From [Flavobacterium] thermophilum (GTDB lineage: Bacteria; Bacillota; Bacilli; Bacillales; Anoxybacillaceae), in NCBI GenBank assembly GCA_900450595.1, contig UGGS01000001.1, positions 2,407,254 to 2,471,253 on the forward strand: 64,000 nucleotides of DNA, written 5' to 3'. Position numbers and translations under genes: made by a program. The notes beneath the pieces are model-generated. The model saw only the letters and a list, made by a program, of their open reading frames with translations. It did no database searches and had not been told where the DNA came from. Positions 1 through 64,000 of this stretch are shown in pieces (the first letter of the stretch is position 1; each line of letters begins with the position of its first letter).

Positions 1-1664
1 AGCGCTCGGCTCACCACTTCCCATGAAAACGAACTCCATCTTGACGGGATTTGCTCGACGATGCATTGTTTCCATTCTTCTTCTCCTACGTCCTCCCACG
101 ATGAAAACGTCCGCCCGGTCATATATTCACACACGAGCAAAACCACGGCCCAACACGCCTCTTTGGCTTCTTTTTCTTCGCTCACGATGACTTCGTTATA
201 AAACGCCAATGCGTCATCGGTAAAATACATCCCTTCCCATTCCGCGCGGATCAACAATGTCTCGGTTCTTTCCGGCCCCATCCATTTCATTTTCCATAAG
301 TCCGAAAGACGATGTGATGAGCTAAACGGAGATGGGGGCAATCCATAACGGGAGCGAATGGAATTCACTCCGATGAGCACCGGCAAATTGGCTCGTTCTT
401 GCATGTTAAACAAATGGAATTCATACTCTTTCAGCCACTCATCCACTTCCTGCACACGCCCCTCGCGCGCCATTTCGTGAGGGGTTTTTCCATTCCATTT
501 CTCAAGCGGGATGTGAAGGGCTTTTTCCATTTGAACATCCAATCCGGCCATCGTTGCCACCCAAGGGGGAGAGTCTGGGTCTGAATCAATATGAAGCGAA
601 ACGTTTTCGATCCCTTTTCGGCGCAAAACAGCTTCTGTCCGCCGTTTTCGTTCTTTTGGGGAATACCCGAACGCCTGCAACAGCGACACGAGCTGTTCGG
701 CCGTCCCTTCCTCCTCGGTAGACAACACGAGACGCGACCGATGAGCCGATAATGACCCGCCTAATTCAAACACATGAATCGGCTTGGGGGAAATCACTCC
801 GACATAATGGTACACATTGGTGCACCATGAACCTTCCACCTTCTCCCCATCGTCATGATCAATGTGAGCGCGTCCGATCGAAGCAAGCTTCCTCATCGCC
901 TCAGCGGCTTCTTGGCATTCGTATTCATACGTCCACCGCGTGCGCTCTTCTTGTACATCGTCCGCCTTCGGAGGATAGCCTGCATCGACGATATCGAGAA
1001 AATGTTCAACGGCTACCTTGTCATACGGCCAATCGGTTTGCGTCAACAAGACGCGAATGTTCTCTTCCGCCCGTTCCACGCCCTTCGGATCTACGATCGA
1101 TGATACACCGCAAACGTAATAGCCGCCGTCAAATGGCTCCAAAAAGGCAAACATGCCGCCCCAAGGGCGCACAACCTCCAATGTCTCGCAATACGGCATG
1201 AGAAGTTTCTCGCCCGTCAACCGGTCAACCGCCACTCCTCCTTCATCATCCAAATCGACAAATTGCACAAGGCGCGGCACAAGTCGAACCCAGCGGTCCA
1301 ACATTTCCTTGAGCTCCGGAGACAGACGACGCCCTTTTTCCTGTTGAAACCATTCAACGCCGCGCAATCCATTCGGATAACGATGGAGGAAAAAACGCCA
1401 AAGCGTCTCAAACACCTTCAACTCTTCACGATGATCCTTTTGTTCGATCATTCGGCGAAATGTACGGTTGACCGCTTCGCGTTCATCATAAGACAGCGAT
1501 TCATCCAAAAACCGCTGCACCATTTGCGACAGCTCATATTTTTGGTCAAAAAAGCGGCGCTGCCGCACCCGCTTGATTTCACGCTCCTGCTGTTTGTTCA
1601 TGCAGCACTTCTTATACTTTTTCCCGCTTCCGCACGGGCACGGGTCATTTCGGCCGATTGCCAT
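1..1664 (-). CDS. SEC-C motif protein (3' end beyond window)
   Basis: The reading frame is open from the ATG at 1664 to the left window edge (about 554 codons) and is incomplete at its C-terminus. The protein opens with MAIGRNDPCPCGSGKKYKKC, a SEC-C zinc-binding motif (CPCGSGKKYKKCC) like that at the SecA C-terminus. The remainder is a large, mostly helical region with a 'VDLDDEGGVAVDRLTGE' stretch that resembles the paralogue at 3442-4731. AAGGGAGG lies just upstream of the start. SEC-C motifs bind zinc and often mediate ribosome or SecB-type contacts, but the function of this large protein is unknown. The tnpB element at 1.7-3.2 kb separates it from its paralogue. Confidence 0.85.
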   Translation of the reverse strand, partial: MAIGRNDPCPCGSGKKYKKCCMNKQQEREIKRVRQRRFFDQKYELSQMVQRFLDESLSYDEREAVNRTFRRMIEQKDHREELKVFETLWRFFLHRYPNGLRGVEWFQQEKGRRLSPELKEMLDRWVRLVPRLVQFVDLDDEGGVAVDRLTGEKLLMPYCETLEVVRPWGGMFAFLEPFDGGYYVCGVSSIVDPKGVERAEENIRVLLTQTDWPYDKVAVEHFLDIVDAGYPPKADDVQEERTRWTYEYECQEAAEAMRKLASIGRAHIDHDDGEKVEGSWCTNVYHYVGVISPKPIHVFELGGSLSAHRSRLVLSTEEEGTAEQLVSLLQAFGYSPKERKRRTEAVLRRKGIENVSLHIDSDPDSPPWVATMAGLDVQMEKALHIPLEKWNGKTPHEMAREGRVQEVDEWLKEYEFHLFNMQERANLPVLIGVNSIRSRYGLPPSPFSSSHRLSDLWKMKWMGPERTETLLIRAEWEGMYFTDDALAFYNEVIVSEEKEAKEACWAVVLLVCEYMTGRTFSSWEDVGEEEWKQCIVEQIPSRWSSFSWEVVSRA

Positions 1665-1713
1665 GCAAAATCCTCCCTTCTAATCATTCCTTTCCAAAAC
1701 GGCGACCAAGATA

Positions 1714-3193
1714 ATGAACCTCCCCCACTTATCGAAGTGGGGGTTTCCTGTTTCCCCTTCGGAGGTGGATGCATGATAGGCTGGTTGGCAGCCTATCTGC
1801 AGGCAACACCTGGCACCCGTCCCGTTGGGAGCCACAGGCAACATGAGTATCCATGATACTCAAGGGCGGGAACTCGCCATCTACGACTTCATACCTAAGC
1901 AATCCGTCGATACGTAAACGGTTTGACCGTAAATTCCAATGGGCGGATTTCACCATAATATACTTTGGCAAATAAATTCATTGCCCCATGGATATCACGG
2001 TGTCGTTTGTACCCGCATTGACATGTATAATTTCTAGAAGAAGATTTATTTTTCTTCCCGCAAACAGGGCATGTTTGCGAGGTATAACTTTCATCTTTTT
2101 TCTCGATTTGAATTCCTTCGGCATTCAATTTGTATTTGAGATAATCAAATAATTTTCCAAACGACCAATTGGATAATTTCTGATTGGTCTTTTTGTTTCG
2201 TTTCTTTTTCGTATTCCGTTGGATTCCTTCGATATCTCCAATGACGACTTCTTTCACTTGGTTTTCCAAACACCAACGAACAAATTGTCTCGTGGTTTTG
2301 TGCAGTGCATCCTTTAGTTGTGCCTCTGATTTCGAAAGTACATATTGTTTCGCCCGATTGTACTTTTTCCATTGTTTGGAGCCTTTTTTGCATCTGCTCA
2401 TGAGTTTTTGCAGTTCTTTTAATTTCTTGTTTCTCAACCGATGAATGCTTCTTATTTTTCTTCCCGTGATAATGAGGCTTTCCCCATTTTCACAAATGGC
2501 TGCGATGGTGTGAATTTCCCCTGGGTCAATAGCAACACGGTTTTTACATGGATTTTCTTTTGGTTTTTTCCCATCTTCATACGATAAACAAAGCCACAAA
2601 CCACGGTCATAGACCAACTCGATTTCTTTGACTTTTCCGTTTGGAAGTTTCTCTTTGTCGATTTTCACCACCAAAGGAGATTGTCGTTTTCGATTCCAAA
2701 TTCCTAGCGACAGTTCCAACGTTCCGTCTTCATGCAAAACAAACCCATCTTTTGCCCATTTCGTGTTGAAATGTTTTTTCTTTTTGTATGGATATTTGAT
2801 TTTTTCTCCTTTTTTCCGTGCTTCTTTTGCCCCATCACGGGCAAAGATATATTTATGCACAACCGCCTGGATGCTTTGGCTGTGGATAGAAAAACGACCT
2901 TTTGTTGCTTTTTGCAGTTCCGTTTTGGTTATCCATTTTCCTGTTTCCAAATGATGTTCTTTTGCCAAACGAAGGCATTCGTTCCAAACTTCTGCGGAGA
3001 TACGATTGCATTCAAATAGTTTTTGGATAACTTCTTTCTTTGCCCGAAAACGGGTTTTCAGCGTTCGATACATGGTTTCACCTCCTATGTTTATTGTATT
3101 CTATTGCCATCCAAAGAAGAAAGAGAAAAACAGAAAAACCGAACGCCATTCATCCCCCACCTGTAGAGGTGGGGGACTTCTGGCTGATTTATG
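1714..3193 (-). mobile_element. IS200/IS605-type tnpB-only element
   Basis: The element carries tnpB but no tnpA. It is bounded by imperfect subterminal hairpins: 1722-1743 on the 3' (RE) side (CCCCCACTT-loop-AAGTGGGGG) and 3153-3176 on the 5' (LE) side (TCCCCCACCT-loop-AGGTGGGGGA). On the minus strand the LE is preceded by TTTAA (3194-3198), a plausible target-adjacent motif. The omega RNA would run through the tnpB 3' end and the RE hairpin, with its guide read from sequence left of about 1714. The exact ends are inferred because no second copy is in the window. Confidence 0.7.
1895..3073 (-). CDS. tnpB: TnpB RNA-guided endonuclease (IS1341-like)
   Basis: This 392-aa protein is a full-length TnpB (family about 370-420 aa). 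RuvC-I Asp is seen in 'VAIDPGEIHTIAAI', RuvC-II Glu in 'VVIGDIEGIQRN', a zinc ribbon in 'CPVCGKK...CQCG', and RuvC-III Asp in 'RHRDIHGAMNLF'. An N-terminal helix-turn-helix region begins 'MYRTLKTRFRAKKEVIQKLF'. GGAGGTGAAACC precedes the ATG. TnpB proteins are omega-RNA-guided DNA nucleases that help retain IS200/IS605 elements. With no tnpA nearby, movement would need a transposase in trans. All catalytic residues are present, so the nuclease is probably active. Confidence 0.93.
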   Translation of the reverse strand: MYRTLKTRFRAKKEVIQKLFECNRISAEVWNECLRLAKEHHLETGKWITKTELQKATKGRFSIHSQSIQAVVHKYIFARDGAKEARKKGEKIKYPYKKKKHFNTKWAKDGFVLHEDGTLELSLGIWNRKRQSPLVVKIDKEKLPNGKVKEIELVYDRGLWLCLSYEDGKKPKENPCKNRVAIDPGEIHTIAAICENGESLIITGRKIRSIHRLRNKKLKELQKLMSRCKKGSKQWKKYNRAKQYVLSKSEAQLKDALHKTTRQFVRWCLENQVKEVVIGDIEGIQRNTKKKRNKKTNQKLSNWSFGKLFDYLKYKLNAEGIQIEKKDESYTSQTCPVCGKKNKSSSRNYTCQCGYKRHRDIHGAMNLFAKVYYGEIRPLEFTVKPFTYRRIA

Positions 3194-3441
3194 TTAAAAA
3201 CGGTCGGAATCGCGCACAAAGCCATTTTTCCCAATCCATTATGGATTCGGTCAAAACCGATCGTTCCCCGCCGCTTTTTTTGGAGTTTCACGAATGGAAC
3301 GCATTCCATTCCCTGTTTCTACTTATAGAGGGCTTGGGTTGAGCTCCATGATGGTTGAATGAGAGAGCCCTTGTGGAACCGGCTTTCCTTTCTGACGAAA
3401 TGCCGCTGACTTGCGCGCAGCGCCCGTTTTTCTGCCAGCTT

Positions 3442-4731
3442 CTAGATGAATCCCCGATCGGTGAAGATCTCCCACGCTACATCGCGGAGTTCTTTACGCA
3501 ATTCTTTTTCATTCACTTCCTCAAGCAGGCCTTCATTCCGCCACGAACGGATGGCGCGGTCAATATGACGGTTGACTCGCTTCTCGTCCCATCCTTCACG
3601 CATCAACATCAGATCGATGTCATCGATCCATTCATTGATGCGCGCATCAAGCTCATCCCCTTCCTCTTCGAACCAGTCTTCCTCCCAGTCATCGAGCCAT
3701 TCCTCGTCGTCTTCATCATCAACAGCCATCAGGAAAAAATCCAACGCCGCCGATCGCACATCTTCTGGCATCACGTCATACCGATCGGCGATGTCTTCCA
3801 CCTCCGATCCTTCCGCCTTCATCAAATGCCCAGCCACATAGCGGAGCGCCGCCGCGTAGACGGGGACCGAATAAGGGAGGCGGGATGTTTTTCCGCAATA
3901 GATCGCCCATATGGCGAACGCTTGATTGAGCAGCGCCGCTGGCGCCTCCGGCTCGTTTTCATCGAGCTCGCGAATGACGGCCGCTTGTTTCGGATCATCC
4001 CATTTGAACTGTTTGGCGAACTGCCAAAGCCACTCCAAGAGCACATCGGAAAGCACAGCGACGAACCGATCGCGCATCCATAAAGCCGATGGCTGACCGC
4101 TCCACTCCCCTTCTTGTTGAATCGCCCGAAGCAATCGATCTTTCCCTGACGCCGGGAGCGGAAACACCGCTGTGAAACACGTGAACACGTCTTGGTACGG
4201 CACAAGGAAGCCGAACACCACATCTCCTGTTTCGATCACGCTCGGCCATTGATCGGAAGCCAATAAATGAACGATCTTTTCCCCTCCCGTCAACAAATCC
4301 CGGACAACGGGGCGATTGTCGTCATCATAGCCGATGAACTCGCCAAGCGACGGAACGGCTCCTTCCCACCTCTCGATGTGCGCCTGAACGGACGGGCGCC
4401 ACCGCTCCCAATGACGGCTTTTCCGGTAAGCAGAAAAGATCGTTTGTCCTGTTTCATCAAGCGGCCAACAAAACAACATCCAGTTCACCGCCATGATCTG
4501 CACGCCAAGCTCGAGTTCCTCCGGCATCTCATCAAGCGGGAACTGATCTAAAAGCTCTTCCGCCTCCCTCTCATACCGCTGCAAAACAAACTGACGCATA
4601 TCATTCATGCATTCGATCAACTCGCGGTCAATCAATGACGAAATCGAAACCGCCTCTTGCTTTCCACAACAATGCTTGTACTTTTTGCCGCTGCCGCACG
4701 GGCATAACGCGTTCCGCGGCGTTTCCGCCAT
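3442..4731 (-). CDS. SEC-C motif protein
   Basis: This is a 429-aa protein starting at MAETPRN, chosen because AGGTG sits 8 nt upstream; an ATG nine codons earlier has no RBS. The SEC-C motif CPCGSGKKYKHCC is at residues 9-21. A middle region 'GYDDDNRPVVRDLLTGGEK' matches the equivalent part of the neighbour at 1-1664. The C-terminal ~100 residues are very acidic (DDEDDEEWLDDWEEDW) and end in a helical tail. The two proteins are diverged paralogues from an ancestral tandem pair, now separated by a tnpB element. Function is unknown; zinc binding is the only supported activity. Confidence 0.85.
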   Translation of the reverse strand: MAETPRNALCPCGSGKKYKHCCGKQEAVSISSLIDRELIECMNDMRQFVLQRYEREAEELLDQFPLDEMPEELELGVQIMAVNWMLFCWPLDETGQTIFSAYRKSRHWERWRPSVQAHIERWEGAVPSLGEFIGYDDDNRPVVRDLLTGGEKIVHLLASDQWPSVIETGDVVFGFLVPYQDVFTCFTAVFPLPASGKDRLLRAIQQEGEWSGQPSALWMRDRFVAVLSDVLLEWLWQFAKQFKWDDPKQAAVIRELDENEPEAPAALLNQAFAIWAIYCGKTSRLPYSVPVYAAALRYVAGHLMKAEGSEVEDIADRYDVMPEDVRSAALDFFLMAVDDEDDEEWLDDWEEDWFEEEGDELDARINEWIDDIDLMLMREGWDEKRVNRHIDRAIRSWRNEGLLEEVNEKELRKELRDVAWEIFTDRGFI

Positions 4732-4931
4732 ATTCGATGCACCTGCTTTCTTTTCCATTTGGACTTTTTCTATTCCTATTATACCATCATCGATAGACGT
4801 TCAACCATCACCAGCTTTCTTTCTATCAAAACGCGTACACGTTCAAAAGCTCGCAATGTCCTTTCATGCCGGCTCGAGAACAGACGCGTTTTGTCACATT
4901 GCCCCTCTTTTTTCGACACGCTATCACATGC

Positions 4932-4937
4932 TATAAT
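4932..4937 (+). promoter_or_regulatory. Extended -10 promoter of ywqB-ywqA
   Basis: ATGCTATAAT lies 38 nt before the ywqB start: a perfect TATAAT with an upstream TG, and only weak -35 sequence (TTCGAC region). It is the only promoter-like sequence seen before the ywqB-ywqA-38-aa gene string. Confidence 0.5.
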
Positions 4938-4974
4938 TAGATGATAAGGAATGGAACGGAAAGGACGGACCGAC

Positions 4975-6614
4975 ATGTTGCAAACAACCGTTTCCAAGCC
5001 GCTTTTGAAGCAGGCGGCTGGGGAATTGCTGAAAGAATTGCCGTTTCCTATTTTCCACAATCTCATTCAAAAAGGGCGCGACTTGTCAAGAAACGGGTTG
5101 GTCTATAACGTCATGGTGATCAACAGCCACGAAGTGGAAGGGGTCGTTTCCGACATCACCCCCCATGATGTCATGCTTGATTTGGCCAACATCACCCGCC
5201 GCCATCGCTGCCCATGCGGGACGGAAGGGCTGTGTCCACACGTTTTGGCGCTGTTCTTTTATATATACGGCAACGTGTTCGACGTTGGCGAGCTGTTTCG
5301 CCTTTGGAAAAAAGGGCAAATCGGCGCGTTGTGGAAAGAATCCGCTGTCCATGAACCAAAAACGCCTGCTCCAAAACGCGCGGGGAAAACGGCAGGCCTT
5401 TCGATCACAGCCAATGAAACGGTTGAAGATTGGCGGGGCCAGTTCGAGAAACAGTATGAAGACTTTTTCTCCCGCCATCAAAACGGCCAAAACTGGCCGT
5501 ACCGTTTAGCCTTCCAGCTGCTCCCGAAACTTGGCAAAAACGAAGGGAAGCAAGCCGGCGCCCGTCCGTTGCGGGAGCTTCATGCCGCTCTATTTTTATT
5601 GGAGAAGCTTCGGCAGTACGGGGAGGCGCAAGGGTGGAACGACGTCGTATTCGCCTCTTACGGACAGTTTTCCTGGCAGCAGGACGTCAACTATGTCGCC
5701 GACCGCGCCTTTGACGCCTTGGAAAAATTGTCTACTCAATCGCTGCCGCGGTCGCTCAACGCGTTGATTGAACAGACGATTCCGTATGTTCGTGATGTAC
5801 TGTTTTTGGACGGAGGGCTGTCATCATTCGGCTATGACTTTTACACAACCGCGTGGGAATCGCTGTTCACCAAGCCCACATGGCGGCAAGAGGAACGAGC
5901 CGAACTCCTTCGGCTCGCCAAAGACCGAGACGACATCCGCGCCGCTATGGCGACGGCTCATCTTTCCTTTTTGCTTGGCGAAGACGACGAAGCGATGGCG
6001 CTTTACCGCGCGTTCCCCGATCAGGCAGGCTTGTTTTTGGTGGAATGGATGGGGCGATTCATTCAAAACGGCCTCTTGAAACGGTTTGAATCCGTTTGGG
6101 AAAAAGCCAAGGACGATTGGCCGCTTTATCTTTCCCACATGTCCGACCTCGCCCGGGGAAGTTTTTTGGACGAAGCGGTTCATTTGTTTGAAATGTATGC
6201 CCGCCAACGAAACCGACCGGATGCATGGGAAGATTTTTTGCAGCGCAGTCTTCCATACAGCGTCAACTATTATACCAACTTTTTGTATCGGCAAGGGCGA
6301 TACCGAGAAGTCGTTGACCTGTTTTTATGGGCGAACATCACCGCCGATGAATTGCATCCACAGCTGCTTAAAACATTGCAAGCGCGCAATCCAGAACTCG
6401 TGATGCCGTTATATCATCGGGCCGTGATGAGGCGGCTGGAAGAAAAAAACCGGGCGAGCTACCAAAGGGCGGTCCGCCATTTGAAAACGCTGCGGACCCA
6501 CTACCGTTCGATGAAGCGGCTCGACCAATGGGAAGCCTATCTCGAGCAACTGCTCGCCAAAACGGCGCGCATGCGCGCGTTTCATGAAGAATTGAAGAAA
6601 GGAAAATTGCTCTC

Positions 6615-6618
<4 letters not shown>
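4975..6618 (+). CDS. ywqB: SWIM zinc finger protein YwqB
   Basis: This 547-aa protein has a SWIM zinc finger near its N-terminus (RRHRCPCGTEGLCPHVLAL: C-x-C-x5-C-x-H), followed by a long alpha-helical, repeat-like region. The start at 4975 is chosen for AAAGGA 10 nt upstream; an ATG at 4951 has no properly spaced RBS. It overlaps the SNF2 gene ywqA by 4 nt (ATGA), so the two are translationally coupled. The ywqB-ywqA pairing is conserved in Bacillus. SWIM domains bind DNA or protein, so YwqB is probably the partner of the SNF2 ATPase, though the process is not established. Confidence 0.85.
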
Positions 6619-9374
<2,756 letters not shown>

Positions 9375-9376
9375 GC

Positions 9377-9493
9377 ATGGCGGAAGAAAAACGAAAGCGC
9401 AAGAAAAAAACGGCGGAAAACCCGTGGGAAAAGCTGCTGAAGCGGATGGAAGAGAAAATGAAGGAGCGGGAAAAGCGGCAAAAACAACCGTAA
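9377..9493 (+). CDS. Small basic peptide downstream of ywqA
   Basis: This 38-codon ORF (MAEEKRKRKKKTAENPWEKL... ending KRQKQP) begins 2 nt after the ywqA stop. AAAGGAGG, inside the ywqA tail, sits 9-10 nt before its ATG. It is strongly basic and predicted helical with alternating K/R/E. Position and RBS suggest it is a genuine third gene of the operon. Function is unknown. Confidence 0.6.
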   Translation: MAEEKRKRKKKTAENPWEKLLKRMEEKMKEREKRQKQP

Positions 9494-9550
9494 AGGACAT
9501 CACGCAGGCGATGAACATCCTGTTGGACACAGAAAAAACTTCATCAACAA

Positions 9551-9750
9551 GTGTTGTTCTTTGTCCAGCCATGAAAAGGATCATCCAGGCACGTGTGTTC
9601 ATCGAAACATCTCATGGGCAACGTTTTGCCCTTCACCCGGGCATGAACATGAATCATCAAGGCACGCGCATTTTCACGGAAAGGTCCATGGGCAGCACGC
9701 TTTGCCCTCCACCCGGGGATGAAAATCACGCGCCAGTCCTGCATTTTCAC
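9551..9750. repeat. Three imperfect ~70-bp repeats after the ywqA operon
   Basis: Three units share the pattern 'GCC(C)...CATGAA...CAGGCACG-C/T-G...TTCA(T/C)-G-AA': about 9551-9611, 9612-9686 and 9687-9750. The second and third are clearest (CATGGGCA-n-TTTGCCC-n-CACCCGGG-n-ATGAA...TTTCACG). Reading frames through them are not convincing genes. The stretch is followed by the hairpin at 9755-9780. Confidence 0.5.
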
Positions 9751-9754
9751 GAAA

Positions 9755-9780
9755 ACAGCGTGGGATTGATCCCACGCTGT
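9755..9780 (+). terminator. Hairpin ending the ywqB-ywqA transcript
   Basis: A perfect inverted repeat ACAGCGTGGGA-TTGA-TCCCACGCTGT with an 11-bp GC-rich stem. The following T-tract is weak (TCGCTTTC), so it may work poorly as an intrinsic terminator, or it may mainly protect the mRNA 3' end. Confidence 0.55.
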
Positions 9781-9810
9781 TCGCTTTCAAGCCATCCTCT
9801 CAGCACCTTG

Positions 9811-10029
9811 TCAACGAAACAATTCGGGCATGTCGATTGCAAGCCCCGGAAAATACACGGAGCGAACCGTTCCCGTTTTCACTTGAACATCCGCCTGCTC
9901 ATACAGCCGTTCCTTATTGAGCACATACACCGTCACCGAACAAGTCACGTTTATGTCAAACCGAAGCCCTTCGCACAAGGCAAGAAATCGGCCAAATGTG
10001 AAAAAGGACCGGCCGCCAACCTTCCCCAT
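9811..10029 (-). pseudogene. C-terminal fragment of a Uma2/DUF820-type endonuclease
   Basis: A 72-codon minus-strand ORF ends 'VRSVYFPGLAIDMPELFR', preceded by 'VTVYVLNKERLYEQADVQV'. This resembles the usual C-terminus of Uma2-family (DUF820, PD-(D/E)XK) proteins (..FPGLEIDLAELF). The N-terminal nuclease half is absent and no good RBS precedes the ORF. I read it as a relic of a larger gene rather than a real small gene. The assignment rests on this short C-terminal pattern only. Confidence 0.45.
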
Positions 10030-10062
10030 TCATAGAGAAGGTCTGTCGCACCGATCCTTTCG

Positions 10063-11034
10063 CTAAACGGAAGCATACATCCGATCAAGCTCTTGCGCTT
10101 CGTATTTCGCAAACGGGTCGATGAGCGAAATTTTTTGCGCCTCGGCGTCGCTCACGCCGGCGTACAGCTCAGCCGTGCCGTCGCCTTTGCGGATGAGTCC
10201 GCCGCTAAAGACAACGTTCGCCAAATCCGGCCGTTTCGCCGGCCCGTCTAAAAAGTGGGAGCGAAGCGCAATCAATTCCAGCTCTGAACGCTCCATCGTC
10301 TCCGGGTTCAACACGAACACCATCGGGTAGTAATGGCGGTTGCCGTGCTCGTCAAAGCAAGCGATATGGCCAAGCGCCCCCACAAGCCCGTTTGCAAGCA
10401 AATGCGCCTCATTCACGCCGCCCCATTCTTCATCCGTAAATTGGGCGTCCAAAATCGGCGCGGCCTCGATCACGTCCGGCGTCAACTCATCGAGCGAGAA
10501 AATGCGGGTGAACCCGATTTTCCCGCGTCCGCCTTTTTCCCCTTGCGGCCGGGTGAACACGCCGATCGAGCCATCTTTCAGCTCGACAAGGCGAATGTCT
10601 TTCATTCCGTCCGGCCCTTCGGCGAACTTTTTCAAACTGCAGATATTGCGGCCGCGGTAAAAGACCGTCCGCCAGCTCAGCTCGCCGTCAAACACCGGAT
10701 GCGGAAACGTCTCCACGCCGCCGAACACCAACTGACCGTGAATGCGCGCCACAAACGGATCCTGCAAGGCGAACACCGGCGCCCCTTCACGAGGGACCCA
10801 AACGCCGTCACGCTCGACGAAAAAGTACACTTCCGACTGCTCGCTGTCGCGCGCCTCGACGCGCCCAGCGATCACCCATTCTCCTTCATCCACAAACGGT
10901 GCGGAAATATTATAAACGTCTCGGTCCCCGACACCCGCAAAGCGAAGCTTTTCCGGCTCAAACGGCTGTGGGGCCGAACGAAATTCATCCACTAACACTT
11001 GACATGTCTTTAATGTTGGCAATGAGAATAACAT
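10063..11034 (-). CDS. DUF1861 family protein (GH130-like beta-propeller)
   Basis: The 323-aa protein fits the DUF1861 family, predicted to adopt a five-bladed beta-propeller related to glycosyl hydrolase/phosphorylase family 130. Typical segments are 'VYNISAPFVDEGEWVIAGRVE', 'VFALQDPFVARIHGQLVFGG' and 'GWGGVNEAHLL'-like 'EEWGGVNEAHLLANGLVGALG'. GGAGGGA lies 6-8 nt before the ATG at 11034. Activity on beta-mannosides is plausible from the fold relationship but unproven. A true GH130 gene is about 4 kb away at 15364-16422; the two are not in one operon. Confidence 0.8.
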   Translation of the reverse strand: MLFSLPTLKTCQVLVDEFRSAPQPFEPEKLRFAGVGDRDVYNISAPFVDEGEWVIAGRVEARDSEQSEVYFFVERDGVWVPREGAPVFALQDPFVARIHGQLVFGGVETFPHPVFDGELSWRTVFYRGRNICSLKKFAEGPDGMKDIRLVELKDGSIGVFTRPQGEKGGRGKIGFTRIFSLDELTPDVIEAAPILDAQFTDEEWGGVNEAHLLANGLVGALGHIACFDEHGNRHYYPMVFVLNPETMERSELELIALRSHFLDGPAKRPDLANVVFSGGLIRKGDGTAELYAGVSDAEAQKISLIDPFAKYEAQELDRMYASV

Positions 11035-11274
11035 GATTCATCCCTCCGGATGGCGCCAAAAACGCCCGCATTGGCATTTTTGGCTGTTTTTCCTGGTCGC
11101 GGTTCGAACAGGAAACCCCACTCCCTTTCACACCGGCTTCGTCATTCGGACATCAACGATGATGCCACCTCCTGTCGGCCGGATGAGAAAGTCAATGAAA
11201 CTCATTCATTCGTGTGTTCTTATTATAATATGATATGAGAAAGAAGGAAACACGTTATTCATTGCCAAAAAAGC

Positions 11275-11299
11275 AGGGCCAAGACGAAGTCAAGGCCCT
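11275..11299. terminator. Bidirectional terminator between DUF1861 promoter region and macro gene
   Basis: AGGGCC-AAGACGAAGTCAA-GGCCCT with an inner GAC/GTC pair. It is followed by TTTTTCTCCCTTT on the plus strand and by TGCTTTTTTGG on the minus strand, where it would end the macro-domain transcript. Confidence 0.65.
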
Positions 11300-11309
11300 T
11301 TTTCTCCCT

Positions 11310-11798
11310 TTATTGGCGCTGTTGGACAAAACGGATGAATGCTTGATCAATATCCACCACCACAAACTCCACATCCTCGACCGGACCCAACACCTCGACA
11401 AACAACTGCGCCACGTTTTCTTTGTCAAGCCTTCCGACGCCTGTCCCTAGCGCTGGCAACGCCACCTTCTTGATCCCGTTCTCCCGACAGTGCGCGACGA
11501 GCCGCTCGAGACACGCCCGAACGATGTCATACGACGTCGCCCCTGCAGGCTGCTTCATCGTCACTAAGTGAAGGACCCCGCGAAACGGCAGCGAGCCTGC
11601 TCCTGTCACGTACAAATCGCCGGGCTTAGGGTCTTGCGCTTGACAGACGCGGATCGCTTCCTCCTCGATCACACGTCCCCCCGCCCGACGGATCGCCGCT
11701 GCCACGCCGCCGCCCATCGGCCCGATGCCGTTGGCGGCATTGCAAATGTACTCGACTCCTTCCACTTTGGTCAGATCGCCGACCATGGCGCGAATCAT
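11310..11798 (-). CDS. Macro domain (ADP-ribose binding) protein
   Basis: This 162-aa protein is a single macro domain. The phosphate-binding parts 'ICNAANGIGPMGGGVAAAIRRAGG' (split here: NAAN, then GGGVAAAI) and 'ALPALGTGVGRLDKE' are clear, as is 'DLYVTGAGSLP'. Macro domains bind or hydrolyse ADP-ribose derivatives (mono-ADP-ribosyl groups, O-acetyl-ADP-ribose). It stands alone between a terminator and an ATPase gene fragment. An ADP-ribosylglycohydrolase is encoded 10 kb away, so the strain has two ADP-ribose-handling enzymes, but no transferase is seen here. Confidence 0.88.
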   Translation of the reverse strand: MIRAMVGDLTKVEGVEYICNAANGIGPMGGGVAAAIRRAGGRVIEEEAIRVCQAQDPKPGDLYVTGAGSLPFRGVLHLVTMKQPAGATSYDIVRACLERLVAHCRENGIKKVALPALGTGVGRLDKENVAQLFVEVLGPVEDVEFVVVDIDQAFIRFVQQRQ

Positions 11799-11820
11799 CC
11801 GAACCCCTCCTTAGCGATGT

Positions 11821-12740
11821 TTATTCCCCCTCTTCCTCCGCCTCCATAAGCTCATCCAGAACACGGTTGATGGCAGACGATGCTTCATCGATCGCTTCGG
11901 CCTGGATTAACCGTAATTCATCATCGATAATGCTTCGGTAGCGGAATCTCCCTCCCTCGCTCTCTAGCATGTAGGCCTTTAACCGCTCCGGAGAAAGGCG
12001 CAGCTTTCGGTCCACAATCGGCTCGGCGCGTCGATCTAGCTTTTCTCCAATCTTAGCCGCGTACAAATAAATATTGAAAGCGGATAAAATATATGGGCTA
12101 TGAGTCGTAATCACTAGCGTATTATCCGTCGCATTTAGCAATAATGCAAACAAGGCGACCATTTCTTTTTGCGCGCTCGGGTACAAGTGAGCCTCAGGCT
12201 CCTCAATCACCATAAACACTCGTCGCCGTTCCAAAATAACCGTGAATATAAGCAACAAAATCCACACTACTTCTTGTTGCCCTGAGGATGAAAATTTTAG
12301 CTTTGTATACTCTCTTTCATTAAAAAAGATTTTTTCTCCCTGGTCAGAGAACATGTACTTTCCTTTCATCACCCGCTCAATAATATCAATGGCAAACCGA
12401 ATCGCCTCAAAGTCAATTTTCTCTGTCGAAAATTTTTTCCGATCCTCGACAATTTCCTCAAACGATTGCGAAAACGCCTTCTTTAGCAAGTTAATTCGTT
12501 CGATAAACTGTTCTGTCAAGACATCGAGTTGCCGTGGGTTAATATCTTGCAGCTGATCGGACAACGTCGCGACTAAACTTCTGCCTGCCGGAATGAAGAT
12601 CGATGTTTTCGAATCGCCAAATACTTCATCAATAGACGTTTTAATTGTTTCTACAACACTTTATTGCCGCGCTTTCCAAGATGAGACATTCCAAAAATCA
12701 GTCAACAGCCGCTCTTGATATTGCGTCTCTTTTTTCAACT
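11821..12740 (-). pseudogene. C-terminal remnant of an AAA ATPase (ABC/OLD-like)
   Basis: The ORF 11821-12564 covers the last 247 residues of an SMC/ABC-like AAA protein: 'KLKFSSSGQQEVVWILLLIF' (signature), 'VFMVIEEPEAHLYPSAQKEM' (Walker B) and 'TLVITTHSPYILSAFN' (H-loop). The upstream sequence continues in the same style ('SKTSIFIPAGRSLVATLSDQL') to about 12650 and then hits a stop. The Walker A half is missing. Sequence at 12660-12740 ('QLKKETQYQERLLTDFWNV') looks like a different protein fused on. The gene is therefore a truncated relic, possibly of a defence-type ATPase. Confidence 0.7.
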
Positions 12741-12870
12741 GAATAACGTGCTTGAACCAGCCTAGATGATCACCAACATCCCGCCACCAAACGGTTCGCC
12801 ATTCATGCAGATCGCGCGCCTATTTTTGGCCAACCGCGTTTGGCATGCACCCCCATTTCGCCGCTTGTCC

Positions 12871-13746
12871 TCACCGCTTCTCCTTCGCCACAATCTGCTC
12901 CAAAAACGCAAGCAAATCGGCGCGCAGCTCCTCGTTTTGCAAGGCAAACTCAATCGTCGTTTCGATAAAGCCGAGCTTCTCCCCGACATCGTACCGTTTT
13001 CCTTCAAACTCGTAGGCAAAGACACGCTGAATTTCATTCAGCCGCCCGATCGCATCGGTGAGCTGAATCTCCCCGCCTGCGCCGACCTCCTGCTTCTCCA
13101 AAAACAAGAAAATTTCCGGCGTCAACACGTACCGCCCGACGATCGCGAGGTTCGACGGCGCTGTGCCCGGAGCGGGTTTTTCGACAAAGCGGCGCACTTG
13201 GTAGCGCCGTCCCTTCTGCTCGAGCGGGTCGATGATCCCGTAACGGTGCGTCTCTTCCTCCGGCACGCGCTTGACGCCGATCACCGAGCTGAACGTTTGT
13301 TCATACTGCTCAATGAGCTGTTTTAAACAAGGTTTTTCCGCTTGGACGATATCATCGCCCAACAACACCGCAAACGGCTCGTCTCCGATGAAATTGCGCG
13401 CGCACCAAACGGCATGCCCCAGCCCTTTTGGCTCTTTTTGGCGAATGTAGTGGATGTCCACTTTTGATGGCTCTTTTACTTTCTCAAGCAAGTCCAATTT
13501 TCCTTTTTGCTTCAGCAGCTGCTCGAGCTCAAACGCATAATCAAAATGGTCTTCAATCGCCCGCTTCCCTTTCCCGGTGACGATGATGATGTCCTCAATG
13601 CCGGATGCCATCGCCTCTTCAACAATATATTGAATCGTCGGCTTATCGACAATCGGAAGCATCTCCTTCGGCATGGCCTTTGTCGCCGGCAAAAACCGCG
13701 TCCCAAGGCCCGCTGCCGGAATGATCGCTTTGCGCACTTTTTTCAT
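12871..13746 (-). CDS. galU: UTP-glucose-1-phosphate uridylyltransferase
   Basis: The 291-aa protein is a GalU/GtaB enzyme making UDP-glucose from UTP and glucose-1-phosphate for polysaccharides, teichoic acid glycosylation and glycolipids. Seen are the nucleotide loop '[25 protein letters not shown]', '[12 protein letters not shown]', 'VLLGDDIV' and '[23 protein letters not shown]' (each conserved in the family). Length is normal. It begins 17 nt after the stop of the potassium transporter gene and is probably co-transcribed with it. Confidence 0.95.
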
Positions 13747-13763
13747 GATTCCGTCCCCCTCTT

Positions 13764-15116
13764 CTAGCCGATAATGACTCGTTCTTTCGGGTAATGGTAG
13801 CTATCTTTCACCGCTCGGCCGCGGATGAGCCATAAAAACGAAATGATGCCGACCCGGCCGATGAACATAACGACCACCAACACCATCTTGCCAAACGGGC
13901 TGAGCTCAGAGGTAATGCCGAGCGACAGCCCGGTCGTCCCAAACGCTGAACATACTTCAAACAAAAGCATGACGACAGGAAGGGACGATTCCGAGACGGA
14001 AAGCGCAAGAACCGCCGCAAAACAAAGGAACAGCGCGCCGATAAAGACGACAAACGATTTTAAAATATCTTCCTCATGAATTTCACGCCCGAACACTTTG
14101 ACCGCTGAGCGCCCTTTCGCATAATGCCAAACCGTTAACAAAATCACCGCCAACGTCGTCGTCCGGATGCCCCCGCCAACGCTGCTCGGGGAAGCACCGA
14201 TAAACATCATCGCGCTCAAAAGCAATAACGTCGGGTCGGAAAACTCGTTCATATCCATCGTCGCCAGACCGCCGCTGCGCGATGACACCGACTGAAACAA
14301 GGCGTAAAAGAGCGACCGGTGCCACGGCTTTCCAGCGAAAAAATGGCTCCATTCAAGCGCATAAATCGCCACCGTGCCAAAGAAGACGAGGGCAAAAAAC
14401 GTCACCGTCGTCAACTTCGTAAACAGCGAAAACCGGTAGCGCCCTCGGTCGCGCGCAAACAAAAACTCCTTCACCTCAATGAGCACAGGAAAGCCAATCG
14501 CGCCTAGAATGATCAGAATGATATGGATGACTTGCACGAAATAATCACCGGCGAACGGAATCAGCGACTGGCCGGTAATATCAAATCCAGCGTTCGTCGT
14601 GGCACTGACCGACGCAAACACCGCCTGCAAAAGCGCCTCCGGCCACGTCGGAAAATAACGCAAAAAATACACGCCCAAAACCAGCGCACCGACCGCTTCA
14701 ATGGCCAGAATCAAGAAAAAGATGTCCCGCGTGAGCTTCACGAGCCCTGAGAGCGCAAGACGGTTTTGATCGGTCATGATCAGCTGCCGCTCACGAAACC
14801 AGATTTTTTTGCCAACTAACAGCCAAATGAACGTACTAAGCATCATTAACCCTACGCCGCCCACCTGCATCATCACAATCAACAAAACAATCCCAAACGT
14901 ATTAAACGTCTCCGGAATCGACACAACCGTCAACCCGGTCACACTAATGGCGCTCGCCGCCGTAAACAGCGCATCAATCCAGTGAAGCTCCACTCCCGGA
15001 TGATGTACAATCGGCAGCCATAACAGCACCGTCGACACCGCGACGGCCGCCAAATAAAACAGAATGATCAACTGAATCGTCGACAACTTCAACCATAATG
15101 AACGTTTGATTGTCAT
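13764..15116 (-). CDS. Trk/Ktr potassium channel-like subunit (KtrB/KtrD type)
   Basis: This 450-aa polytopic membrane protein belongs to the Trk/Ktr/HKT superfamily. It shows four pore-loop repeats with selectivity-filter-like residues: '[10 protein letters not shown]', 'SATTNAGFD', '[14 protein letters not shown]' and '[12 protein letters not shown]'. The start at 15116 (MTIKRSLW) has GGTGGTGA upstream; the earlier in-frame start lacks one. KtrB-type proteins import K+ with a cytosolic RCK partner (KtrA/KtrC), which is not in this neighbourhood, as with B. subtilis ktrD. It sits immediately upstream of galU. Confidence 0.9.
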
Positions 15117-15305
15117 GCCGTCACCACCATTGCCCCGACCAGCGCGCGGGCAGCTTCCGTACGCCAAGCCTGCATCAGTATGGATACGTACGATACATCG
15201 ACGTTGTTTTCCATTATATCAAATCTTCCTAGCCAAGAAGAAATGTATCCCGATCCTTGTCGGCGAAAAAAACGTTCAACCCGCTATATGATAACGACAA
15301 AAAAA

Positions 15306-15332
15306 GAAACGCCTGATCTGTTTAGGCGTTTC
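15306..15332 (-). terminator. Terminator of the GH130 gene
   Basis: GAAACGCCT-AAACAGATC-AGGCGTTTC followed by TTTTTTTG on the minus strand: a strong intrinsic terminator 30 nt beyond the GH130 stop. Confidence 0.85.
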
Positions 15333-15363
15333 CGTCCATGCCCTAATGCGCAGGCGCTCTTTT

Positions 15364-16422
15364 TCATCCCTTACCAAGCGAAGCCAAAATATCGCTAAGC
15401 CGCAGTTCCACACACGCCATCGACGTATCCGCGGCGCCGTAATACATTTTCACGATATCACCCTCAACGAGCGCCCCACATGAAAAAACAACGCGGCCGA
15501 AAAAGCCGTTCACCTCATAATCCGCTTCCGGCTCAACAAGCGGCCGCTCCGAGCGGGCGAGAACTTTGGATGGGTCGTTCAAATCGAGCAGCACCGCCCC
15601 CATGCAATAGCGGTGGTCATCCGATGCGCCGTGGTACAACTCGAGCCAGCCGTGCTCCGTTTTGATCGGCACCGCCCCGCCGCCGATGCGGGCGCTGTCC
15701 CACTTCCCTTCGCGTAGGCCGAACAAAAAGCGATGATTCCCCCAATGAAGCAGATTCTCTGACTCGGCAATCCACACCTCAGGGCGGCCGTTGCTTCTCG
15801 GCACCGGGCGATGAAGGGCGTAATACTTGCCGTTGATCTTCTCCGGAAAAATGAGCACATCTTTATTTTCCGGAGCGAAAATCATGCCGTGGTGCGTCAC
15901 CGTCTGAAAGTCTTTTGTCGACACCATCGCCTCGCCGACTCCTTTTGGCGACACGGCGCTGAAATAAATGTAATACGTGCCGTCAATGTACGTAATGCGC
16001 GGATCTTCAATACCAAATGTCTCGAGCTCATTCGATGGATAGACGAACGGGCGGTCGTCGATCGTAAACCGCCGCCCGTCCCGACTGCGGGCGAGGCGCA
16101 AATACGAAAGCGACGTCAAATAGGCGAACCGCTCCGCCCCCGCCTCTTTAATAACGCGCGGGTCGGAAAAATCATAGCGCGGATCGTCTTTGCGAAATTC
16201 GTAAACATCGACCTTCCCCGTCTTTGGATTCCATACCGGCGCTTTCACGATGTTCGGGTCATCCGACACGGGGCGCTCCGCCACCCGAAGAAGCAGCAAC
16301 ACTTCCCCTTGAAATTTCGCCACCCCAGCGTTAAACGCCCCGATCACTTCAAACCCGTCGTGGTGCGGCGGCACATCGTTCGGCGTAATGAGCGGGTTCT
16401 CTTCATAGCGGTAAAGGTGCAT
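15364..16422 (-). CDS. GH130 family beta-mannoside phosphorylase
   Basis: This 352-aa protein matches glycoside hydrolase family 130 (beta-1,4-mannosyl-glucose or mannooligosaccharide phosphorylases). Family-typical segments include 'NPLITPNDVPP', 'FNAGVAKFQGEVLLLLRVAE', 'FGIEDPRITYIDGTYYI' (containing the catalytic Asp), 'KDVLIFPEKINGKYYALHRP' and 'YYGAADTSMACVEL'. The start at 16422 follows AGGGGTGACG. The promoter region has two ATTTCGAAA sequences about 20 bp apart (around 16442-16474) that may be an operator. It is monocistronic with its own terminator. Confidence 0.88.
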   Translation of the reverse strand: MHLYRYEENPLITPNDVPPHHDGFEVIGAFNAGVAKFQGEVLLLLRVAERPVSDDPNIVKAPVWNPKTGKVDVYEFRKDDPRYDFSDPRVIKEAGAERFAYLTSLSYLRLARSRDGRRFTIDDRPFVYPSNELETFGIEDPRITYIDGTYYIYFSAVSPKGVGEAMVSTKDFQTVTHHGMIFAPENKDVLIFPEKINGKYYALHRPVPRSNGRPEVWIAESENLLHWGNHRFLFGLREGKWDSARIGGGAVPIKTEHGWLELYHGASDDHRYCMGAVLLDLNDPSKVLARSERPLVEPEADYEVNGFFGRVVFSCGALVEGDIVKMYYGAADTSMACVELRLSDILASLGKG

Positions 16423-16512
16423 CGTCACCCCTGCCTTTCGTATTTCGAAAATGGGTCAACAATTTCGAAACTGATCAAACGGGAATCCACAGCAGCAAAA
16501 CCAACGCGCTAG

Positions 16513-16537
16513 GGCGGGGCTGGCCTTTTGCCCCGCC
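16513..16537 (-). terminator. GC-rich hairpin after the Rpn-type gene
   Basis: GGCGGGGC-AAAAGGCCA-GCCCCGCC on the minus strand, 15 nt downstream of the Rpn-type stop. The U-tract is poor, so efficiency is uncertain. Confidence 0.5.
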
Positions 16538-16551
16538 TGTTTGATTTCCAT

Positions 16552-17433
16552 TCACTTGAAGCCGCTTTGTTTCATTTCCTCAATCTCCGTCACAGGCAAT
16601 CCGGTCAGTTCGTGAATCGTCTGCGCATCAAACCCTTTCATCAACATCCGTTTCGCAATGTGCCGTTTTTCTTGTTCCGCTCCCTCTTTGCGTCCTTCCT
16701 TTCGGCCTTGAATTTTTCCCTTTTGCTCGTACGAAATGATCAATTCCAGCACGCGTTCTTTTTCTTTCGTCTCCATTTGTTCCACCTCGCTTCGAAGCTG
16801 TTGTTCTTCTTCATCGGACAGCTTCACATACGTTTCAAAAAAGCCCATCAACAAACGCTGTCTTGCCTCGTCTAGCTCAAGACGCACCAACATGCGCAAA
16901 AATTGCTTTTTCAGTTCCACTCGTTCACTTTCAGTATAACCCATTTTGCTAAGCAGCGCAGCCGCCACCGGGTTGTCGGTGCGGATGAATTGGCGCCAGT
17001 TTTGCTTGCGCAACTCCACATGGAAAAAGCGAAAGTCAAGCACATCGCCAAACGGAAAGGAGAGCGTGAACGAAGAGGGTTCATCTCGGATGGCATCATA
17101 GCTGAAGACGGCAATCGGAATGATCGGAGTGCGGTATTTTTCAAACAAGCGGCTGAAGTAAAGAAACATTCTTTCTGGAAATGACGATTGAACGTACGCT
17201 TGGTTTTCTACGTGAACAATGATCAATCCGTCTTTTCCTTTGAACTTCGTCTCGACGAGCAGGTCAACGCGGTACTTCTCCCCAGCCGTTACGTCCGTAA
17301 ACAGCTCTTCGGACAAAAACGACAAATGGTTGAAATCAATATGCTCGTGCATATCCGGAAAGAAGAGAAGCACAAATTCCTCAAAAAACGTCTGCAACAA
17401 CTCCTTGAACAACCGGTCGTGATCGATCGCCAT
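16552..17433 (-). CDS. Rpn-family PD-(D/E)XK nuclease / putative transposase
   Basis: The 293-aa protein matches the Rpn (recombination-promoting nuclease, YhgA-like) family. The core reads 'EKYRVDLLVETKFKG...LIIVHVENQAYVQSSFPERM', a PD-(D/E)XK fold with an E-x-Q variant. A charged C-terminal coil (QGRKEGRKEGAEQEKRH) leads into an HTH-like tail 'MKGFDAQTIHELTGLPVTEIEEMK'. These proteins are metal-dependent DNA endonucleases that can raise recA-independent recombination. A second, diverged family member is at 20476-21414 with a similar tail. Confidence 0.8.
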   Translation of the reverse strand: MAIDHDRLFKELLQTFFEEFVLLFFPDMHEHIDFNHLSFLSEELFTDVTAGEKYRVDLLVETKFKGKDGLIIVHVENQAYVQSSFPERMFLYFSRLFEKYRTPIIPIAVFSYDAIRDEPSSFTLSFPFGDVLDFRFFHVELRKQNWRQFIRTDNPVAAALLSKMGYTESERVELKKQFLRMLVRLELDEARQRLLMGFFETYVKLSDEEEQQLRSEVEQMETKEKERVLELIISYEQKGKIQGRKEGRKEGAEQEKRHIAKRMLMKGFDAQTIHELTGLPVTEIEEMKQSGFK

Positions 17434-17633
17434 ACATTCACCTCACACGAATACGTTTCGTATTCTCTTTTTCGACATCATCAAGCAAAATCCTGCCGAT
17501 GGCACAAAAATGACCGTCCCTTTTCAAGAAGAGACAGCCAAGACGCCAACCGCAATGTGAATCCCTTATTCCTGGAACTATAAATGTTCCGCCACTTGCA
17601 CGCAAGGCCGAAAAGCAGGGGATGCCAAGGCGG

Positions 17634-18566
17634 CTACATCCCCACCTTCCTTCCCCCAGCCGCAACTTTCGCCCGGCGGAAACGGGCGATGACGTCATCC
17701 ATCCCCCCGCTGCCGAACAACACGCCCACGACGATGAAAAGAAAACCAGCCAGCTGCATCCATGAAATCGGCTCACCAAGCAACCAGTGCGCCCCAAGCA
17801 ACGAAAAGAGCGGATTGAGGTTGATGAACACCGCCGACTCAGCGGGCCCGAGGTGCTGCACGGCCTGATTGTAAAACATATGGCCGAGCGCCGTCGCGAC
17901 GACCGCCGAAGCAAGGAAAATCATCCAAAGCGGAAGCGTGCCTTCTTTCAAACTCGATAGGCCGCTCGGCTCGAGCACGAGGCTTAAGACAAACAGCCAA
18001 AGCGACCCGAAGACAAGCATCCACCCTGTCATCACCCGCGCCTCGACCGTCGCCTTTTTGATCATAATGAAGCTGATCCCTTGCGCCAAGACGGCCAAAA
18101 ACACGTATACATCACCGATCGACAAATGGCCGAGGCCGCCGTTGCCGCTCGCCACAACAAACACGATGCCAAAAAACCCAAGCGCGATGCCAAGCAGCCG
18201 AAACAACGTCGGCCGCTGGCCTAAAAACACGATCGCCAACAGCGCCGTCACAAGCGGCACAAGCCCTAGCACAAGACCCGCATTCACCGCTGTCGTCCTC
18301 GCAATTCCCAACGCTAAAAAGAAGTGATGGGCCACGACGCTGAACAAGGCGGCCACGCCAATCTGTTTCGCCTCCTTCCAACTGACTCGTTCCAGCTTGC
18401 CGATCCCCCATAAAAACAAAAGCACGACCAACCCGGCCGTTAGAATGCGCAGCGCTGTCAACGCGACGGGCGAAAAATGCTCCACAAGAATTTTCAACGC
18501 CGTCACGTTCAAGCCCCAAGCAACCATAATGGCGACCAACAGCGCATAAATAAATGATTTCCGCAT
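17634..18566 (-). CDS. EamA/DMT-family transporter
   Basis: A 310-aa protein with about ten transmembrane helices and two EamA repeats, the second starting near 'VFLAVLAQGISFIMIKKATV'. 'PLFSLLGAHWLLGEPISWMQLAGFLFIVVGVLF' is typical of the C-terminal repeat of RhaT/YdcZ-like drug/metabolite exporters. GGAGAGGT precedes the ATG at 18566. Substrate cannot be inferred from sequence or neighbours. Confidence 0.88.
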   Translation of the reverse strand: MRKSFIYALLVAIMVAWGLNVTALKILVEHFSPVALTALRILTAGLVVLLFLWGIGKLERVSWKEAKQIGVAALFSVVAHHFFLALGIARTTAVNAGLVLGLVPLVTALLAIVFLGQRPTLFRLLGIALGFFGIVFVVASGNGGLGHLSIGDVYVFLAVLAQGISFIMIKKATVEARVMTGWMLVFGSLWLFVLSLVLEPSGLSSLKEGTLPLWMIFLASAVVATALGHMFYNQAVQHLGPAESAVFINLNPLFSLLGAHWLLGEPISWMQLAGFLFIVVGVLFGSGGMDDVIARFRRAKVAAGGRKVGM

Positions 18567-18861
18567 CGCTCTCTACCTCTCCTGCATCTCTGTTTTCAGC
18601 GGAACGGCAAAGGAAAAACGGAGCCCTAAACGCTCCGCCTTTTCACCCGCCTCCAAATAGGACAAACCACCGTTTCTCACGCTAGTGCATCATTTCCAAC
18701 AACTTCTGCCATCCATTTTACTACACTCTGATGAATTTTTTGACTAAAAAATGCGGCCGTAATGTCTATCCTGTGACACATGCCACGGCGCTTCCGCCCT
18801 TTCCCTGCCCATATCCGCCGCCCATCGTGCATATGGTATAACAGAGAGGAGAGAAGACCCC

Positions 18862-19332
18862 ATGTTCCCACGCTACCGCCAAAAAACGATCCGAGCCAAG
18901 ACTGGGGTGGCGGTTCTCACCGCCGCCGTGTTGGTGGCGATTTTGACCCTGTTTCTTTCGAACGAACGGAACGAGGCAAAGGAAATCGTTGACACGTTTT
19001 ACCGCTACGAGCAGGCAGGGGATTTTGGCAGCTCTTGGGAGCTGTTTCACCCGCTCATGAAAAAGAAATTCCCAAAAGACGTCTACATCCAGCGCCGTGC
19101 CCACGTCTTTATGCAAGACTTCGGCGTCGAGACGTTTGACTACCGCATCGATGAGGTGGAAAACCTGTCGTCATGGTCGATGTCTGATGAGAACAAACCG
19201 CTTCACGACGTGTATCGCGTCCGCGTCATTCAGACGTTCCATAGCGCTTTTGGCGTGTTCGAAATCCATCAAGACGTCTTCGTCGCCAAAGAAAAAGGGG
19301 AAAAGAACATTTTGTTCCCTTACCGCCCGTAA
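18862..19332 (+). CDS. Membrane-anchored NTF2-like hypothetical protein
   Basis: The 156-aa protein has a basic N-terminus, one transmembrane segment ('VAVLTAAVLVAILTLFL', residues ~16-33) and an extracytoplasmic ~120-residue domain beginning 'EAKEIVDTFYRYEQAGDFGSSWELFHP'. This looks like an NTF2-like or DUF4878-type fold. GGAGAG lies upstream of the ATG and TATAAC at about 18836 may be its -10. Function unknown. Confidence 0.7.
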   Translation: MFPRYRQKTIRAKTGVAVLTAAVLVAILTLFLSNERNEAKEIVDTFYRYEQAGDFGSSWELFHPLMKKKFPKDVYIQRRAHVFMQDFGVETFDYRIDEVENLSSWSMSDENKPLHDVYRVRVIQTFHSAFGVFEIHQDVFVAKEKGEKNILFPYRP

Positions 19333-19374
19333 CCCCAACATCGACGCGGCCCCGATATCGACCGGGCGCCGCTT

Positions 19375-19575
19375 TCACCGCTCCTTCCATTCCTCGATGA
19401 TCTCAAGCGTCCGATTCATGCCGACATTGTATATCAACAGCTTAAGCAAGTTTTCCCGCTCCTCTTTCGTAAAAAAGAGATCGCCGTCCATGATCTCAAG
19501 CGGGACAGGGGAGAGCTCGGCATACAGCTCATCATCAACCTTCTGTCCTTCCGATTTTAGGACAAACGTTCTCAT
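19375..19575 (-). CDS. Small hypothetical protein (66 aa)
   Basis: The ORF encodes an acidic helical protein (MRTFVLKSEGQK... EEWKER). The start at 19575 is chosen because AGGAGG is about 10 nt upstream; the ATG three codons earlier overlaps the RBS itself. It converges on the gene ending at 19332. No family was recognised. Confidence 0.6.
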   Translation of the reverse strand: MRTFVLKSEGQKVDDELYAELSPVPLEIMDGDLFFTKEERENLLKLLIYNVGMNRTLEIIEEWKER

Positions 19576-19806
19576 TCGCGCCATCCTCCTTTTCCCCTAC
19601 ACGTTTTGACAAGAAACACCCGTTAGGCAGCGCTCCCTGTCAAGTATAGACTAACGCACAGCGCGTTCATACGGCATTGGCGGCCGCATGCCATGCGCAT
19701 GAGACTCTCTTCCCATTTGAGCAACCTCATCCGAATCTTCTCATACACTAATGTATCATCAATCGGAGCTATTTTCTCCATCCAGCGAAAAAAGGAGCGA
19801 AATGCC

Positions 19807-20304
19807 ATGTACAAACATATCGTCAAACGCGGGGAAACGATCGCTTCCATCGCCCGCGACTACCGCACATCTGTTGAGGCGCTCCTTCGCGCCAATGGGT
19901 TGACCGCCGCGTCCGTCATCTTCCCTGGCCAGGGGATCGTCATCCCCCACCTTCCGCCGAAAGGATCGATTCCGTACACGATCCACATCTCGATCAGCCG
20001 CCGCCAGCTGACGTTAAAACACCAAGGGCGGACGATCCGCACGTATCCCGTCGGCGTCGGGAAAATGGTCACCGCCACCCCCGTCGGCGATTTTGTCATC
20101 GTCAACCGCCAGCCAAACCCAGGCGGGCCGTTCGGCGCGATGTGGTTAAGCTTATCCAAACTCCATTACGGCATCCACGGCACGAACGACCCGTCCTCGA
20201 TCGGCAAATACGTATCCAAAGGCTGCGTCCGCATGCACAACAAAGACGTGCTCGAACTCGCCTCCATCGTCCCGAACGGAACGGAAGTGTTCATCCGTCC
20301 GTGA
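19807..20304 (+). CDS. ykuD: LysM / L,D-transpeptidase (YkuD family)
   Basis: The 165-aa protein has an N-terminal LysM domain ('[19 protein letters not shown]', then '[18 protein letters not shown]') and a C-terminal YkuD L,D-transpeptidase domain. The catalytic signature is '[20 protein letters not shown]' (His, then S-K-G-C-V-R). Size and architecture equal B. subtilis YkuD, which makes 3-3 peptidoglycan crosslinks and is found in spores. AAGGAG lies 9-10 nt before the ATG at 19807. No signal peptide is seen, as in B. subtilis YkuD. Confidence 0.9.
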
Positions 20305-20417
20305 GGGCAAAACAGCACCATTCATCCATCTGTTCCGGGTCGCAACCTGTTTTCTGTTTCAAGGAGATGCCATGCGCTCCCACCGAACGAACACCGTGTT
20401 TCCGCTCACGATGGCAG

Positions 20418-20446
20418 CTGACAATCGATCGGGCAAGTAGTATAAT
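20418..20446 (+). promoter_or_regulatory. Sigma-A-type promoter of the second Rpn gene
   Basis: CTGACA (20418-20423), a 17-bp spacer, and TATAAT (20441-20446), 30 bp before the start codon. Confidence 0.65.
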
Positions 20447-20475
20447 TTAGGTCAAAAGCGAATGGAGTGAAGACG

Positions 20476-21414
20476 ATGCCAGGCGGGATCTCGCATCACG
20501 CCAAAGACATTTTGTTCAAGTCGCTGAGCGCATTGTACCAAAACCAAGCCCTCGATGTATACGGACTTCACGGACTCCCGCGGATCAAAGCACTGCTTCC
20601 AAACGAATTTCCGTCTGTTCGGGCGGACGAACGGCGCGCCGACACCGTGTTTCTTCTCGAAGACGATTCCATTTTGCTTCTGGAATACGAAAGCAACGAA
20701 CGATTTCTCGACAACCATTTGAAGTATCTTGATTATGCCTGCCGCATCCTTCACACATACTATCAACAGGAAAAACGAATCCGCCCGATTCGCATCGTTG
20801 TGATCTACACAAGCGATGTCACGACCGCCCGCGAACAGCTTGACGCCGGCGATGTGCTTCTTTCATCCAAAGCGGTGCTGCTTGGCGAATTCAACGGCGA
20901 TGCCATTTTCCATGCCATTGAAGAAAAAGTCCACAACGGCGAACCGCTCACTCCGGAAGAAACGATGAAACTCATCCTCGTGCCGCTCATGCACACCCGC
21001 TTCGACCGGCAAACGATGATCGAAAAAACGATCGAGCTGGCGAAAGCGATCGGCGACGAACCGAAACAGCTGCACATCATCGCTGGCGTTCTGACCGCCA
21101 CAGACAAATTCATCGACCGGTCATACGCCGAAAAAGTAAAGGAGTGGATCAAAATGAACAAAGTGTTTCGCCTGTTAGTCGAAGAACTTGAACAAGAAAG
21201 AGAAGAAATGTTGAAGAAAGTGATGCAGGAAAAAGAACAAGCAGTGCAAAGAGTCATGCAAGAAAAGGAGCAGGCGATCAAGCAAACGGAAAAACGGAAG
21301 GCCATCGAAATCGCCAAAAATTTGCTTGATGTTCTTCCCATTCACGAGATCGCCAAACGAACCGGACTGACCGTCGCCGAAGTCGCCGATCTCGCGAAGG
21401 AAATGGACAAATAG
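20476..21414 (+). CDS. Rpn/YhgA-like PD-(D/E)XK family protein
   Basis: The 312-aa protein shows a PD-(D/E)XK-like core ('RRADTVFLLEDDSILLLEYES'), a helical middle, a coiled coil with two nearly identical repeats ('KKVMQEKEQAVQ', 'QRVMQEKEQAIK'), and a C-terminal HTH-like tail 'LLDVLPIHEIAKRTGLTVAEVADLAKEM'. The start at 20476 has GGAGTG 7 nt upstream. It resembles the gene at 16552 in architecture but not closely in sequence. Its terminator is at 21422-21449. Confidence 0.7.
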   Translation: MPGGISHHAKDILFKSLSALYQNQALDVYGLHGLPRIKALLPNEFPSVRADERRADTVFLLEDDSILLLEYESNERFLDNHLKYLDYACRILHTYYQQEKRIRPIRIVVIYTSDVTTAREQLDAGDVLLSSKAVLLGEFNGDAIFHAIEEKVHNGEPLTPEETMKLILVPLMHTRFDRQTMIEKTIELAKAIGDEPKQLHIIAGVLTATDKFIDRSYAEKVKEWIKMNKVFRLLVEELEQEREEMLKKVMQEKEQAVQRVMQEKEQAIKQTEKRKAIEIAKNLLDVLPIHEIAKRTGLTVAEVADLAKEMDK

Positions 21415-21421
21415 GCAGCAC

Positions 21422-21449
21422 AAAAGAGCCGCAACCGTGCGGCTCTTTT
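21422..21449 (+). terminator. Terminator of the Rpn-like gene
   Basis: AAAAGAGCCGC-AACCGT-GCGGCTCTTTT: a perfect 11-bp stem ending in a T-run, just after the stop codon. Confidence 0.85.
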
Positions 21450-21559
21450 CATCCGCTTTTTCCCCACAGGAATCAGTGCTGTTCTTGCGTGTAGAACAAG
21501 CAACAGCCGGACTTTGCCTTTGGTTTTTCGCCGCAAAAGCGGGCACACTTCAAAGCGCG

Positions 21560-21949
21560 TCAAACACTCTTCTCCCCGCTTGCCAGCCGCCAACGTGCCT
21601 CATCCGTTAACAACAAATACGGACGGCGTTTCCCCTCCTCCTGGCGCATCACTTTCTCCGTCCACGGGTGAAGCAAAAACAGCCCTAACTTTAGACGGGA
21701 TTCCGAGTCCACCATTTTTTGCCGCACGCCATCTTCATGGGCGATGAGTTTTTCAATCACGTTGAGCATCGCCTTCTTGCTTAGAAACACTTCCTTTTCC
21801 TTCGAACTCAAGCGCACGGTAATCCCCTCATCGGAAAACAAGACGACGCGAAACGCTTCCTTCCCTTTGAACGTCGATACGATTTTTCCTTCGTACAGTT
21901 CAACCAACAACGATTTCCACATGTTCTCGGCAAACGTTTGTCGATCCAT
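21560..21949 (-). CDS. Hypothetical protein downstream of ARH gene
   Basis: A 129-aa soluble protein (MDRQTFAENMWKSLLVELYE...) with a mixed beta/alpha pattern. The start at 21949 is preceded by GGGGGTG, which overlaps the stop region of the ADP-ribosylglycohydrolase gene 12 nt upstream, so the two are co-transcribed. No family was recognised. Confidence 0.65.
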   Translation of the reverse strand: MDRQTFAENMWKSLLVELYEGKIVSTFKGKEAFRVVLFSDEGITVRLSSKEKEVFLSKKAMLNVIEKLIAHEDGVRQKMVDSESRLKLGLFLLHPWTEKVMRQEEGKRRPYLLLTDEARWRLASGEKSV

Positions 21950-21961
21950 CCGTTTCACCCC

Positions 21962-22882
21962 CTATCCTTCTTTGTCCCTCATTCCATTCGCCCCATCCGC
22001 ACCGCTCGAACTGAACGAACGCCGAACATCCGCCAATTGCAACGCCAGTTTTTCCAATTCATCAGCGCAAACGATCGCTTCCACAAACCGCTTCGGCAGC
22101 TGGCTGTATCCGATTTCCAGCCCTTTCAGTCCTCCCGCAATGGCTGCAATCGTATCGCTGTCTCCACCCATATTCGCCGCCGAAATGACGACATCTTCGA
22201 ACGAGTCACAACGGAGCAGCCAATGCAGCACCCACCCCATCGTATGGACGACATACCCGTCAGGAGGGTAGGCAGGCGTCACCATAAGCAGCGGCTCATA
22301 ACGGGTATGCTCCACTTCTTTCCGAATCGCCTTGGCGAGCGGCTCTCCTTGAAGCACCCGAAAGGCGACGCGGTTGTAAATCAGGCACGCCTCTGTCGCC
22401 CGTTCGTCCGCATGCGTCATGCGGGAATGCAAAGCCGTTATTTCTTCCATCTTCTCTTGGTCCGCATATGCCAGCGCGATCGGCAAACAGCGCATCAGTG
22501 ACCCATTGCCTGCACATCTTCCCCCTAACTCCTCGCAAGCCTGCACCGCGGCCGCAAACCAGTCGCCCTGATACCGCCTCAACACCGTGCGGATGATGAT
22601 GCCGACATCGGGCGGGTCAGTCTCGTACCACCGCCAAAACTCTTCGCCAATGTCATGAATCGGGCATGTCGGATCGCGAATAATCCCCCGCGCCACCGCG
22701 ATCGTCATCGCCGTATCGTCCGTTACTTCCCCGGGCTTCAAGTCAAGGAAACCGCCGCCAATGATGTCCGTCACCTTTCCATACTTACGGCGGACGTCAT
22801 CAGCGCTCATAAACTCCGTCGTCGCCCCAAGCGCATCCCCGATCGCCACCCCAAACAGTCCGCCTTTGATCCGATCCAGCAC
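21962..22882 (-). CDS. ADP-ribosylglycohydrolase family protein
   Basis: This 306-aa protein is a DraG/ARH-family enzyme. The di-metal site residues are in 'GVAIGDALGATTEF', 'GEVTDDTAMTIAVARG' and 'AANMGGDSDTIAAIAGGLKG'. Family members remove ADP-ribose from proteins or nucleic acids (e.g. DraG reactivating nitrogenase reductase); the substrate here is unknown. It is probably co-transcribed with the 129-aa gene that follows. Confidence 0.9.
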   Translation of the reverse strand: MLDRIKGGLFGVAIGDALGATTEFMSADDVRRKYGKVTDIIGGGFLDLKPGEVTDDTAMTIAVARGIIRDPTCPIHDIGEEFWRWYETDPPDVGIIIRTVLRRYQGDWFAAAVQACEELGGRCAGNGSLMRCLPIALAYADQEKMEEITALHSRMTHADERATEACLIYNRVAFRVLQGEPLAKAIRKEVEHTRYEPLLMVTPAYPPDGYVVHTMGWVLHWLLRCDSFEDVVISAANMGGDSDTIAAIAGGLKGLEIGYSQLPKRFVEAIVCADELEKLALQLADVRRSFSSSGADGANGMRDKEG

Positions 22883-22981
22883 CCTGCAGGCTCCCCCCTT
22901 CTCTATGTATGAACGGCCTCAATCGTCAAAACCATCGATTGCGATTCATCGCGGCTGCGCACCGCACTGCCCTAAAGGTCT

Positions 22982-23677
22982 TCAGGCCGACGTGAAGTTG
23001 TTCTCCGGATTCCCGTCCGGATTCGTCCGCTCATAGCCGCCGCCCTGTTCCTCGGTCAAGTTCACATCAGTATTCCCGTCGCCGTCGCGCCAATATCCTT
23101 CAATCCACTGCCCGTCACGCCAATGTCCTTCCACCCAGTGCGGGCGGACATGATGCGTTCCCGGACTTTCGTCTGACTCGACGGCCGCAGCTGCTTCAAG
23201 GGACGCGGAACTGACCAGCTGACTCTGAACATCTGCACCATGGCTTGCGCGGTTCACATCCCCGCCGCTCTCAACCCCATCACCGTAGTCTGCTCCATCG
23301 ATCATGTCGACAATTCCGACGGCCAACATTCCTATCGCCGCCGTTTTGGCGATGCTGGCCAGCCCGTTTTTCACCTTTTGGACGTCATCATCGCGCATCC
23401 CCTCATACACTTCCTTGCCGCTTTCGTATGTATGTTTAGCGGTCTCATATACGCCTTTTGCCGTGCGTGAAATCGACTGGCCGATGCTCTCGATCTCCCT
23501 CTCAATCTTCGCCTCGTCCTTTTGGATAAGGCCGGAAGCCGTATTCCACACGCCGTCGACTGCCTGGCCGAACGTGTCGCCAGCGAACTCAGACGCCTTT
23601 TTCACCCCGTTTCCGACCTCTTTGAGAAAGCGGCTGTCCGCCAGCTCGCCGACTGCGTTTACCGCCCCTCCAATCAA
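22982..23677 (-). CDS. Hypothetical glycine/alanine-rich protein
   Basis: The 231-aa ORF has an amphipathic repetitive N-terminal part ('GNGVKKASEFAGDTFGQAVDGVWNTASGLIQKD'), a short hydrophobic patch ('KTAAIGMLAVGIVDMI') and a C-terminal tail with the repeat 'HWVEGHWRDGQWIEGYWRDG', seen in some Bacillaceae proteins. The frame stays open upstream to about 23763, so the true start may be earlier. Function unknown. Confidence 0.6.
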   Translation of the reverse strand: MIGGAVNAVGELADSRFLKEVGNGVKKASEFAGDTFGQAVDGVWNTASGLIQKDEAKIEREIESIGQSISRTAKGVYETAKHTYESGKEVYEGMRDDDVQKVKNGLASIAKTAAIGMLAVGIVDMIDGADYGDGVESGGDVNRASHGADVQSQLVSSASLEAAAAVESDESPGTHHVRPHWVEGHWRDGQWIEGYWRDGDGNTDVNLTEEQGGGYERTNPDGNPENNFTSA

Positions 23678-23764
23678 TGCCCCTGTTGCCTTCCCTGCTA
23701 ATCTGCCAAGTTCCCTCCATGTCCGTCGATGTAGATGTCCGTTGTTTAATTTCGACCTTTTTCC

Positions 23765-24160
23765 TCAGAACCCTTTTCCTTCTATAAAATTTTTAAGAAC
23801 GAAGACCCAGGACATAGGGACTTCCCAGCATTCCGGTGTTGACTAGTTCACAGATTTTTTCCCATAAATAAACCGCCCTATCATCAGGACGGACTTCCCG
23901 TTGGCATATGGTTCGTTATCCGATGTTCGTTTCCATAGATTCGCCAATCCCTCCTTTTAAAACTGTGTGACATCATCGCTCAACACGGAAAAAAATCAAG
24001 GTGTTATACAAAAAAGAGCGCTTTAGACATTATCGAGAGTTTGGTCATCATGCCGGTGTCGTAAGAAATTCCCGCCTCATACCATGAAAAAAACCTTCTA
24101 TAGGGAAGGTGTATTTGGCATGCCTATCTTTATATATTCTCACGGTCACAGCCTCCAAAG
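23765..24160. other. Intergenic region without a supported gene
   Basis: About 400 bp without a convincing ORF. It contains two short inverted repeats (around 23875-23900 with CCGTCCTGATGATAGGGCGG on the minus strand, and ACCTTCTATAGGGAAGGT near 24091), but no motif I can assign. Confidence 0.4.
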
Positions 24161-24166
24161 ATGAAA

Positions 24167-24203
24167 AGTGAAGCCTTGGAGCTACTCGCTCCAAGGCTTC
24201 ACT
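24167..24203 (-). terminator. Strong terminator of the 90-aa gene
   Basis: AGTGAAGCCTTGGAGC-loop-GCTCCAAGGCTTCACT: a perfect 16-bp stem followed by CTTTTCATCTTT on the minus strand. Confidence 0.8.
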
Positions 24204-24236
24204 TGATGGCTATGGGGACAGCCTCTTTTCGCACTC

Positions 24237-24509
24237 TTATCCTCCCATAACACGAGCTAAATAATAATAAAAACTCCAAAGACCTAAAGAACTAAGGCTA
24301 CTTAACAAGACAGCAAGCGATAAAAATAGGCTAGCATTGGATTCCTTTCTATAACGAACCAGAAACATAATGGACAGGATGATACCAGCAACGAAAAAGG
24401 GGAGCCATACTAGCCATAAAGAACCGAAGGGGAACCCAGTATCTATGAGGTAACCCACTATAAAAACAAGATTGACGAATAAAATTACAGGAAGAATTAT
24501 TTTCTTCAT
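24237..24509 (-). CDS. Small membrane protein (90 aa)
   Basis: Three predicted transmembrane helices: 'ILPVILFVNLVFIVGYLI', 'LWLVWLPFFVAGIILSIMFLV' and 'LFLSLAVLLSSLSSLGLW'. AGAGGTG precedes the ATG by 9 nt and a strong terminator follows. No family was recognised. Confidence 0.65.
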   Translation of the reverse strand: MKKIILPVILFVNLVFIVGYLIDTGFPFGSLWLVWLPFFVAGIILSIMFLVRYRKESNASLFLSLAVLLSSLSSLGLWSFYYYLARVMGG

Positions 24510-24628
24510 TTACATTTTCACCTCTTTCTATCCTGAAAACACCATTTAAGACAAAAAACGGAGCCCACCTAGCCTTCGGAATCGGATTCCAAAGGAAGGT
24601 ATTTCAGTATATATATGGTTAATAAGTG

Positions 24629-25849
24629 CTATGCACTCGTTTTTTCTAGTTTCACTTCGTACCCTAACCCCTCTAATCGTTTCACCGTTTGACGCACGAT
24701 GCTCGCTTCTCGCTGCCGATCCCAGTAGTCGGCTCCCAACTCTCTATACGGTTCCTTTCGAGTTAAGATGTAATAGATCATTTCTAAAATCGTTCTCCCG
24801 ACCGCGACACTCGCTCGATTCGCTCCTCTTCGTTTGGCGATCCGATGATACTTGGCCGATAGGTACGTGTTCTTCGTTCGGGCGGCGGCACGGGCGCATT
24901 CCACGAGGCACGACCTTAGCTTCTTGTTCCCTTTCCTCGTTCGACCTGACAACCGTTTCCCTGCACTCTCATGATTCCCGGGAGCCATTCCGGCCCATGA
25001 GGCCAAGTGCGCGGCGGTAGGGAACCGGCTCATGTCCGTCCCGATTTCCGCTACAATTTGTTCCGCGCTTTGCCGCCCCACTCCCGGGATCGTATCGATG
25101 AGCTCCAGCGCTTCATGAAAAGGGCTCGTTCGTTCCTCGATTTCCCGATCCAACCGGGCAATCGCTTCATCTAAATACTCCACATGACGCCATTGCTCGG
25201 CCAGCATCATGCGTTGATGCGGCCCCATCACTCCTTTCAATGCGCGCCGGAGCTCTTCCGTTTTTTGTTTCAGCCGCCCTTTGGCGAGCTGGGCGAGGGC
25301 CGCCGGATCGTCTTTTCCTTCGATAAGGGCGCGAATGATGAGCCGGGCCGACATCCCGTTGATGTCGGATACGACCGAAGAAAGCTTGATATTGGCTCCT
25401 TCCAGCACTTTTTGGATGCGGTTGAGCTCCCGTGCCCGTTCCTCGATCAAACTGCGCCGATAACGGACCAGTTCCCGGAGCTCCCGCTGAGCTCGATGAG
25501 GGATGTAACTCCCTTTTAGCAATCCATGGCGAAGCAAGTCCGCGATCCATTCAGCATCTTTGACATCGGTCTTTCGCCCAGGAACCGCTTTGATGTGTTG
25601 GGCATTGACGACAAGCACTTCGATCGGCTCTGCTTCGAGGAGATTATACACCGGCTTCCAATATACGCCCGTCGACTCCATGGCAACGTGCGTCACCTTT
25701 TTTTCTTTCAGCCAATCCACCAACTCCTCGAGATCGTCGGTCAGCGTACCAAACGTGCGAATCTCTTTTCCTTCAGGGGTAAGGGCGCAAGCCGTAATCG
25801 ATTGCTTATGCACGTCCAATCCGCAACAGCGTTCATACAAGACGCGCAT
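24629..25849 (-). CDS. IS110 family transposase (bridge-RNA recombinase)
   Basis: The 406-aa protein carries the N-terminal DEDD RuvC-like domain ('CCGLDVHKQSITACAL', 'VAMESTGVYWKPVYNLL', 'GRKTDVKDAEWIADLLRHG') and the C-terminal Tnp_20 domain with the catalytic Ser region ('HLASWAGMAPGNHESAGKR'). The start MRVLYERC at 25849 has GGGAGGGAG upstream; the longer upstream frame lies in the leader. It is complete and looks active. IS110 recombinases pair with a bridge RNA whose two loops specify target and donor. Confidence 0.92.
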   Translation of the reverse strand: MRVLYERCCGLDVHKQSITACALTPEGKEIRTFGTLTDDLEELVDWLKEKKVTHVAMESTGVYWKPVYNLLEAEPIEVLVVNAQHIKAVPGRKTDVKDAEWIADLLRHGLLKGSYIPHRAQRELRELVRYRRSLIEERARELNRIQKVLEGANIKLSSVVSDINGMSARLIIRALIEGKDDPAALAQLAKGRLKQKTEELRRALKGVMGPHQRMMLAEQWRHVEYLDEAIARLDREIEERTSPFHEALELIDTIPGVGRQSAEQIVAEIGTDMSRFPTAAHLASWAGMAPGNHESAGKRLSGRTRKGNKKLRSCLVECARAAARTKNTYLSAKYHRIAKRRGANRASVAVGRTILEMIYYILTRKEPYRELGADYWDRQREASIVRQTVKRLEGLGYEVKLEKTSA

Positions 25850-26080
25850 CGGTCTCCCTCCCTGCTTCGTTCTCAAAAACAGCTGGTGCAGCAGCCTTTG
25901 TTCAAGCATTCTATCCTGCGTGCTTCCCTCAAGGGAGCGACATTCCGTAGTGTACCAGACTACTGGGGTCCGTCTATATATCGGACTTTTACGTACCATA
26001 GATACAACGACCTCATGACCCCAGCTGCAAGGAGACCATTCGACAGAAGGTTGTTTTCATCCTTCCGATGGTGACGAAAT
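25850..26080 (-). ncRNA. Candidate IS110 bridge RNA leader
   Basis: The ~230 nt upstream of the transposase ORF on the minus strand is non-coding and foldable: TGGGGTC (near 26020) can pair with GACCCCA (near 25965), and GCTCCCTTGAGGGAAGC forms a small hairpin near 25930. IS110-group elements encode the bridge RNA in this position. The placement is by family knowledge; the loops were not resolved. Confidence 0.4.
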
Positions 26081-26390
26081 TTTTTTGTCATGGGAGTCTA
26101 ACAGCCGACTTCCCTCCTCGATAGGCCAGCGCTACCTTCCATCTCTGCACCGTGTTGCGCCCTCTCCTCACCCCGGCCTAATTCCACTAGTCTGTATGCC
26201 CGTCAGCCAAACCCCACCGCCCCTAGCGCTTTCGTTCCTTATGCATCACCTTGGCGCCCGACTCTGTCCCTTGTTAACCAAAATCACCCTCACGATGTAC
26301 ATCTTATTTCGTCACACCGCCGTTATGCCTAGGATCAACCATGCAAAAATATTCAGCCATAAACAAAGATGTCCGCTGTTGAAGTGCGGT

Positions 26391-26729
26391 TTACATTTTC
26401 TCCAGTTCGTCCAAAGAAAGATACCTGACGGGATTTTGTCCCTTGAATCTTCTCGCTATTTCACTTTCCTTCCGTCGCAACTTCTGCAGAATTTCTACTG
26501 GAGCCTCTACGCCCTCAAACCGCCTTTTTTTCTGACCTTTTTCCTCGATAGTTTCCCACTTTTCAGGACGAAAAGCACAAACGATTTTTCCATGATTGAT
26601 CCCTACTACATACTGGATATACGGGAACCTCCGTTCGCTTATCAGCCAGTTTCCACGTATCGCTTCATAGTAGTCTTTTCCCTCTGCCAATGTATGATGG
26701 ATTTTTACCAGCACTATTTCTTCCTTCAC
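26391..26729 (-). CDS. Hypothetical protein (112 aa)
   Basis: The GTG start at 26729 is preceded by GGGAGGAGAAGG. The protein runs 'LVKIHHTLAEGKDYYEAIRGNW', 'YVVGINHGKIVCAFRPEKWET' and 'RRFKGQNPVRYLSLDELEKM'. The order (short strand, 'YEAIRGNWLIS', 'V-I-G-K-I-V--F-P--W', basic tail) resembles small beta-barrel domains found with restriction or defence proteins, but I cannot name the family. No operon partner is apparent. Confidence 0.5.
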   Translation of the reverse strand: MKEEIVLVKIHHTLAEGKDYYEAIRGNWLISERRFPYIQYVVGINHGKIVCAFRPEKWETIEEKGQKKRRFEGVEAPVEILQKLRRKESEIARRFKGQNPVRYLSLDELEKM

Positions 26730-26896
26730 GTCCTTCTCCTCCCTTTGTCCGTTGATACACACCGCTGTGCGCTGAAGAAACATGTCCAGTCATAAGACGA
26801 CTGCACCTGTCTCGGACCTTTGGCCTTGATTGATGGGTTCGGGTATGTACTCATTACCCGTTTCGTTACAGTCGTTTATCGTGGGCATCCCCTCTT

Positions 26897-27199
26897 GCCA
26901 GCAGCGTTTTTCAGGTAAACATTGACTTGCTTCTGCGTCCAGTTAACGGGATTGCCTCGCCCATGCAAAATCATTTCCAGCTGATATTGCTTCCCCCATC
27001 ATCAACCTTATGCCCTCCTTCCCCGCTGAAGACTCTCTGTTCATTTCACCCCAAACGTCGGCCTTTTCCAGTGCACCGCAGCGCAATCGGCCATGAAAAG
27101 TGAAAAGAAATTCATGCCATTTATAACCGATTCTATATACCCTCAAAAAATCCTTTTTATTCCACGAATTCATCAAAACCTATGACAATGGAAACGGCA
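26897..27199. repeat. Direct repeat, left copy (~300 bp)
   Basis: This 303-bp segment is repeated in the same orientation at 56149-56447 with about 95% identity by eye and a 4-bp indel near 27014. Both copies start GCCAGC-R-GCGTTTTTCAGG and end GACAATGGAAACGGCA; flanks outside differ. Minus-strand translation gives 'QYQLEMILHGRGNPVNWTQK', probably a relic of a coding sequence. The two copies bracket the accessory island. Confidence 0.8.
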
Positions 27200-27232
27200 A
27201 AATTTCGGGCGGTGACAGGCACCAAACATGAT

Positions 27233-28369
27233 TCACCGGCCTTCTAGGCGCCGAATGAAATGTTCTGCTTTGCGGACACCGAGATGATTGCCTTGTCGGC
27301 AACGTTCATCGAGTTCCTGGCGCCCATTCGAAAGAAGCTCGTCGTACACCGCTTCCCAATACCGGACTTCCAAGAGTGATGGTAAAGTTCGGTATACTCC
27401 CGAAGCTCCCGGAGATGATGGGCGTGGCAAAGGGCATGGCTCGCCTGCGTATACATCGGGTATACGGCATACGCATCATGCACCATCGTTCCTTTGTACC
27501 GCGGCAAAATCCCGATGTCATCCGCCGCTTGTTTGCCACGCAAGCGATGAATCCCGTATCGGGTTTCCTTGGAAGTGGAAGCGACGTGCACCCATTGTTT
27601 CGTTCCTTTCACACGCAGGCTCGTTTCATCGACGTGCAGCGTGCTCGGGGTGAGCAGCGCGGCTTCGATTTCTTCAATCGCGGCTTCTGCCACAGGCTGC
27701 CACCGTCTCGTCATGTTCACTGCCTGCACTCATCGAATGGCCAGTGAGCGCTTTGACCATCTCCGTGACACGCTCGCACGGGATCAACTGCGCGTGATTC
27801 CAGTATAAAATAAGGGAAGTGATAGCTGGACCGTACTGGACATGATTCGTGACATAAAAAGGGAACTCCGCCTGCTGGACAAGTCGGCATTCAGGACAAC
27901 GCTTGATTTCCCGCTCGTGTTGAGTGACTTCCATGCGAACCACTGGGAAGTCGAACACTTGGCGAATGTCTACTTGAAGTGGATCGATATGTTCTAACGA
28001 GTGGCCACATCCTTTGCATTGGGTCACACGGTGAAGGACTCGATGGTCAGGATTCGGTGATGGTCGAAGCGTCGTTCCTTGGTGCCCTGGCTGTCCTCCC
28101 GGCCGTTTCTCCGACGGTGGGCGAGAAGGAGATTTCGCCCCAAACCGGTCAGAGGACGGCGGAAAATGACTATTCGTACTGTTTTTTTTCGTACGGGCTT
28201 CTAATTCTGCAATACGTGCTTTCCATTGCTGGTTTTCTTGTCTTAACTGTTTATTTTCGTTGATGAGTTTTTCGATGGTCTGGGCTTGACGTTCGATGTT
28301 TGCCACCATGCTTTCGAGTGTGAAGACCGCTTCTTGGAAGCCAAAAGCAACATTTGCCATTGTGTTCAC
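27233..28369 (-). pseudogene. IS66 family transposase, frameshifted and truncated
   Basis: The N-terminal part (27674-28369) has the coiled coil ('IERQAQTIEKLINENKQLRQ'), 'KKNSTNSHFPPSSDRF', the proline-rich linker 'KRPGGQPGHQGTTLRP' and the zinc-binding 'CKGCG...CPEC'. A frameshift near 27725 leads to 'RRWQPVAEAAIEEIEAALL...LHVDETSLRVKGTKQWVH' in another frame. A second shift near 27375 ends in 'EAVYDELLSNGRQELDERC'. The last ~100 residues with the final catalytic Glu are missing. It resembles single-ORF IS66 elements such as ISBst12. It is inactive. Confidence 0.85.
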
Positions 28370-28485
28370 CTCCCATGTCTATGATGGTAATTCGTATAGA
28401 CAAGGAAGGTACGAACAAACCGGCTCTCGTAAATTTTTTCTATGTACGGGCTGAATAGTTACCCGCAAACTCTGACTGCATCTTG

Positions 28486-28767
28486 TTAATATCGCCTTAA
28501 TCTCGGAAACTCCTTTCCGTTCACAAACAAATAATATTTTCGCACCGCATTTTGATAAGCATTATGATATAGCTTATCATTAAGCCTTTCTTGAATTTGC
28601 AGCAACAAATGATACATGGCTTCATCATTTTTCACAATATCATCTAAATTGACGTTCAGCTCTCGTTCGACCCTTAAAGCCTTTGCTACTCTTGAATGAA
28701 CTGCTTTCACTTTGCTTTTTATATTGCTGTCGTTCATTAAGAATCTTCGAAACTCTTCTTCTCTCAT
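28486..28767 (-). CDS. Small hypothetical protein (93 aa)
   Basis: A helical protein (MREEEFRRFLMNDSNIKSKV... ending FVNGKEFPRLRRY), with GGGAGGAG 9 nt before the ATG. It lies between the IS66 relic and a terminator-like hairpin at 28812-28838. The RBS supports translation. No family was recognised. Confidence 0.55.
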   Translation of the reverse strand: MREEEFRRFLMNDSNIKSKVKAVHSRVAKALRVERELNVNLDDIVKNDEAMYHLLLQIQERLNDKLYHNAYQNAVRKYYLFVNGKEFPRLRRY

Positions 28768-28811
28768 TCTACACTCCTCCCTTCTTTATTTAGAATATTA
28801 TCACAAAAAAC

Positions 28812-28838
28812 AGCAGCCTGATTTAGCAAATTGCTGCT
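28812..28838 (-). terminator. Terminator left over from a lost minus-strand gene
   Basis: AGCAGC-AATTTGCTAAATCAG-GCTGCT followed by GTTTTTTG on the minus strand. Just upstream (about 28858-28965) the minus strand reads 'DQSIARTLKWARKLVIDILL' and stops at TAA, probably the last ~35 codons of a deleted gene. Confidence 0.5.
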
Positions 28839-28944
28839 TAAACATTTCTCTTTATTAAGGTGGGTCAAACGCAATGGCATTTTCTCTTTTCAGCAATATA
28901 TCAATCACTAATTTTCTTGCCCATTTCAATGTTCGTGCAATCGA

Positions 28945-29815
28945 TTGGTCAATGTTTCCCATCTCCGTCGATCTTCGCTTCCTTCGACACAGAAGATCGA
29001 AGGGAAGTATGAACACGGAACGATTGATGTTATTTCACTGAACAATGTAAATGTGGACACCCTTGAAATGGGAAAAGTCCAAGCACAATGTGGCAAGGCA
29101 GCCTATGAATATATTGAAACGGCTGTTCGTTTGGCATTGAATGGAAGCGTATCAGCTTTAGCAACCACACCGATCAATAAAGAATCGCTGAAAGCTGCCA
29201 ATGTTCCTTTTATCGGCCATACAGAGATTTTAGCTGCTTTGACCAACACCGATGATCCGCTGACGATGTTTGAAGTAAGAAATATGCGCATTTTCTTCTT
29301 AACGAGACATCTGTCCTTGAAAGATGCCATCGCTGCCATGACAAAAAAAAAGAGTTTGCGACTATCTCATTCGTTGTGATCAAGCCCTACAACGCTTGGG
29401 AGTAGAAAATCGGAAAATCGCCGTTGCCGCATTAAACCCACATGGTGGAGAAAATGGGCTGTTTGGAAGGGAAGAAATCGATGAGATTCTCCCAGGCATT
29501 CAAATGGCGCAAGAAAAGGGAATCAACGCGATTGGCCCTGTTCCTGCCGATTCAGTATTCCATCATGCTTTAAATGGACGCTATGATGCCGTTCTTTCCC
29601 TTTATCATGACCAAGGTCATATCGCCGCAAAGATGGCCGATTTTGAAAGAACCATTTCGATTACCAATGGACTTCCATTTTTACGCACATCCGTTGACCA
29701 CGGAACCGCGTTCGACATCGCAGGAAAAGGCATTGCAAGCAGCATAAGTATGGAAGAATGCATTAAAGTGGCCGCTAAATACGCTGGACGGTTTCGCTCC
29801 TTACAAACAGCATAA
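28945..29815 (+). pseudogene. pdxA2: PdxA2-like dehydrogenase, 5'-truncated and frameshifted
   Basis: The sequence encodes much of a PdxA/PdxA2 (4-phospho-D-threonate 3-dehydrogenase-type) protein: 'ALATTPINKESLKAANVPFIGHTE', then '[18 protein letters not shown]' and '[15 protein letters not shown]', '[18 protein letters not shown]'. The N-terminal ~100 residues are missing. A run of nine A at 29342-29350 shifts the frame between 'DAIAAMTKK' and '[19 protein letters not shown]'. PdxA2 works with a DUF1537 kinase in D-threonate/erythronate-type catabolism; the MFS fragment that follows fits such a locus. Confidence 0.85.
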
Positions 29816-29926
29816 ACCGTCCAGCTGACCGAAAGCAATCGGGCAGTAGTTTTGTCCGTATTGCTTTCCATCACACGCTATTTGAAAGCGGTCGCGAAAA
29901 AATCTTCATGTAAAATGGGGGAGTAC

Positions 29927-30152
29927 GATGAAATCAACATGAGCAAGAATCATTCCTGTCGCCTTTATCATGTACATGCTTGCGTATATGGATCGTATTA
30001 ACATAGGTGTGTTGATGCCTTATATACAGGAAGATTTAAATATTTCTTCTTCTGCAGCTGGAGATATCGCTGGAATCTTCTTCATTGGATATTTATTATT
30101 GCAAATCCCTGGGGGCATCTTAGCCACAAAATGGTCAGCCAAAAAGTTTATT
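29927..30152 (+). pseudogene. MFS transporter N-terminal fragment
   Basis: The frame gives 'IIPVAFIMYMLAYMDRINIGVLMPYIQEDL' and 'GIFFIGYLLLQIPGGILATKWSAKKF', the first two transmembrane helices of an anion:cation-symporter-type MFS protein. A TGA follows the fourth codon and the IS701 element at 30153 cuts the gene off. It was probably the permease of the pdxA2 locus. Confidence 0.8.
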
Positions 30153-31520
30153 CTGTAGATGAGCAAATTCACTTACATAAATTGACAACTAAACAAAAAA
30201 GGAGACATGAACCCGATTCCTTGGTTAGAATAGATGTACCACCAACTATCCACAAGGAGGTTCATGTCTCATGAATAAATTAGCACATCACCAAGGAATC
30301 CACAAGTTTTTCTTCACGCTGGGGTTGACGCTGCAGCTTTCCAAACCGGTCATCAAGCATCTCATTCATATCGTCGATGCCTTGACCACCAAGGGATTCT
30401 CGGGAACATTGACTGATATTCATTACTGGAGCTTTCATCCGAATCATCGAACGACGCTCAGTCACTTTTTCACGAAAAGCCCTTGGAACGAGGAAAGGCT
30501 GCTTGGGAAGCTTCAAGAGTGGATCCTTTCCCAGGTCGAACGACTGGCCAAACGGAAGAATCAACCCCTTTTTGTTTCGATTGATGATACGATTTGCCAA
30601 AAAACGAAGCCTTCGTCACGGGCTGTGCACGCCATTCAAGGGTGCGACTGGCACTACTCGCATAAAGATCATCAATCGGTCTGGGGGCATTCGCTCGTTT
30701 GGCTGATGGTGCACACCTTCACGCAGGCGTTCCCATTTGCGTTCCGCCTGTATGACAAGAAAGCGGGAAAAAGCAAGATCGACCTGGCGATCGAGATGCT
30801 TTCCTCGCTCAAGGTGAAGCGGGCTCAGCCGGTGTATGTGCTCATGGATTCGTGGTATCCGTCCAAAAAGCTCATTGAAGCCTGCTTGAAACAGGGATTC
30901 CATGTCATCGCGATGCTCAAGACGAACCGGATTCTCTACCCGAAAGGCATCGCCATCCAAGCCAAGCAGTTCGCCCGCTATATCGAGTCCAAAGACACCC
31001 GCCTCGTCACGGTGGGGCAGGAGCGTTATCGCGTGTATCGCTATGAGGGGGCCATCCATGGCCTCGATGACGCGGTGGTGCTGCTGGCTTGGAAGGCGGA
31101 TCAGCCGATGGCGCCGGAACATCTTCATTGCATCTTGAGCACCGACCGGGAACTCGGGGACGAAGACATCTTGCGTTACTACGCCCAGCGCTGGACGATC
31201 GAGTGCTTTTTCCGGCAGGCGAAAGATCAACTGAAGCTGGATGGATACCGCGTTCGCCACATTCGGGCGGTGAAACGGTATTGGGCGGTGGTGCTGTTGG
31301 CCTGTGTGTACAGCATCGCCGAATCCCGACAAAACCTCTCCACCGGGCTGGAGCTTCTTCGGTCGCGGAAAGACCACAGCGTCGTCGAGTTCATTTATGA
31401 CGCTGCAAAGCAAGATATTCCCATTGATGTGATCAAAAAACAGCTCCGTATCGCGTAAGGGGTACCCTGTTTGTCTCTCTAACCATGGAAATTATTGTAA
31501 TGAAAAATGCTCATCTACAG
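30153..31520 (+). mobile_element. IS701-like insertion sequence
   Basis: 1368 bp with terminal inverted repeats starting CTGTAGATGAGCA on both sides (left 30153, right end 31520). TATT at 30149-30152 and 31521-31524 fits the 4-bp duplication of this family. The left flank is an MFS gene and the right flank the 3' end of an Hsp70 gene, so either both were already fused or the element mediated a deletion. Confidence 0.88.
30271..31458 (+). CDS. IS701-like DDE transposase
   Basis: The 395-aa protein is intact. DDE residues are placed in 'FVSIDDTICQKTK', 'YVLMDSWYPSKK' and 'RYYAQRWTIECFFRQAKDQL' (Y-x2-R-x3-E signature). CAAGGAGG precedes the ATG. Nothing suggests inactivation. Confidence 0.9.
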   Translation: MNKLAHHQGIHKFFFTLGLTLQLSKPVIKHLIHIVDALTTKGFSGTLTDIHYWSFHPNHRTTLSHFFTKSPWNEERLLGKLQEWILSQVERLAKRKNQPLFVSIDDTICQKTKPSSRAVHAIQGCDWHYSHKDHQSVWGHSLVWLMVHTFTQAFPFAFRLYDKKAGKSKIDLAIEMLSSLKVKRAQPVYVLMDSWYPSKKLIEACLKQGFHVIAMLKTNRILYPKGIAIQAKQFARYIESKDTRLVTVGQERYRVYRYEGAIHGLDDAVVLLAWKADQPMAPEHLHCILSTDRELGDEDILRYYAQRWTIECFFRQAKDQLKLDGYRVRHIRAVKRYWAVVLLACVYSIAESRQNLSTGLELLRSRKDHSVVEFIYDAAKQDIPIDVIKKQLRIA

Positions 31521-32372
31521 TATTAACGTAACCGGCTCCCCTTCAACGACGTCAATATAGATGTTTTGCGGCATTGTTCTTTCTGATTTGCCTATTTCAT
31601 CGACATGGGCAAGGCGAATATTGCTGCGATTGTAATGGTAAATCGCTGCCCCTCTCGATACGGCATACATCGAGTTGACTGGCATTAACGGAACGATACG
31701 GCGTCCAAATAATTGATAAATGCGCTCTTGCACTGTCGGATAGTACGTCATTCCTCCTACTAAAAACACATAGTCTATGTCAGAAAGTGTTAACGGAACA
31801 CGTGCATCCTTAATCGCATTACGAATCGGATATTCAATGCATTTCTTTTCCTCGCGTGCATATTGAGCGTCCAACAAAGGACGAATGGCCTCATCGATTT
31901 CCGCTTTGGTAATGTGCAAACTAACTCGAAGTTCTTCAGGAACATTGGCCATCAGTTGCGTAAAATGATAAGAATCTAGCTCTCTTTTCTGCTCGTCAGA
32001 AAGCTCCACATAACTTTTTCCGTTCATATTCATTTGCAGCGTCATATTAATTTTGTTCGCAATTTGAACTTTTGCTTCTTCTGCCATGGCAAGCAGCGAC
32101 TCTCTAATTTGCAAGCGCACGTGCTGCGGCAATGCTTGAAACTGCTGTTTTGTAAGATGTTTTTCCCCCATCACCTTATGTAACCACTTATCCATCAGCT
32201 TTTTCATAATTAGTTCATCAAAATCCGCCCCGCCAAGCTCGGTATATTGGGAGATAGAAAGCTCGGTAATGTCAAAGCCGCCATTTTCGTTACGGCTCAC
32301 CCGATGAATCGTGACGTCACATGTTCCGCCCCCAAGGTCGAACACTAAAATATTTTTCGGGCCGCTATTTAA
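31515..32372 (-). pseudogene. Hsp70-family protein, C-terminal part (IS-split)
   Basis: This is the second half of the Hsp70 gene that begins at 34841. It opens 'NSGPKNILVFDLGGGTCDVT' (phosphate-2 loop), continues 'GGADFDELIMKKLMDKWLHK' and 'DIDYVFLVGGMTYYPTVQERI', and ends the ATPase domain at 'VSRGAAIYHYN'. Only ~20 residues of a substrate-binding domain remain ('MPQNIYIDVVEGEPVTLI') before the IS701 end supplies a stop. With the first half and the IS1634 removed, exactly 476 codons are in frame up to the IS701 duplication. The 3' end was lost. Confidence 0.9.
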
Positions 32373-34259
32373 CTCACATTTCGCACCCTAACAAGGTCAA
32401 AACAAAGGATTTTTTATTTAGTTTTTCAGAATAACTTTTTGACCAACACGACGAGCGATGGCTATCCTTTTTTTACCATCGCTGGTCGTTCCGTATGACG
32501 TTACACGTAAATGCTCTCATCCATGCCCAATCCCTGCAGAATCCTTCGCTGATCAGGGGTAAGGGAGCGATCCAGTGAGCGTTGGATGCGCCCATCCGGC
32601 AGCTTGAACAGGACGACGTTCACATATTGAAACAGCTGGAAAATCGCCTGTCCCGTCGGCCGGGTCAGCTTGCGGCCTCCAGGACCCTTCAACGGGTGTT
32701 CTGGAGTAATAAACTGACGCACTCGGCGCTGAAAAACGCGGTAAATCGCCAAGGCCAAGAGAAACAAATAGCCCAATACCGCAACTCGTTCTGGCTTTTT
32801 GACATAGATCTCATCCGTGAAAAAAGGGTCTTTCAAAAAAGCGAAGTTCATTTCCACCGAGATCTGCCCTTTATACAGCTTCAAGATCTCTTGGGCATCC
32901 ATTTGTTGGCCCTTCCATTCCTCCGGAACGGTCGTGACGAGGACAAACCGGGACGCTTTCCGTCTTGCCTGTTCCCACGCGTTTTGGTCGAATTCGACGT
33001 CAAGGTGCAAGAAATACAGCGTCTCCACCTCGGGTTCCGCCCCTTTTTTCGGCCGTCCGCGCCGTTTTTTCGGGCGTACGATCTCTTCGACCGCGGCCTC
33101 AACCCGATGAAACCGGGGGCGAAGGGACGCCTTGAGGGACGCCAAGGCTTGTTCAGCGTCTTCCCGGCACGAGAAAGGGTGGCGCTCCCAATGGGCTTGT
33201 TCCTCGCGAAGAAGCTCCGCTTCTTTGGTTCGTTCTTTTTCGAGCGTCTTTCCTTTTCGCTGATCGAGCGCACTCGATTCGACGACGATCAGCCGAACGG
33301 GGTGGCCTTCATAGGTGGAGGATGTTTCCCATACCCGATACGTGGCGCCGTTTCTCTCCGCCAGCGTAAAGGGTTCGCTCCACGGGATGTGAGGCGAATC
33401 GGCCTCCGCTAATGCCCGTTTCACGATCCGAAGCGACGAAGGGCCTCGGGTGATCAAAAAGGCGTTGGCCGCTTTGGTTTGCGCCAGAGTGTCTTTTGTC
33501 ATCGCGGCGGAATCGGCCACGTAAATCCATTCGTCTTCCATCTTCGCTTGTTTGAGCTGTTCGTGGACACGGGACAGCACCTCCGGATTCCACGTTTTGT
33601 CAGGCAGGTTGCCGTCGTGCACATCGCCGTAAAACGGGATGCCGTCCTCGTTGCCGACCAGTCCGAAACCGATCTGTTTTTGCCAACGATGATGGCGGTT
33701 ATAGCCATGTGTGATTTGTAAGGCCTCTAACGAGGCCGATTCATACGCGCCGTAAACCGTCTTGTCCGTCGTATCGGCGTGGAAGGCTCGGAGGGAAAGG
33801 CCTTCTTTGCGATAAATATGAATCAAGCAAGTGCTGATGACGTTGTGAATGCCAGCCTCATACAGGCGATCGAGATGACGAGCCAAGGCATCGTCGTTCA
33901 ACCAGGAAGGATGGAGACCGGGACGGATGAGTTTCTCTAGATCGACCTCCTGAGCCCAATGTTCCAAGTGAACAAGGGCTTGCCGGCCGTCAAACATATT
34001 GTAGATGATGGCCTGAACGGCATCGCTGACTCGCGTTTGGCACTGCGGATCGACGGGCACGAGATGGTCAATCAATTGAGGCAGACCCAGTTTCTTGAAT
34101 AGGGCACTTATTATATTCAAATAATCATTACGATAGACCTTTTTGACTTGAACGTTCATAAGAGAAAAACTCCTTTACGTTCCTTGTGTGTCAAGGATTC
34201 ATTCGACATCGGAACGAAAAAATCCTCCCGATTTTCGTCGAGAGGGTGCGAAATGTGAG
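32373..34259 (-). mobile_element. IS1634-family insertion sequence in the Hsp70 gene
   Basis: 1887 bp. Terminal repeats CTCACATTTCGCACCCT start at 32373 and (inverted) end at 34259. The 6-bp duplication ATTTAA is at 32367-32372 and 34260-34265. Removing the element plus one ATTTAA joins 'KYSAFDLN' to 'SGPKNILVFDLGGG' in frame. Confidence 0.95.
32501..34159 (-). CDS. IS1634 family transposase
   Basis: The 552-aa protein has the DUF4277 N-terminal domain ('YLNIISALFKKLGLPQLIDH') and a DDE core with 'AFHADTTDKTVYGAY', 'WIYVADSAAMTKDT' and 'LYKGQISVEMNFAFLKDPFF'. AAAGGAG precedes the ATG. It is full length and apparently functional. A 23-bp relic of an end of the same IS lies at 57360-57382. Confidence 0.92.
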   Translation of the reverse strand: MNVQVKKVYRNDYLNIISALFKKLGLPQLIDHLVPVDPQCQTRVSDAVQAIIYNMFDGRQALVHLEHWAQEVDLEKLIRPGLHPSWLNDDALARHLDRLYEAGIHNVISTCLIHIYRKEGLSLRAFHADTTDKTVYGAYESASLEALQITHGYNRHHRWQKQIGFGLVGNEDGIPFYGDVHDGNLPDKTWNPEVLSRVHEQLKQAKMEDEWIYVADSAAMTKDTLAQTKAANAFLITRGPSSLRIVKRALAEADSPHIPWSEPFTLAERNGATYRVWETSSTYEGHPVRLIVVESSALDQRKGKTLEKERTKEAELLREEQAHWERHPFSCREDAEQALASLKASLRPRFHRVEAAVEEIVRPKKRRGRPKKGAEPEVETLYFLHLDVEFDQNAWEQARRKASRFVLVTTVPEEWKGQQMDAQEILKLYKGQISVEMNFAFLKDPFFTDEIYVKKPERVAVLGYLFLLALAIYRVFQRRVRQFITPEHPLKGPGGRKLTRPTGQAIFQLFQYVNVVLFKLPDGRIQRSLDRSLTPDQRRILQGLGMDESIYV

Positions 34260-34841
34260 ATTTAAATCAAACGCACTATATTTGTCAGACGCTTCCCTCT
34301 CCTGGTTGAGAAAATCAATTAATGCAGCTGTCGGCTCGGGAATCATAATGATTTTATCCCGGTCAAATCCTGCTAATACCGCTGCCTCCCTTGTCGCCCC
34401 CTGTTGCTGGAAGTTAAAGTTAGCCGGAATGGTGATGACAGCCCCATCAATTTTCTGATTTAAAAACCGCTTTTCCACCGCATTTTTGGCCGCTTTTAAG
34501 TAAAATGATGATACCTCTGACGGAGTGAAATACTGCCCATTTTCCATCTTCCAACGATATTTTTTATCTTCTCCGATGTAACGTTTTGCCTTGCTTGCGG
34601 TAAATTGCGGCTCCATCCACGCCATTTTTTTCGCATAGCGGCCTACATAAGGAACGGAATTTTCATCGATGTAAAGCACACTTGGAAGCAGTTTTTCTTC
34701 AACAAAATTCCCATACTCATCCACTTGGCCGATGTCCAATGTTTCCGCGTGCAGTTTGCCAGTTGGGCTCAAGTAAGCAATCGATACCGTTGTATTCGTC
34801 GTTCCTAGGTCAATGCCGACATAATATTCTAGCTTTCTCAT
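34260..34841 (-). pseudogene. Hsp70-family protein, N-terminal part (IS-split)
   Basis: The ATG at 34841 follows GGGGAGAGAG. The protein begins 'RKLEYYVGIDLGTTNTTVSI' (phosphate-1 loop) and continues through 'GAVITIPANFNFQQQGATREAAVLAGFD' to 'IPEPTAALIDFLNQ', all typical of a DnaK-type actin-like ATPase. The insert region differs from housekeeping DnaK, so it is a specialised Hsp70. The IS1634 at 32373-34259 interrupts it at about residue 194. It lies 20 nt downstream of the coiled-coil gene, as the last gene of the three-gene operon. Confidence 0.92.
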
Positions 34842-34861
34842 GATTACTCTCTCCCCTATTT

Positions 34862-36307
34862 TTATTCCGTGACCTCTTCTACCAATGGCTGAACAATGAC
34901 TTGGCCATAAATCATCCAACCATAGCGTGTAATTTTTACACGCACTTCATTTGTCGAACTAGCGATTGGATGAAGCATCATAAACCGCTCCCGTAATTCT
35001 TGCCTTGTGAGCGTCAATTCCTGCCCAATTTCATATCCGTAAGCGGTCGGTTCTAAGCCAAACAGGCTGAACGCATTAAACAAATTCACCAACCGTCCTC
35101 GTGTAATCTCAGAATCTACTACGGTCGCCCCTTGACTTTCCTCATATAATTCGGAAAGCAAATAATGATGCTGATTCCCACCAACAGCCTGTATAAATTG
35201 TTTGAATCGCTTCCATTCGATCTCTGCTTGCTGTTGTTTGAGCTGCTCGATTTCCATATAAAGACGTTCATTTTCTTCTCTTAGCTGTGCAATCACCTCC
35301 TCATTGTCCGCGCCTGACGCATTGGCTAGTCCACCTGCAAGCCGCTGTTCTAATGCACGCAAACTTTCTTTGATCCGCGCGGAAAACTCGTCCACTTCCT
35401 TGGTTAGCTGCTGTATCGTTTCCTGATCAGTCAATGAGGAGGAAACAGCTACTTCCGTTTCACTCGCTATCTTCTCCTCTATCTCTTCTGCCTCCGCTGG
35501 TTGTAATTCTTCCTGTGTTCCTGCTTCTGTCGCTTCGAGTCGCTCAACCTCCACCAAAGAAGCTTCTTCTGCAAGCAGATGTTTCGCTTTCTCACTTACG
35601 TTGCGGAGGAAATTCGCAATAACCTCCTTATCCTCTTTTTCTTTTAAAATTGGAATGATAATGCTGAGCATCCCATTATGGAAAACTAGTTCATCCGGTG
35701 AAAAAGCTTGGCCATACTGATGCATCATTTTGTAATCTGCGGAATCATCCTTTCTCGTCATCAATAAAGACCGCAGTACCCTCATCACTTCTTTTCTGGC
35801 ATGAACCCCTTTGAACAGCGAAGGGAGAACCGCTTCTGCCAACGAAAACACATCCCCCGGCCGATCGACAAATTGCACCACCGTGCGGACAAACAATTGC
35901 ACAAATAACTGTGGATTCCCTTGCGTATACAGCTCATAAGAAGGAAAATTGCCGCTGCACAACGCATGAAACGCCCTTCTCATCATGTCATGGCGAATTG
36001 GCAGATGGTCCAGCATTGCCCGAACGACAAACTTGTCTATAGTTGGCTGAAACTGCCCATTCCACTCTTTCACCACTAGATCAGCCACATCGCTGTTTTG
36101 CTCGTTCGGATGCTCAAAAATAACCTTTTCAACAACCGCTTGCAATTTCCATAAAAATCGGCTTCGCTTTGCGAACGTATTCAGTTCATATTGTTGTAGC
36201 TGTCGCTCAAGCTCCTCCCGATTAATCCCTTCTTTGTCAACAAACGACCAAAAATCTCCAGAAAGCCCTTGATACTTCACAAATTGTTCTAACCATTGTG
36301 TCGACAT
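34862..36307 (-). CDS. Coiled-coil protein between beta-CASP nuclease and Hsp70
   Basis: This 481-aa protein has a helical N-terminal half with several W/F-rich helices, an acidic linker (EATEAGTQEELQPAEAEEIEEK), a coiled coil at about residues 295-365 ('ARIKESLRALEQRL', 'LREENERLYMEIEQLKQQQ'), and a C-terminal 'VRVKITRYGWMIYGQVIVQP' strand segment. Its start overlaps the beta-CASP gene by 19 nt and its stop is 20 nt from the Hsp70 start. The coiled coil beside an Hsp70 suggests a GrpE-like or adaptor role, but no GrpE homology is evident. I recognise no family. Confidence 0.75.
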   Translation of the reverse strand: MSTQWLEQFVKYQGLSGDFWSFVDKEGINREELERQLQQYELNTFAKRSRFLWKLQAVVEKVIFEHPNEQNSDVADLVVKEWNGQFQPTIDKFVVRAMLDHLPIRHDMMRRAFHALCSGNFPSYELYTQGNPQLFVQLFVRTVVQFVDRPGDVFSLAEAVLPSLFKGVHARKEVMRVLRSLLMTRKDDSADYKMMHQYGQAFSPDELVFHNGMLSIIIPILKEKEDKEVIANFLRNVSEKAKHLLAEEASLVEVERLEATEAGTQEELQPAEAEEIEEKIASETEVAVSSSLTDQETIQQLTKEVDEFSARIKESLRALEQRLAGGLANASGADNEEVIAQLREENERLYMEIEQLKQQQAEIEWKRFKQFIQAVGGNQHHYLLSELYEESQGATVVDSEITRGRLVNLFNAFSLFGLEPTAYGYEIGQELTLTRQELRERFMMLHPIASSTNEVRVKITRYGWMIYGQVIVQPLVEEVTE

Positions 36308-38709
36308 TCCACTACTTCCCCTTTCGAAAATGTATAAATAGTACCATTTTTCGCGGCTACCACTGGGACAGCCAAATTGTTTTTCAATAAAGAAAAAACA
36401 GTTGGGTATACAACGCCGTTCGAACGGGGGACCCTATATTGTTGCTCATGCTCCCCGTGAACTAAAAAAATAGCACTTGGATTTAAAGAAATCGCTGTTT
36501 TGATAATTTCCTCCCGGCTAGCATGGGCGCTTAACCGAATGGAACAAATCTCCGCCTTTACAGGATAAAGGCGTTCGTTCAGTCTCACCGTATCCATTTG
36601 GCCGTGCAACAAAGAATGTCCTGGACTCTCTTCATCTAAGTATCCAGAAAAAGCAATCGCATTTTTCGCATCCGCCACGATCTTTTCGGCATAACGGGAA
36701 GAAGCACTCCCATCTTTTAACATTCCCGAGCTAGCTATGATGCAATTTTTTCCTTGATTTAACATTCGTTGTGCAAACTCATCAAACTTACCGTTTCGAT
36801 AAAAACTCCTTGCCTCTCGAATCCCTTTATCAAATAGAGAAGAATAACCGCTATGATGAGACAAATAGAAGTCATACACTTGAGAAACTTCAGCTACTAA
36901 ACCGTCCACATAAACAAAAAACGGCAAAAAGCGATGATGGCGAAAATATTCATGTAAAATCAGCATAATTTCTTGAGCGCGCCCAAGCGCAAAGGCAGGA
37001 ATGAGTATATTCCCACCACGCTCCATTACTTTCTCTATCTGCTTCACCAACAGCTTTTCTTGCTCTTTCCTGCTCATACAGGCGTTCGTTGGCAGGGAGC
37101 CATATGTATTTTCCGTAATTAAAATATCTACATGCAAATCAGGAGGCAGGACCATCCCTTTTACCGTTTTTTGATCCGTAATAGAAAAATCACCTGTATA
37201 AAAAATAGAAACGCCTTTTATTTCCAAACATACCGCAACAGCCCCTAAAATATGGCCTGCACGATAAAAAGTTACTTTCCATTCGTCATCTTTAGAAGGA
37301 ATCGTAAACGTATGGCAGGCACATTCCATATGTTCCAATGCCGCCTGTAAATCCGCTTCGGAAAATCCAATCTCTTCCTTGCTATGCTGCTTTAGCAAAT
37401 CCGCCAACATGACACCCATTAACCGTTTCGTTTCTTCCGTAGCGTAAATAGGAATATTCGGACATTTTCGGTACAAATATGGAACTGCCGCACTATGATC
37501 CATATGGGCGTGGGTAATGATCAGCGCGTCAATATCTTCCCATTTTACATTTAATCGATCTAGGGGGGTATAGTCAGGAAGGACATTCCCTTCACCTAAA
37601 TGAAACCCGGCGTCTAACAAAATATGATGATCTTCCACCGACACAAGTATAGATGAACCCCCGATCTTCTCTCCCCCACCCAGCACAGTCACCCTCACCT
37701 GATCCAGTAACGGCTTTCTCCTAACCGCCCTTGCCTTCTCTAATCGATGAAAAATACGGACAGCTTCCTCCAAATCGGCATAGTGAGTAAAATGATGGTG
37801 CAATAAATCGTAACTGTCGAGCCCGTTCATCATCACAGCCAGTTTCATCGCGAGCCAATGGCCACGGAATTGCTTCACCTTCTCGGCTTCTTGAAGGGAA
37901 ATCGCTTCACCGACGATGAGCTTGCCATAAATGATATAAAGAAACTGCTTCTCTGCTAAAAATGGATGAACAAAGGTTTGCTGGCAAAACTGCCGCAACT
38001 CCTCTTTGGTAATCTTCCGCTGATACATTTTTTGCACGGTCAAAAAAAAGCTCCAATTTTCTTCGCAAAGACATAAGGCCAAATTCCGCAAGGCCTCATT
38101 CTCCCACCACTCTTCCAACAAATCCAACTTTACGGAACAGACAAACAATTCATTCGCCTTTTCTGACACATCAAGCTGCAAGAACAACAGCTTGCGCAAA
38201 TGAAAACGGGCCTGCGGAAAATTTCCCGCCTCCATCTCCAAAACAACAAGGAACAGAACGACATCCATATAGATATCTTGGTATTCCACGCTTTCGGCAA
38301 AAAGCTGTTCTGTTACTTCATAAAGCTGCGTTGCTTCCAAATAAACATGTTCGCCCTGTTTCCATAAATGTTGCAGTATAGGCAAACAAATTCTTGGCTG
38401 CCTGCGAACCCCAAACTGATCGTATATATGCCAAAGTTCTTCCGTCTTCCCATCTACTTGTTCCCATGCTTCAATGAACGGTGGGACAAACTTTTCCAAC
38501 TCTCCTCCTTTTTCTAATGCTTCTTTTGCCACCTGCAATACCTTTTGGAAATTCCCTATTCTATGAAAATATTGCATTAAAGCATATAGCATATCTAACG
38601 TGATATGTTCCTCTTTTGCCAGTTCTTCGTAATAAAAAGCCGCCTCCGCAAACCGATGGCGATTCTCCAAAAAAACCGCCTTGTGAAAAAGCTCCTCGCT
38701 TCTACTCAT
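36289..38709 (-). CDS. TPR + metallo-beta-lactamase/beta-CASP nuclease
   Basis: The 806-aa protein starts at 38709 (AGGTGA 9 nt upstream). Residues ~1-345 are TPR-like helices ('LFHKAVFLENRHRFAEAAFYYEELAK'). From ~350 comes an MBL domain with 'ILLDAGFHLGEG', the metal motif 'ITHAHMDHSAAVPYLY', 'FYRAGHILGAV' and 'FYTGDFSI'. The beta-CASP insert and final motifs follow: 'ITENTYGS', 'LIPAFALGRAQEIMLIL', 'SGMLKDGSASSRYAE', 'SAHASREEI' and 'IFLVHGEHEQQYRV'. This is the arrangement of CPSF73/RNase J-like nucleases. RNA is the likely substrate. A TPR-fused beta-CASP enzyme in an operon with Hsp70 is unusual. Confidence 0.88.
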   Translation of the reverse strand: MSRSEELFHKAVFLENRHRFAEAAFYYEELAKEEHITLDMLYALMQYFHRIGNFQKVLQVAKEALEKGGELEKFVPPFIEAWEQVDGKTEELWHIYDQFGVRRQPRICLPILQHLWKQGEHVYLEATQLYEVTEQLFAESVEYQDIYMDVVLFLVVLEMEAGNFPQARFHLRKLLFLQLDVSEKANELFVCSVKLDLLEEWWENEALRNLALCLCEENWSFFLTVQKMYQRKITKEELRQFCQQTFVHPFLAEKQFLYIIYGKLIVGEAISLQEAEKVKQFRGHWLAMKLAVMMNGLDSYDLLHHHFTHYADLEEAVRIFHRLEKARAVRRKPLLDQVRVTVLGGGEKIGGSSILVSVEDHHILLDAGFHLGEGNVLPDYTPLDRLNVKWEDIDALIITHAHMDHSAAVPYLYRKCPNIPIYATEETKRLMGVMLADLLKQHSKEEIGFSEADLQAALEHMECACHTFTIPSKDDEWKVTFYRAGHILGAVAVCLEIKGVSIFYTGDFSITDQKTVKGMVLPPDLHVDILITENTYGSLPTNACMSRKEQEKLLVKQIEKVMERGGNILIPAFALGRAQEIMLILHEYFRHHRFLPFFVYVDGLVAEVSQVYDFYLSHHSGYSSLFDKGIREARSFYRNGKFDEFAQRMLNQGKNCIIASSGMLKDGSASSRYAEKIVADAKNAIAFSGYLDEESPGHSLLHGQMDTVRLNERLYPVKAEICSIRLSAHASREEIIKTAISLNPSAIFLVHGEHEQQYRVPRSNGVVYPTVFSLLKNNLAVPVVAAKNGTIYTFSKGEVVECRHNG

Positions 38710-38878
38710 ACTTTTGTCACCTAATTTTCTATTTTTTTTATCTTGATAAGTATATTTTAACCAATACAACCTAGGAATTTTGTCGAAATTGGTCGTATTA
38801 GCGGAATTTTTGGTATACATTTTTTATTTAAACAGCCTATATAGAGTGAACATCAACCGAAAAAATCGATCCACTAAA

Positions 38879-38911
38879 AAAGCTTCTCACTGTTGCGCGG
38901 TGAGAAGCTTT
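38879..38911. terminator. Bidirectional hairpin upstream of the beta-CASP operon
   Basis: AAAGCTTCTCAC-TGTTGCGCG-GTGAGAAGCTTT, with A/T-runs on both sides. It separates the MFS gene (stop at 39137) from the beta-CASP operon. Confidence 0.75.
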
Positions 38912-39136
38912 CCTAACCCAATCATTATTCAATCCGCTTTTTCATTTCACCTGGCACTGGCAACGCAACTGACATGAACAACGCACTCGCCCACCATGGA
39001 TGATTCTAAACGGCCACCACTCAACGAGCTATGTGCCCTTTCACCCGATTACCTCATCAAACGGGGAAAAAGCAAAAATGCGGGTAATCCGGTCATACAT
39101 ACTTGTGCGGAACCGAAGATAAATTCTTCTCTCCCG

Positions 39137-40486
39137 TCAGCTTTCCGGTTCGGCAGGCGCCTGCGGCTTTACTTTCCGCAAAAAGAAAATGCCAAGGAGC
39201 ACCATCACCAAAAGTGTCCCCATCGCCAACCGATTGGCAATGTTTCCATACGAATGAAGAAGGAGGGTAATGCTTCCGTAAATCGTCGGGCCGACGATGG
39301 CCGACACTTTTCCGGAAAAAGCGAACAGTCCGAAAAATTGCCCTTGCTTGTCTTGCGGCGAAAGTTCGACAATATACGTTCTCGAAGTGACCCACATCGC
39401 TCCTAAACTGACGCCGAACAAACTTCCGGCGATCCACAAGGAAAGCTTGGAAAAAGCAAGCGCTCCTATCGCTAGGGCGATGCACATCATGATGCTGACA
39501 TACAACACCGCTTTTTTTGCCCCTTTGCTTCTCGTAATATAGCCAAAAAGAAAGGAACCTATAATGCTAGAAACGGTGGAAACTAAATATAAAAGGATAA
39601 ATTCCCCCACCGTAAACCCGGCAATGGCTTTGGCATAAACGGACATGATGGCAATTGTCGTCGCCACGGCATCATTTAAAAAGAAATAAGCAATCATGAA
39701 AGTAAAAATGTTTTGATACTTTTTCATTTCTTTCAACGTCGCATAAATATCCCGATAACCCGCAAAAAATCCGACCTTTCGCTTTAGCGTAGCGGCTTCT
39801 TCTTTGACAAAGAAAAAAAGCGGGAAAGAAAAGAGGAGAAACAAAAGGGCGCTTGGAATAAAAGCCCGGTAGTAATCCTTTTCGCCAACAAACGGATACA
39901 CGGCAAGCCCGACAAGCGTTCCGACATATCCGACGGCAACGCCAAAACCGGAGATGAGCGGAATTTCCTGTTTATTCCCCAAACTCGAAATCATGGAATC
40001 GTAAAAAACGAGGCTCGAATGGTAAAAAAATTTTGCTGCGACAAATAAAAGCACGGTGATGACAAAAGACACCGGCAATCCAAAAATGAAATTCCCATGA
40101 TTCGAATATCCGGCAACGCCCATAAGCAAAGTCGCTACAACCGCAAGAACTGTGAATATCCCAAGCCATTTCTTTCTTCTCCCAGTCCGGTCAATCCATG
40201 TGCCGTATAAAGGAGAAAATAAAACTAAAAAGAAAGAGGCTAACGCATTCGCATACGAAATAAATGTACTGGCTACCTGGTTCAAGCTCTCGCTTTTTCC
40301 CACCGTTTCCGAAACATAAAGCGGGAAAAAAATCGTATTCACATTCGAAGAAAAAATCGTATTCGCAAAATCATACAACGCCCACGATAAAACCGGCAAA
40401 GAAACATACAGTTTCCAGCCCGGCCGCCTCTTTGTTTCATGCAAAGGCAAGGCATCTTCTATCTTCTTCACTGCGCTCTCCCCCAT
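39137..40486 (-). CDS. MFS transporter (Atg22-like / UMF1 family)
   Basis: A 449-aa membrane protein with about 12 helices. 'SLPVLSWALYDFANTIFSSNVNTIFFPLYV' is characteristic of the UMF1/Atg22-like MFS group (B. subtilis YxiO is similar), as are 'SPLYGTWIDRTGRRKKWL' and 'LWVTSR'-like 'MWVTSRTYIVELSPQDKQGQFFGLF'. Fungal Atg22 exports amino acids from the vacuole; bacterial substrates are unknown. It is intact and has its own promoter region. It sits between two island modules with no obvious link to either. Confidence 0.85.
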   Translation of the reverse strand: MGESAVKKIEDALPLHETKRRPGWKLYVSLPVLSWALYDFANTIFSSNVNTIFFPLYVSETVGKSESLNQVASTFISYANALASFFLVLFSPLYGTWIDRTGRRKKWLGIFTVLAVVATLLMGVAGYSNHGNFIFGLPVSFVITVLLFVAAKFFYHSSLVFYDSMISSLGNKQEIPLISGFGVAVGYVGTLVGLAVYPFVGEKDYYRAFIPSALLFLLFSFPLFFFVKEEAATLKRKVGFFAGYRDIYATLKEMKKYQNIFTFMIAYFFLNDAVATTIAIMSVYAKAIAGFTVGEFILLYLVSTVSSIIGSFLFGYITRSKGAKKAVLYVSIMMCIALAIGALAFSKLSLWIAGSLFGVSLGAMWVTSRTYIVELSPQDKQGQFFGLFAFSGKVSAIVGPTIYGSITLLLHSYGNIANRLAMGTLLVMVLLGIFFLRKVKPQAPAEPES

Positions 40487-40638
40487 TCTTTCGGTTATAA
40501 AACGGTCGGCAAATCACTTACTCTACTATATAGGTTACTTTACATATTTAATGATTTTGTTTAGTTTACGTAAATAAATCTTTATCTTTTTTACGAAGAA
40601 CGCCTCTCCGGCTTCCAAAAAACGGCGCTTTTATTTTC

Positions 40639-40808
40639 ACCTGAATCCGTGATAAAAACGCGTTCAAACTGCTGAGAAAGCTTGATAAATCAACAAATAT
40701 CACACTTTTTGCTTTTCACTCAATAAGTGAACATCCGAAACTGGGCTAAACCCTTGATATGATTACGTTTTCCGGTGCTTTTGATGAGCTGCTGTCACGG
40801 ATTCAGGT
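40639..40808. mobile_element. 170-bp MITE (copy 1)
   Basis: Ends are ACCTGAATCCGTGA at 40639 and its inverse TCACGGATTCAGGT ending at 40808. The interior aligns, inverted, with the copy at 46919-47090, including a central TTCAC-n-GTGAA palindrome. No clean target duplication is visible (TTTCAC-like on both sides). Confidence 0.75.
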
Positions 40809-40809
40809 T

Positions 40810-41170
40810 TCACAAAATATACATAATATTTTAACAAATTATCGTGTATTTGTGCACCATCATCGTTTCCCGCCAATGGAGAGATCGAGCCGCCAATTGC
40901 CCCATCACCCATATGCATCCTTCCTCATCAAAGGAAACCGCCAAAAGCCGGATGGAAAACACCCGCAATCAACGCCCTTAGTTAGTGTGAGTCAAGTTTT
41001 TATGGGATCCTTTTCCCCCCTTTTTTACTTTAAAAAGAGGGCTCGGACTCCTTATAATAAGAGTTTTCTAACTCCTTCTCTCCTCTTTTTCCTACGTTTT
41101 TAAAAACCTTTAATGGATTTCAAGGCAAGTCCACACGGTAATTTCGAATCATAGTGCACAGGCGCGCAAG
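40810..41170. other. Gene-poor AT-rich stretch
   Basis: About 360 bp between the MITE and the HEPN relic's terminator. Short ORFs exist, but none has a ribosome binding site or recognisable similarity. Confidence 0.4.
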
Positions 41171-41176
41171 AAAAAA

Positions 41177-41219
41177 GAAGAGCGCACCGCCTTCGCGGAA
41201 ACGCTCTTCCGATAATCTT
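41177..41219 (-). terminator. Terminator of the decayed HEPN gene
   Basis: GAAGAGCG-n-CGCTCTTC followed by TTTTTTCTT on the minus strand, 45 nt beyond the relic's stop codon. Confidence 0.65.
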
Positions 41220-41265
41220 CATAGGGAAATCAGACGTTTGTCATTTTAAGTTGCCCGGAACGGAT

Positions 41266-41541
41266 TTAGAAAGTCTTCCCGAGTTGGACGCCGCAACTGG
41301 CGATACCGCTGGACGTAAAATGCGCATATCGTTTCACCTCCTCTTTTTTAAAAATAGGATTCTGTCCATCTTGGTTATGAACTCGATCCGATTGATGGGC
41401 AATCTGATTTCTTCGGTGATATATTTCATCCATTCATTCATTTACTTCAACATTTTCTTTTCCTAGTCCCTTACATGTTAAATTGCAAATTTTTTCGTTA
41501 GATATTAACGCCAGAACTTCTTTTATTGTCTTATTAGCCAT
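41266..41541 (-). pseudogene. HEPN-domain protein remnant
   Basis: One minus-strand frame reads 'MANKTIKEVLALISNEKICN', 'TCKGLGKENVEVNE', an in-frame TGA at 41434, then 'MDEIYHRRNQIAHQSDRVHN' and 'FKKEEVKRYAHF'. 'RRNQIAHQSD' is the R-x4-H motif of HEPN domains (RiboL-PSP-HEPN style), common in toxins and anti-phage RNases. The TGA most likely replaced a TGG Trp codon. The N-terminal part is missing. Confidence 0.6.
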
Positions 41542-41808
41542 AAAAGTTTTATGACTACAACATACCGAAAGCAGCAGGCATCCGCCAGCTACTTTCACAG
41601 AAAACACGAAAAAGCACAAAGGGGACTTATCGGACAGCCTCTTTTTCGCTGCTTATCTATCCATTTTTTCCAATCATACAACAAAATAGAGATGGCCGTT
41701 TGAAATTTTTTTACTTAATTAGGTAGATTGCTTTGTTTCCTTTTTCCTTGAAACTTCTCTATCATCCACTTTTACCACGTTCATCAGAAAGATATGATGA
41801 TCGACATT

Positions 41809-42435
41809 TTATTTTTTTCCTTTTATCTCATATTCTTCATCAAAAAAAATTTCCCCTAATGAGTCAAGCATGGCCATGCCGTTTACAGATATGGAACCGT
41901 CTGGGCTTAGTCTAACTTCGATTCTATTAGGAATTGTCGATAGTTGATCCCTTAAATGTTCATACCTTGATGTCAGGAAATGATACCTTTGGTTTGACGA
42001 ACCGATCCAAGGGCGGCTTAAATCTATTTTTTCTTTTACAAAAGGGCCATCGATTAATAAATCGGTAACCTTTAAGAGCTCGATTTGCTCCTTGTTATTT
42101 GAAGATACAATATCTTCATATAAGTACCCTGTAAAAGTCATGACCGTTAAACCGATTTCTTTCACCATCGAAGCCAATTTTGCTAAAGGCAAGGCTTGAT
42201 CAAACGGTTCGCCTCCAAGGAACGTAACACCTTCAATACCGTTTTCTCTTTTACTTTTTTCAATTTCTATAAACAACTCTTGAACCGTTTTCTCTTCACC
42301 TTTATTTTTATCCCATGTCCAAGGAACGGCACATCCCTTACAGCGAATCGAACACCCTTGCACCCAAAGGCAAGCCCTTTTCCCTGGACCTTCTACTGTT
42401 GTCAATGGTAAAAAACGATGAATCGTAAGCTTCAT
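41809..42435 (-). CDS. Radical SAM protein (NrdG/PFL-activase-like)
   Basis: The 208-aa protein binds a 4Fe-4S cluster through C-x3-C-x2-C in 'WVQGCSIRCKGCAVPWTWD'. It has 'VTFLGGEPFDQALPLAKLA' (SAM-binding GGEP) and 'TDLLIDGPFVKEK'. This matches the small glycyl-radical-activase/NrdG-like group. However, no glycyl radical enzyme or class III ribonucleotide reductase is adjacent. Its ATG overlaps the stop of the HhH gene (TAATG), so it is the last gene of the AAA+-DUF1257-DUF2997-HhH operon. A substrate inside that system is likely. Confidence 0.88.
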   Translation of the reverse strand: MKLTIHRFLPLTTVEGPGKRACLWVQGCSIRCKGCAVPWTWDKNKGEEKTVQELFIEIEKSKRENGIEGVTFLGGEPFDQALPLAKLASMVKEIGLTVMTFTGYLYEDIVSSNNKEQIELLKVTDLLIDGPFVKEKIDLSRPWIGSSNQRYHFLTSRYEHLRDQLSTIPNRIEVRLSPDGSISVNGMAMLDSLGEIFFDEEYEIKGKK

Positions 42436-43136
42436 TAAAAGTCTACTACCCTTCCTTCATGTTTACCTTGTTTTCGTGCAGCTTCGACTTCAGGAAATTT
42501 AACAAATGGTTTAATCTTTTCAATGACATGCGGCTTTAATTGCAGGGATTCGGCAAAGTGTTCTAAAGATCGAAAACCGCCTTCCTGAGCACGGACAGCA
42601 ACCACTTTTTTAGCCAATAGCCCGCCAATGGCAGGGATTGACGCAATTTCTTCTTCTGTCGCAGTATTAATGTCAATTGGTCTATCGATGGCACGACCTT
42701 CTATATTTACTTTTCCATCTTTCATATCCTCCTTATTTTTCACAGTTTCATCGATTGAAGGACCGTCCAAAGCTTCATACTCTTTTTTAATGGATTTTTT
42801 CAATTGTTCCAGCTCATTCTCTTTCAACGAAACTCTTGCTTCAAGACGCAGCAAATATTCGGCTCTCATTTTAAAAACATGAATAATAGAGACAATCCAA
42901 GCAATAAAATAGATTGCGAAGATAAGGTCATCCAACCAATGCTTTTCATCGATTGCTTCCATCGAAATGACAAACAAGATAAATGGTATGGAATAGAGCA
43001 GCCCCCAAATAAACCACTTTCTTTGTTTTACTCTATAGGCGGCATAAAAAAAAGAAACATAGTTAAAAAATCCAAACGATAGAATCGCCCAAAGCATCCA
43101 AATGGAATTCATGATTTCCCATTTTATCCCTTTATT
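42435..43136 (-). pseudogene. Membrane helix-hairpin-helix (ComEA-like) protein, ISL3-split
   Basis: The N-terminal ~100 residues hold three or four transmembrane helices ('LWAILSFGFFNYVSFFYAAY', 'FIWGLLYSIPFILFVISM'). A short coiled coil follows, then a C-terminal HhH DNA-binding module ('DINTATEEEIASIPAIGGLL', 'SLEHFAESLQLKPHVIEKI') as in ComEA. The original ATG is at 44784, after AAAGGGGAG. An ISL3 element splits the gene at codon 9. Removing it and one 8-bp duplication gives a 239-aa frame starting MRKPITNKGIKWEIMNSIW. Translation from the internal ATG at 43112 (225 aa) might still occur, but its RBS is weak. Confidence 0.85.
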
Positions 43137-43254
43137 GGATCTTCACCACAAGTTGTACTTGATCATTTAAGGTAGGTGTGCATAGAGGGTACAAAAAATG
43201 CGAATTTTCCTGTATGGTAAAGGTGACCAAACCAAACCATGGAGGGAAATTCGC

Positions 43255-44430
43255 ATGTACTCTCAGTTTATCAAAGAACTCATCGATTTACCAGATGTTT
43301 TGATTCAAAAGGTGCGAAAAGAAGGGGAACGTTGGATTTTCGAACTTTCTCTACCCGAACAATGCCCGTTATGTCCTGTCTGTTTGAAGCGCACGATCAA
43401 AATGACAGACAAAAAGAAGCAATGGATGCATGGCTATGCTCAGCGAATCGGAATTTTTTGGATCGAACTTCCTGTCGAGCGCAGACGTTGTAGCACGTGT
43501 GGCGTGACGTTCAGCACGTCGTATCCAGCCATCTCTCCTCGAAGTGTGGCGACGGATGCGTTTCAGCGATGGGTCGCGCAATCTTGCATCGGAACATCCA
43601 TTCAGGCGGTGGCTCGTATGCTCAAGCTTCCTTACACGACCGTTGAACGATGGTTTTATACCCATGCCCCTTCCTTCCTATCGAATGACGTCCAACCAAA
43701 GGCGGTTTGTGTCGATGAGTTTGCATTTCGAAAAGGGCACGACTATGGAGTGGCGATCATGGATGCCGAAACGGGAGAAGTGTATGCCATGGAAGCAGGA
43801 AAGAACGAGGAAGCCATTGGGCGTGCATTGGCTCATGTGTCTCGTTCCGTTCAGTATGTCGTGAGTGACTTGGCTCCAGCGATGAAAAAAGCGATTCAAC
43901 GGGTTTGCCCAGAGGCGACACATGTCGTCGACTATTTCCATGTCATTCAGCTGTTTACCGATGCTTTAGAACGTTGTCGCAAATATTTGGGCAAAGGAGG
44001 CAAGAAACACGGAAATGTCCGTTACGTTTGCCGTTTATTGAGCCAATGTCCAGAGAAATTGACGGAGGAAGAACGTCAAATCATACGAGAATGGTGTAAT
44101 GAAAGCGATTACTTAAAGTCTGTTTACCAATCGCTCCAACATGTTCGCTATGTGTTCAAAAGCAAAGATGAGCAACAGGCGAAACGACGCTTGGAGGCTT
44201 GGATTCATCGGTATTTGTTTTGTCCTTGTTCCGCTGTTCGTGCCATCGCAAAATCACTCGTCAAACGAACAGACGAAATTATATCGTGCATTTTATCCCA
44301 TTATTCGAATGGGAAGATGGAGGGAACGAATAACAAGATCAAGCTGATGAAACGTCGGGGATACGGATACCGAAATATCCAGCGTTTTGCACTGCGGGTT
44401 CGGCTAGAAACAGCTAACATACTTTCATGA
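43255..44430 (+). CDS. ISL3 family transposase
   Basis: The 391-aa protein starts at 43255 (MYSQFIKEL, GGAGGG 8 nt upstream). It has the N-terminal zinc finger ('CPLCPVC', 'CSTCG'), an HTH ('AVARMLKLPYTTVERWF') and the DDE core ('AVCVDEFAFRKGHDYGV', 'YVVSDLAPAMKKAI', 'KMEGTNNKIKLMKRRGYGYR'). It is intact. Confidence 0.92.
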   Translation: MYSQFIKELIDLPDVLIQKVRKEGERWIFELSLPEQCPLCPVCLKRTIKMTDKKKQWMHGYAQRIGIFWIELPVERRRCSTCGVTFSTSYPAISPRSVATDAFQRWVAQSCIGTSIQAVARMLKLPYTTVERWFYTHAPSFLSNDVQPKAVCVDEFAFRKGHDYGVAIMDAETGEVYAMEAGKNEEAIGRALAHVSRSVQYVVSDLAPAMKKAIQRVCPEATHVVDYFHVIQLFTDALERCRKYLGKGGKKHGNVRYVCRLLSQCPEKLTEEERQIIREWCNESDYLKSVYQSLQHVRYVFKSKDEQQAKRRLEAWIHRYLFCPCSAVRAIAKSLVKRTDEIISCILSHYSNGKMEGTNNKIKLMKRRGYGYRNIQRFALRVRLETANILS

Positions 44431-44461
44431 CAGGTGCAAGTACATCTTTTGGTGATGAACC

Positions 44462-44758
44462 AACAAGAAAACAAGCCGAAACTCGTTTGGCACAATGGTT
44501 TGATCGCCACCTCTTTAGTGAATGTGCGGCTGTGCGAAAGTATTACCAAGGCGCTGCTCGCTCGAAAAGAGGCGGTGCTTTCTTGCATCGTTTTTCCTTA
44601 TTCCAATGACCCAATGGAAGGAATCAACAACAAAATCAAGTTGATCAAAAGGCGGTGATATGGATACCGAAATATCCAACGCTTTGCTTTGCGTGTGCGT
44701 TTAGAGACTGCTATCATATGTTAACGTAAAAATCAAGTACATCTTTTGGTGATGAACC
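44462..44758 (+). pseudogene. C-terminal fragment of a second ISL3 transposase
   Basis: This fragment encodes the last ~90 residues of an ISL3 transposase ('LVWHNGLIATSLVNVRLCES', 'SNDPMEGINNKIKLIKRR'), with a TGA just before 'YGYRNIQRFALRVRLETA' and the ISL3 right repeat at its end. Confidence 0.85.
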
Positions 44759-44788
44759 CCTTTATTTGTAATCGGCTTGCGCATTCTC

Positions 44789-45001
44789 TCACTCCCCTTT
44801 AATCATTTGCCATTGTGTCTCATTCATTACAACATTTGTTTCAAAGTACTCATGTGTAAATTCAGAATCGATCGTTTCAGCTTCGAGCAATTCCTCTAAT
44901 ATTTGAATATACTCAAGACATTGCTTACCCTTCATCCCTGATGTCTCAGCAAAAATTTTCCCGTCCTCTGTGATTTTGATAATAATTTTTTTCTCTTCCA
45001 T
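44789..45001 (-). CDS. DUF2997 family protein
   Basis: A 70-aa protein (MEEKKIIIKITEDGKIFAET... QMIKGE) with the beta-strand start 'IIIKITEDGKIFAETSGMKGKQCLEYI' typical of DUF2997. Its RBS (AAGGTGG) overlaps the stop of the DUF1257 gene and its own stop is 4 nt before the HhH start, so it is tightly coupled in the operon. DUF2997 proteins usually accompany DUF1257 and Ycf46-like ATPases; the function is unknown. Confidence 0.85.
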   Translation of the reverse strand: MEEKKIIIKITEDGKIFAETSGMKGKQCLEYIQILEELLEAETIDSEFTHEYFETNVVMNETQWQMIKGE

Positions 45002-45011
45002 TTGGACCACC

Positions 45012-45473
45012 TTACGAATTTACTTTTAGAGTCAGCATAATCGTTCGATCTCCCTGTATTTCTTCTGACTCCAAAATAAAGCCTTTTTCTTTTGCTCTCT
45101 CGATGACCTTTCTGTATGTTTCTTGTTGAAGGACATATTTATATTCACTTGTAAGATTTTCAATAAAATTTGCAGCATCCTCCAACTTTACATCTTCATC
45201 AAAAACGGCTTCAAAAACACCATCGTTATTTTTTTGGAAAAGGATTTTTGTTTTTGCTATTTCTGTTTCGTAGTTGTCTTTTGTCAATACGTTTACATTG
45301 CATCCATATTGCTCCAATGCCTTTTGCAGCAAACTCTCATCCTTCATAATGGTCGTTACTTTGAACGTATGGTCCATTTCCCCTGTCTTTTCAAGCATTG
45401 CACTTACAGATTGTGTAATAGCGATTCCAATAGGAATTAACACTAATTCAATACTCACATTTCTCACCTTCAA
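45012..45473 (-). CDS. DUF1257 (Ycf35-like) protein
   Basis: The 153-aa protein matches DUF1257, related to plastid/cyanobacterial Ycf35. It has a hydrophobic N-terminus ('VSIELVLIPIGIAITQSVSAM') and a predicted alpha/beta domain with 'ESLLQKALEQYGCNVNV' and 'KYVLQQETYRKVIERAKEKGF'. It starts 8 nt after the AAA+ gene and is followed immediately by DUF2997. In other bacteria DUF1257 and Ycf46-like AAA+ genes also occur together. Role unknown. Confidence 0.85.
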   Translation of the reverse strand: MKVRNVSIELVLIPIGIAITQSVSAMLEKTGEMDHTFKVTTIMKDESLLQKALEQYGCNVNVLTKDNYETEIAKTKILFQKNNDGVFEAVFDEDVKLEDAANFIENLTSEYKYVLQQETYRKVIERAKEKGFILESEEIQGDRTIMLTLKVNS

Positions 45474-45481
45474 ATTTATTT

Positions 45482-46912
45482 TTAGAAATCTATCGTTCTT
45501 CCTCCGCGTGATCGGCGTACATCTTCATGATGACTGTTCTGATCACTGGCCACATATTCCTGCAAATCTTCTCGAGGGGTAGCCGTTACAGCCCGGACAT
45601 TGGCCCATTGGCGAATCTGTTGAATTTGCTCAGCCTGTGTAACAGATAGAGGAACCATTTGTTTACACGCTTTTTCAAAATCCTCGAACGTGACACTTCG
45701 ATCTTCGGAAAAAGCTTCAAACAAGCCATCAACAACGACCTGTTCAATTTCTGCTCCGATAAATCCTTCCGTTAAATCAGCTAGTCTGTTTAAATTTTCT
45801 TCTGATACAGTAAAAGAACCTATTACACCCGGATCTTTCAATCGTTTATTTAAATGAACCCGAAAAATTTCAACCCGTTCGCGATGGGTTGGAAGGTCAA
45901 CGAAAAACACTTCATCGAAACGCCCCTTTCGCAAAAACTCTGGCGGCAAACTGGAAATATTATTAGCCGTAGCAATGACAAACACAGGCTTCGTTTTTTC
46001 CTGCATCCACGTTAAAAAGTGTCCAAAAATTCGTGATGCCGTACCGCTGTCGCCATTAGAATGTAACCCGCTAAAACCTTTTTCAATTTCATCAATCCAA
46101 AGAATGGAAGGGGCAATTGCTTCAGCCGTTTTGATGGCTTTTCGCATGTTTTCTTCACTACTACCGACGATTCCGCTGAAAATTTTCCCAATATCCAACC
46201 GTAATAATGGAAGCTGCCACATTGCACTAATCGCTTTACTAATTAAACTTTTTCCACACCCAGGAACTCCTGTAATCAATACTCCTTTTGGAGAAGGAAG
46301 TCCATATTTTTGGGCAGATTCCAGCCACGATTTGTTCCGTTTCTTAAGCCATCTTTTTAAATTCTCTAATCCGCCCACGTCATCCATATTTAAATGGCTA
46401 TGTACAAACTCTAAAATTCCTGTTTTTTTAATAATTTGCTCTTTTTCTTCTAAAATCACTTCCACATCATTGATATCAAGCCTGCCGTCCTCTACCATCG
46501 CCCGAGCAAAAGCATTTTCTGCTTCCGAAAGGGTCAAGCCTAACGCTGCTTTCGCTAATTTTTCTTTTTCGTTCTCTTTTAAATCAATGGTAATTCGTCC
46601 GCTTTGCTTATTGACATCAATCATTTCCTCTAAAATGTGCATGATCTCTTCGAAAGTAGGGAGCTCAAAATCGATAATGGTAATATCCTTTTGAAGATCA
46701 GTTGGAAGCAGAAGGATCGGTGAAACAAAAATGACATTTTTTGGATATGCACTTTGCTTAATGCTTATAGTCATATCCCTTAATTTCCTGATTATTTGAA
46801 AATCCGGTAATCTCCCCTGATCTCCAAAGTAAATGTGAAAATCTTGAAGGACAAAAATAGCCGGTTCTTCGTAGCTCTCTATAAACTCTAACGCCTTCAT
46901 CGGGTTTTTTGT
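45482..46912 (-). pseudogene. Ycf46-like AAA+ ATPase, main part (MITE-split)
   Basis: The long ORF holds the AAA+ core: Walker A '[20 protein letters not shown]', Walker B '[16 protein letters not shown]', sensor 1 '[20 protein letters not shown]' and the Arg-finger region '[20 protein letters not shown]', plus a lid ('FIGAEIEQVVVDGLFEAF'). The N-terminal 70 codons are at 47097-47306, separated by a 172-bp MITE. Excising the MITE and one ATCATG yields a continuous 548-aa frame ('KQFHD|TKNPMKALEF'). The remaining ORF could be translated from an internal ATG at 46900, giving an N-truncated protein. Confidence 0.9.
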
Positions 46913-46918
46913 ATCATG

Positions 46919-47090
46919 ACCTGAATCCGTGACAGAAGTGTATCAAAAATGCTGGGAAACCCAATCGTGTCGAGACTTCGACTCCATTTCGAATGTTCAC
47001 CTATTAGGTGAAGAACCCCGAGTGCAATATTTTGTTGATTGATCCAGTTTTCTTGGCAGCTTTGAACGCGTCTTTATCACGGATTCAGGT
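46919..47090. mobile_element. 172-bp MITE (copy 2) in the AAA+ gene
   Basis: Ends are ACCTGAATCCGTGA and its inverse TCACGGATTCAGGT; the target duplication ATCATG is at 46913-46918 and 47091-47096. It is the inverted counterpart of the element at 40639-40808. Confidence 0.9.
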
Positions 47091-47096
47091 ATCATG

Positions 47097-47306
47097 AAAC
47101 TGCTTATCGTTATTTGCCAGCCCTGTTGTTAACTTCCACGTGATGACTTCCCTAGGCGTTTTAATCAATGAAAGATCAGAAGCAATAGAGCGAATTAATG
47201 AAAGAACTCTTTCTTCTTCCCACGTAGAAATATAAAGAAATGGGAAACGGGCTCGTAGTAAATTGGCAATCGTTTTTTTCGTATTTGCTTTTTGACAGTT
47301 TGCCAA
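47097..47306 (-). pseudogene. Ycf46-like AAA+ ATPase, N-terminal part
   Basis: From a TTG start at 47306 (AGGGGAGG 5 nt upstream) the frame reads 'KTIANLLRARFPFLYISTWE' and 'EERVLSLIRSIASDLSLIKT', the N-terminal region of Ycf46-like ATPases. It ends at the MITE. Confidence 0.85.
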
Positions 47307-47397
47307 TGAAACCTCCCCTTTCAATATACAAAAATATCACTAATATTACTATTTTACTGGTTCATCACCATAACTTGGGGTTGTTAATATAAAAATA

Positions 47398-47550
47398 GGT
47401 TCATCACCAAAAGATGTACTTGACTTTTAAAGACAAACATGATAGCAATGTTGCTCAAAGAGATGTGTGGTATAAAAAGGAAAAATGCTGTTTTGATTTT
47501 CTTTATCATAATCGTCTTTCTTTGTCAAGTACACTTTGTGGTGAAGAGCC
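47398..47550. mobile_element. ISL3-like non-autonomous element (153 bp)
   Basis: Ends GGTTCATCACCAAAAGATGT... and (inverted) GGCTCTTCACCACAAAGTGT... match the two ends of the ISL3 element at 43137-44758. The interior has no transposase. A further GGTTCATCACCA at 47359 may be another ISL3 end. Confidence 0.65.
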
Positions 47551-47728
47551 AATTTTTTGTGATGAGGCGACAAAGGGCGCCCGGGCGGCGGTCGGTGTAT
47601 TCAATGACGGCTTTGCGACCGATGACTTTTTTCACATGTTTCAATCACTTCGTTGACAGAATAGCCTAAGCTGTTGCATAGGTTATAAATGGCTTTTTTC
47701 GACAAGTAACAGGCAACCATACAAGTAA
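47551..47728 (-). other. Unassigned coding relic
   Basis: The minus strand reads 'ACYLSKKAIYNLCNSLGYSV' and 'NEVIETCEKSHRSQS' then a stop, without a start or RBS. It looks like a piece of a lost gene or transposase that I cannot identify. Confidence 0.35.
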
Positions 47729-48241
47729 TCAGGATTCTACTGTTTGAGATTGTTTGCTCTTGGAATCGGAATCGTCAATATATTTCGAAATAAATAACAG
47801 GCCAAAAAAAGACACACAAAAGCCAAGATAATAACTTACTGCCGCTTTAAAAAATAAAAGTTTATATAAGTATACAGGGAGTGCTATTAACATTGCTAAC
47901 ATTGCTATTACGATACTTACTGGGATTAACAAAATCCTCAATATGATATTTATAAAAATACTCACTTTGAGAAGTGAAATAAAGTCATCTAATGAGGTAT
48001 ACAGATCCCAGCCACCCACAAACAACATTTTAAACACCTTACCTAACAAGGCTAATCCATTGTTTAATCCATCAGTAAAATTAAGGTTGTCTTTAATTAT
48101 AACATGCTCAGAGTCTTTAAAATAATATGTTTTCCATAATATTGTATAGCTTTTGTCAGTGGCTTCGGAAATATGAAAATCTGTGAAAAACATTCCGTAG
48201 ATTATTACTAAAGAAATTAAAATGGAAATAAATCTTCTCAT
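47729..48241 (-). CDS. Membrane protein of unknown function (170 aa)
   Basis: An N-terminal hydrophobic segment ('RRFISILISLVIIYGMFF') is followed by an extracytoplasmic ~80-residue region, then two or three transmembrane helices ('ISLLKVSIFINIILRILLIP', 'VSYYLGFCVSFFGLLFI') and a charged tail. GGGAGGATG is about 13 nt upstream. It is AT-rich like the AAA+ operon downstream and shares its direction, so it may belong to that module. No family was recognised. Confidence 0.65.
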   Translation of the reverse strand: MRRFISILISLVIIYGMFFTDFHISEATDKSYTILWKTYYFKDSEHVIIKDNLNFTDGLNNGLALLGKVFKMLFVGGWDLYTSLDDFISLLKVSIFINIILRILLIPVSIVIAMLAMLIALPVYLYKLLFFKAAVSYYLGFCVSFFGLLFISKYIDDSDSKSKQSQTVES

Positions 48242-48249
48242 CCAGTATA

Positions 48250-48600
48250 AACATCCTCCCTCTAGAAATGTTGATGTATCAAGGCTTTTCGGCCTCTCAG
48301 GGGTGCCGAAAAAATATTTTTCGACAAAATCCCTTACATCCTTTTTCAGTTTTGTGGATATCTTACAGACCTAGGGTGCGCTTCACAGTCACGACTGAGT
48401 ACATTTTCCTGTTACGGAGGAAACGTATTCGATGCATCCTTGGATCTCTGCATCGCTGATGAGGAAAAACCCCCCATGTCTCCCGTCATCTTCACACCAA
48501 TATTCCCCCGTTCGGTCTCGTCATCAGGCAAAGACCGGCTCAGTTCGGGTCTTAAGGTCGAATGGGTCGTATTACGCTAGCTGCCCCGGTGTCATCCTAT
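48250..48600. other. Non-coding stretch next to the IS110 relic
   Basis: No supported ORF. The right half may be the 3' non-coding end of the decayed IS110 element; the left half contains a GGCTTTTCGGCC hairpin near 48280. Nothing else is assignable. Confidence 0.35.
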
Positions 48601-48609
48601 TGTCAAGCG

Positions 48610-49533
48610 TCTCTTCTTTTCACGGGGGAAGGCACTAGGCCGCCCGATGTCGAACTTGGGGCAGGATGTCCTGCACCATTCGCTCTGCGTCAAACGTCCG
48701 TTGCTTTGTGCGGATCGTAAACAGCACCTTTAACAACTTGCCGCATAGCACCAAAAATTGACTACCTCTTCGACAGTGGGATTACCGCCCGGGTCGTGTC
48801 ATACTCATGCAATGCGCGAAACGCCTCATTGTGGTGAACCAGGGAATCATCACCCAAAACAGTATGGAGCACAGCCGTTTTCGTCCCCGTTTCGAGACCT
48901 GTTTTTGTCCTTTGTGCTGACCGGAGGAGTGATCTTTGAGCGTTAGGTCCGCTAGTTTGATCAACTGTCGCGAATTCCAGTAATGGGCAAAACTTCCGAT
49001 CTCAGCTAACAAGTCAACAATGGCGGCATCGCCTAAACCGACTACGGTTTTCATCCACTGGTATTCCATCGTTGTCTGCACGATGGCAGTTAGCCCGCCA
49101 TCCAGGACAGCGATTTCTCCCTCTCATTGACGATAACGACGGTCAAGCGTGACGATCTCAAAACGGGCCATCTGCGTTCGCTCCGTCACGTCAACGGAAT
49201 ATCTAATCACTTTCAAGAATTTCTGGACTTTCGGCTTCTGCGACGATACCAGCCCTTTGCTTTGCCAGTACACCTCGACCAACTCCTCGACTGCCCGGCC
49301 ACCGATGTCAGCTGAAAAAGAAAAAACAAGAGACAATCGCAACAGCTTGTCCATTTGGCAACATGAACGGTGGTTGTCTTATAACCGTCTTTCTGTCCCC
49401 GTCTCCCTTGCCGTCTCTTTTGCACCTCTAGCGAACGTCGGCCACGGGTGAATACGACTCCGGGAATGCCGTACGCCGCTCCATGAGATGGTGATGTACG
49501 ATTTCTATGAAACTTTTGATGTCCCCTCTCCAT
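48610..49533 (-). pseudogene. Decayed IS110-family transposase
   Basis: Fragments in different frames follow the order of an IS110 protein: 49124-49354 ('GRAVEELVEVYWQSKGLV'), 48782-49081 ('VVGLGDAAIVDLLAEIGSF', 'RQLIKLADLTLKDHSSGQHK', 'KRGRKRLCSILFWVM') and 48640-48760 ('LCGKLLKVLFTIRTKQRTFD'). Several frameshifts and stops are present. It is a different subgroup from the intact IS110 at 24629-25849. Confidence 0.75.
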
Positions 49534-50868
49534 TTACCCTTGTTTTCCCACCACCCGCTTCGCTGTGGCAGGATTTGCGTAAATGCTTTGCATGGAAGGA
49601 AATTGGGTTAATTTATATTTTAACACCCGCCTTACCGATTCGTTGATTCGCTCCTCGGACAGCTTTCCGGTTTGCACGGCATTCCAGATTCCGTCCATCA
49701 CTTTTCTTTGATTGTCAAAAGTATGACAGACAAGCAACAAATCGGCGCCAGAGGCGATCGCCCGGTATCCGAGTTCCTCGTAGGTGAAATACTTGCTCAC
49801 CGCCCCCATCTCCAAGTCATCGGTCACCACTATGCCTTCATAGCCCAATTTTCCCCGCAGCAATCCCTGAATAATAGCCGGAGACAGGCTGGCTGGATTT
49901 TCTTTGTCATATGTCGGATATTTAATATGGGTGACCATAACGAAAAAACGATGATGGTCTATATTTGTGATAATGCGCTTAAAAGGAAAAATGTCCTTGT
50001 TTTCAAGATCCTGCTCGGATGCTTGAACAGAAGACGTGTCATGGTGCGGGTCTGTCTGGCTGCGCCCGTTTCCCGGAAAGTGCTTGAGCACCGGCGTCAC
50101 CCCCGCATCGGCCAGCCCCGTGACGACCTTTTCCCCTAACCTTCCCGCTACAACCGGATCGGTTCCAAATGACCGGCTGTCTATGGCAGATAAGTCCAGC
50201 ACCGGGGCAAAATTGATTTGAATGCCCATCGCGGCGAGTTCTGCCCCTGTCCGCCGAGCGGTTTGGTACACTTTTGCGCCGTCTCCGCTTTTGCCTAATA
50301 TTTGTTGAGAAGGGATGGGGGAAACGTATTGCCGCATTCGGACAATTTTTCCCCCTTCTTGGTCGATGCTAAAGACGAGCGGGATTTGGAAGCGGTTTTC
50401 CATCGCCAACCGTTGCAACCGGCTAGTTAAATTGGCGACTTGTTCGGGTGTTTCCATGTTGCGGTCATATAAGATCACCCCGCCCGCATGATAGTCCCGA
50501 ATCATTCGCTCTATGTGTTCATCCGGTTGGGTGGATGGAAATCCGACAATGACCAACTGCCCGATTTTTTCACGAAGGCTCATCGTTTCGATCAGCCGAT
50601 CAAGTTTTTCGTCTATGTTGGACGACGGTTCAAAAAAGGTGACCGATGGCTGCTTGACAATACGACTGTCGTCGGCTTGCAATTGTGGACGGTTCGCCGC
50701 ATTTTGTTTTTCAGGCTGACTCGCAGAACGGTCGGCCGCTTTTGAATTTGTTTGTTGATGAATCACCACGGCATAGGCCGATAGACAGATGACTAGTGAA
50801 AGCATTAGAATGAACAAAATAGATGCCAATGAAATCGTTCGTTTCCTCCGTCTGTCAAAACGCCCCAT
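49534..50868 (-). CDS. GH3 beta-N-acetylhexosaminidase, NagZ-like, membrane-anchored
   Basis: The 444-aa protein starts at 50868 (MGRFDRRRKR, GGTGGAAAG upstream) with a basic N-terminus and one membrane segment ('ISLASILFILMLSLVICLSAYAV', split here by eye at 20 residues). The GH3 domain shows 'KIGQLVIVGFPSTQPDE', 'VFSIDQEGGKIVRMRQ', 'PVLKHFPGNGRSQTDPHHDT' (catalytic His/Asp loop) and 'GIVVTDDLEMGAVSKYF' (nucleophile Asp). NagZ enzymes release N-acetylglucosamine from muropeptides. Its start overlaps the upstream membrane protein gene by 14 nt, so cell-wall hydrolysis is tied to the vWA-PP2C-kinase operon. Confidence 0.9.
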   Translation of the reverse strand: MGRFDRRRKRTISLASILFILMLSLVICLSAYAVVIHQQTNSKAADRSASQPEKQNAANRPQLQADDSRIVKQPSVTFFEPSSNIDEKLDRLIETMSLREKIGQLVIVGFPSTQPDEHIERMIRDYHAGGVILYDRNMETPEQVANLTSRLQRLAMENRFQIPLVFSIDQEGGKIVRMRQYVSPIPSQQILGKSGDGAKVYQTARRTGAELAAMGIQINFAPVLDLSAIDSRSFGTDPVVAGRLGEKVVTGLADAGVTPVLKHFPGNGRSQTDPHHDTSSVQASEQDLENKDIFPFKRIITNIDHHRFFVMVTHIKYPTYDKENPASLSPAIIQGLLRGKLGYEGIVVTDDLEMGAVSKYFTYEELGYRAIASGADLLLVCHTFDNQRKVMDGIWNAVQTGKLSEERINESVRRVLKYKLTQFPSMQSIYANPATAKRVVGKQG

Positions 50869-52360
50869 AGCTTTCCACCCTAGAGTCGAGTTTTTGAATG
50901 TCCGCGTCGTCGAGAACCCAACGACCGGATTCTTTAATGAGATACCAGTATCCGCCCCACTGCTGAACCAGCACCGTCCCGTCTCCGTTATCATCATAAG
51001 ACGTCAGCTCCACATAGGCTGTTGCAGATTCGCCATCGAGAGCGGTAACTTCTATGGTATTCACTTCATTCTTTATATTATGTTGCAGCCCATCCGCCCA
51101 GCCTGCCATCGTCACTTTCCGTTTTCGGTCGCTCGAAAACAAGTCATAGGCAGTCTCAAAATCATCATTGCTGATGCTGGCGTAATGTTGCCTTACGGTG
51201 CTCTCCACCGCCCCAGCTTCACTTCCTTCGGCCACGTCCGCGCCATAATCCTCGCTTGGAATGTCATAGCTGTTGATTTGGTCAGTGCTGAGCAGCTCTT
51301 GAACTTTCAAGGTGCGGTCCGGTGAAACCGCGATTAGGAATTCACTGCGAAAACTTTTAATTTTCTCTGATTCGCCATTATAGTTAATTTCATATTCTTC
51401 GTATGTTCGTACTTTAAAGCGACTTTCGTCCACCACTTCGACTTGTTGCACATCCAAGGTGACCAATTTTTCGGTAATGCCTTCTTCACCGACATGTTGA
51501 AGATAATTTTGCGTTTCTTGGTATGCAGGCCCATTGGGATCAATGAGGTCCTCAATGAGAGAAAAATCGCGCTGATTAATGGATTCTACCGCCAAAGTAA
51601 TGTACCGTTTCATAAAAGTCCGGACTTGTTGTTCGGATACGGAAGATGTCAAATTTGAGTCAGTTTCTGCGGCAACCTGTTCGGGAGCTGTATTCTCCTG
51701 CGCAGTTGCCGCATCCGTTTCGTCAACATGACTGTTTTCTGTTTCCTCACCCGCCACATCTGCAGCGACGGAAGGCTGTGATGCTTCCTCTCGTTCTTCC
51801 TCATGTGAAAAGAACAGCCGATATGCACCGAATAGCAATAAACATACGACCGCGAACCGGAAAACGGCAGATAATTTGCTTCTCCTCGGCTGGATCGGTG
51901 CAACTGGGGCTGGAACGCTCACCGGTTGTTGCGGTGGTATAGCGGCGGCGGACGGACTTGGGCTAGGTGACGGCATCGAAACGGAAGGAGGGGATGCGGC
52001 TCCCTGTGCAGCCTCTTCCTCCTCTTCCAATATTGCACGTTCTGGAACCGCCTTATCCAGCACTTCCCCCCAACATCCGACAGCCCACTCAGCAATTTGG
52101 AGATCAATCGCGGCGTTTTGATGCAGCCGCGCCACCATTCGGTGATAAAAGTGATCGTCCAACTGTTCGTCCGGATATTGCGCGATCTCTTGAGAAACCC
52201 CTTCTTCTACGGCGCTGATGAGAGCTTTGATTTTCCCTTTCGGTTCTGTCGTCATATCGTGAAGCATAGATTGAAGACGCTTTGGCTCCGAACAAATTGA
52301 AGCGCCATGTTGACTGATGATCTTTTTTAACGCCTCTTTAGCGGGATCATTGGCACTCAT
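50855..52360 (-). CDS. Kinase-operon membrane protein with NTF2/TcaA-like domains
   Basis: The 501-aa protein has an N-terminal ~110-residue helical cytoplasmic domain ('AKEALKKIISQHGASICSEP', 'KGKIKALISAVEEGVSQEI'), a Pro/Ser-rich linker, one transmembrane helix ('FRFAVVCLLLFGAYRLFF', ~170-187), and an acidic spacer. Two extracytoplasmic TcaA/NTF2-like domains follow ('VRTFMKRYITLAVESINQRD' and 'VESTVRQHYASISNDDFETA'). It begins 16 nt after the kinase gene and overlaps NagZ. It may carry kinase signals across the membrane or sense the cell wall. Confidence 0.8.
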   Translation of the reverse strand: MSANDPAKEALKKIISQHGASICSEPKRLQSMLHDMTTEPKGKIKALISAVEEGVSQEIAQYPDEQLDDHFYHRMVARLHQNAAIDLQIAEWAVGCWGEVLDKAVPERAILEEEEEAAQGAASPPSVSMPSPSPSPSAAAIPPQQPVSVPAPVAPIQPRRSKLSAVFRFAVVCLLLFGAYRLFFSHEEEREEASQPSVAADVAGEETENSHVDETDAATAQENTAPEQVAAETDSNLTSSVSEQQVRTFMKRYITLAVESINQRDFSLIEDLIDPNGPAYQETQNYLQHVGEEGITEKLVTLDVQQVEVVDESRFKVRTYEEYEINYNGESEKIKSFRSEFLIAVSPDRTLKVQELLSTDQINSYDIPSEDYGADVAEGSEAGAVESTVRQHYASISNDDFETAYDLFSSDRKRKVTMAGWADGLQHNIKNEVNTIEVTALDGESATAYVELTSYDDNGDGTVLVQQWGGYWYLIKESGRWVLDDADIQKLDSRVESYGAF

Positions 52361-52376
52361 GTTTCATCGCCTCTCC

Positions 52377-53714
52377 CTAACCAAGAATGGTTCCTTCCGT
52401 GGACGCGGTAAACTGTATTCTTACCCCTGCCTGCAAAGGGACCGATTTTTGGGGAGGAATCTCCCGAACAGCCCCAGCGAGGGTTGTCGCTTTCCAAGGA
52501 ACATTGGTGTGATTGCGTATTCCCCAAACTGACGGGTTCGCCGGATTTTGCACGACCTCCCCGACAAGTTCGGCCCATTGCTCCTCCTTTGAGGATGGAT
52601 CGATATGCCGTCTTTTAATGCTCGTTCCTTTGTTTAATACGATATACTGTTTCCCAGCCGCTGATTTTACTAAAAGTTTGGGCGGAACAGGGACAGGCTG
52701 CTGGCAATACCAACAACGCACATTAGGCTGTTTTTCGCTCCAGAAGTTCTCCGCCGAATCGTGCGGGCACTGCGTAATGCAGTCTTCCAGCTCTAAAAAT
52801 AATTTTCTCCACTCTCCTTCTGTGACGCGGCGCTTAGGATCATGCAGCCCGATGGTGAAAGCCTGGATAAATTTCTCTTTCAACGGTTGCGGGCATACCT
52901 CCCACCGACGTTTAGCCGTTTCATAATCAGGATCATCAGGCAAACGATTTTCCGGGTTGACAGGATCGAAAATAAACACTGGGTTTTGGCCATAAATTTT
53001 TTGTTTGGCGATCAAATCCCATGAGCGGACTTCATATTCCATCTTCCCGTGAAGCGGGTGATGCCAAATCCAAAGTTGAAACAATAAGACAGCCAACGAA
53101 TGAAGATCCGTATCTGTTGACGGTTTCGCTTCTTTCCGAACCACTTCGGGGGCCATATACTCCATCGTCCCCCACACTTGAGCGTCGGACTGATTGTTTA
53201 CCCCAATGTTGTCGTTATCACAAATCAACACATCCCCCTGCACAGGATCGAACATAATGTTGCCGGCGGAAATATCCCGGTAGCATAACCCTCGCAAATG
53301 CAATGCCCTATATGAATCGGCGGCCGCATAGGAGATCCTGCACAACGCTCTCATCGTTGGCGCTGGTTTCCGTTTCGCCCAGACTTCGCCCAACTCCGCA
53401 AATCGCTGGGTATCAATCAAGTCCATCAAGTAACCGAACTGAGAAGAATGAGGAGAGCATACAAGGTCTATGGGCCATACAAATCGTTTTCCAGCCGCTC
53501 CGCTCGGGGGGCCCTGTTGGACGAGATCCAGAATGATTTTCATTTGTTCTTCCGTCGCCTGCTCATGGTTATACCACTTCAATGCCTTTCTTCCCAACTT
53601 TTGCCCTTCGACAAGGTAAACGGCCCCTTGCCCCCCTTCCCCCAGCTTTTTCACTACCGTTAATGTTTCCTTCGTCATCAAAGTTTGAACGGTTGCGTTT
53701 TCCTGCAATAACAC
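52377..53714 (-). CDS. Serine/threonine kinase with zinc ribbon (TerY-P triad)
   Basis: A 445-aa kinase-like protein. The glycine loop is 'KKLGEGGQGAVYLVEG', the ATP Lys is in 'KALKWYNHE', the catalytic loop is 'LCYRDISAGNIMFDP', the metal Asp is in 'VLICDNDNIG', and the APE is 'MEYMAPEVV'. The C-terminal ~130 residues contain a zinc ribbon ('ITQCPHDSA...RCWYCQQPVPVP') and a small beta domain. A kinase with a C-terminal zinc ribbon beside PP2C and vWA genes is the defining trait of the TerY-P triad described by Anantharaman, Iyer and Aravind. Spacings are 49 nt to PP2C and 16 nt to the membrane gene. Confidence 0.88.
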   Translation of the reverse strand: MLLQENATVQTLMTKETLTVVKKLGEGGQGAVYLVEGQKLGRKALKWYNHEQATEEQMKIILDLVQQGPPSGAAGKRFVWPIDLVCSPHSSQFGYLMDLIDTQRFAELGEVWAKRKPAPTMRALCRISYAAADSYRALHLRGLCYRDISAGNIMFDPVQGDVLICDNDNIGVNNQSDAQVWGTMEYMAPEVVRKEAKPSTDTDLHSLAVLLFQLWIWHHPLHGKMEYEVRSWDLIAKQKIYGQNPVFIFDPVNPENRLPDDPDYETAKRRWEVCPQPLKEKFIQAFTIGLHDPKRRVTEGEWRKLFLELEDCITQCPHDSAENFWSEKQPNVRCWYCQQPVPVPPKLLVKSAAGKQYIVLNKGTSIKRRHIDPSSKEEQWAELVGEVVQNPANPSVWGIRNHTNVPWKATTLAGAVREIPPQKSVPLQAGVRIQFTASTEGTILG

Positions 53715-53763
53715 TGTCCTTCACCTTCCCGGCTGTATTCATGTACCTTTTCGTTAAGGGTCT

Positions 53764-54879
53764 TTATTGCAACTCATCTTTAGGCCTTATATTAATGATC
53801 GGACCTTGCAATTTGTCGTTGTTTAATGACACAGGCTTATAGATACTCCCGCCTGCTTTTCTGTAAGTTTCTTTCGATAACGGACCTAACCGATAGGTGC
53901 ACGACTCGCTTTTCCCGCTTTCCAGCGAACGGCTTTTGTCACGTTCTTCATCCGCTTCCAAGACAGCCGCCGGCTCTTTTTCCTCCATCGTATCGGACGG
54001 ACGTGTTTCTTCCTGGGTGTCCGGCCGCATATGGGGGGTGGATATGTTTTTAAATTTCAACAGGGCAAGAGTAATATCATCTCCACTTCCCCTGCTTGAG
54101 TAGGTGAATAGCAATGAAGGAAATGCATCGCTGGCCGAGGAAAAGGTATGGCGATCCACATATTCAGCGAGGCTCGAGGCAAATTTATAAAAATTGTCGT
54201 CGTCCTCAAAACAATTCGAAAGCCCATCCGTGCTCATCATCAAAAATTTATTGCCTAGCGGACGGGGAATACGGGCCGCATTCCAAAAGCGGTTAGCCTC
54301 TGGCGAGCAGAGGGAGTAGGTGGCATTCCCGACTAAATCGTCCCCTTTATCCAGGGACGGGATGGGGCGATTTTTCCCATCAATCACAAGAATGTCACCG
54401 TCTCCAATCTGCCCGACTAACGCCTCTTCCTCACATACTAATGCCACCAGCAACGTGGTTCCGTATCTCGTGTACACCTTTGACGGATCCGTCCCATCAA
54501 TGTCATGTGCGGACGCATGCGCCAACACTTCTTTTTTCCACTGCTTGACGACTTCTTTAAGAAAATCATCCCGGAAGCTGCGAAATAAATATGTTCTCGA
54601 CTGCTTCAGCTGTTCATATAAATCTTTCAACACATGAACCGCTATGTGGGTGGCGAGCTTTGCGCCATAATGGCTCATATCATGCCGTTTATCGCCATGG
54701 CCATCGGCGATGGCGATAATGAGCGGCCCGCCCGTTTCGCTATCTTCCAGGCAGGCAAAGGCGTCTTGACAAGGCTGTTGATTTTTCACATGAGAAGCTC
54801 CTTGAACCGAAACGATCGTATAACAGCCATAGGCGGAATGGTTGTATATTTTTTGATGCGTTCCTCCTATATCACTCAT
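53764..54879 (-). CDS. PP2C-type protein phosphatase (TerY-P triad)
   Basis: The 371-aa protein has a PP2C domain: 'NQQPCQDAFACLED', 'LIIAIADGHGDKRH' (metal Asp and Gly), 'VGQIGDGDILVIDG', 'FLMMSTDGLSNCF' and 'SSRGSGDDITLALLKF'. The last ~95 residues form an acidic linker and a short 'GPLSKETYRKAGGSIYKPVS' tail. It starts 17 nt after the vWA gene. It probably reverses phosphorylation by the adjacent kinase. Confidence 0.9.
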   Translation of the reverse strand: MSDIGGTHQKIYNHSAYGCYTIVSVQGASHVKNQQPCQDAFACLEDSETGGPLIIAIADGHGDKRHDMSHYGAKLATHIAVHVLKDLYEQLKQSRTYLFRSFRDDFLKEVVKQWKKEVLAHASAHDIDGTDPSKVYTRYGTTLLVALVCEEEALVGQIGDGDILVIDGKNRPIPSLDKGDDLVGNATYSLCSPEANRFWNAARIPRPLGNKFLMMSTDGLSNCFEDDDNFYKFASSLAEYVDRHTFSSASDAFPSLLFTYSSRGSGDDITLALLKFKNISTPHMRPDTQEETRPSDTMEEKEPAAVLEADEERDKSRSLESGKSESCTYRLGPLSKETYRKAGGSIYKPVSLNNDKLQGPIINIRPKDELQ

Positions 54880-54896
54880 AAAGCCCCTCCATGCCC

Positions 54897-55646
54897 TTAA
54901 AATACATCGAGATCATCATCCGTCGTCTGAACAACGGGAGGAGAAGGCAAGGCAACGTTAGTCGACGGGCTGCCGCTCCCGACGTAACTTTTCCCAACCG
55001 ATGCCCCCACTGTGGCGGTGACGCTTGCCCATTTTATGTACTGAATGAGCTGTTGGGAAGTATGGGCTTTAAGCACGCCAATCTCACTATGGCTTACAAA
55101 CTTCAGCAACTCTTGTTCATCATACTCATACTCATCCCCGATCGCGATCACAAGCCGAACAGCCCTTTTCCCCCAAGGAAGCGATTTCAGTCTTTGAATG
55201 GCTTGGTCGTATTCTTCTGGCGGATCTGTGCAAAACCCGTCTGATAACAGGATGCAGACCGGCGGCAATCCCCTTCTGTTCATCTTTTCGATGTCCAGTT
55301 CCTCACACAACAAGTGAATCGCCTGTGCCGTCGCAGTCAACCCGTTCGCTTGCAGGTCCGGCCAAACAAAGTTTTCGATCGGAACAGGGGAAGGACCCAC
55401 ATGCCAACTGGCCGTATCGCTGAATTTAATCGCCCTCATCATCACTTGCACTTCCGGATGCGCTGCCAAGGCGGCGCGAATCTCAGGAATCACTTCCCGA
55501 ATCGCCTGATTGAGAGAGGCAATTTTAGCCCCCATCATAGAACCGGAGCAGTCGGCAATCCAAAAAAATTGCAATGTTCGTTTCGCAATATTCCCTTCTA
55601 ATGTTGGAATGACAGTCACCGTAGACCCCCCTAATTCTTTTTTCAT
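54897..55646 (-). CDS. TerY-like vWA domain protein (TerY-P triad)
   Basis: The 249-aa protein is a von Willebrand factor A domain with an intact metal-ion adhesion site: 'FFWIADCSGSMMGAKIASLN' (D-x-S-x-S), 'NGLTATAQAIHLL' (Thr) and 'VCILLSDGFCTDPP' (Asp). A short Gly/Ser-rich tail follows. It is the first gene of the vWA-PP2C-kinase-membrane protein-NagZ operon, with a promoter region to its right (55650-55740). TerY-type vWA proteins are scaffolds; in Ter systems they assemble kinase and phosphatase. Confidence 0.88.
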   Translation of the reverse strand: MKKELGGSTVTVIPTLEGNIAKRTLQFFWIADCSGSMMGAKIASLNQAIREVIPEIRAALAAHPEVQVMMRAIKFSDTASWHVGPSPVPIENFVWPDLQANGLTATAQAIHLLCEELDIEKMNRRGLPPVCILLSDGFCTDPPEEYDQAIQRLKSLPWGKRAVRLVIAIGDEYEYDEQELLKFVSHSEIGVLKAHTSQQLIQYIKWASVTATVGASVGKSYVGSGSPSTNVALPSPPVVQTTDDDLDVF

Positions 55647-55739
55647 AAGTCAATAGTCATTTATGCTTACTATTCTATATCTTTTATCGGCATAATAGAA
55701 TACGATTTTTACTATTTTGTAGATTTTTGGTTTGCAAAA

Positions 55740-56148
55740 AAATCGGTTTTCACCGGGACTTCAAAAGCAACATTCAGCCCACCTTTCACACCCTTCCAAC
55801 AAAAAGCAGGAGAATTTCCCCATTTTCATTGGGACCTGTTCCTTCTACAACTCCAAGCCCCTTTCATGTTCAGGGCATTGTCAAAAGTTTACCCTCCACA
55901 CTCGGGGCTTCCCCTGGAATTGCAATGGTTGGGCGAAAAAGCTTGCGCCCCTATTGTTTCCGGCCATCATGGCGGCAACGACACCCAACAGCCAAAACAA
56001 AGAAGTGGCAAACTTTGTTACCTCAATGATTCGCCTATTTGCTTCATAATCATCAGGACCCAATATGAGATCATTGTCTATCCGCTGAGCGTGACAATGC
56101 GCAACGGAATGGTCTGTGTGGAGTTTTCATAAAATTTTTGACGCTACC
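55740..56148. other. Spacer between the triad operon and the right repeat
   Basis: No supported gene. A minus-strand frame reads 'TKFATSLFWLLGVVAAMMAG' near 55950-56020, probably a scrap of a membrane protein gene, without start or RBS. Confidence 0.35.
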
Positions 56149-56447
56149 GCCAGCGGCGTTTTTCAGGTAAACATTGACTTGCTTCTGCGTCCAGTTAACG
56201 GGATTGCCTCGCCCATGCAAAATCATTTCCAGCTGATATTGCTTCCCCCATCATCAACCTTATGCCCTTCCTGCTGAAGACTCTCTGTTCATTTCACCCC
56301 AAACGTCGGCCTTTTCCAGTGCACCGCAGCGCAATCGGCCATGAAAAGTGAAAAGAAATTCATGCCATCTATAACTGATTCTATATACCCTCAAAAAACC
56401 CTTTTTATTCCACGAATTCATCAAAACCTATGACAATGGAAACGGCA
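56149..56447. repeat. Direct repeat, right copy (~300 bp)
   Basis: The counterpart of 26897-27199 in the same orientation, matching from GCCAGCGGCGTTTTTCAGG to GACAATGGAAACGGCA. It lies about 500 bp beyond the start of the vWA gene and marks the right edge of the island. Confidence 0.8.
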
Positions 56448-56790
56448 TGGCGCTCGCCAAGCGTTGGGACGGATACGGGCATTCCATGAAGGAAAATGAG
56501 CGTTGGATGCTTGACGAAACAGCTGTTCGACACTTCAACCGGACAAAAAGCAATGAAGCGTTCTAGAAGAAGGGCAAAAAAGCGGACAACGCGATCAAAA
56601 GGGGAGGTGGAAGACAGCCAAAAAGAGGGGGGCAGCGAAAAAGAGAGTGGAAACTGCATACCCGCCTGAACCAAAAAGCGCAACCATTCACCTAGGGTTC
56701 GCTTGCAAAGAAATGCGGCACCGGGCAGCCTCAGCAAATTCGCGATTGAATATAAACACAAAATATCGTATATTTATAAAAAGAAAATCT
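56448..56790. other. Relic region before the GNAT gene
   Basis: No supported gene. The plus strand reads 'MALAKRWDGYGHSMKENERW' directly after the repeat and runs into a stop near 56567; its origin is unknown. TATAAT-like and AT-rich sequence near 56750-56800 probably holds the GNAT promoter. Confidence 0.35.
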
Positions 56791-56817
56791 ATAATCATAC
56801 GATAGTGAGGGAACCCG

Positions 56818-57270
56818 ATGCAAATCGACCACGCAGTCACCAGCGATGTAAAGGAAATGCACGCATTAATTCAACACTATGCGGAAAAAGGCTTGGTTTT
56901 GCCCCGTTCGTTGTTATCCATCTACCAGCACTTGCAATGCATGTATGTGGCAAGGGAAGACAACCAAATCGTTGGAGTCGCTGGGTTGCATATCCTAGGG
57001 CACGATCTTGGGGAAGTCCGTTCGTTAGTCGTATCGCCTGACCATATGGGGAAAGGAATCGGCCGCATGCTCGTCGACCATATTGCGAACGAAGCGGCAA
57101 GACTCGGGGTGAAGCGGTTAATCTCCTTCACTTACCAAGTTGAGTTTTTTCGAAAATGCGGATTTGAAATCGCCGAAAAAGCAACGTTGCCTGAAAAAGT
57201 GTGGATTGACTGTGTCAATTGCCCCAAGCTGGACTGTTGCGATGAAACAGCCATGATCAAATACATTTGA
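56818..57270 (+). CDS. GNAT family N-acetyltransferase
   Basis: The 150-aa protein is a GNAT fold enzyme. It has 'HAVTSDVKEMHALIQHYAEK', 'GVAGLHILGHDLGEVRSLVV' and the acetyl-CoA loop 'DHMGKGIGRMLVDHIANEA', followed by 'YQVEFFRKCGFEIAEKATLP'. The organisation, with 'CVNCPKLDCCDETAM' near the end, is like the ArgA-type amino-acid N-acetyltransferases of Gram-positives. GAGGG precedes the ATG. The AT-rich upstream region has ARG-box-like sequence (TGAATATAAAC), but I did not confirm an operator. A terminator follows at once. Confidence 0.8.
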   Translation: MQIDHAVTSDVKEMHALIQHYAEKGLVLPRSLLSIYQHLQCMYVAREDNQIVGVAGLHILGHDLGEVRSLVVSPDHMGKGIGRMLVDHIANEAARLGVKRLISFTYQVEFFRKCGFEIAEKATLPEKVWIDCVNCPKLDCCDETAMIKYI

Positions 57271-57275
57271 CCCTT

Positions 57276-57307
57276 CTCCCACCTGCGCAACCGCGAAAAG
57301 GTGGGAG
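57276..57307 (+). terminator. Terminator of the GNAT gene
   Basis: CTCCCACCT-n-AGGTGGGAG followed by ATTTGCTTG, 6 nt past the stop codon. Confidence 0.75.
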
Positions 57308-57359
57308 ATTTGCTTGAAAACAACCGCCCTGCGACAGAGCGGTTGACACCTGCTTCTTT

Positions 57360-57382
57360 GTCGAGAGGGTGCGAAATGTGAG
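57360..57382. mobile_element. 23-bp relic of an IS1634 end
   Basis: GTCGAGAGGGTGCGAAATGT plus GAG is identical to the right end of the IS1634 element at 32373-34259. It abuts a galE fragment and the rest of the element is gone. Confidence 0.75.
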
Positions 57383-57465
57383 GTCTTCGCCAATTCCCCC
57401 CGACTCGTGCGCCCCAACGGCATTGAAATAGCGAAGGACGACATCGTTGAGCCCATAGCAGAGGC
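57383..57465 (-). pseudogene. galE: galE (UDP-glucose 4-epimerase) scrap
   Basis: The minus strand reads 'GLNDVVLRYFNAVGAHESGG' then 'IGED', an internal GalE segment containing the conserved LRYFNAxGAH motif. It is cut by the IS1634 end on one side and by unrelated sequence on the other. Confidence 0.7.
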
Positions 57466-57479
57466 AAAATCGACCAAAA

Positions 57480-57612
57480 CTAATGGATTTGTTCGTTAAT
57501 CATATGAAAATTAATATTCACCGGTATCAACTTCTTTATACGCTCAATATCCCGCTTCTTGTAGTCCATAATCACAATGCCAGTGATGACCTCATCCTCT
57601 TCAGAAAACCGG
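57480..57612 (-). pseudogene. C-terminal fragment of an unidentified gene
   Basis: The frame 'FSEEDEVITGIVIMDYKKRD', 'IERIKKLIPVNINFHMINEQ', then IH and a stop, reads like the end of a real gene. It begins at the site where the tnpB element and IS231-like element are inserted, so its 5' part is gone. The family was not recognised. Confidence 0.5.
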
Positions 57613-57717
57613 GTGAACTACCCCATACCCGTCAAGTTTAGCGGTATAAAATTTTTAAGACGATACTCGTGTTCATCCCCGCAGTGAATGATGGGGATCA
57701 CATCCATTATTGGGCAT

Positions 57718-57750
57718 ACCAAATACCCCTCCAGAAGAGGGGTATTTGGT
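57718..57750 (-). terminator. Terminator of the IS231-like transposase
   Basis: ACCAAATACCCCT-TCTGGAG-AGGGGTATTTGGT; 13-bp stem just after the transposase stop. Confidence 0.75.
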
Positions 57751-57770
57751 ATTTATATCCATATCTAATT

Positions 57771-59102
57771 CTACCATATCTCTAATTTCGTTAAGATATC
57801 TGATGCCGTTTCTTCCCCTTTCCTTCGACCTTTCTTGGCATGTTTTCGTAACAGGGAAAGGAGAGAGAAAAGGTTGATTTCCGCCATATGCGAACGCAAA
57901 AGCAACTGGTGCCAATACGATTGGAGAAGATCGAGCGCTTTCCGTTCACTGATTTCAATGTCTTCCTTTTGATGCCAATACATCCGAGCTTGAAACAGAA
58001 ACGTCTGGGTGACCAAAATGGCAATCAACGTCCCGTATAAATGGCATTCGAAACGTTCTTTTTTCATCTCCTTGACTTTCTCCAAATCAAATACGGATTT
58101 CCAGGCTTTAAACAACAATTCAATTTGCCAGCGCAGGGAATAGAGCTCATAAACCTGTTGACCATCAAACGACTCTTGTGGTAAATTCGTCAGTAAGATG
58201 TGGTATTTCTTTTGTTCGAGGGTTTGGCGTGTCAGTGCCTTCCCTTTTCTTTTTTCCCTTTTTCGCACATACGCCATCCGTTTTTGCCATTCTTCTTCCG
58301 TCAAACGTCGAAAAATCAAGCGTGGGATATACAAACGCTCATGCCCGATGTATACATGTTCCATTTCTACTGATTCCCCTTCCTTTAATTGATTCCCAAG
58401 AGATTCCCAATCCCATTCCTTCCACTGGCCATTCTCCTTGATATACACTTTCATATCGGAACGGAGCCGAGTCATATAATACGCTCCGCGGGCGTCGATC
58501 TCGGCCAGTGCGGCAACGGAGAAAAAGCCCAAATCCCGAATACATAGGTCATTCGGTAAAATCGTATGCTGGGCATGATAGGCAAAACGAGCGTCCGAGT
58601 CATTGGCCGATTGAACGCATAGCTGAAGGCAGGCGCCGGATAACAAGTCATATTCAAACTGAATTTTCACCCCCGACGAAACGGAACCTCGATAGTCTTC
58701 CCCATAGTCAGCGGGAACCAAAAAGCTGGTTGAGTCCAAAATCCGCAGGCGGGTAAAACAAGTTCGATAGGTCTCCATGGCTGACAAAAGCAATGGACGT
58801 TGATGCAGGAGGAGAAGGAAAAACACTTCTCGCAAAAATGCCACGGCCCGATCGGTAAAACGCTGATTCAAGCCTTCGCTTGAAAGGGAACAGCCATGCC
58901 AGAGCGTCAAGGCCGCACACAACCGCTGAAGCGACTGTTTGGCCAGTGAGCCATCTCCCCATGCACAGAGAGTCAGAAAGGCTTCCGCCGTTAACGAACG
59001 CTGCCGCCGGATAAAGCCTGTTTTCCGTGCGAGACGGGTTAATTCTTCGGGAGAAAAGAGTTGACGAATGGTTTGAATCCATGCTTTCATTTGTTTTTCC
59101 AT
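57771..59102 (-). CDS. IS4 family (IS231-like) transposase
   Basis: The 443-aa protein starts at 59102 (MEKQMKAWIQ, GAAAGGAT upstream). It has the IS4 DDE core: 'RLRILDSTSFLVPADYGED', 'CIRDLGFFSVAALAEI' and 'YELYSLRWQIELLFKAWKSV' (Y-x2-R-x3-E-x6-K). It appears intact. Confidence 0.92.
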   Translation of the reverse strand: MEKQMKAWIQTIRQLFSPEELTRLARKTGFIRRQRSLTAEAFLTLCAWGDGSLAKQSLQRLCAALTLWHGCSLSSEGLNQRFTDRAVAFLREVFFLLLLHQRPLLLSAMETYRTCFTRLRILDSTSFLVPADYGEDYRGSVSSGVKIQFEYDLLSGACLQLCVQSANDSDARFAYHAQHTILPNDLCIRDLGFFSVAALAEIDARGAYYMTRLRSDMKVYIKENGQWKEWDWESLGNQLKEGESVEMEHVYIGHERLYIPRLIFRRLTEEEWQKRMAYVRKREKRKGKALTRQTLEQKKYHILLTNLPQESFDGQQVYELYSLRWQIELLFKAWKSVFDLEKVKEMKKERFECHLYGTLIAILVTQTFLFQARMYWHQKEDIEISERKALDLLQSYWHQLLLRSHMAEINLFSLLSLLRKHAKKGRRKGEETASDILTKLEIW

Positions 59103-59196
59103 GAAAAAAATCCTTTCTAACGTGGAGTGTTCGTTAGAAAGGATACCATGTTTTTGACGATGCACAAAGACCAAAATTCTTAACTTGATGGGTATG

Positions 59197-60651
59197 GTGA
59201 ACTACCCCCACTTAATTTTCTAGCGAAAATTTGAAGTAGGGGCTTCCAAAGAAGTTTGACTGCTTCAAGCAATCCTTATTCTTTGAGGCGTGTCCACTTC
59301 GCCGCTAGAGCATAAGACACTCAGGTCTACAGCTTTACTTTTCTTTAAGATGTTTAATGCGCCATTGACATCAGCATTAATTAGTTTGCCAGACTTTGTT
59401 CGATACAAGCCGCGCTTAATACGTTTGCCGCTGAACTTATATTCTTTTGGATTGTCGGCATTATATTCAGGAATCTCATCGCCGTCAAAAAAGCTGGCTT
59501 GAGACGTATAGGATTCTTCCTGTTTCAAGAATTCAATGCCGTAAAATTTACAAAGATATTCTAGTTTTTCTTTTATGTTACCGAGAGGAATATTGACAAA
59601 GTTTTGATTTGTCTTTTTTCCTAGATTCATATTGCGTTTCCATGTTTCCGCATAGCCAATGACAAGTTTGCCAATTTGATTTTCAATACAGTAGTTAATG
59701 ATGTAACGGCAAGTCTTGTTGATATAATCATTCACTTTATTATTGCGATTCATAGCAAGCAAAGCCTGTTTACGAGTGGTGCCTTTGATTTTTTGCTTAT
59801 CTTTTATGCTTTGAAGTCTGGCATTTTCTTTGTTAAACCATTGATTTATACTTTTTAATCTCCGCCCATCAATGATGAATGATCTGCCGTCTGATGTGAC
59901 ACAAGTGGCAAGATTGTTTAATCCTAAATCAATTGCCAGTGCTTTTTGGTCGTTTAATTCTCTTTGATCTTCAGGCATTTCATATTTGTACTGAATCTCA
60001 AAGAACCTGGCATGATGCTTAGGAATGATTTCAATCTGCTTAATCTTTTTGTCCAGTAACACAGGCGGAATCGTTATCGTGATAGGCTTGTGAGTCTTTT
60101 TAAATAGGCGAGAATACGGTATCGTGAATTTGTTGCCGTCTATACGAATCTGGCCAATGATCAGTGAATGAAAGCCATCTTTTTTAAGATATTTTGGAAT
60201 ACTGATAGCCTTGTGGTCATATTTTCCTTGTTTGGCAAGACTGATCAAACCAAAGAAAGATTTAAAGGCTTCATTGACCTTTTTTAAAATTTGCTGTGCC
60301 ATGTTGCTGTTTAACAGCTTATAGTTTTCGTTAGTTTTGGCAAGATGATAATTTTTCTCATAATTAAGAAATTCCTTGTGTTCAAATAGTATTGTCTGAC
60401 ATTGTACAATCCGACGTTGTACATGTTCTTGGCAATATGGCACAGTTCTCGAAGAGTCAAGTATTCTTCTTTGGTCAAACCATTTAGCTGTTGTTTGATA
60501 CAAAAATACATTTTTTTCACCTCCCATCTAACTATATTATACTATATTTTACTGAATCTATCCTATTTTCAGCAAAATATAGTTAAGGCGATTCATCTCC
60601 CACTTACTCCGCTTCGCTTCGTTGAAGTGGGAGTCTTCTCGCCTAATTAAG
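59197..60651 (-). mobile_element. IS605-type tnpB element (ISGst3-like)
   Basis: 1455 bp. The RE begins at 59197 (GTGAACTACCCCC... on plus) with a hairpin at about 59205-59241. The LE ends at 60651, with a hairpin at 60598-60634. Comparison with the deleted copy at 62461-62920 fixes both ends and shows the shared TTTAT (minus strand, 60652-60656) as the target-adjacent motif. No tnpA is present. It sits in the T-tract of the rocA terminator. Confidence 0.9.
59265..60511 (-). pseudogene. tnpB: TnpB with a single-base frameshift
   Basis: The N-terminus reads from the ATG at 60511 (GGGAGGTG upstream): 'MYFCIKQQLNGLTKEEYLTL' to 'YNVRQYYL'. One T is missing from the run at 60384-60386, and the rest continues in the next frame from 'FEHKEFLNYEKNYHLAKTNE'. 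RuvC residues persist ('[14 protein letters not shown]', 'LVIGYAETWKRN', 'LINADVNGALNIL'). The usual zinc ribbon is replaced by 'TSQASFFDGDEIPEYNADNP', as in the OrfB subgroup without zinc cysteines. A 420-codon ORF exists, but its first ~45 residues are out of frame. Confidence 0.85.
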
Positions 60652-60655
60652 ATAA

Positions 60656-60677
60656 AAGGGCGGACGCCGCCGCCCTT
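60656..60677 (-). terminator. rocA terminator (invaded by the tnpB element)
   Basis: AAGGGCGG-CGGCGT-CCGCCCTT on the minus strand; its U-tract TTTTAT includes the TTTAT used by the tnpB element. Confidence 0.8.
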
Positions 60678-60684
60678 TTTTGGT

Positions 60685-62238
60685 TTAAAACATTTCCGAT
60701 ACGGTTTTCGCTTGCATATGGAGGATCAAATAGTCCGGGCCGCCCGCTTTCGAGTCAGTGCCTGACATGTTGAAGCCGCCAAACGGCTGATACCCGACGA
60801 TCGCCCCTGTGCAGCCGCGGTTGAAGTACAAGTTGCCGACATGGAACTCGTGCCGCGCTTTTTCAAGATTCGCCCGATTGCGCGAGATGACGGCGCCTGT
60901 CAATCCGTATTCCGTGTTGTTCGCAATCTCAAGCGCATGGTCAAAGTCGCGCGCTTTCGCAAACGCCACGACCGGGCCGAAAATTTCCTCCTGCATGATG
61001 CGCGCGTTCGGGTCGACATCCGCAAACACGGTCGGCTGGATGAAGAACCCTTTCGAGTCGTCTCCTTCCCCGCCGGTCATGAGACGGCCTTCCTCCTTGC
61101 CGATTTCGATATACTCCATAATTTTGTTGTACGCCCCTTGGTCGATGACAGGCCCCATAACGTCGCTTGCTCCGCCGGATCGCCGACGTTGAGCTGCTTC
61201 GTCAGCTCGACAACGCGATTCAACACTTGGTCATACACATCTTCGACGATAATGGCGCGCGAGCACGCCGAGCATTTTTGCCCAGAGTAGCCAAACGCCG
61301 ACGCCACGATCGATTGCGCCGCCAGTTCGAGGTCCGCTCTTTATCGACAATGATGCCGTCTTTGCCGCCCATTTCCGCGATGACGCGCTTTAGCCAAATT
61401 TGCCCCGGATGCACTTTCGCCGCCCGCTCATAAATGCGGATGCCGACATCCCGCGATCCGGTGAAGCTGATAAATCGTGTGCGCGGATGGTCGACGAGAT
61501 AATCCCCGACTTCGGCTCCGCTGCCCGGAATATAGTTCAACACACCAGCCGGAAGCCCCGCTTCTTCCAACACTTCCACAAATTTATACGCCACGACCGC
61601 GTTGCGCTCGCCGGTTTCAGCAGCACCGTATTGCCGGTCACAAGCGAAGCGACCGTCGTTCCGGCCATAATAGCAAACGGGAAGTTCCACGGTGAAATGA
61701 CAACCCCGACGCCAAGCGGAATGTAGAAAAACCGGTTCGTTTCCCCCGGACGGCTCTCAACCGGAATGCCGTCTTTCAGCTTCAGCATTTGCCGTCCGTA
61801 ATATTCCATAAAGTCGATCGCTTCCGCGGTATCGGCGTCCGCTTCACGCCACGGTTTGCCCGCTTCTTTCACCAGCCAAGCGGAAAACTCGTGGCTTGCG
61901 CCGGCGCACGATCGCCGCCGCCCGGAACAAAATATCGGCCCGCGCTTCCGGACTTGTCCGGCTCCAAGTGCGGAACGCCTCATCAGCGGTTTCATCGCCC
62001 GCTCCGCCAGCTCTTTGTTCGCTTTCGCCACCCGGCCGACCACTTCCGTTTTGTTCGCCGGATTGATCGACGTGATTTTGTCTTCCGTCATCACCCGCTC
62101 GCCGCCGATCACAAGCGGATAATCGCGCCCAAGCTCCGATTCCACTTTTTTGAGCGCCGCTAAAAACGCCTCACGGTTTGCTTCTACGGTAAAGTCGGTG
62201 AGCGGTTCGTGTCTGTACGGCTGCACCCATTTGGTCAT
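60685..62238 (-). pseudogene. rocA: 1-pyrroline-5-carboxylate dehydrogenase with several frameshifts
   Basis: The gene covers a whole ~515-aa RocA/PruA protein, which oxidises P5C to glutamate in arginine/proline catabolism. At least four single-base changes break the frame: near 61930 (before '[20 protein letters not shown]'), 61620 ('[11 protein letters not shown]' to '[11 protein letters not shown]'), 61335 ('DGIIVDKE' to '[20 protein letters not shown]') and 61160 ('[10 protein letters not shown]' to '[16 protein letters not shown]'). Catalytic Cys and Glu regions are otherwise conserved. The start MTKWVQPY follows AAAGGAGG. Clustered single-base indels mean either recent decay or sequence errors. 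Confidence 0.88.
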
Positions 62239-62460
62239 CCTCCTTTTAAAGGCAAAAAAATTTTTCGTTAATAAAACGGTTTCACAGTTATATTATGCAA
62301 ATGATTATGGCTTTTTTCAATTGTTTTTACCTGGCGGCCTTGAGCTCCCCCTTTTTTCTGCAACTAGGAGCTGAACCCGTTTTTTCGCCACAAGGTGGTA
62401 GTACCCATAACACGCAAGGAGAACGGAATGCCGCAGTAAAGCGCGATCCGTTGATCTGGA

Positions 62461-62920
62461 GTGAACTACCCCCACTTAATTTTCTAGCGAAAATTTGAAG
62501 TGGGGGCTTCCAAAGAAGTTTGACTGCTTCAAGCAATCCTTATTCTTTGAGGCGTGTCCACTTCGCCGCTAGAGCATAAGACACTCAGGTCTACAGCTTT
62601 ACTTTTCTTTAAGATGTTTAATGCGCCATTGACATCAGCATTAATTAGTTCAGGCATTTCATATTTGTACTGAATCTCAAAGAACCTGGCATGATGCTTA
62701 GGAATGATTTCAATCTTCTCGAAGAGTCAAGTATTCTTCTTTGGTCAAACCATTTAGCTGTTGTTTGATACAAAAATACATGTTTTCACCTCCCATCTAA
62801 CTATATTATACTATATTTTACTGAATCTATCCTATTTTCAGCCAAATATAGTTAAGGCGATTCATCTCCCACTTACTCCGCTTCGCTTCGTTGAAGTGGG
62901 AGTCTTCTCGCCTAATTAAG
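62461..62920 (-). mobile_element. Internally deleted derivative of the ISGst3-like tnpB element
   Basis: 460 bp. Both ends are nearly identical to the element at 59197-60651 (RE from 62461, LE to 62920, TTTAT on minus at 62921-62925). The middle keeps only short tnpB pieces (C-terminal ~60 codons, a central scrap '[10 protein letters not shown]'-side, and the N-terminal ~20 codons). It separates rocA from the regulator gene. Confidence 0.88.
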
Positions 62921-63177
62921 ATAAATGCCTGCTTTTTAGCTCTCGTTTCAGTTCTTGCACTGGTTGCATCCGAAAACTCTCCCCTCTCTATGATAGATTC
63001 CGCAATCGCTTACATTTTTATCAAACGAATAGCAACCTCCTTTTATGCAAAATTATTTTTCAATTTATAATGTATTACAACTTTATTACGAAATTATTTT
63101 TTTTCTATTTTCAATATATTTAGCAAAAAATTTTTTCACATCTTTCTTTCCCTTCCTGTCTCCCGTCCACCTTATGC

Positions 63178-63183
63178 TATAAT
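63178..63183 (+). promoter_or_regulatory. Extended -10 of the rocR-like gene
   Basis: TATGCTATAAT 22 nt before the GTG start, with no clear -35 box. The region upstream (63000-63150) is very AT-rich. Confidence 0.5.
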
Positions 63184-63205
63184 ACAAAAAAGAGAGGTGC
63201 TGATC

Positions 63206-64000
63206 GTGAACCGGGATATGGAAACGCTTTTATCAATGTATGAGCAAATTCTCGAACTGATTGACCTTGGCGTCCATGCCGTCGATCAACACGGGAAAAC
63301 CGTCATTTACAACCGAAAAATGCGGGACATCGAGGGCATGAACATCGAGGACGTGCTCGATAAAAACATTTTGGACGTCTTCCGCTTCAACCCGGAGCAG
63401 CCGAGCACGCTGCTAGAAGCGCTGCGCACCGGTGAAAGCATTCTGAACAAGCAGCAAACGTATTTCAATAACAAAGGACAAGCCGTGACAACGGTCAATC
63501 AAACACACCCGCTGCAAAAAGACGGGCGCATCATCGGCGCCGTGGAAATCGCCAAAGACATCACGAAGTTCCGCAAACTGATCCAAGAACACCACCAACG
63601 CAAGGAAGCCAGCCGCACGTTTGCCGATATCATCAGCCAAAGCGAAGCGATGCAAAAGGCCATCCGCCTTGCGCGTCATGCCGCCCGCTCCGAAGCGCCT
63701 GTGCTGCTCATTGGGGAGAAAGGGACAGGAAAAGACTTGCTCGCTTCCTGCATTCACCATGAAAGCGAACGGCGGGCCAAGCCGTTTTTTGCGCAAACGT
63801 GCCTGTCGCTTCCGGATGATTGGATGGAAACGATGCTGTTTGGCAGCGAAGAAGGCGGCGAGATCCAGCCCGGTTTGTTTGAACAAGCGGACGGCGGCAC
63901 TGTGCTGCTTGACGATATCGACTCGTTAAGCCTGCCGCTTCAACAAAAACTCGCCCGTTTCCTGCAAGAAAAACAGTTTGTCCGCGCCCATGGCCAAAAA
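63206..64000 (+). CDS. rocR: RocR-type sigma-54-dependent activator (3' end beyond window)
   Basis: The frame is open from the GTG at 63206 (AGAGAGGTG upstream) to the window end (265 codons). An N-terminal PAS domain ('YEQILELIDLGVHAVDQHGK', 'KDITKFRKLIQEH') is followed by the AAA+ sigma-54 interaction domain with Walker A 'LLIGEKGTGKDLLASCIHHE' and Walker B 'GGTVLLDDIDSLSLPLQQ'. RocR senses ornithine/citrulline and activates roc operons; the position beside rocA supports this. The DNA-binding HTH lies outside the window. The GAFTGA motif is not evident: 'TCLSLPDDWMETMLFGS' spans that part, so a degenerate activator is possible. Confidence 0.85.
   Translation, partial: MNRDMETLLSMYEQILELIDLGVHAVDQHGKTVIYNRKMRDIEGMNIEDVLDKNILDVFRFNPEQPSTLLEALRTGESILNKQQTYFNNKGQAVTTVNQTHPLQKDGRIIGAVEIAKDITKFRKLIQEHHQRKEASRTFADIISQSEAMQKAIRLARHAARSEAPVLLIGEKGTGKDLLASCIHHESERRAKPFFAQTCLSLPDDWMETMLFGSEEGGEIQPGLFEQADGGTVLLDDIDSLSLPLQQKLARFLQEKQFVRAHGQK

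Follow-up and report, generated by a model that had tools for sequence, protein, structure and literature searches.

What would an RNA nuclease and an Hsp70 chaperone do together in a single bacterial operon? This question is raised by a minus-strand gene cluster in a 64,000-nt stretch of [Flavobacterium] thermophilum DNA (GCA_900450595.1, contig UGGS01000001.1, positions 2,407,254 to 2,471,253), hereafter called the window. The preliminary description read the cluster as three coupled genes, encoding an MBL/beta-CASP enzyme with a TPR N-terminus, a coiled-coil protein that it could not place and an Hsp70. We observe that these three genes lie as described and that intact relatives carry five, and we lean, by a modest degree, toward the overall explanation that a mobile five-gene operon of Bacilli, which would act in defense through a chaperone-gated nuclease, has left a broken remnant in the window.

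State of the operon copy in the window

The nuclease gene (36289 to 38709, minus strand), assigned by its Pfam matches to TPR-like/beta-CASP nucleases of the CPSF73-INTS11-aCPSF1 class, lies in an open reading frame that extends to 38820, and its start was set at 38709 because relatives use a later ATG (alignment of 12 rows). It is followed on the same strand by the gene for the coiled-coil protein, here called CC1 (34862 to 36307), for which AF2 models and structure comparison predict a helical N-terminal domain, a variable coiled coil and a C-terminal GrpE-like domain, and then by the Hsp70 gene, starting at 34841. With starts taken from homologue alignments, the nuclease and CC1 genes overlap by 19 nt and the gap from CC1 to Hsp70 is 20 nt, exactly the coupling that had been reported. 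The intergenic stretch upstream (38710 to 39076, minus strand) is conserved with the operon of Anoxybacillus vitaminiphilus, with a 93.6% DNA match extending to 39076, and may carry the promoter.

The third gene does encode an Hsp70 (PF00012), as had been claimed, but it is not intact. Its N-terminal piece (34260 to 34841, minus strand), in which the DNA match with an intact relative starts at 34260, ends at an IS1634-family element on the minus strand (32373 to 34259; transposase 32501 to 34159, NF033559, 319.6 bits) whose inverted ends agree at 20 of 25 bases and which has ATTTAA as its 6-bp target repeat. The second piece (31521 to 32372, minus strand), likewise matched by PF00012, holds the remaining nucleotide-binding domain (NBD) and the start of the substrate-binding domain (SBD); from 31521 to 32376, the DNA is 95.7% identical to that of the intact relative. 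This piece is truncated, at the start of the SBD, by another insertion sequence on the plus strand (30153 to 31520; transposase-like open reading frame 30271 to 31458), whose inverted ends are also alike at 20 of 25 bases and which has TATT at either side.

Compared with the A. vitaminiphilus copy, the nuclease and CC1 genes have dN/dS values of 0.155 and 0.159, indicating purifying selection on two intact genes, and on account of these low values we regard both as real genes; the Hsp70 pieces have values of 0.21 (N-terminal piece) and 0.04 (second piece). Two profile searches of the whole source genome gave no match for the HEAT gene carried by intact relatives, with the same profile finding HEAT in four other genomes. 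Since Hsp70 is interrupted and HEAT is missing, we read the window as the remnant of an operon, a copy unable to work as a whole.

Composition and spread of the five-gene unit

In its intact form, the unit consists, in order, of the beta-CASP nuclease, CC1, Hsp70, HEAT and a second coiled-coil protein, CC2, and 13 of the 14 loci found elsewhere show this order with every gene on the same strand. The conserved neighborhood on which the operon reading had been staked is thus present in other genomes, with two genes more than the three proposed. The unit was detected with profiles built from the first loci, and the 14 loci comprise 10 from a CC1 search with one genome per species (presumably all in Bacilli), two plasmids and genomes G197 and G236; G026, G009, G158 and G342, which are the same as L012, L013, L020 and L017, were counted once, and L016 and L018 are near-identical and not independent. 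Intergenic gaps within the unit range from −67 to +137 bp (12 loci, measured from the first possible start codons). The exception is G236, in which four genes match and HEAT is followed by a 528-amino-acid open reading frame without a match to the CC2 profile. A chance neighborhood, also considered, is ruled out by the gene order together with the co-occurrence of HEAT and CC1. With the five-gene unit now defined, genome scans can look for it.

On plasmid pNY3A, Hsp70 and CC2 are each divided between two open reading frames. On a Priestia plasmid, the beta-CASP gene has its start, and CC2 its end, in an open reading frame of its own.

The distribution of the unit is sporadic. It occurs in 3 of 61 genomes of relatives (source genome included), and CC1 occurs in 5 of 398 Bacilli genomes, namely, the source genome, G158, G197, G236 (a short CC1) and G342, a count that omits three genomes with weak coiled-coil matches. 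HEAT is present in 4 of the 398, the very four that have CC1 besides the source genome. In the phylum sample, the source genome alone of 398 gave a real match, one further weak coiled-coil match being left out, and no relative was found in the phage and viral collections.

Furthermore, the operon appears to have moved horizontally. The window copy is 93.6 to 95.7% identical at the DNA level to that of A. vitaminiphilus, a member of another genus, and Geobacillus proteiniphilus has, 3' of its own diverged operon, DNA that is 90 to 95% identical to a flank of the window (16466 to 21934); these two share one site, with different operon alleles. Two loci lie on plasmids, pNY3A and the Priestia plasmid. 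Spread to Proteobacteria by way of the former, labeled Klebsiella grimontii, was considered and set aside; pNY3A carries a Spo0E-family gene and is therefore likely to be a mislabeled plasmid of Bacillaceae. The two plasmid loci, as well as the first place of the nuclease gene in a tightly coupled operon, would suit an addiction or toxin-antitoxin-like module, whose Hsp70 partners would keep the nuclease inactive until loss of the operon or plasmid freed it. We consider this very unlikely, since a unit of five conserved genes and about 9 kb is large for such a module, and since the nuclease and CC1 genes of the window are intact while Hsp70 is broken, so that the nuclease is apparently tolerated without its Hsp70.

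A nuclease-type gene is located 3' of the core in 10 of the 14 loci (a raw count), with five kinds represented in addition to McrBC. In three loci, this partner is an RNase III-like gene bearing motifs that bind double-stranded RNA; in two, pNY3A and Neobacillus, it is HNH, one of these genes lying after two small open reading frames and scoring below the HNH cut-off, with 70% identity to its counterpart. Colicin-DNase/WHH is present in two loci that are near-identical, and Mrr, NERD-UvrD and McrBC in one locus each; the remaining loci have a HAD-like gene, unknown open reading frames or nothing on that strand. Partner kinds do not track the core tree: the HNH carrier pNY3A clusters with two RNase III carriers (support of 1.0 for the trio in the joint tree, 0.62 to 0.91 for its internal order), and the Neobacillus HNH carrier and the third RNase III carrier, from Sutcliffiella, fall outside this trio. 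In addition, 8 of 10 flank proteins, picked by eye from five loci, match PADLOC models at an E value of 1e-5, among them type I restriction, OLD/GajA-like, DUF262-type (named by eye), LeoA and other models. The core proteins match no system listed in PADLOC, with weak partial matches reaching 2e-5 at best.

Because the unit is rare, horizontally moved and found on plasmids, with restriction-type neighbors and a changing nuclease partner, we infer that its role is probably defense, directed at phages or mobile DNA of other kinds. We assign a low probability to the alternative of a stress-response RNA-decay module devoid of any defense role, in which the Hsp70/GrpE-like pair would sense heat or aggregation and tune the nuclease. 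Hsp70 and GrpE belong to proteostasis, and in G197 the core lacks a 3' nuclease gene and has a WYL-regulator-like neighbor (named by eye), both in keeping with such a module. A housekeeping module would, however, be expected to be less patchy than a unit with CC1 in 5 of 398 Bacilli genomes, two plasmid loci, defense-type neighbors at several loci and changing nuclease partners.

The nuclease, the chaperone and their partners

The assignment of the first gene product to the MBL/beta-CASP enzymes is borne out by matches to Lactamase_B (1.1e-14), Beta-Casp (1.4e-14) and RMMBL (2.2e-9); a TPR_14 match is present at its N-terminus, as the preliminary description would have it, although below the cut-off of that model. 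Its best PDB sequence matches are INTS11/CPSF73 (E values from 7e-66) and archaeal aCPSF1/FttA, with Cas14 of type VII CRISPR next. In NCBIfam, its best matches also fall in this group, but it does not reach the curated cut-offs of the equivalogs for aCPSF1 (TIGR03675; 263.7 bits versus 580.2) and Cas14 (NF045584; 206.5 bits versus 800). Residues H437, H439, D441, H442, H523, D544, E570, H766 and H788, which we take to be the metal-binding MBL motifs and beta-CASP motifs A to C, are invariant in 12 of 12 aligned rows. Judged by these motifs, the protein belongs among the beta-CASP RNases of the CPSF73/aCPSF1 class and is probably an active RNA endonuclease. It has the MBL/beta-CASP/RMMBL architecture and the catalytic residues in common with aCPSF1/FttA, CPSF73, INTS11 and Cas14. 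It differs from aCPSF1, which carries KH domains, by a TPR-like N-terminus in their place, and from Cas14 by being encoded in an Hsp70 operon and not in a Cas context.

PF00012 matches Hsp70 in two separate open reading frames of the window and gives 167.1 bits in the intact relative. The NBD positions and motifs that we take to be catalytic are invariant in 11 of 11 aligned Hsp70 rows, and the alignment with DnaK runs through SBD-beta and ends at DnaK residue 491, short of the DnaK lid; the operon Hsp70 is therefore lidless. As far as alignment can tell, it has the features of the Hsp70 family, an ATPase NBD with its catalytic motifs and SBD-beta. The HEAT protein contains HEAT_2 repeats (Pfam), and in CC2 a coiled coil and a conserved tail can be recognized, its profile finding generic coiled coils in the PDB. 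A search for the HPD string in alignments A2 and A6 to A10 of the core proteins gave nothing that looked like a J domain by eye.

CC1, described beforehand as unplaceable, indeed matches nothing in Pfam, NCBIfam or PADLOC at an E value of 0.01, and the Pfam GrpE model (PF01025) matches neither the CC1 of the window (E values up to 0.01) nor that of L006 (up to 0.1). Nor did it turn out to be a known unrelated family; what emerged was a GrpE-type likeness. Its C-terminal domain (approximately residues 325 to 481) is predicted by AF2 to form a long helix, short helices and a beta domain over the C-terminal 157 residues. When this model was compared with known structures, seven of the best eight rows were GrpE, with 121 to 132 residues aligned over the whole domain at 7 to 14% identity, and among the matches listed for the full-length model, the rows spanning the C-terminal domain were five GrpE chains (GrpE structures compared: 1dkg, 4ani, 8gb3, 9bls and 3a6m). 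Profile alignment with 20 open reading frames from 25 GrpE loci places CC1 in register with GrpE, weakly, and a direct search of the PDB with the CC1 profile gave no GrpE and two chance coiled coils only. That CC1 is a mere coiled coil was also considered and is ruled out by the short CC1 of G236, which drops the coiled-coil stretch and keeps the C-terminal domain.

In the Hsp70 cycle, J-proteins set off hydrolysis and exchange factors of the GrpE type bring about the release of ADP. Based on the models, CC1 is a putative nucleotide-exchange factor dedicated to the operon Hsp70. The predicted series of helix, short helices and beta domain would be common to CC1 and GrpE, and the CC1 gene adjoins that of Hsp70; CC1 differs in having no Pfam GrpE match and a large added N-terminal helical domain. 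The source genome retains the host's own GrpE besides CC1. A GrpE-type exchange factor would suit an Hsp70 machine of the operon's own more closely than the loosely defined "possible adaptor" suggested earlier. If this reading is true, a coiled-coil family without a Pfam or NCBIfam match would gain a likely function.

Possible function and relation to described systems

Among the functional readings, our confidence is highest for CC1 as an exchange factor and declines through an active RNA endonuclease and a role in defense to the chaperone-cycle mechanism. Under this mechanism, Hsp70 would cycle on and off a client, either a phage protein made in excess or the nuclease complex, aided by the GrpE-like factor and a host J-protein, with HEAT and CC2 scaffolding the assembly. 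This private cycle would hold or assemble the nuclease until infection diverted it; with Hsp70 occupied, the nuclease would be released or assembled and would cleave RNA, stopping the infected cell, and the companion nuclease could cut in addition, with DNA or double-stranded RNA as its substrate. The chaperone-gated RNA cleavage suggested in the preliminary description, perhaps stress- or phage-triggered, is a conjecture of the same kind. We offer more tentatively the proposal of a previously undescribed defense system in which a lidless Hsp70, a GrpE-like factor and HEAT/coiled-coil scaffolds sense phage protein production or aggregation and switch on an RNA endonuclease of the CPSF73 class, and in which the second nucleases can be exchanged for one another. 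If true, a private Hsp70-GrpE cycle would control an RNase of the class that cuts eukaryotic pre-mRNA, and infection would be signaled by protein-folding load, in a form open to experiment.

The five-gene combination was found in no published description in a literature search that covered mostly papers outside subscription. Precedents for a chaperone-linked defense are the HSP70-GrpE conflict operons (PMC7159879) and bNACHT25 with DnaJ/DnaK (PMC12169576), as far as the available text of these sources goes. The former are variants of GAP1-N2 GTPase conflict systems and have a dedicated HSP70 and GrpE in a predicted conflict operon, as in the five-gene unit, at whose loci, in contrast, no GAP1-N2 GTPase was noticed (without a profile); "metallo-beta-lactamase" and "MBL" are absent from the main text of that paper (PMC7159879). 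For bNACHT25, phage sensing and activation are described, in the accessible text, as dependent on host DnaJ/DnaK, so that the chaperone cycle as infection sensor is common to both, whereas the five-gene unit encodes its chaperone alongside the nuclease (PMC12169576).

The closest likeness in parts is to type III CoCoNuTs, in whose defense-type operons, according to the available text, a predicted RNase accompanies Hsp70-like and HEAT-like parts and coiled coils, CnuD having an Hsp70-like NBD/SBD and HEAT-like helices, and CoCoNuTs combining such parts with NxD McrB and HEPN RNases (PMC11090510). The five genes might accordingly be viewed as a branch or satellite of CoCoNuT/McrBC type IV restriction, the RNA-cutting arm of a GTPase-driven complex, and the NxD McrB and McrC found beside the core at two of the 14 loci speak for this. 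We judge it quite improbable, since a CoCoNuT is recognized by an NxD McrB-like GTPase that carries a fused coiled coil and is accompanied by McrC, whereas no McrB match was found in 12 of 14 loci (fetched DNA) or in the open reading frames of the window, and no HEPN or CnuH-type gene was noticed among the scanned flank proteins (without a profile). Moreover, the core nuclease is a beta-CASP and not a HEPN protein, the ATP motifs of its Hsp70 are invariant whereas the Walker A-like motifs in the Hsp70 units of CoCoNuTs are termed degenerate, and the core has a GrpE-like partner, with Hsp70 and HEAT as separate genes; metallo-beta-lactamase is mentioned once in the main text of that paper, where the legend of a figure gives it among the ancillary genes (PMC11090510).

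In the two McrBC loci, the McrB-like GTPase has a shortened GTMNMD (NxD) motif, the McrC-like protein keeps a PD-(D/E)xK-type motif, and McrBC lies 3' of the core in one locus and 5' of it in the other, that of G. proteiniphilus. A distant McrC-like protein is also encoded on the opposite strand of L020 (E value of 1e-9), and the McrB-like neighbor in L006 matches the PADLOC model PDC-M26A with an E value of 1.2e-60.

The window flank and its relatives beside the operon

We observe 90-95% identity between positions 16466-21934 of the window and the DNA lying 3' of the operon in Geobacillus proteiniphilus, with this flank separated from the operon remnant by ~9.6 kb that contains insertion sequences and broken genes. 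The ~130-aa gene at 21560-21958, for which no Pfam match was found, has relatives adjoining the operon in L012 (Anoxybacillus vitaminiphilus) and in a further locus, L013, on a different side in each. An ADP-ribosylglycohydrolase (PF03747) is encoded at 21962-22882 and has a relative near the A. vitaminiphilus operon (L012:1808-2675). The protein encoded at 22982-23677, itself without a Pfam match, has one stretch in common (32-33% over 142 aa) with WHH/colicin-DNase proteins 3' of the five-gene core in the near-identical loci L016 and L018.

McrBC-like and RNase III-like neighbours

Adjoining the core at L006:5851-7833 and L013:2766-4808 is a McrB-like GTPase with a shortened NxD motif (GTMNMD), accompanied in both loci by a McrC-like protein in which a PD-(D/E)xK-type motif is retained. 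Members of a ~670-aa protein family, which combine an RNase III-like domain with double-stranded-RNA-binding motifs, are encoded 3' of the core in three loci (L014:16865-18877, L019:16463-18478 and L021:16503-18515); the L014 member, the one compared with PADLOC, gave no match.

Plasmid pNY3A

Plasmid pNY3A (CP079755.1; L002 and L065) has an operon of Bacillus type as well as a gene of the Spo0E family, and its species label, Klebsiella grimontii, is probably wrong.
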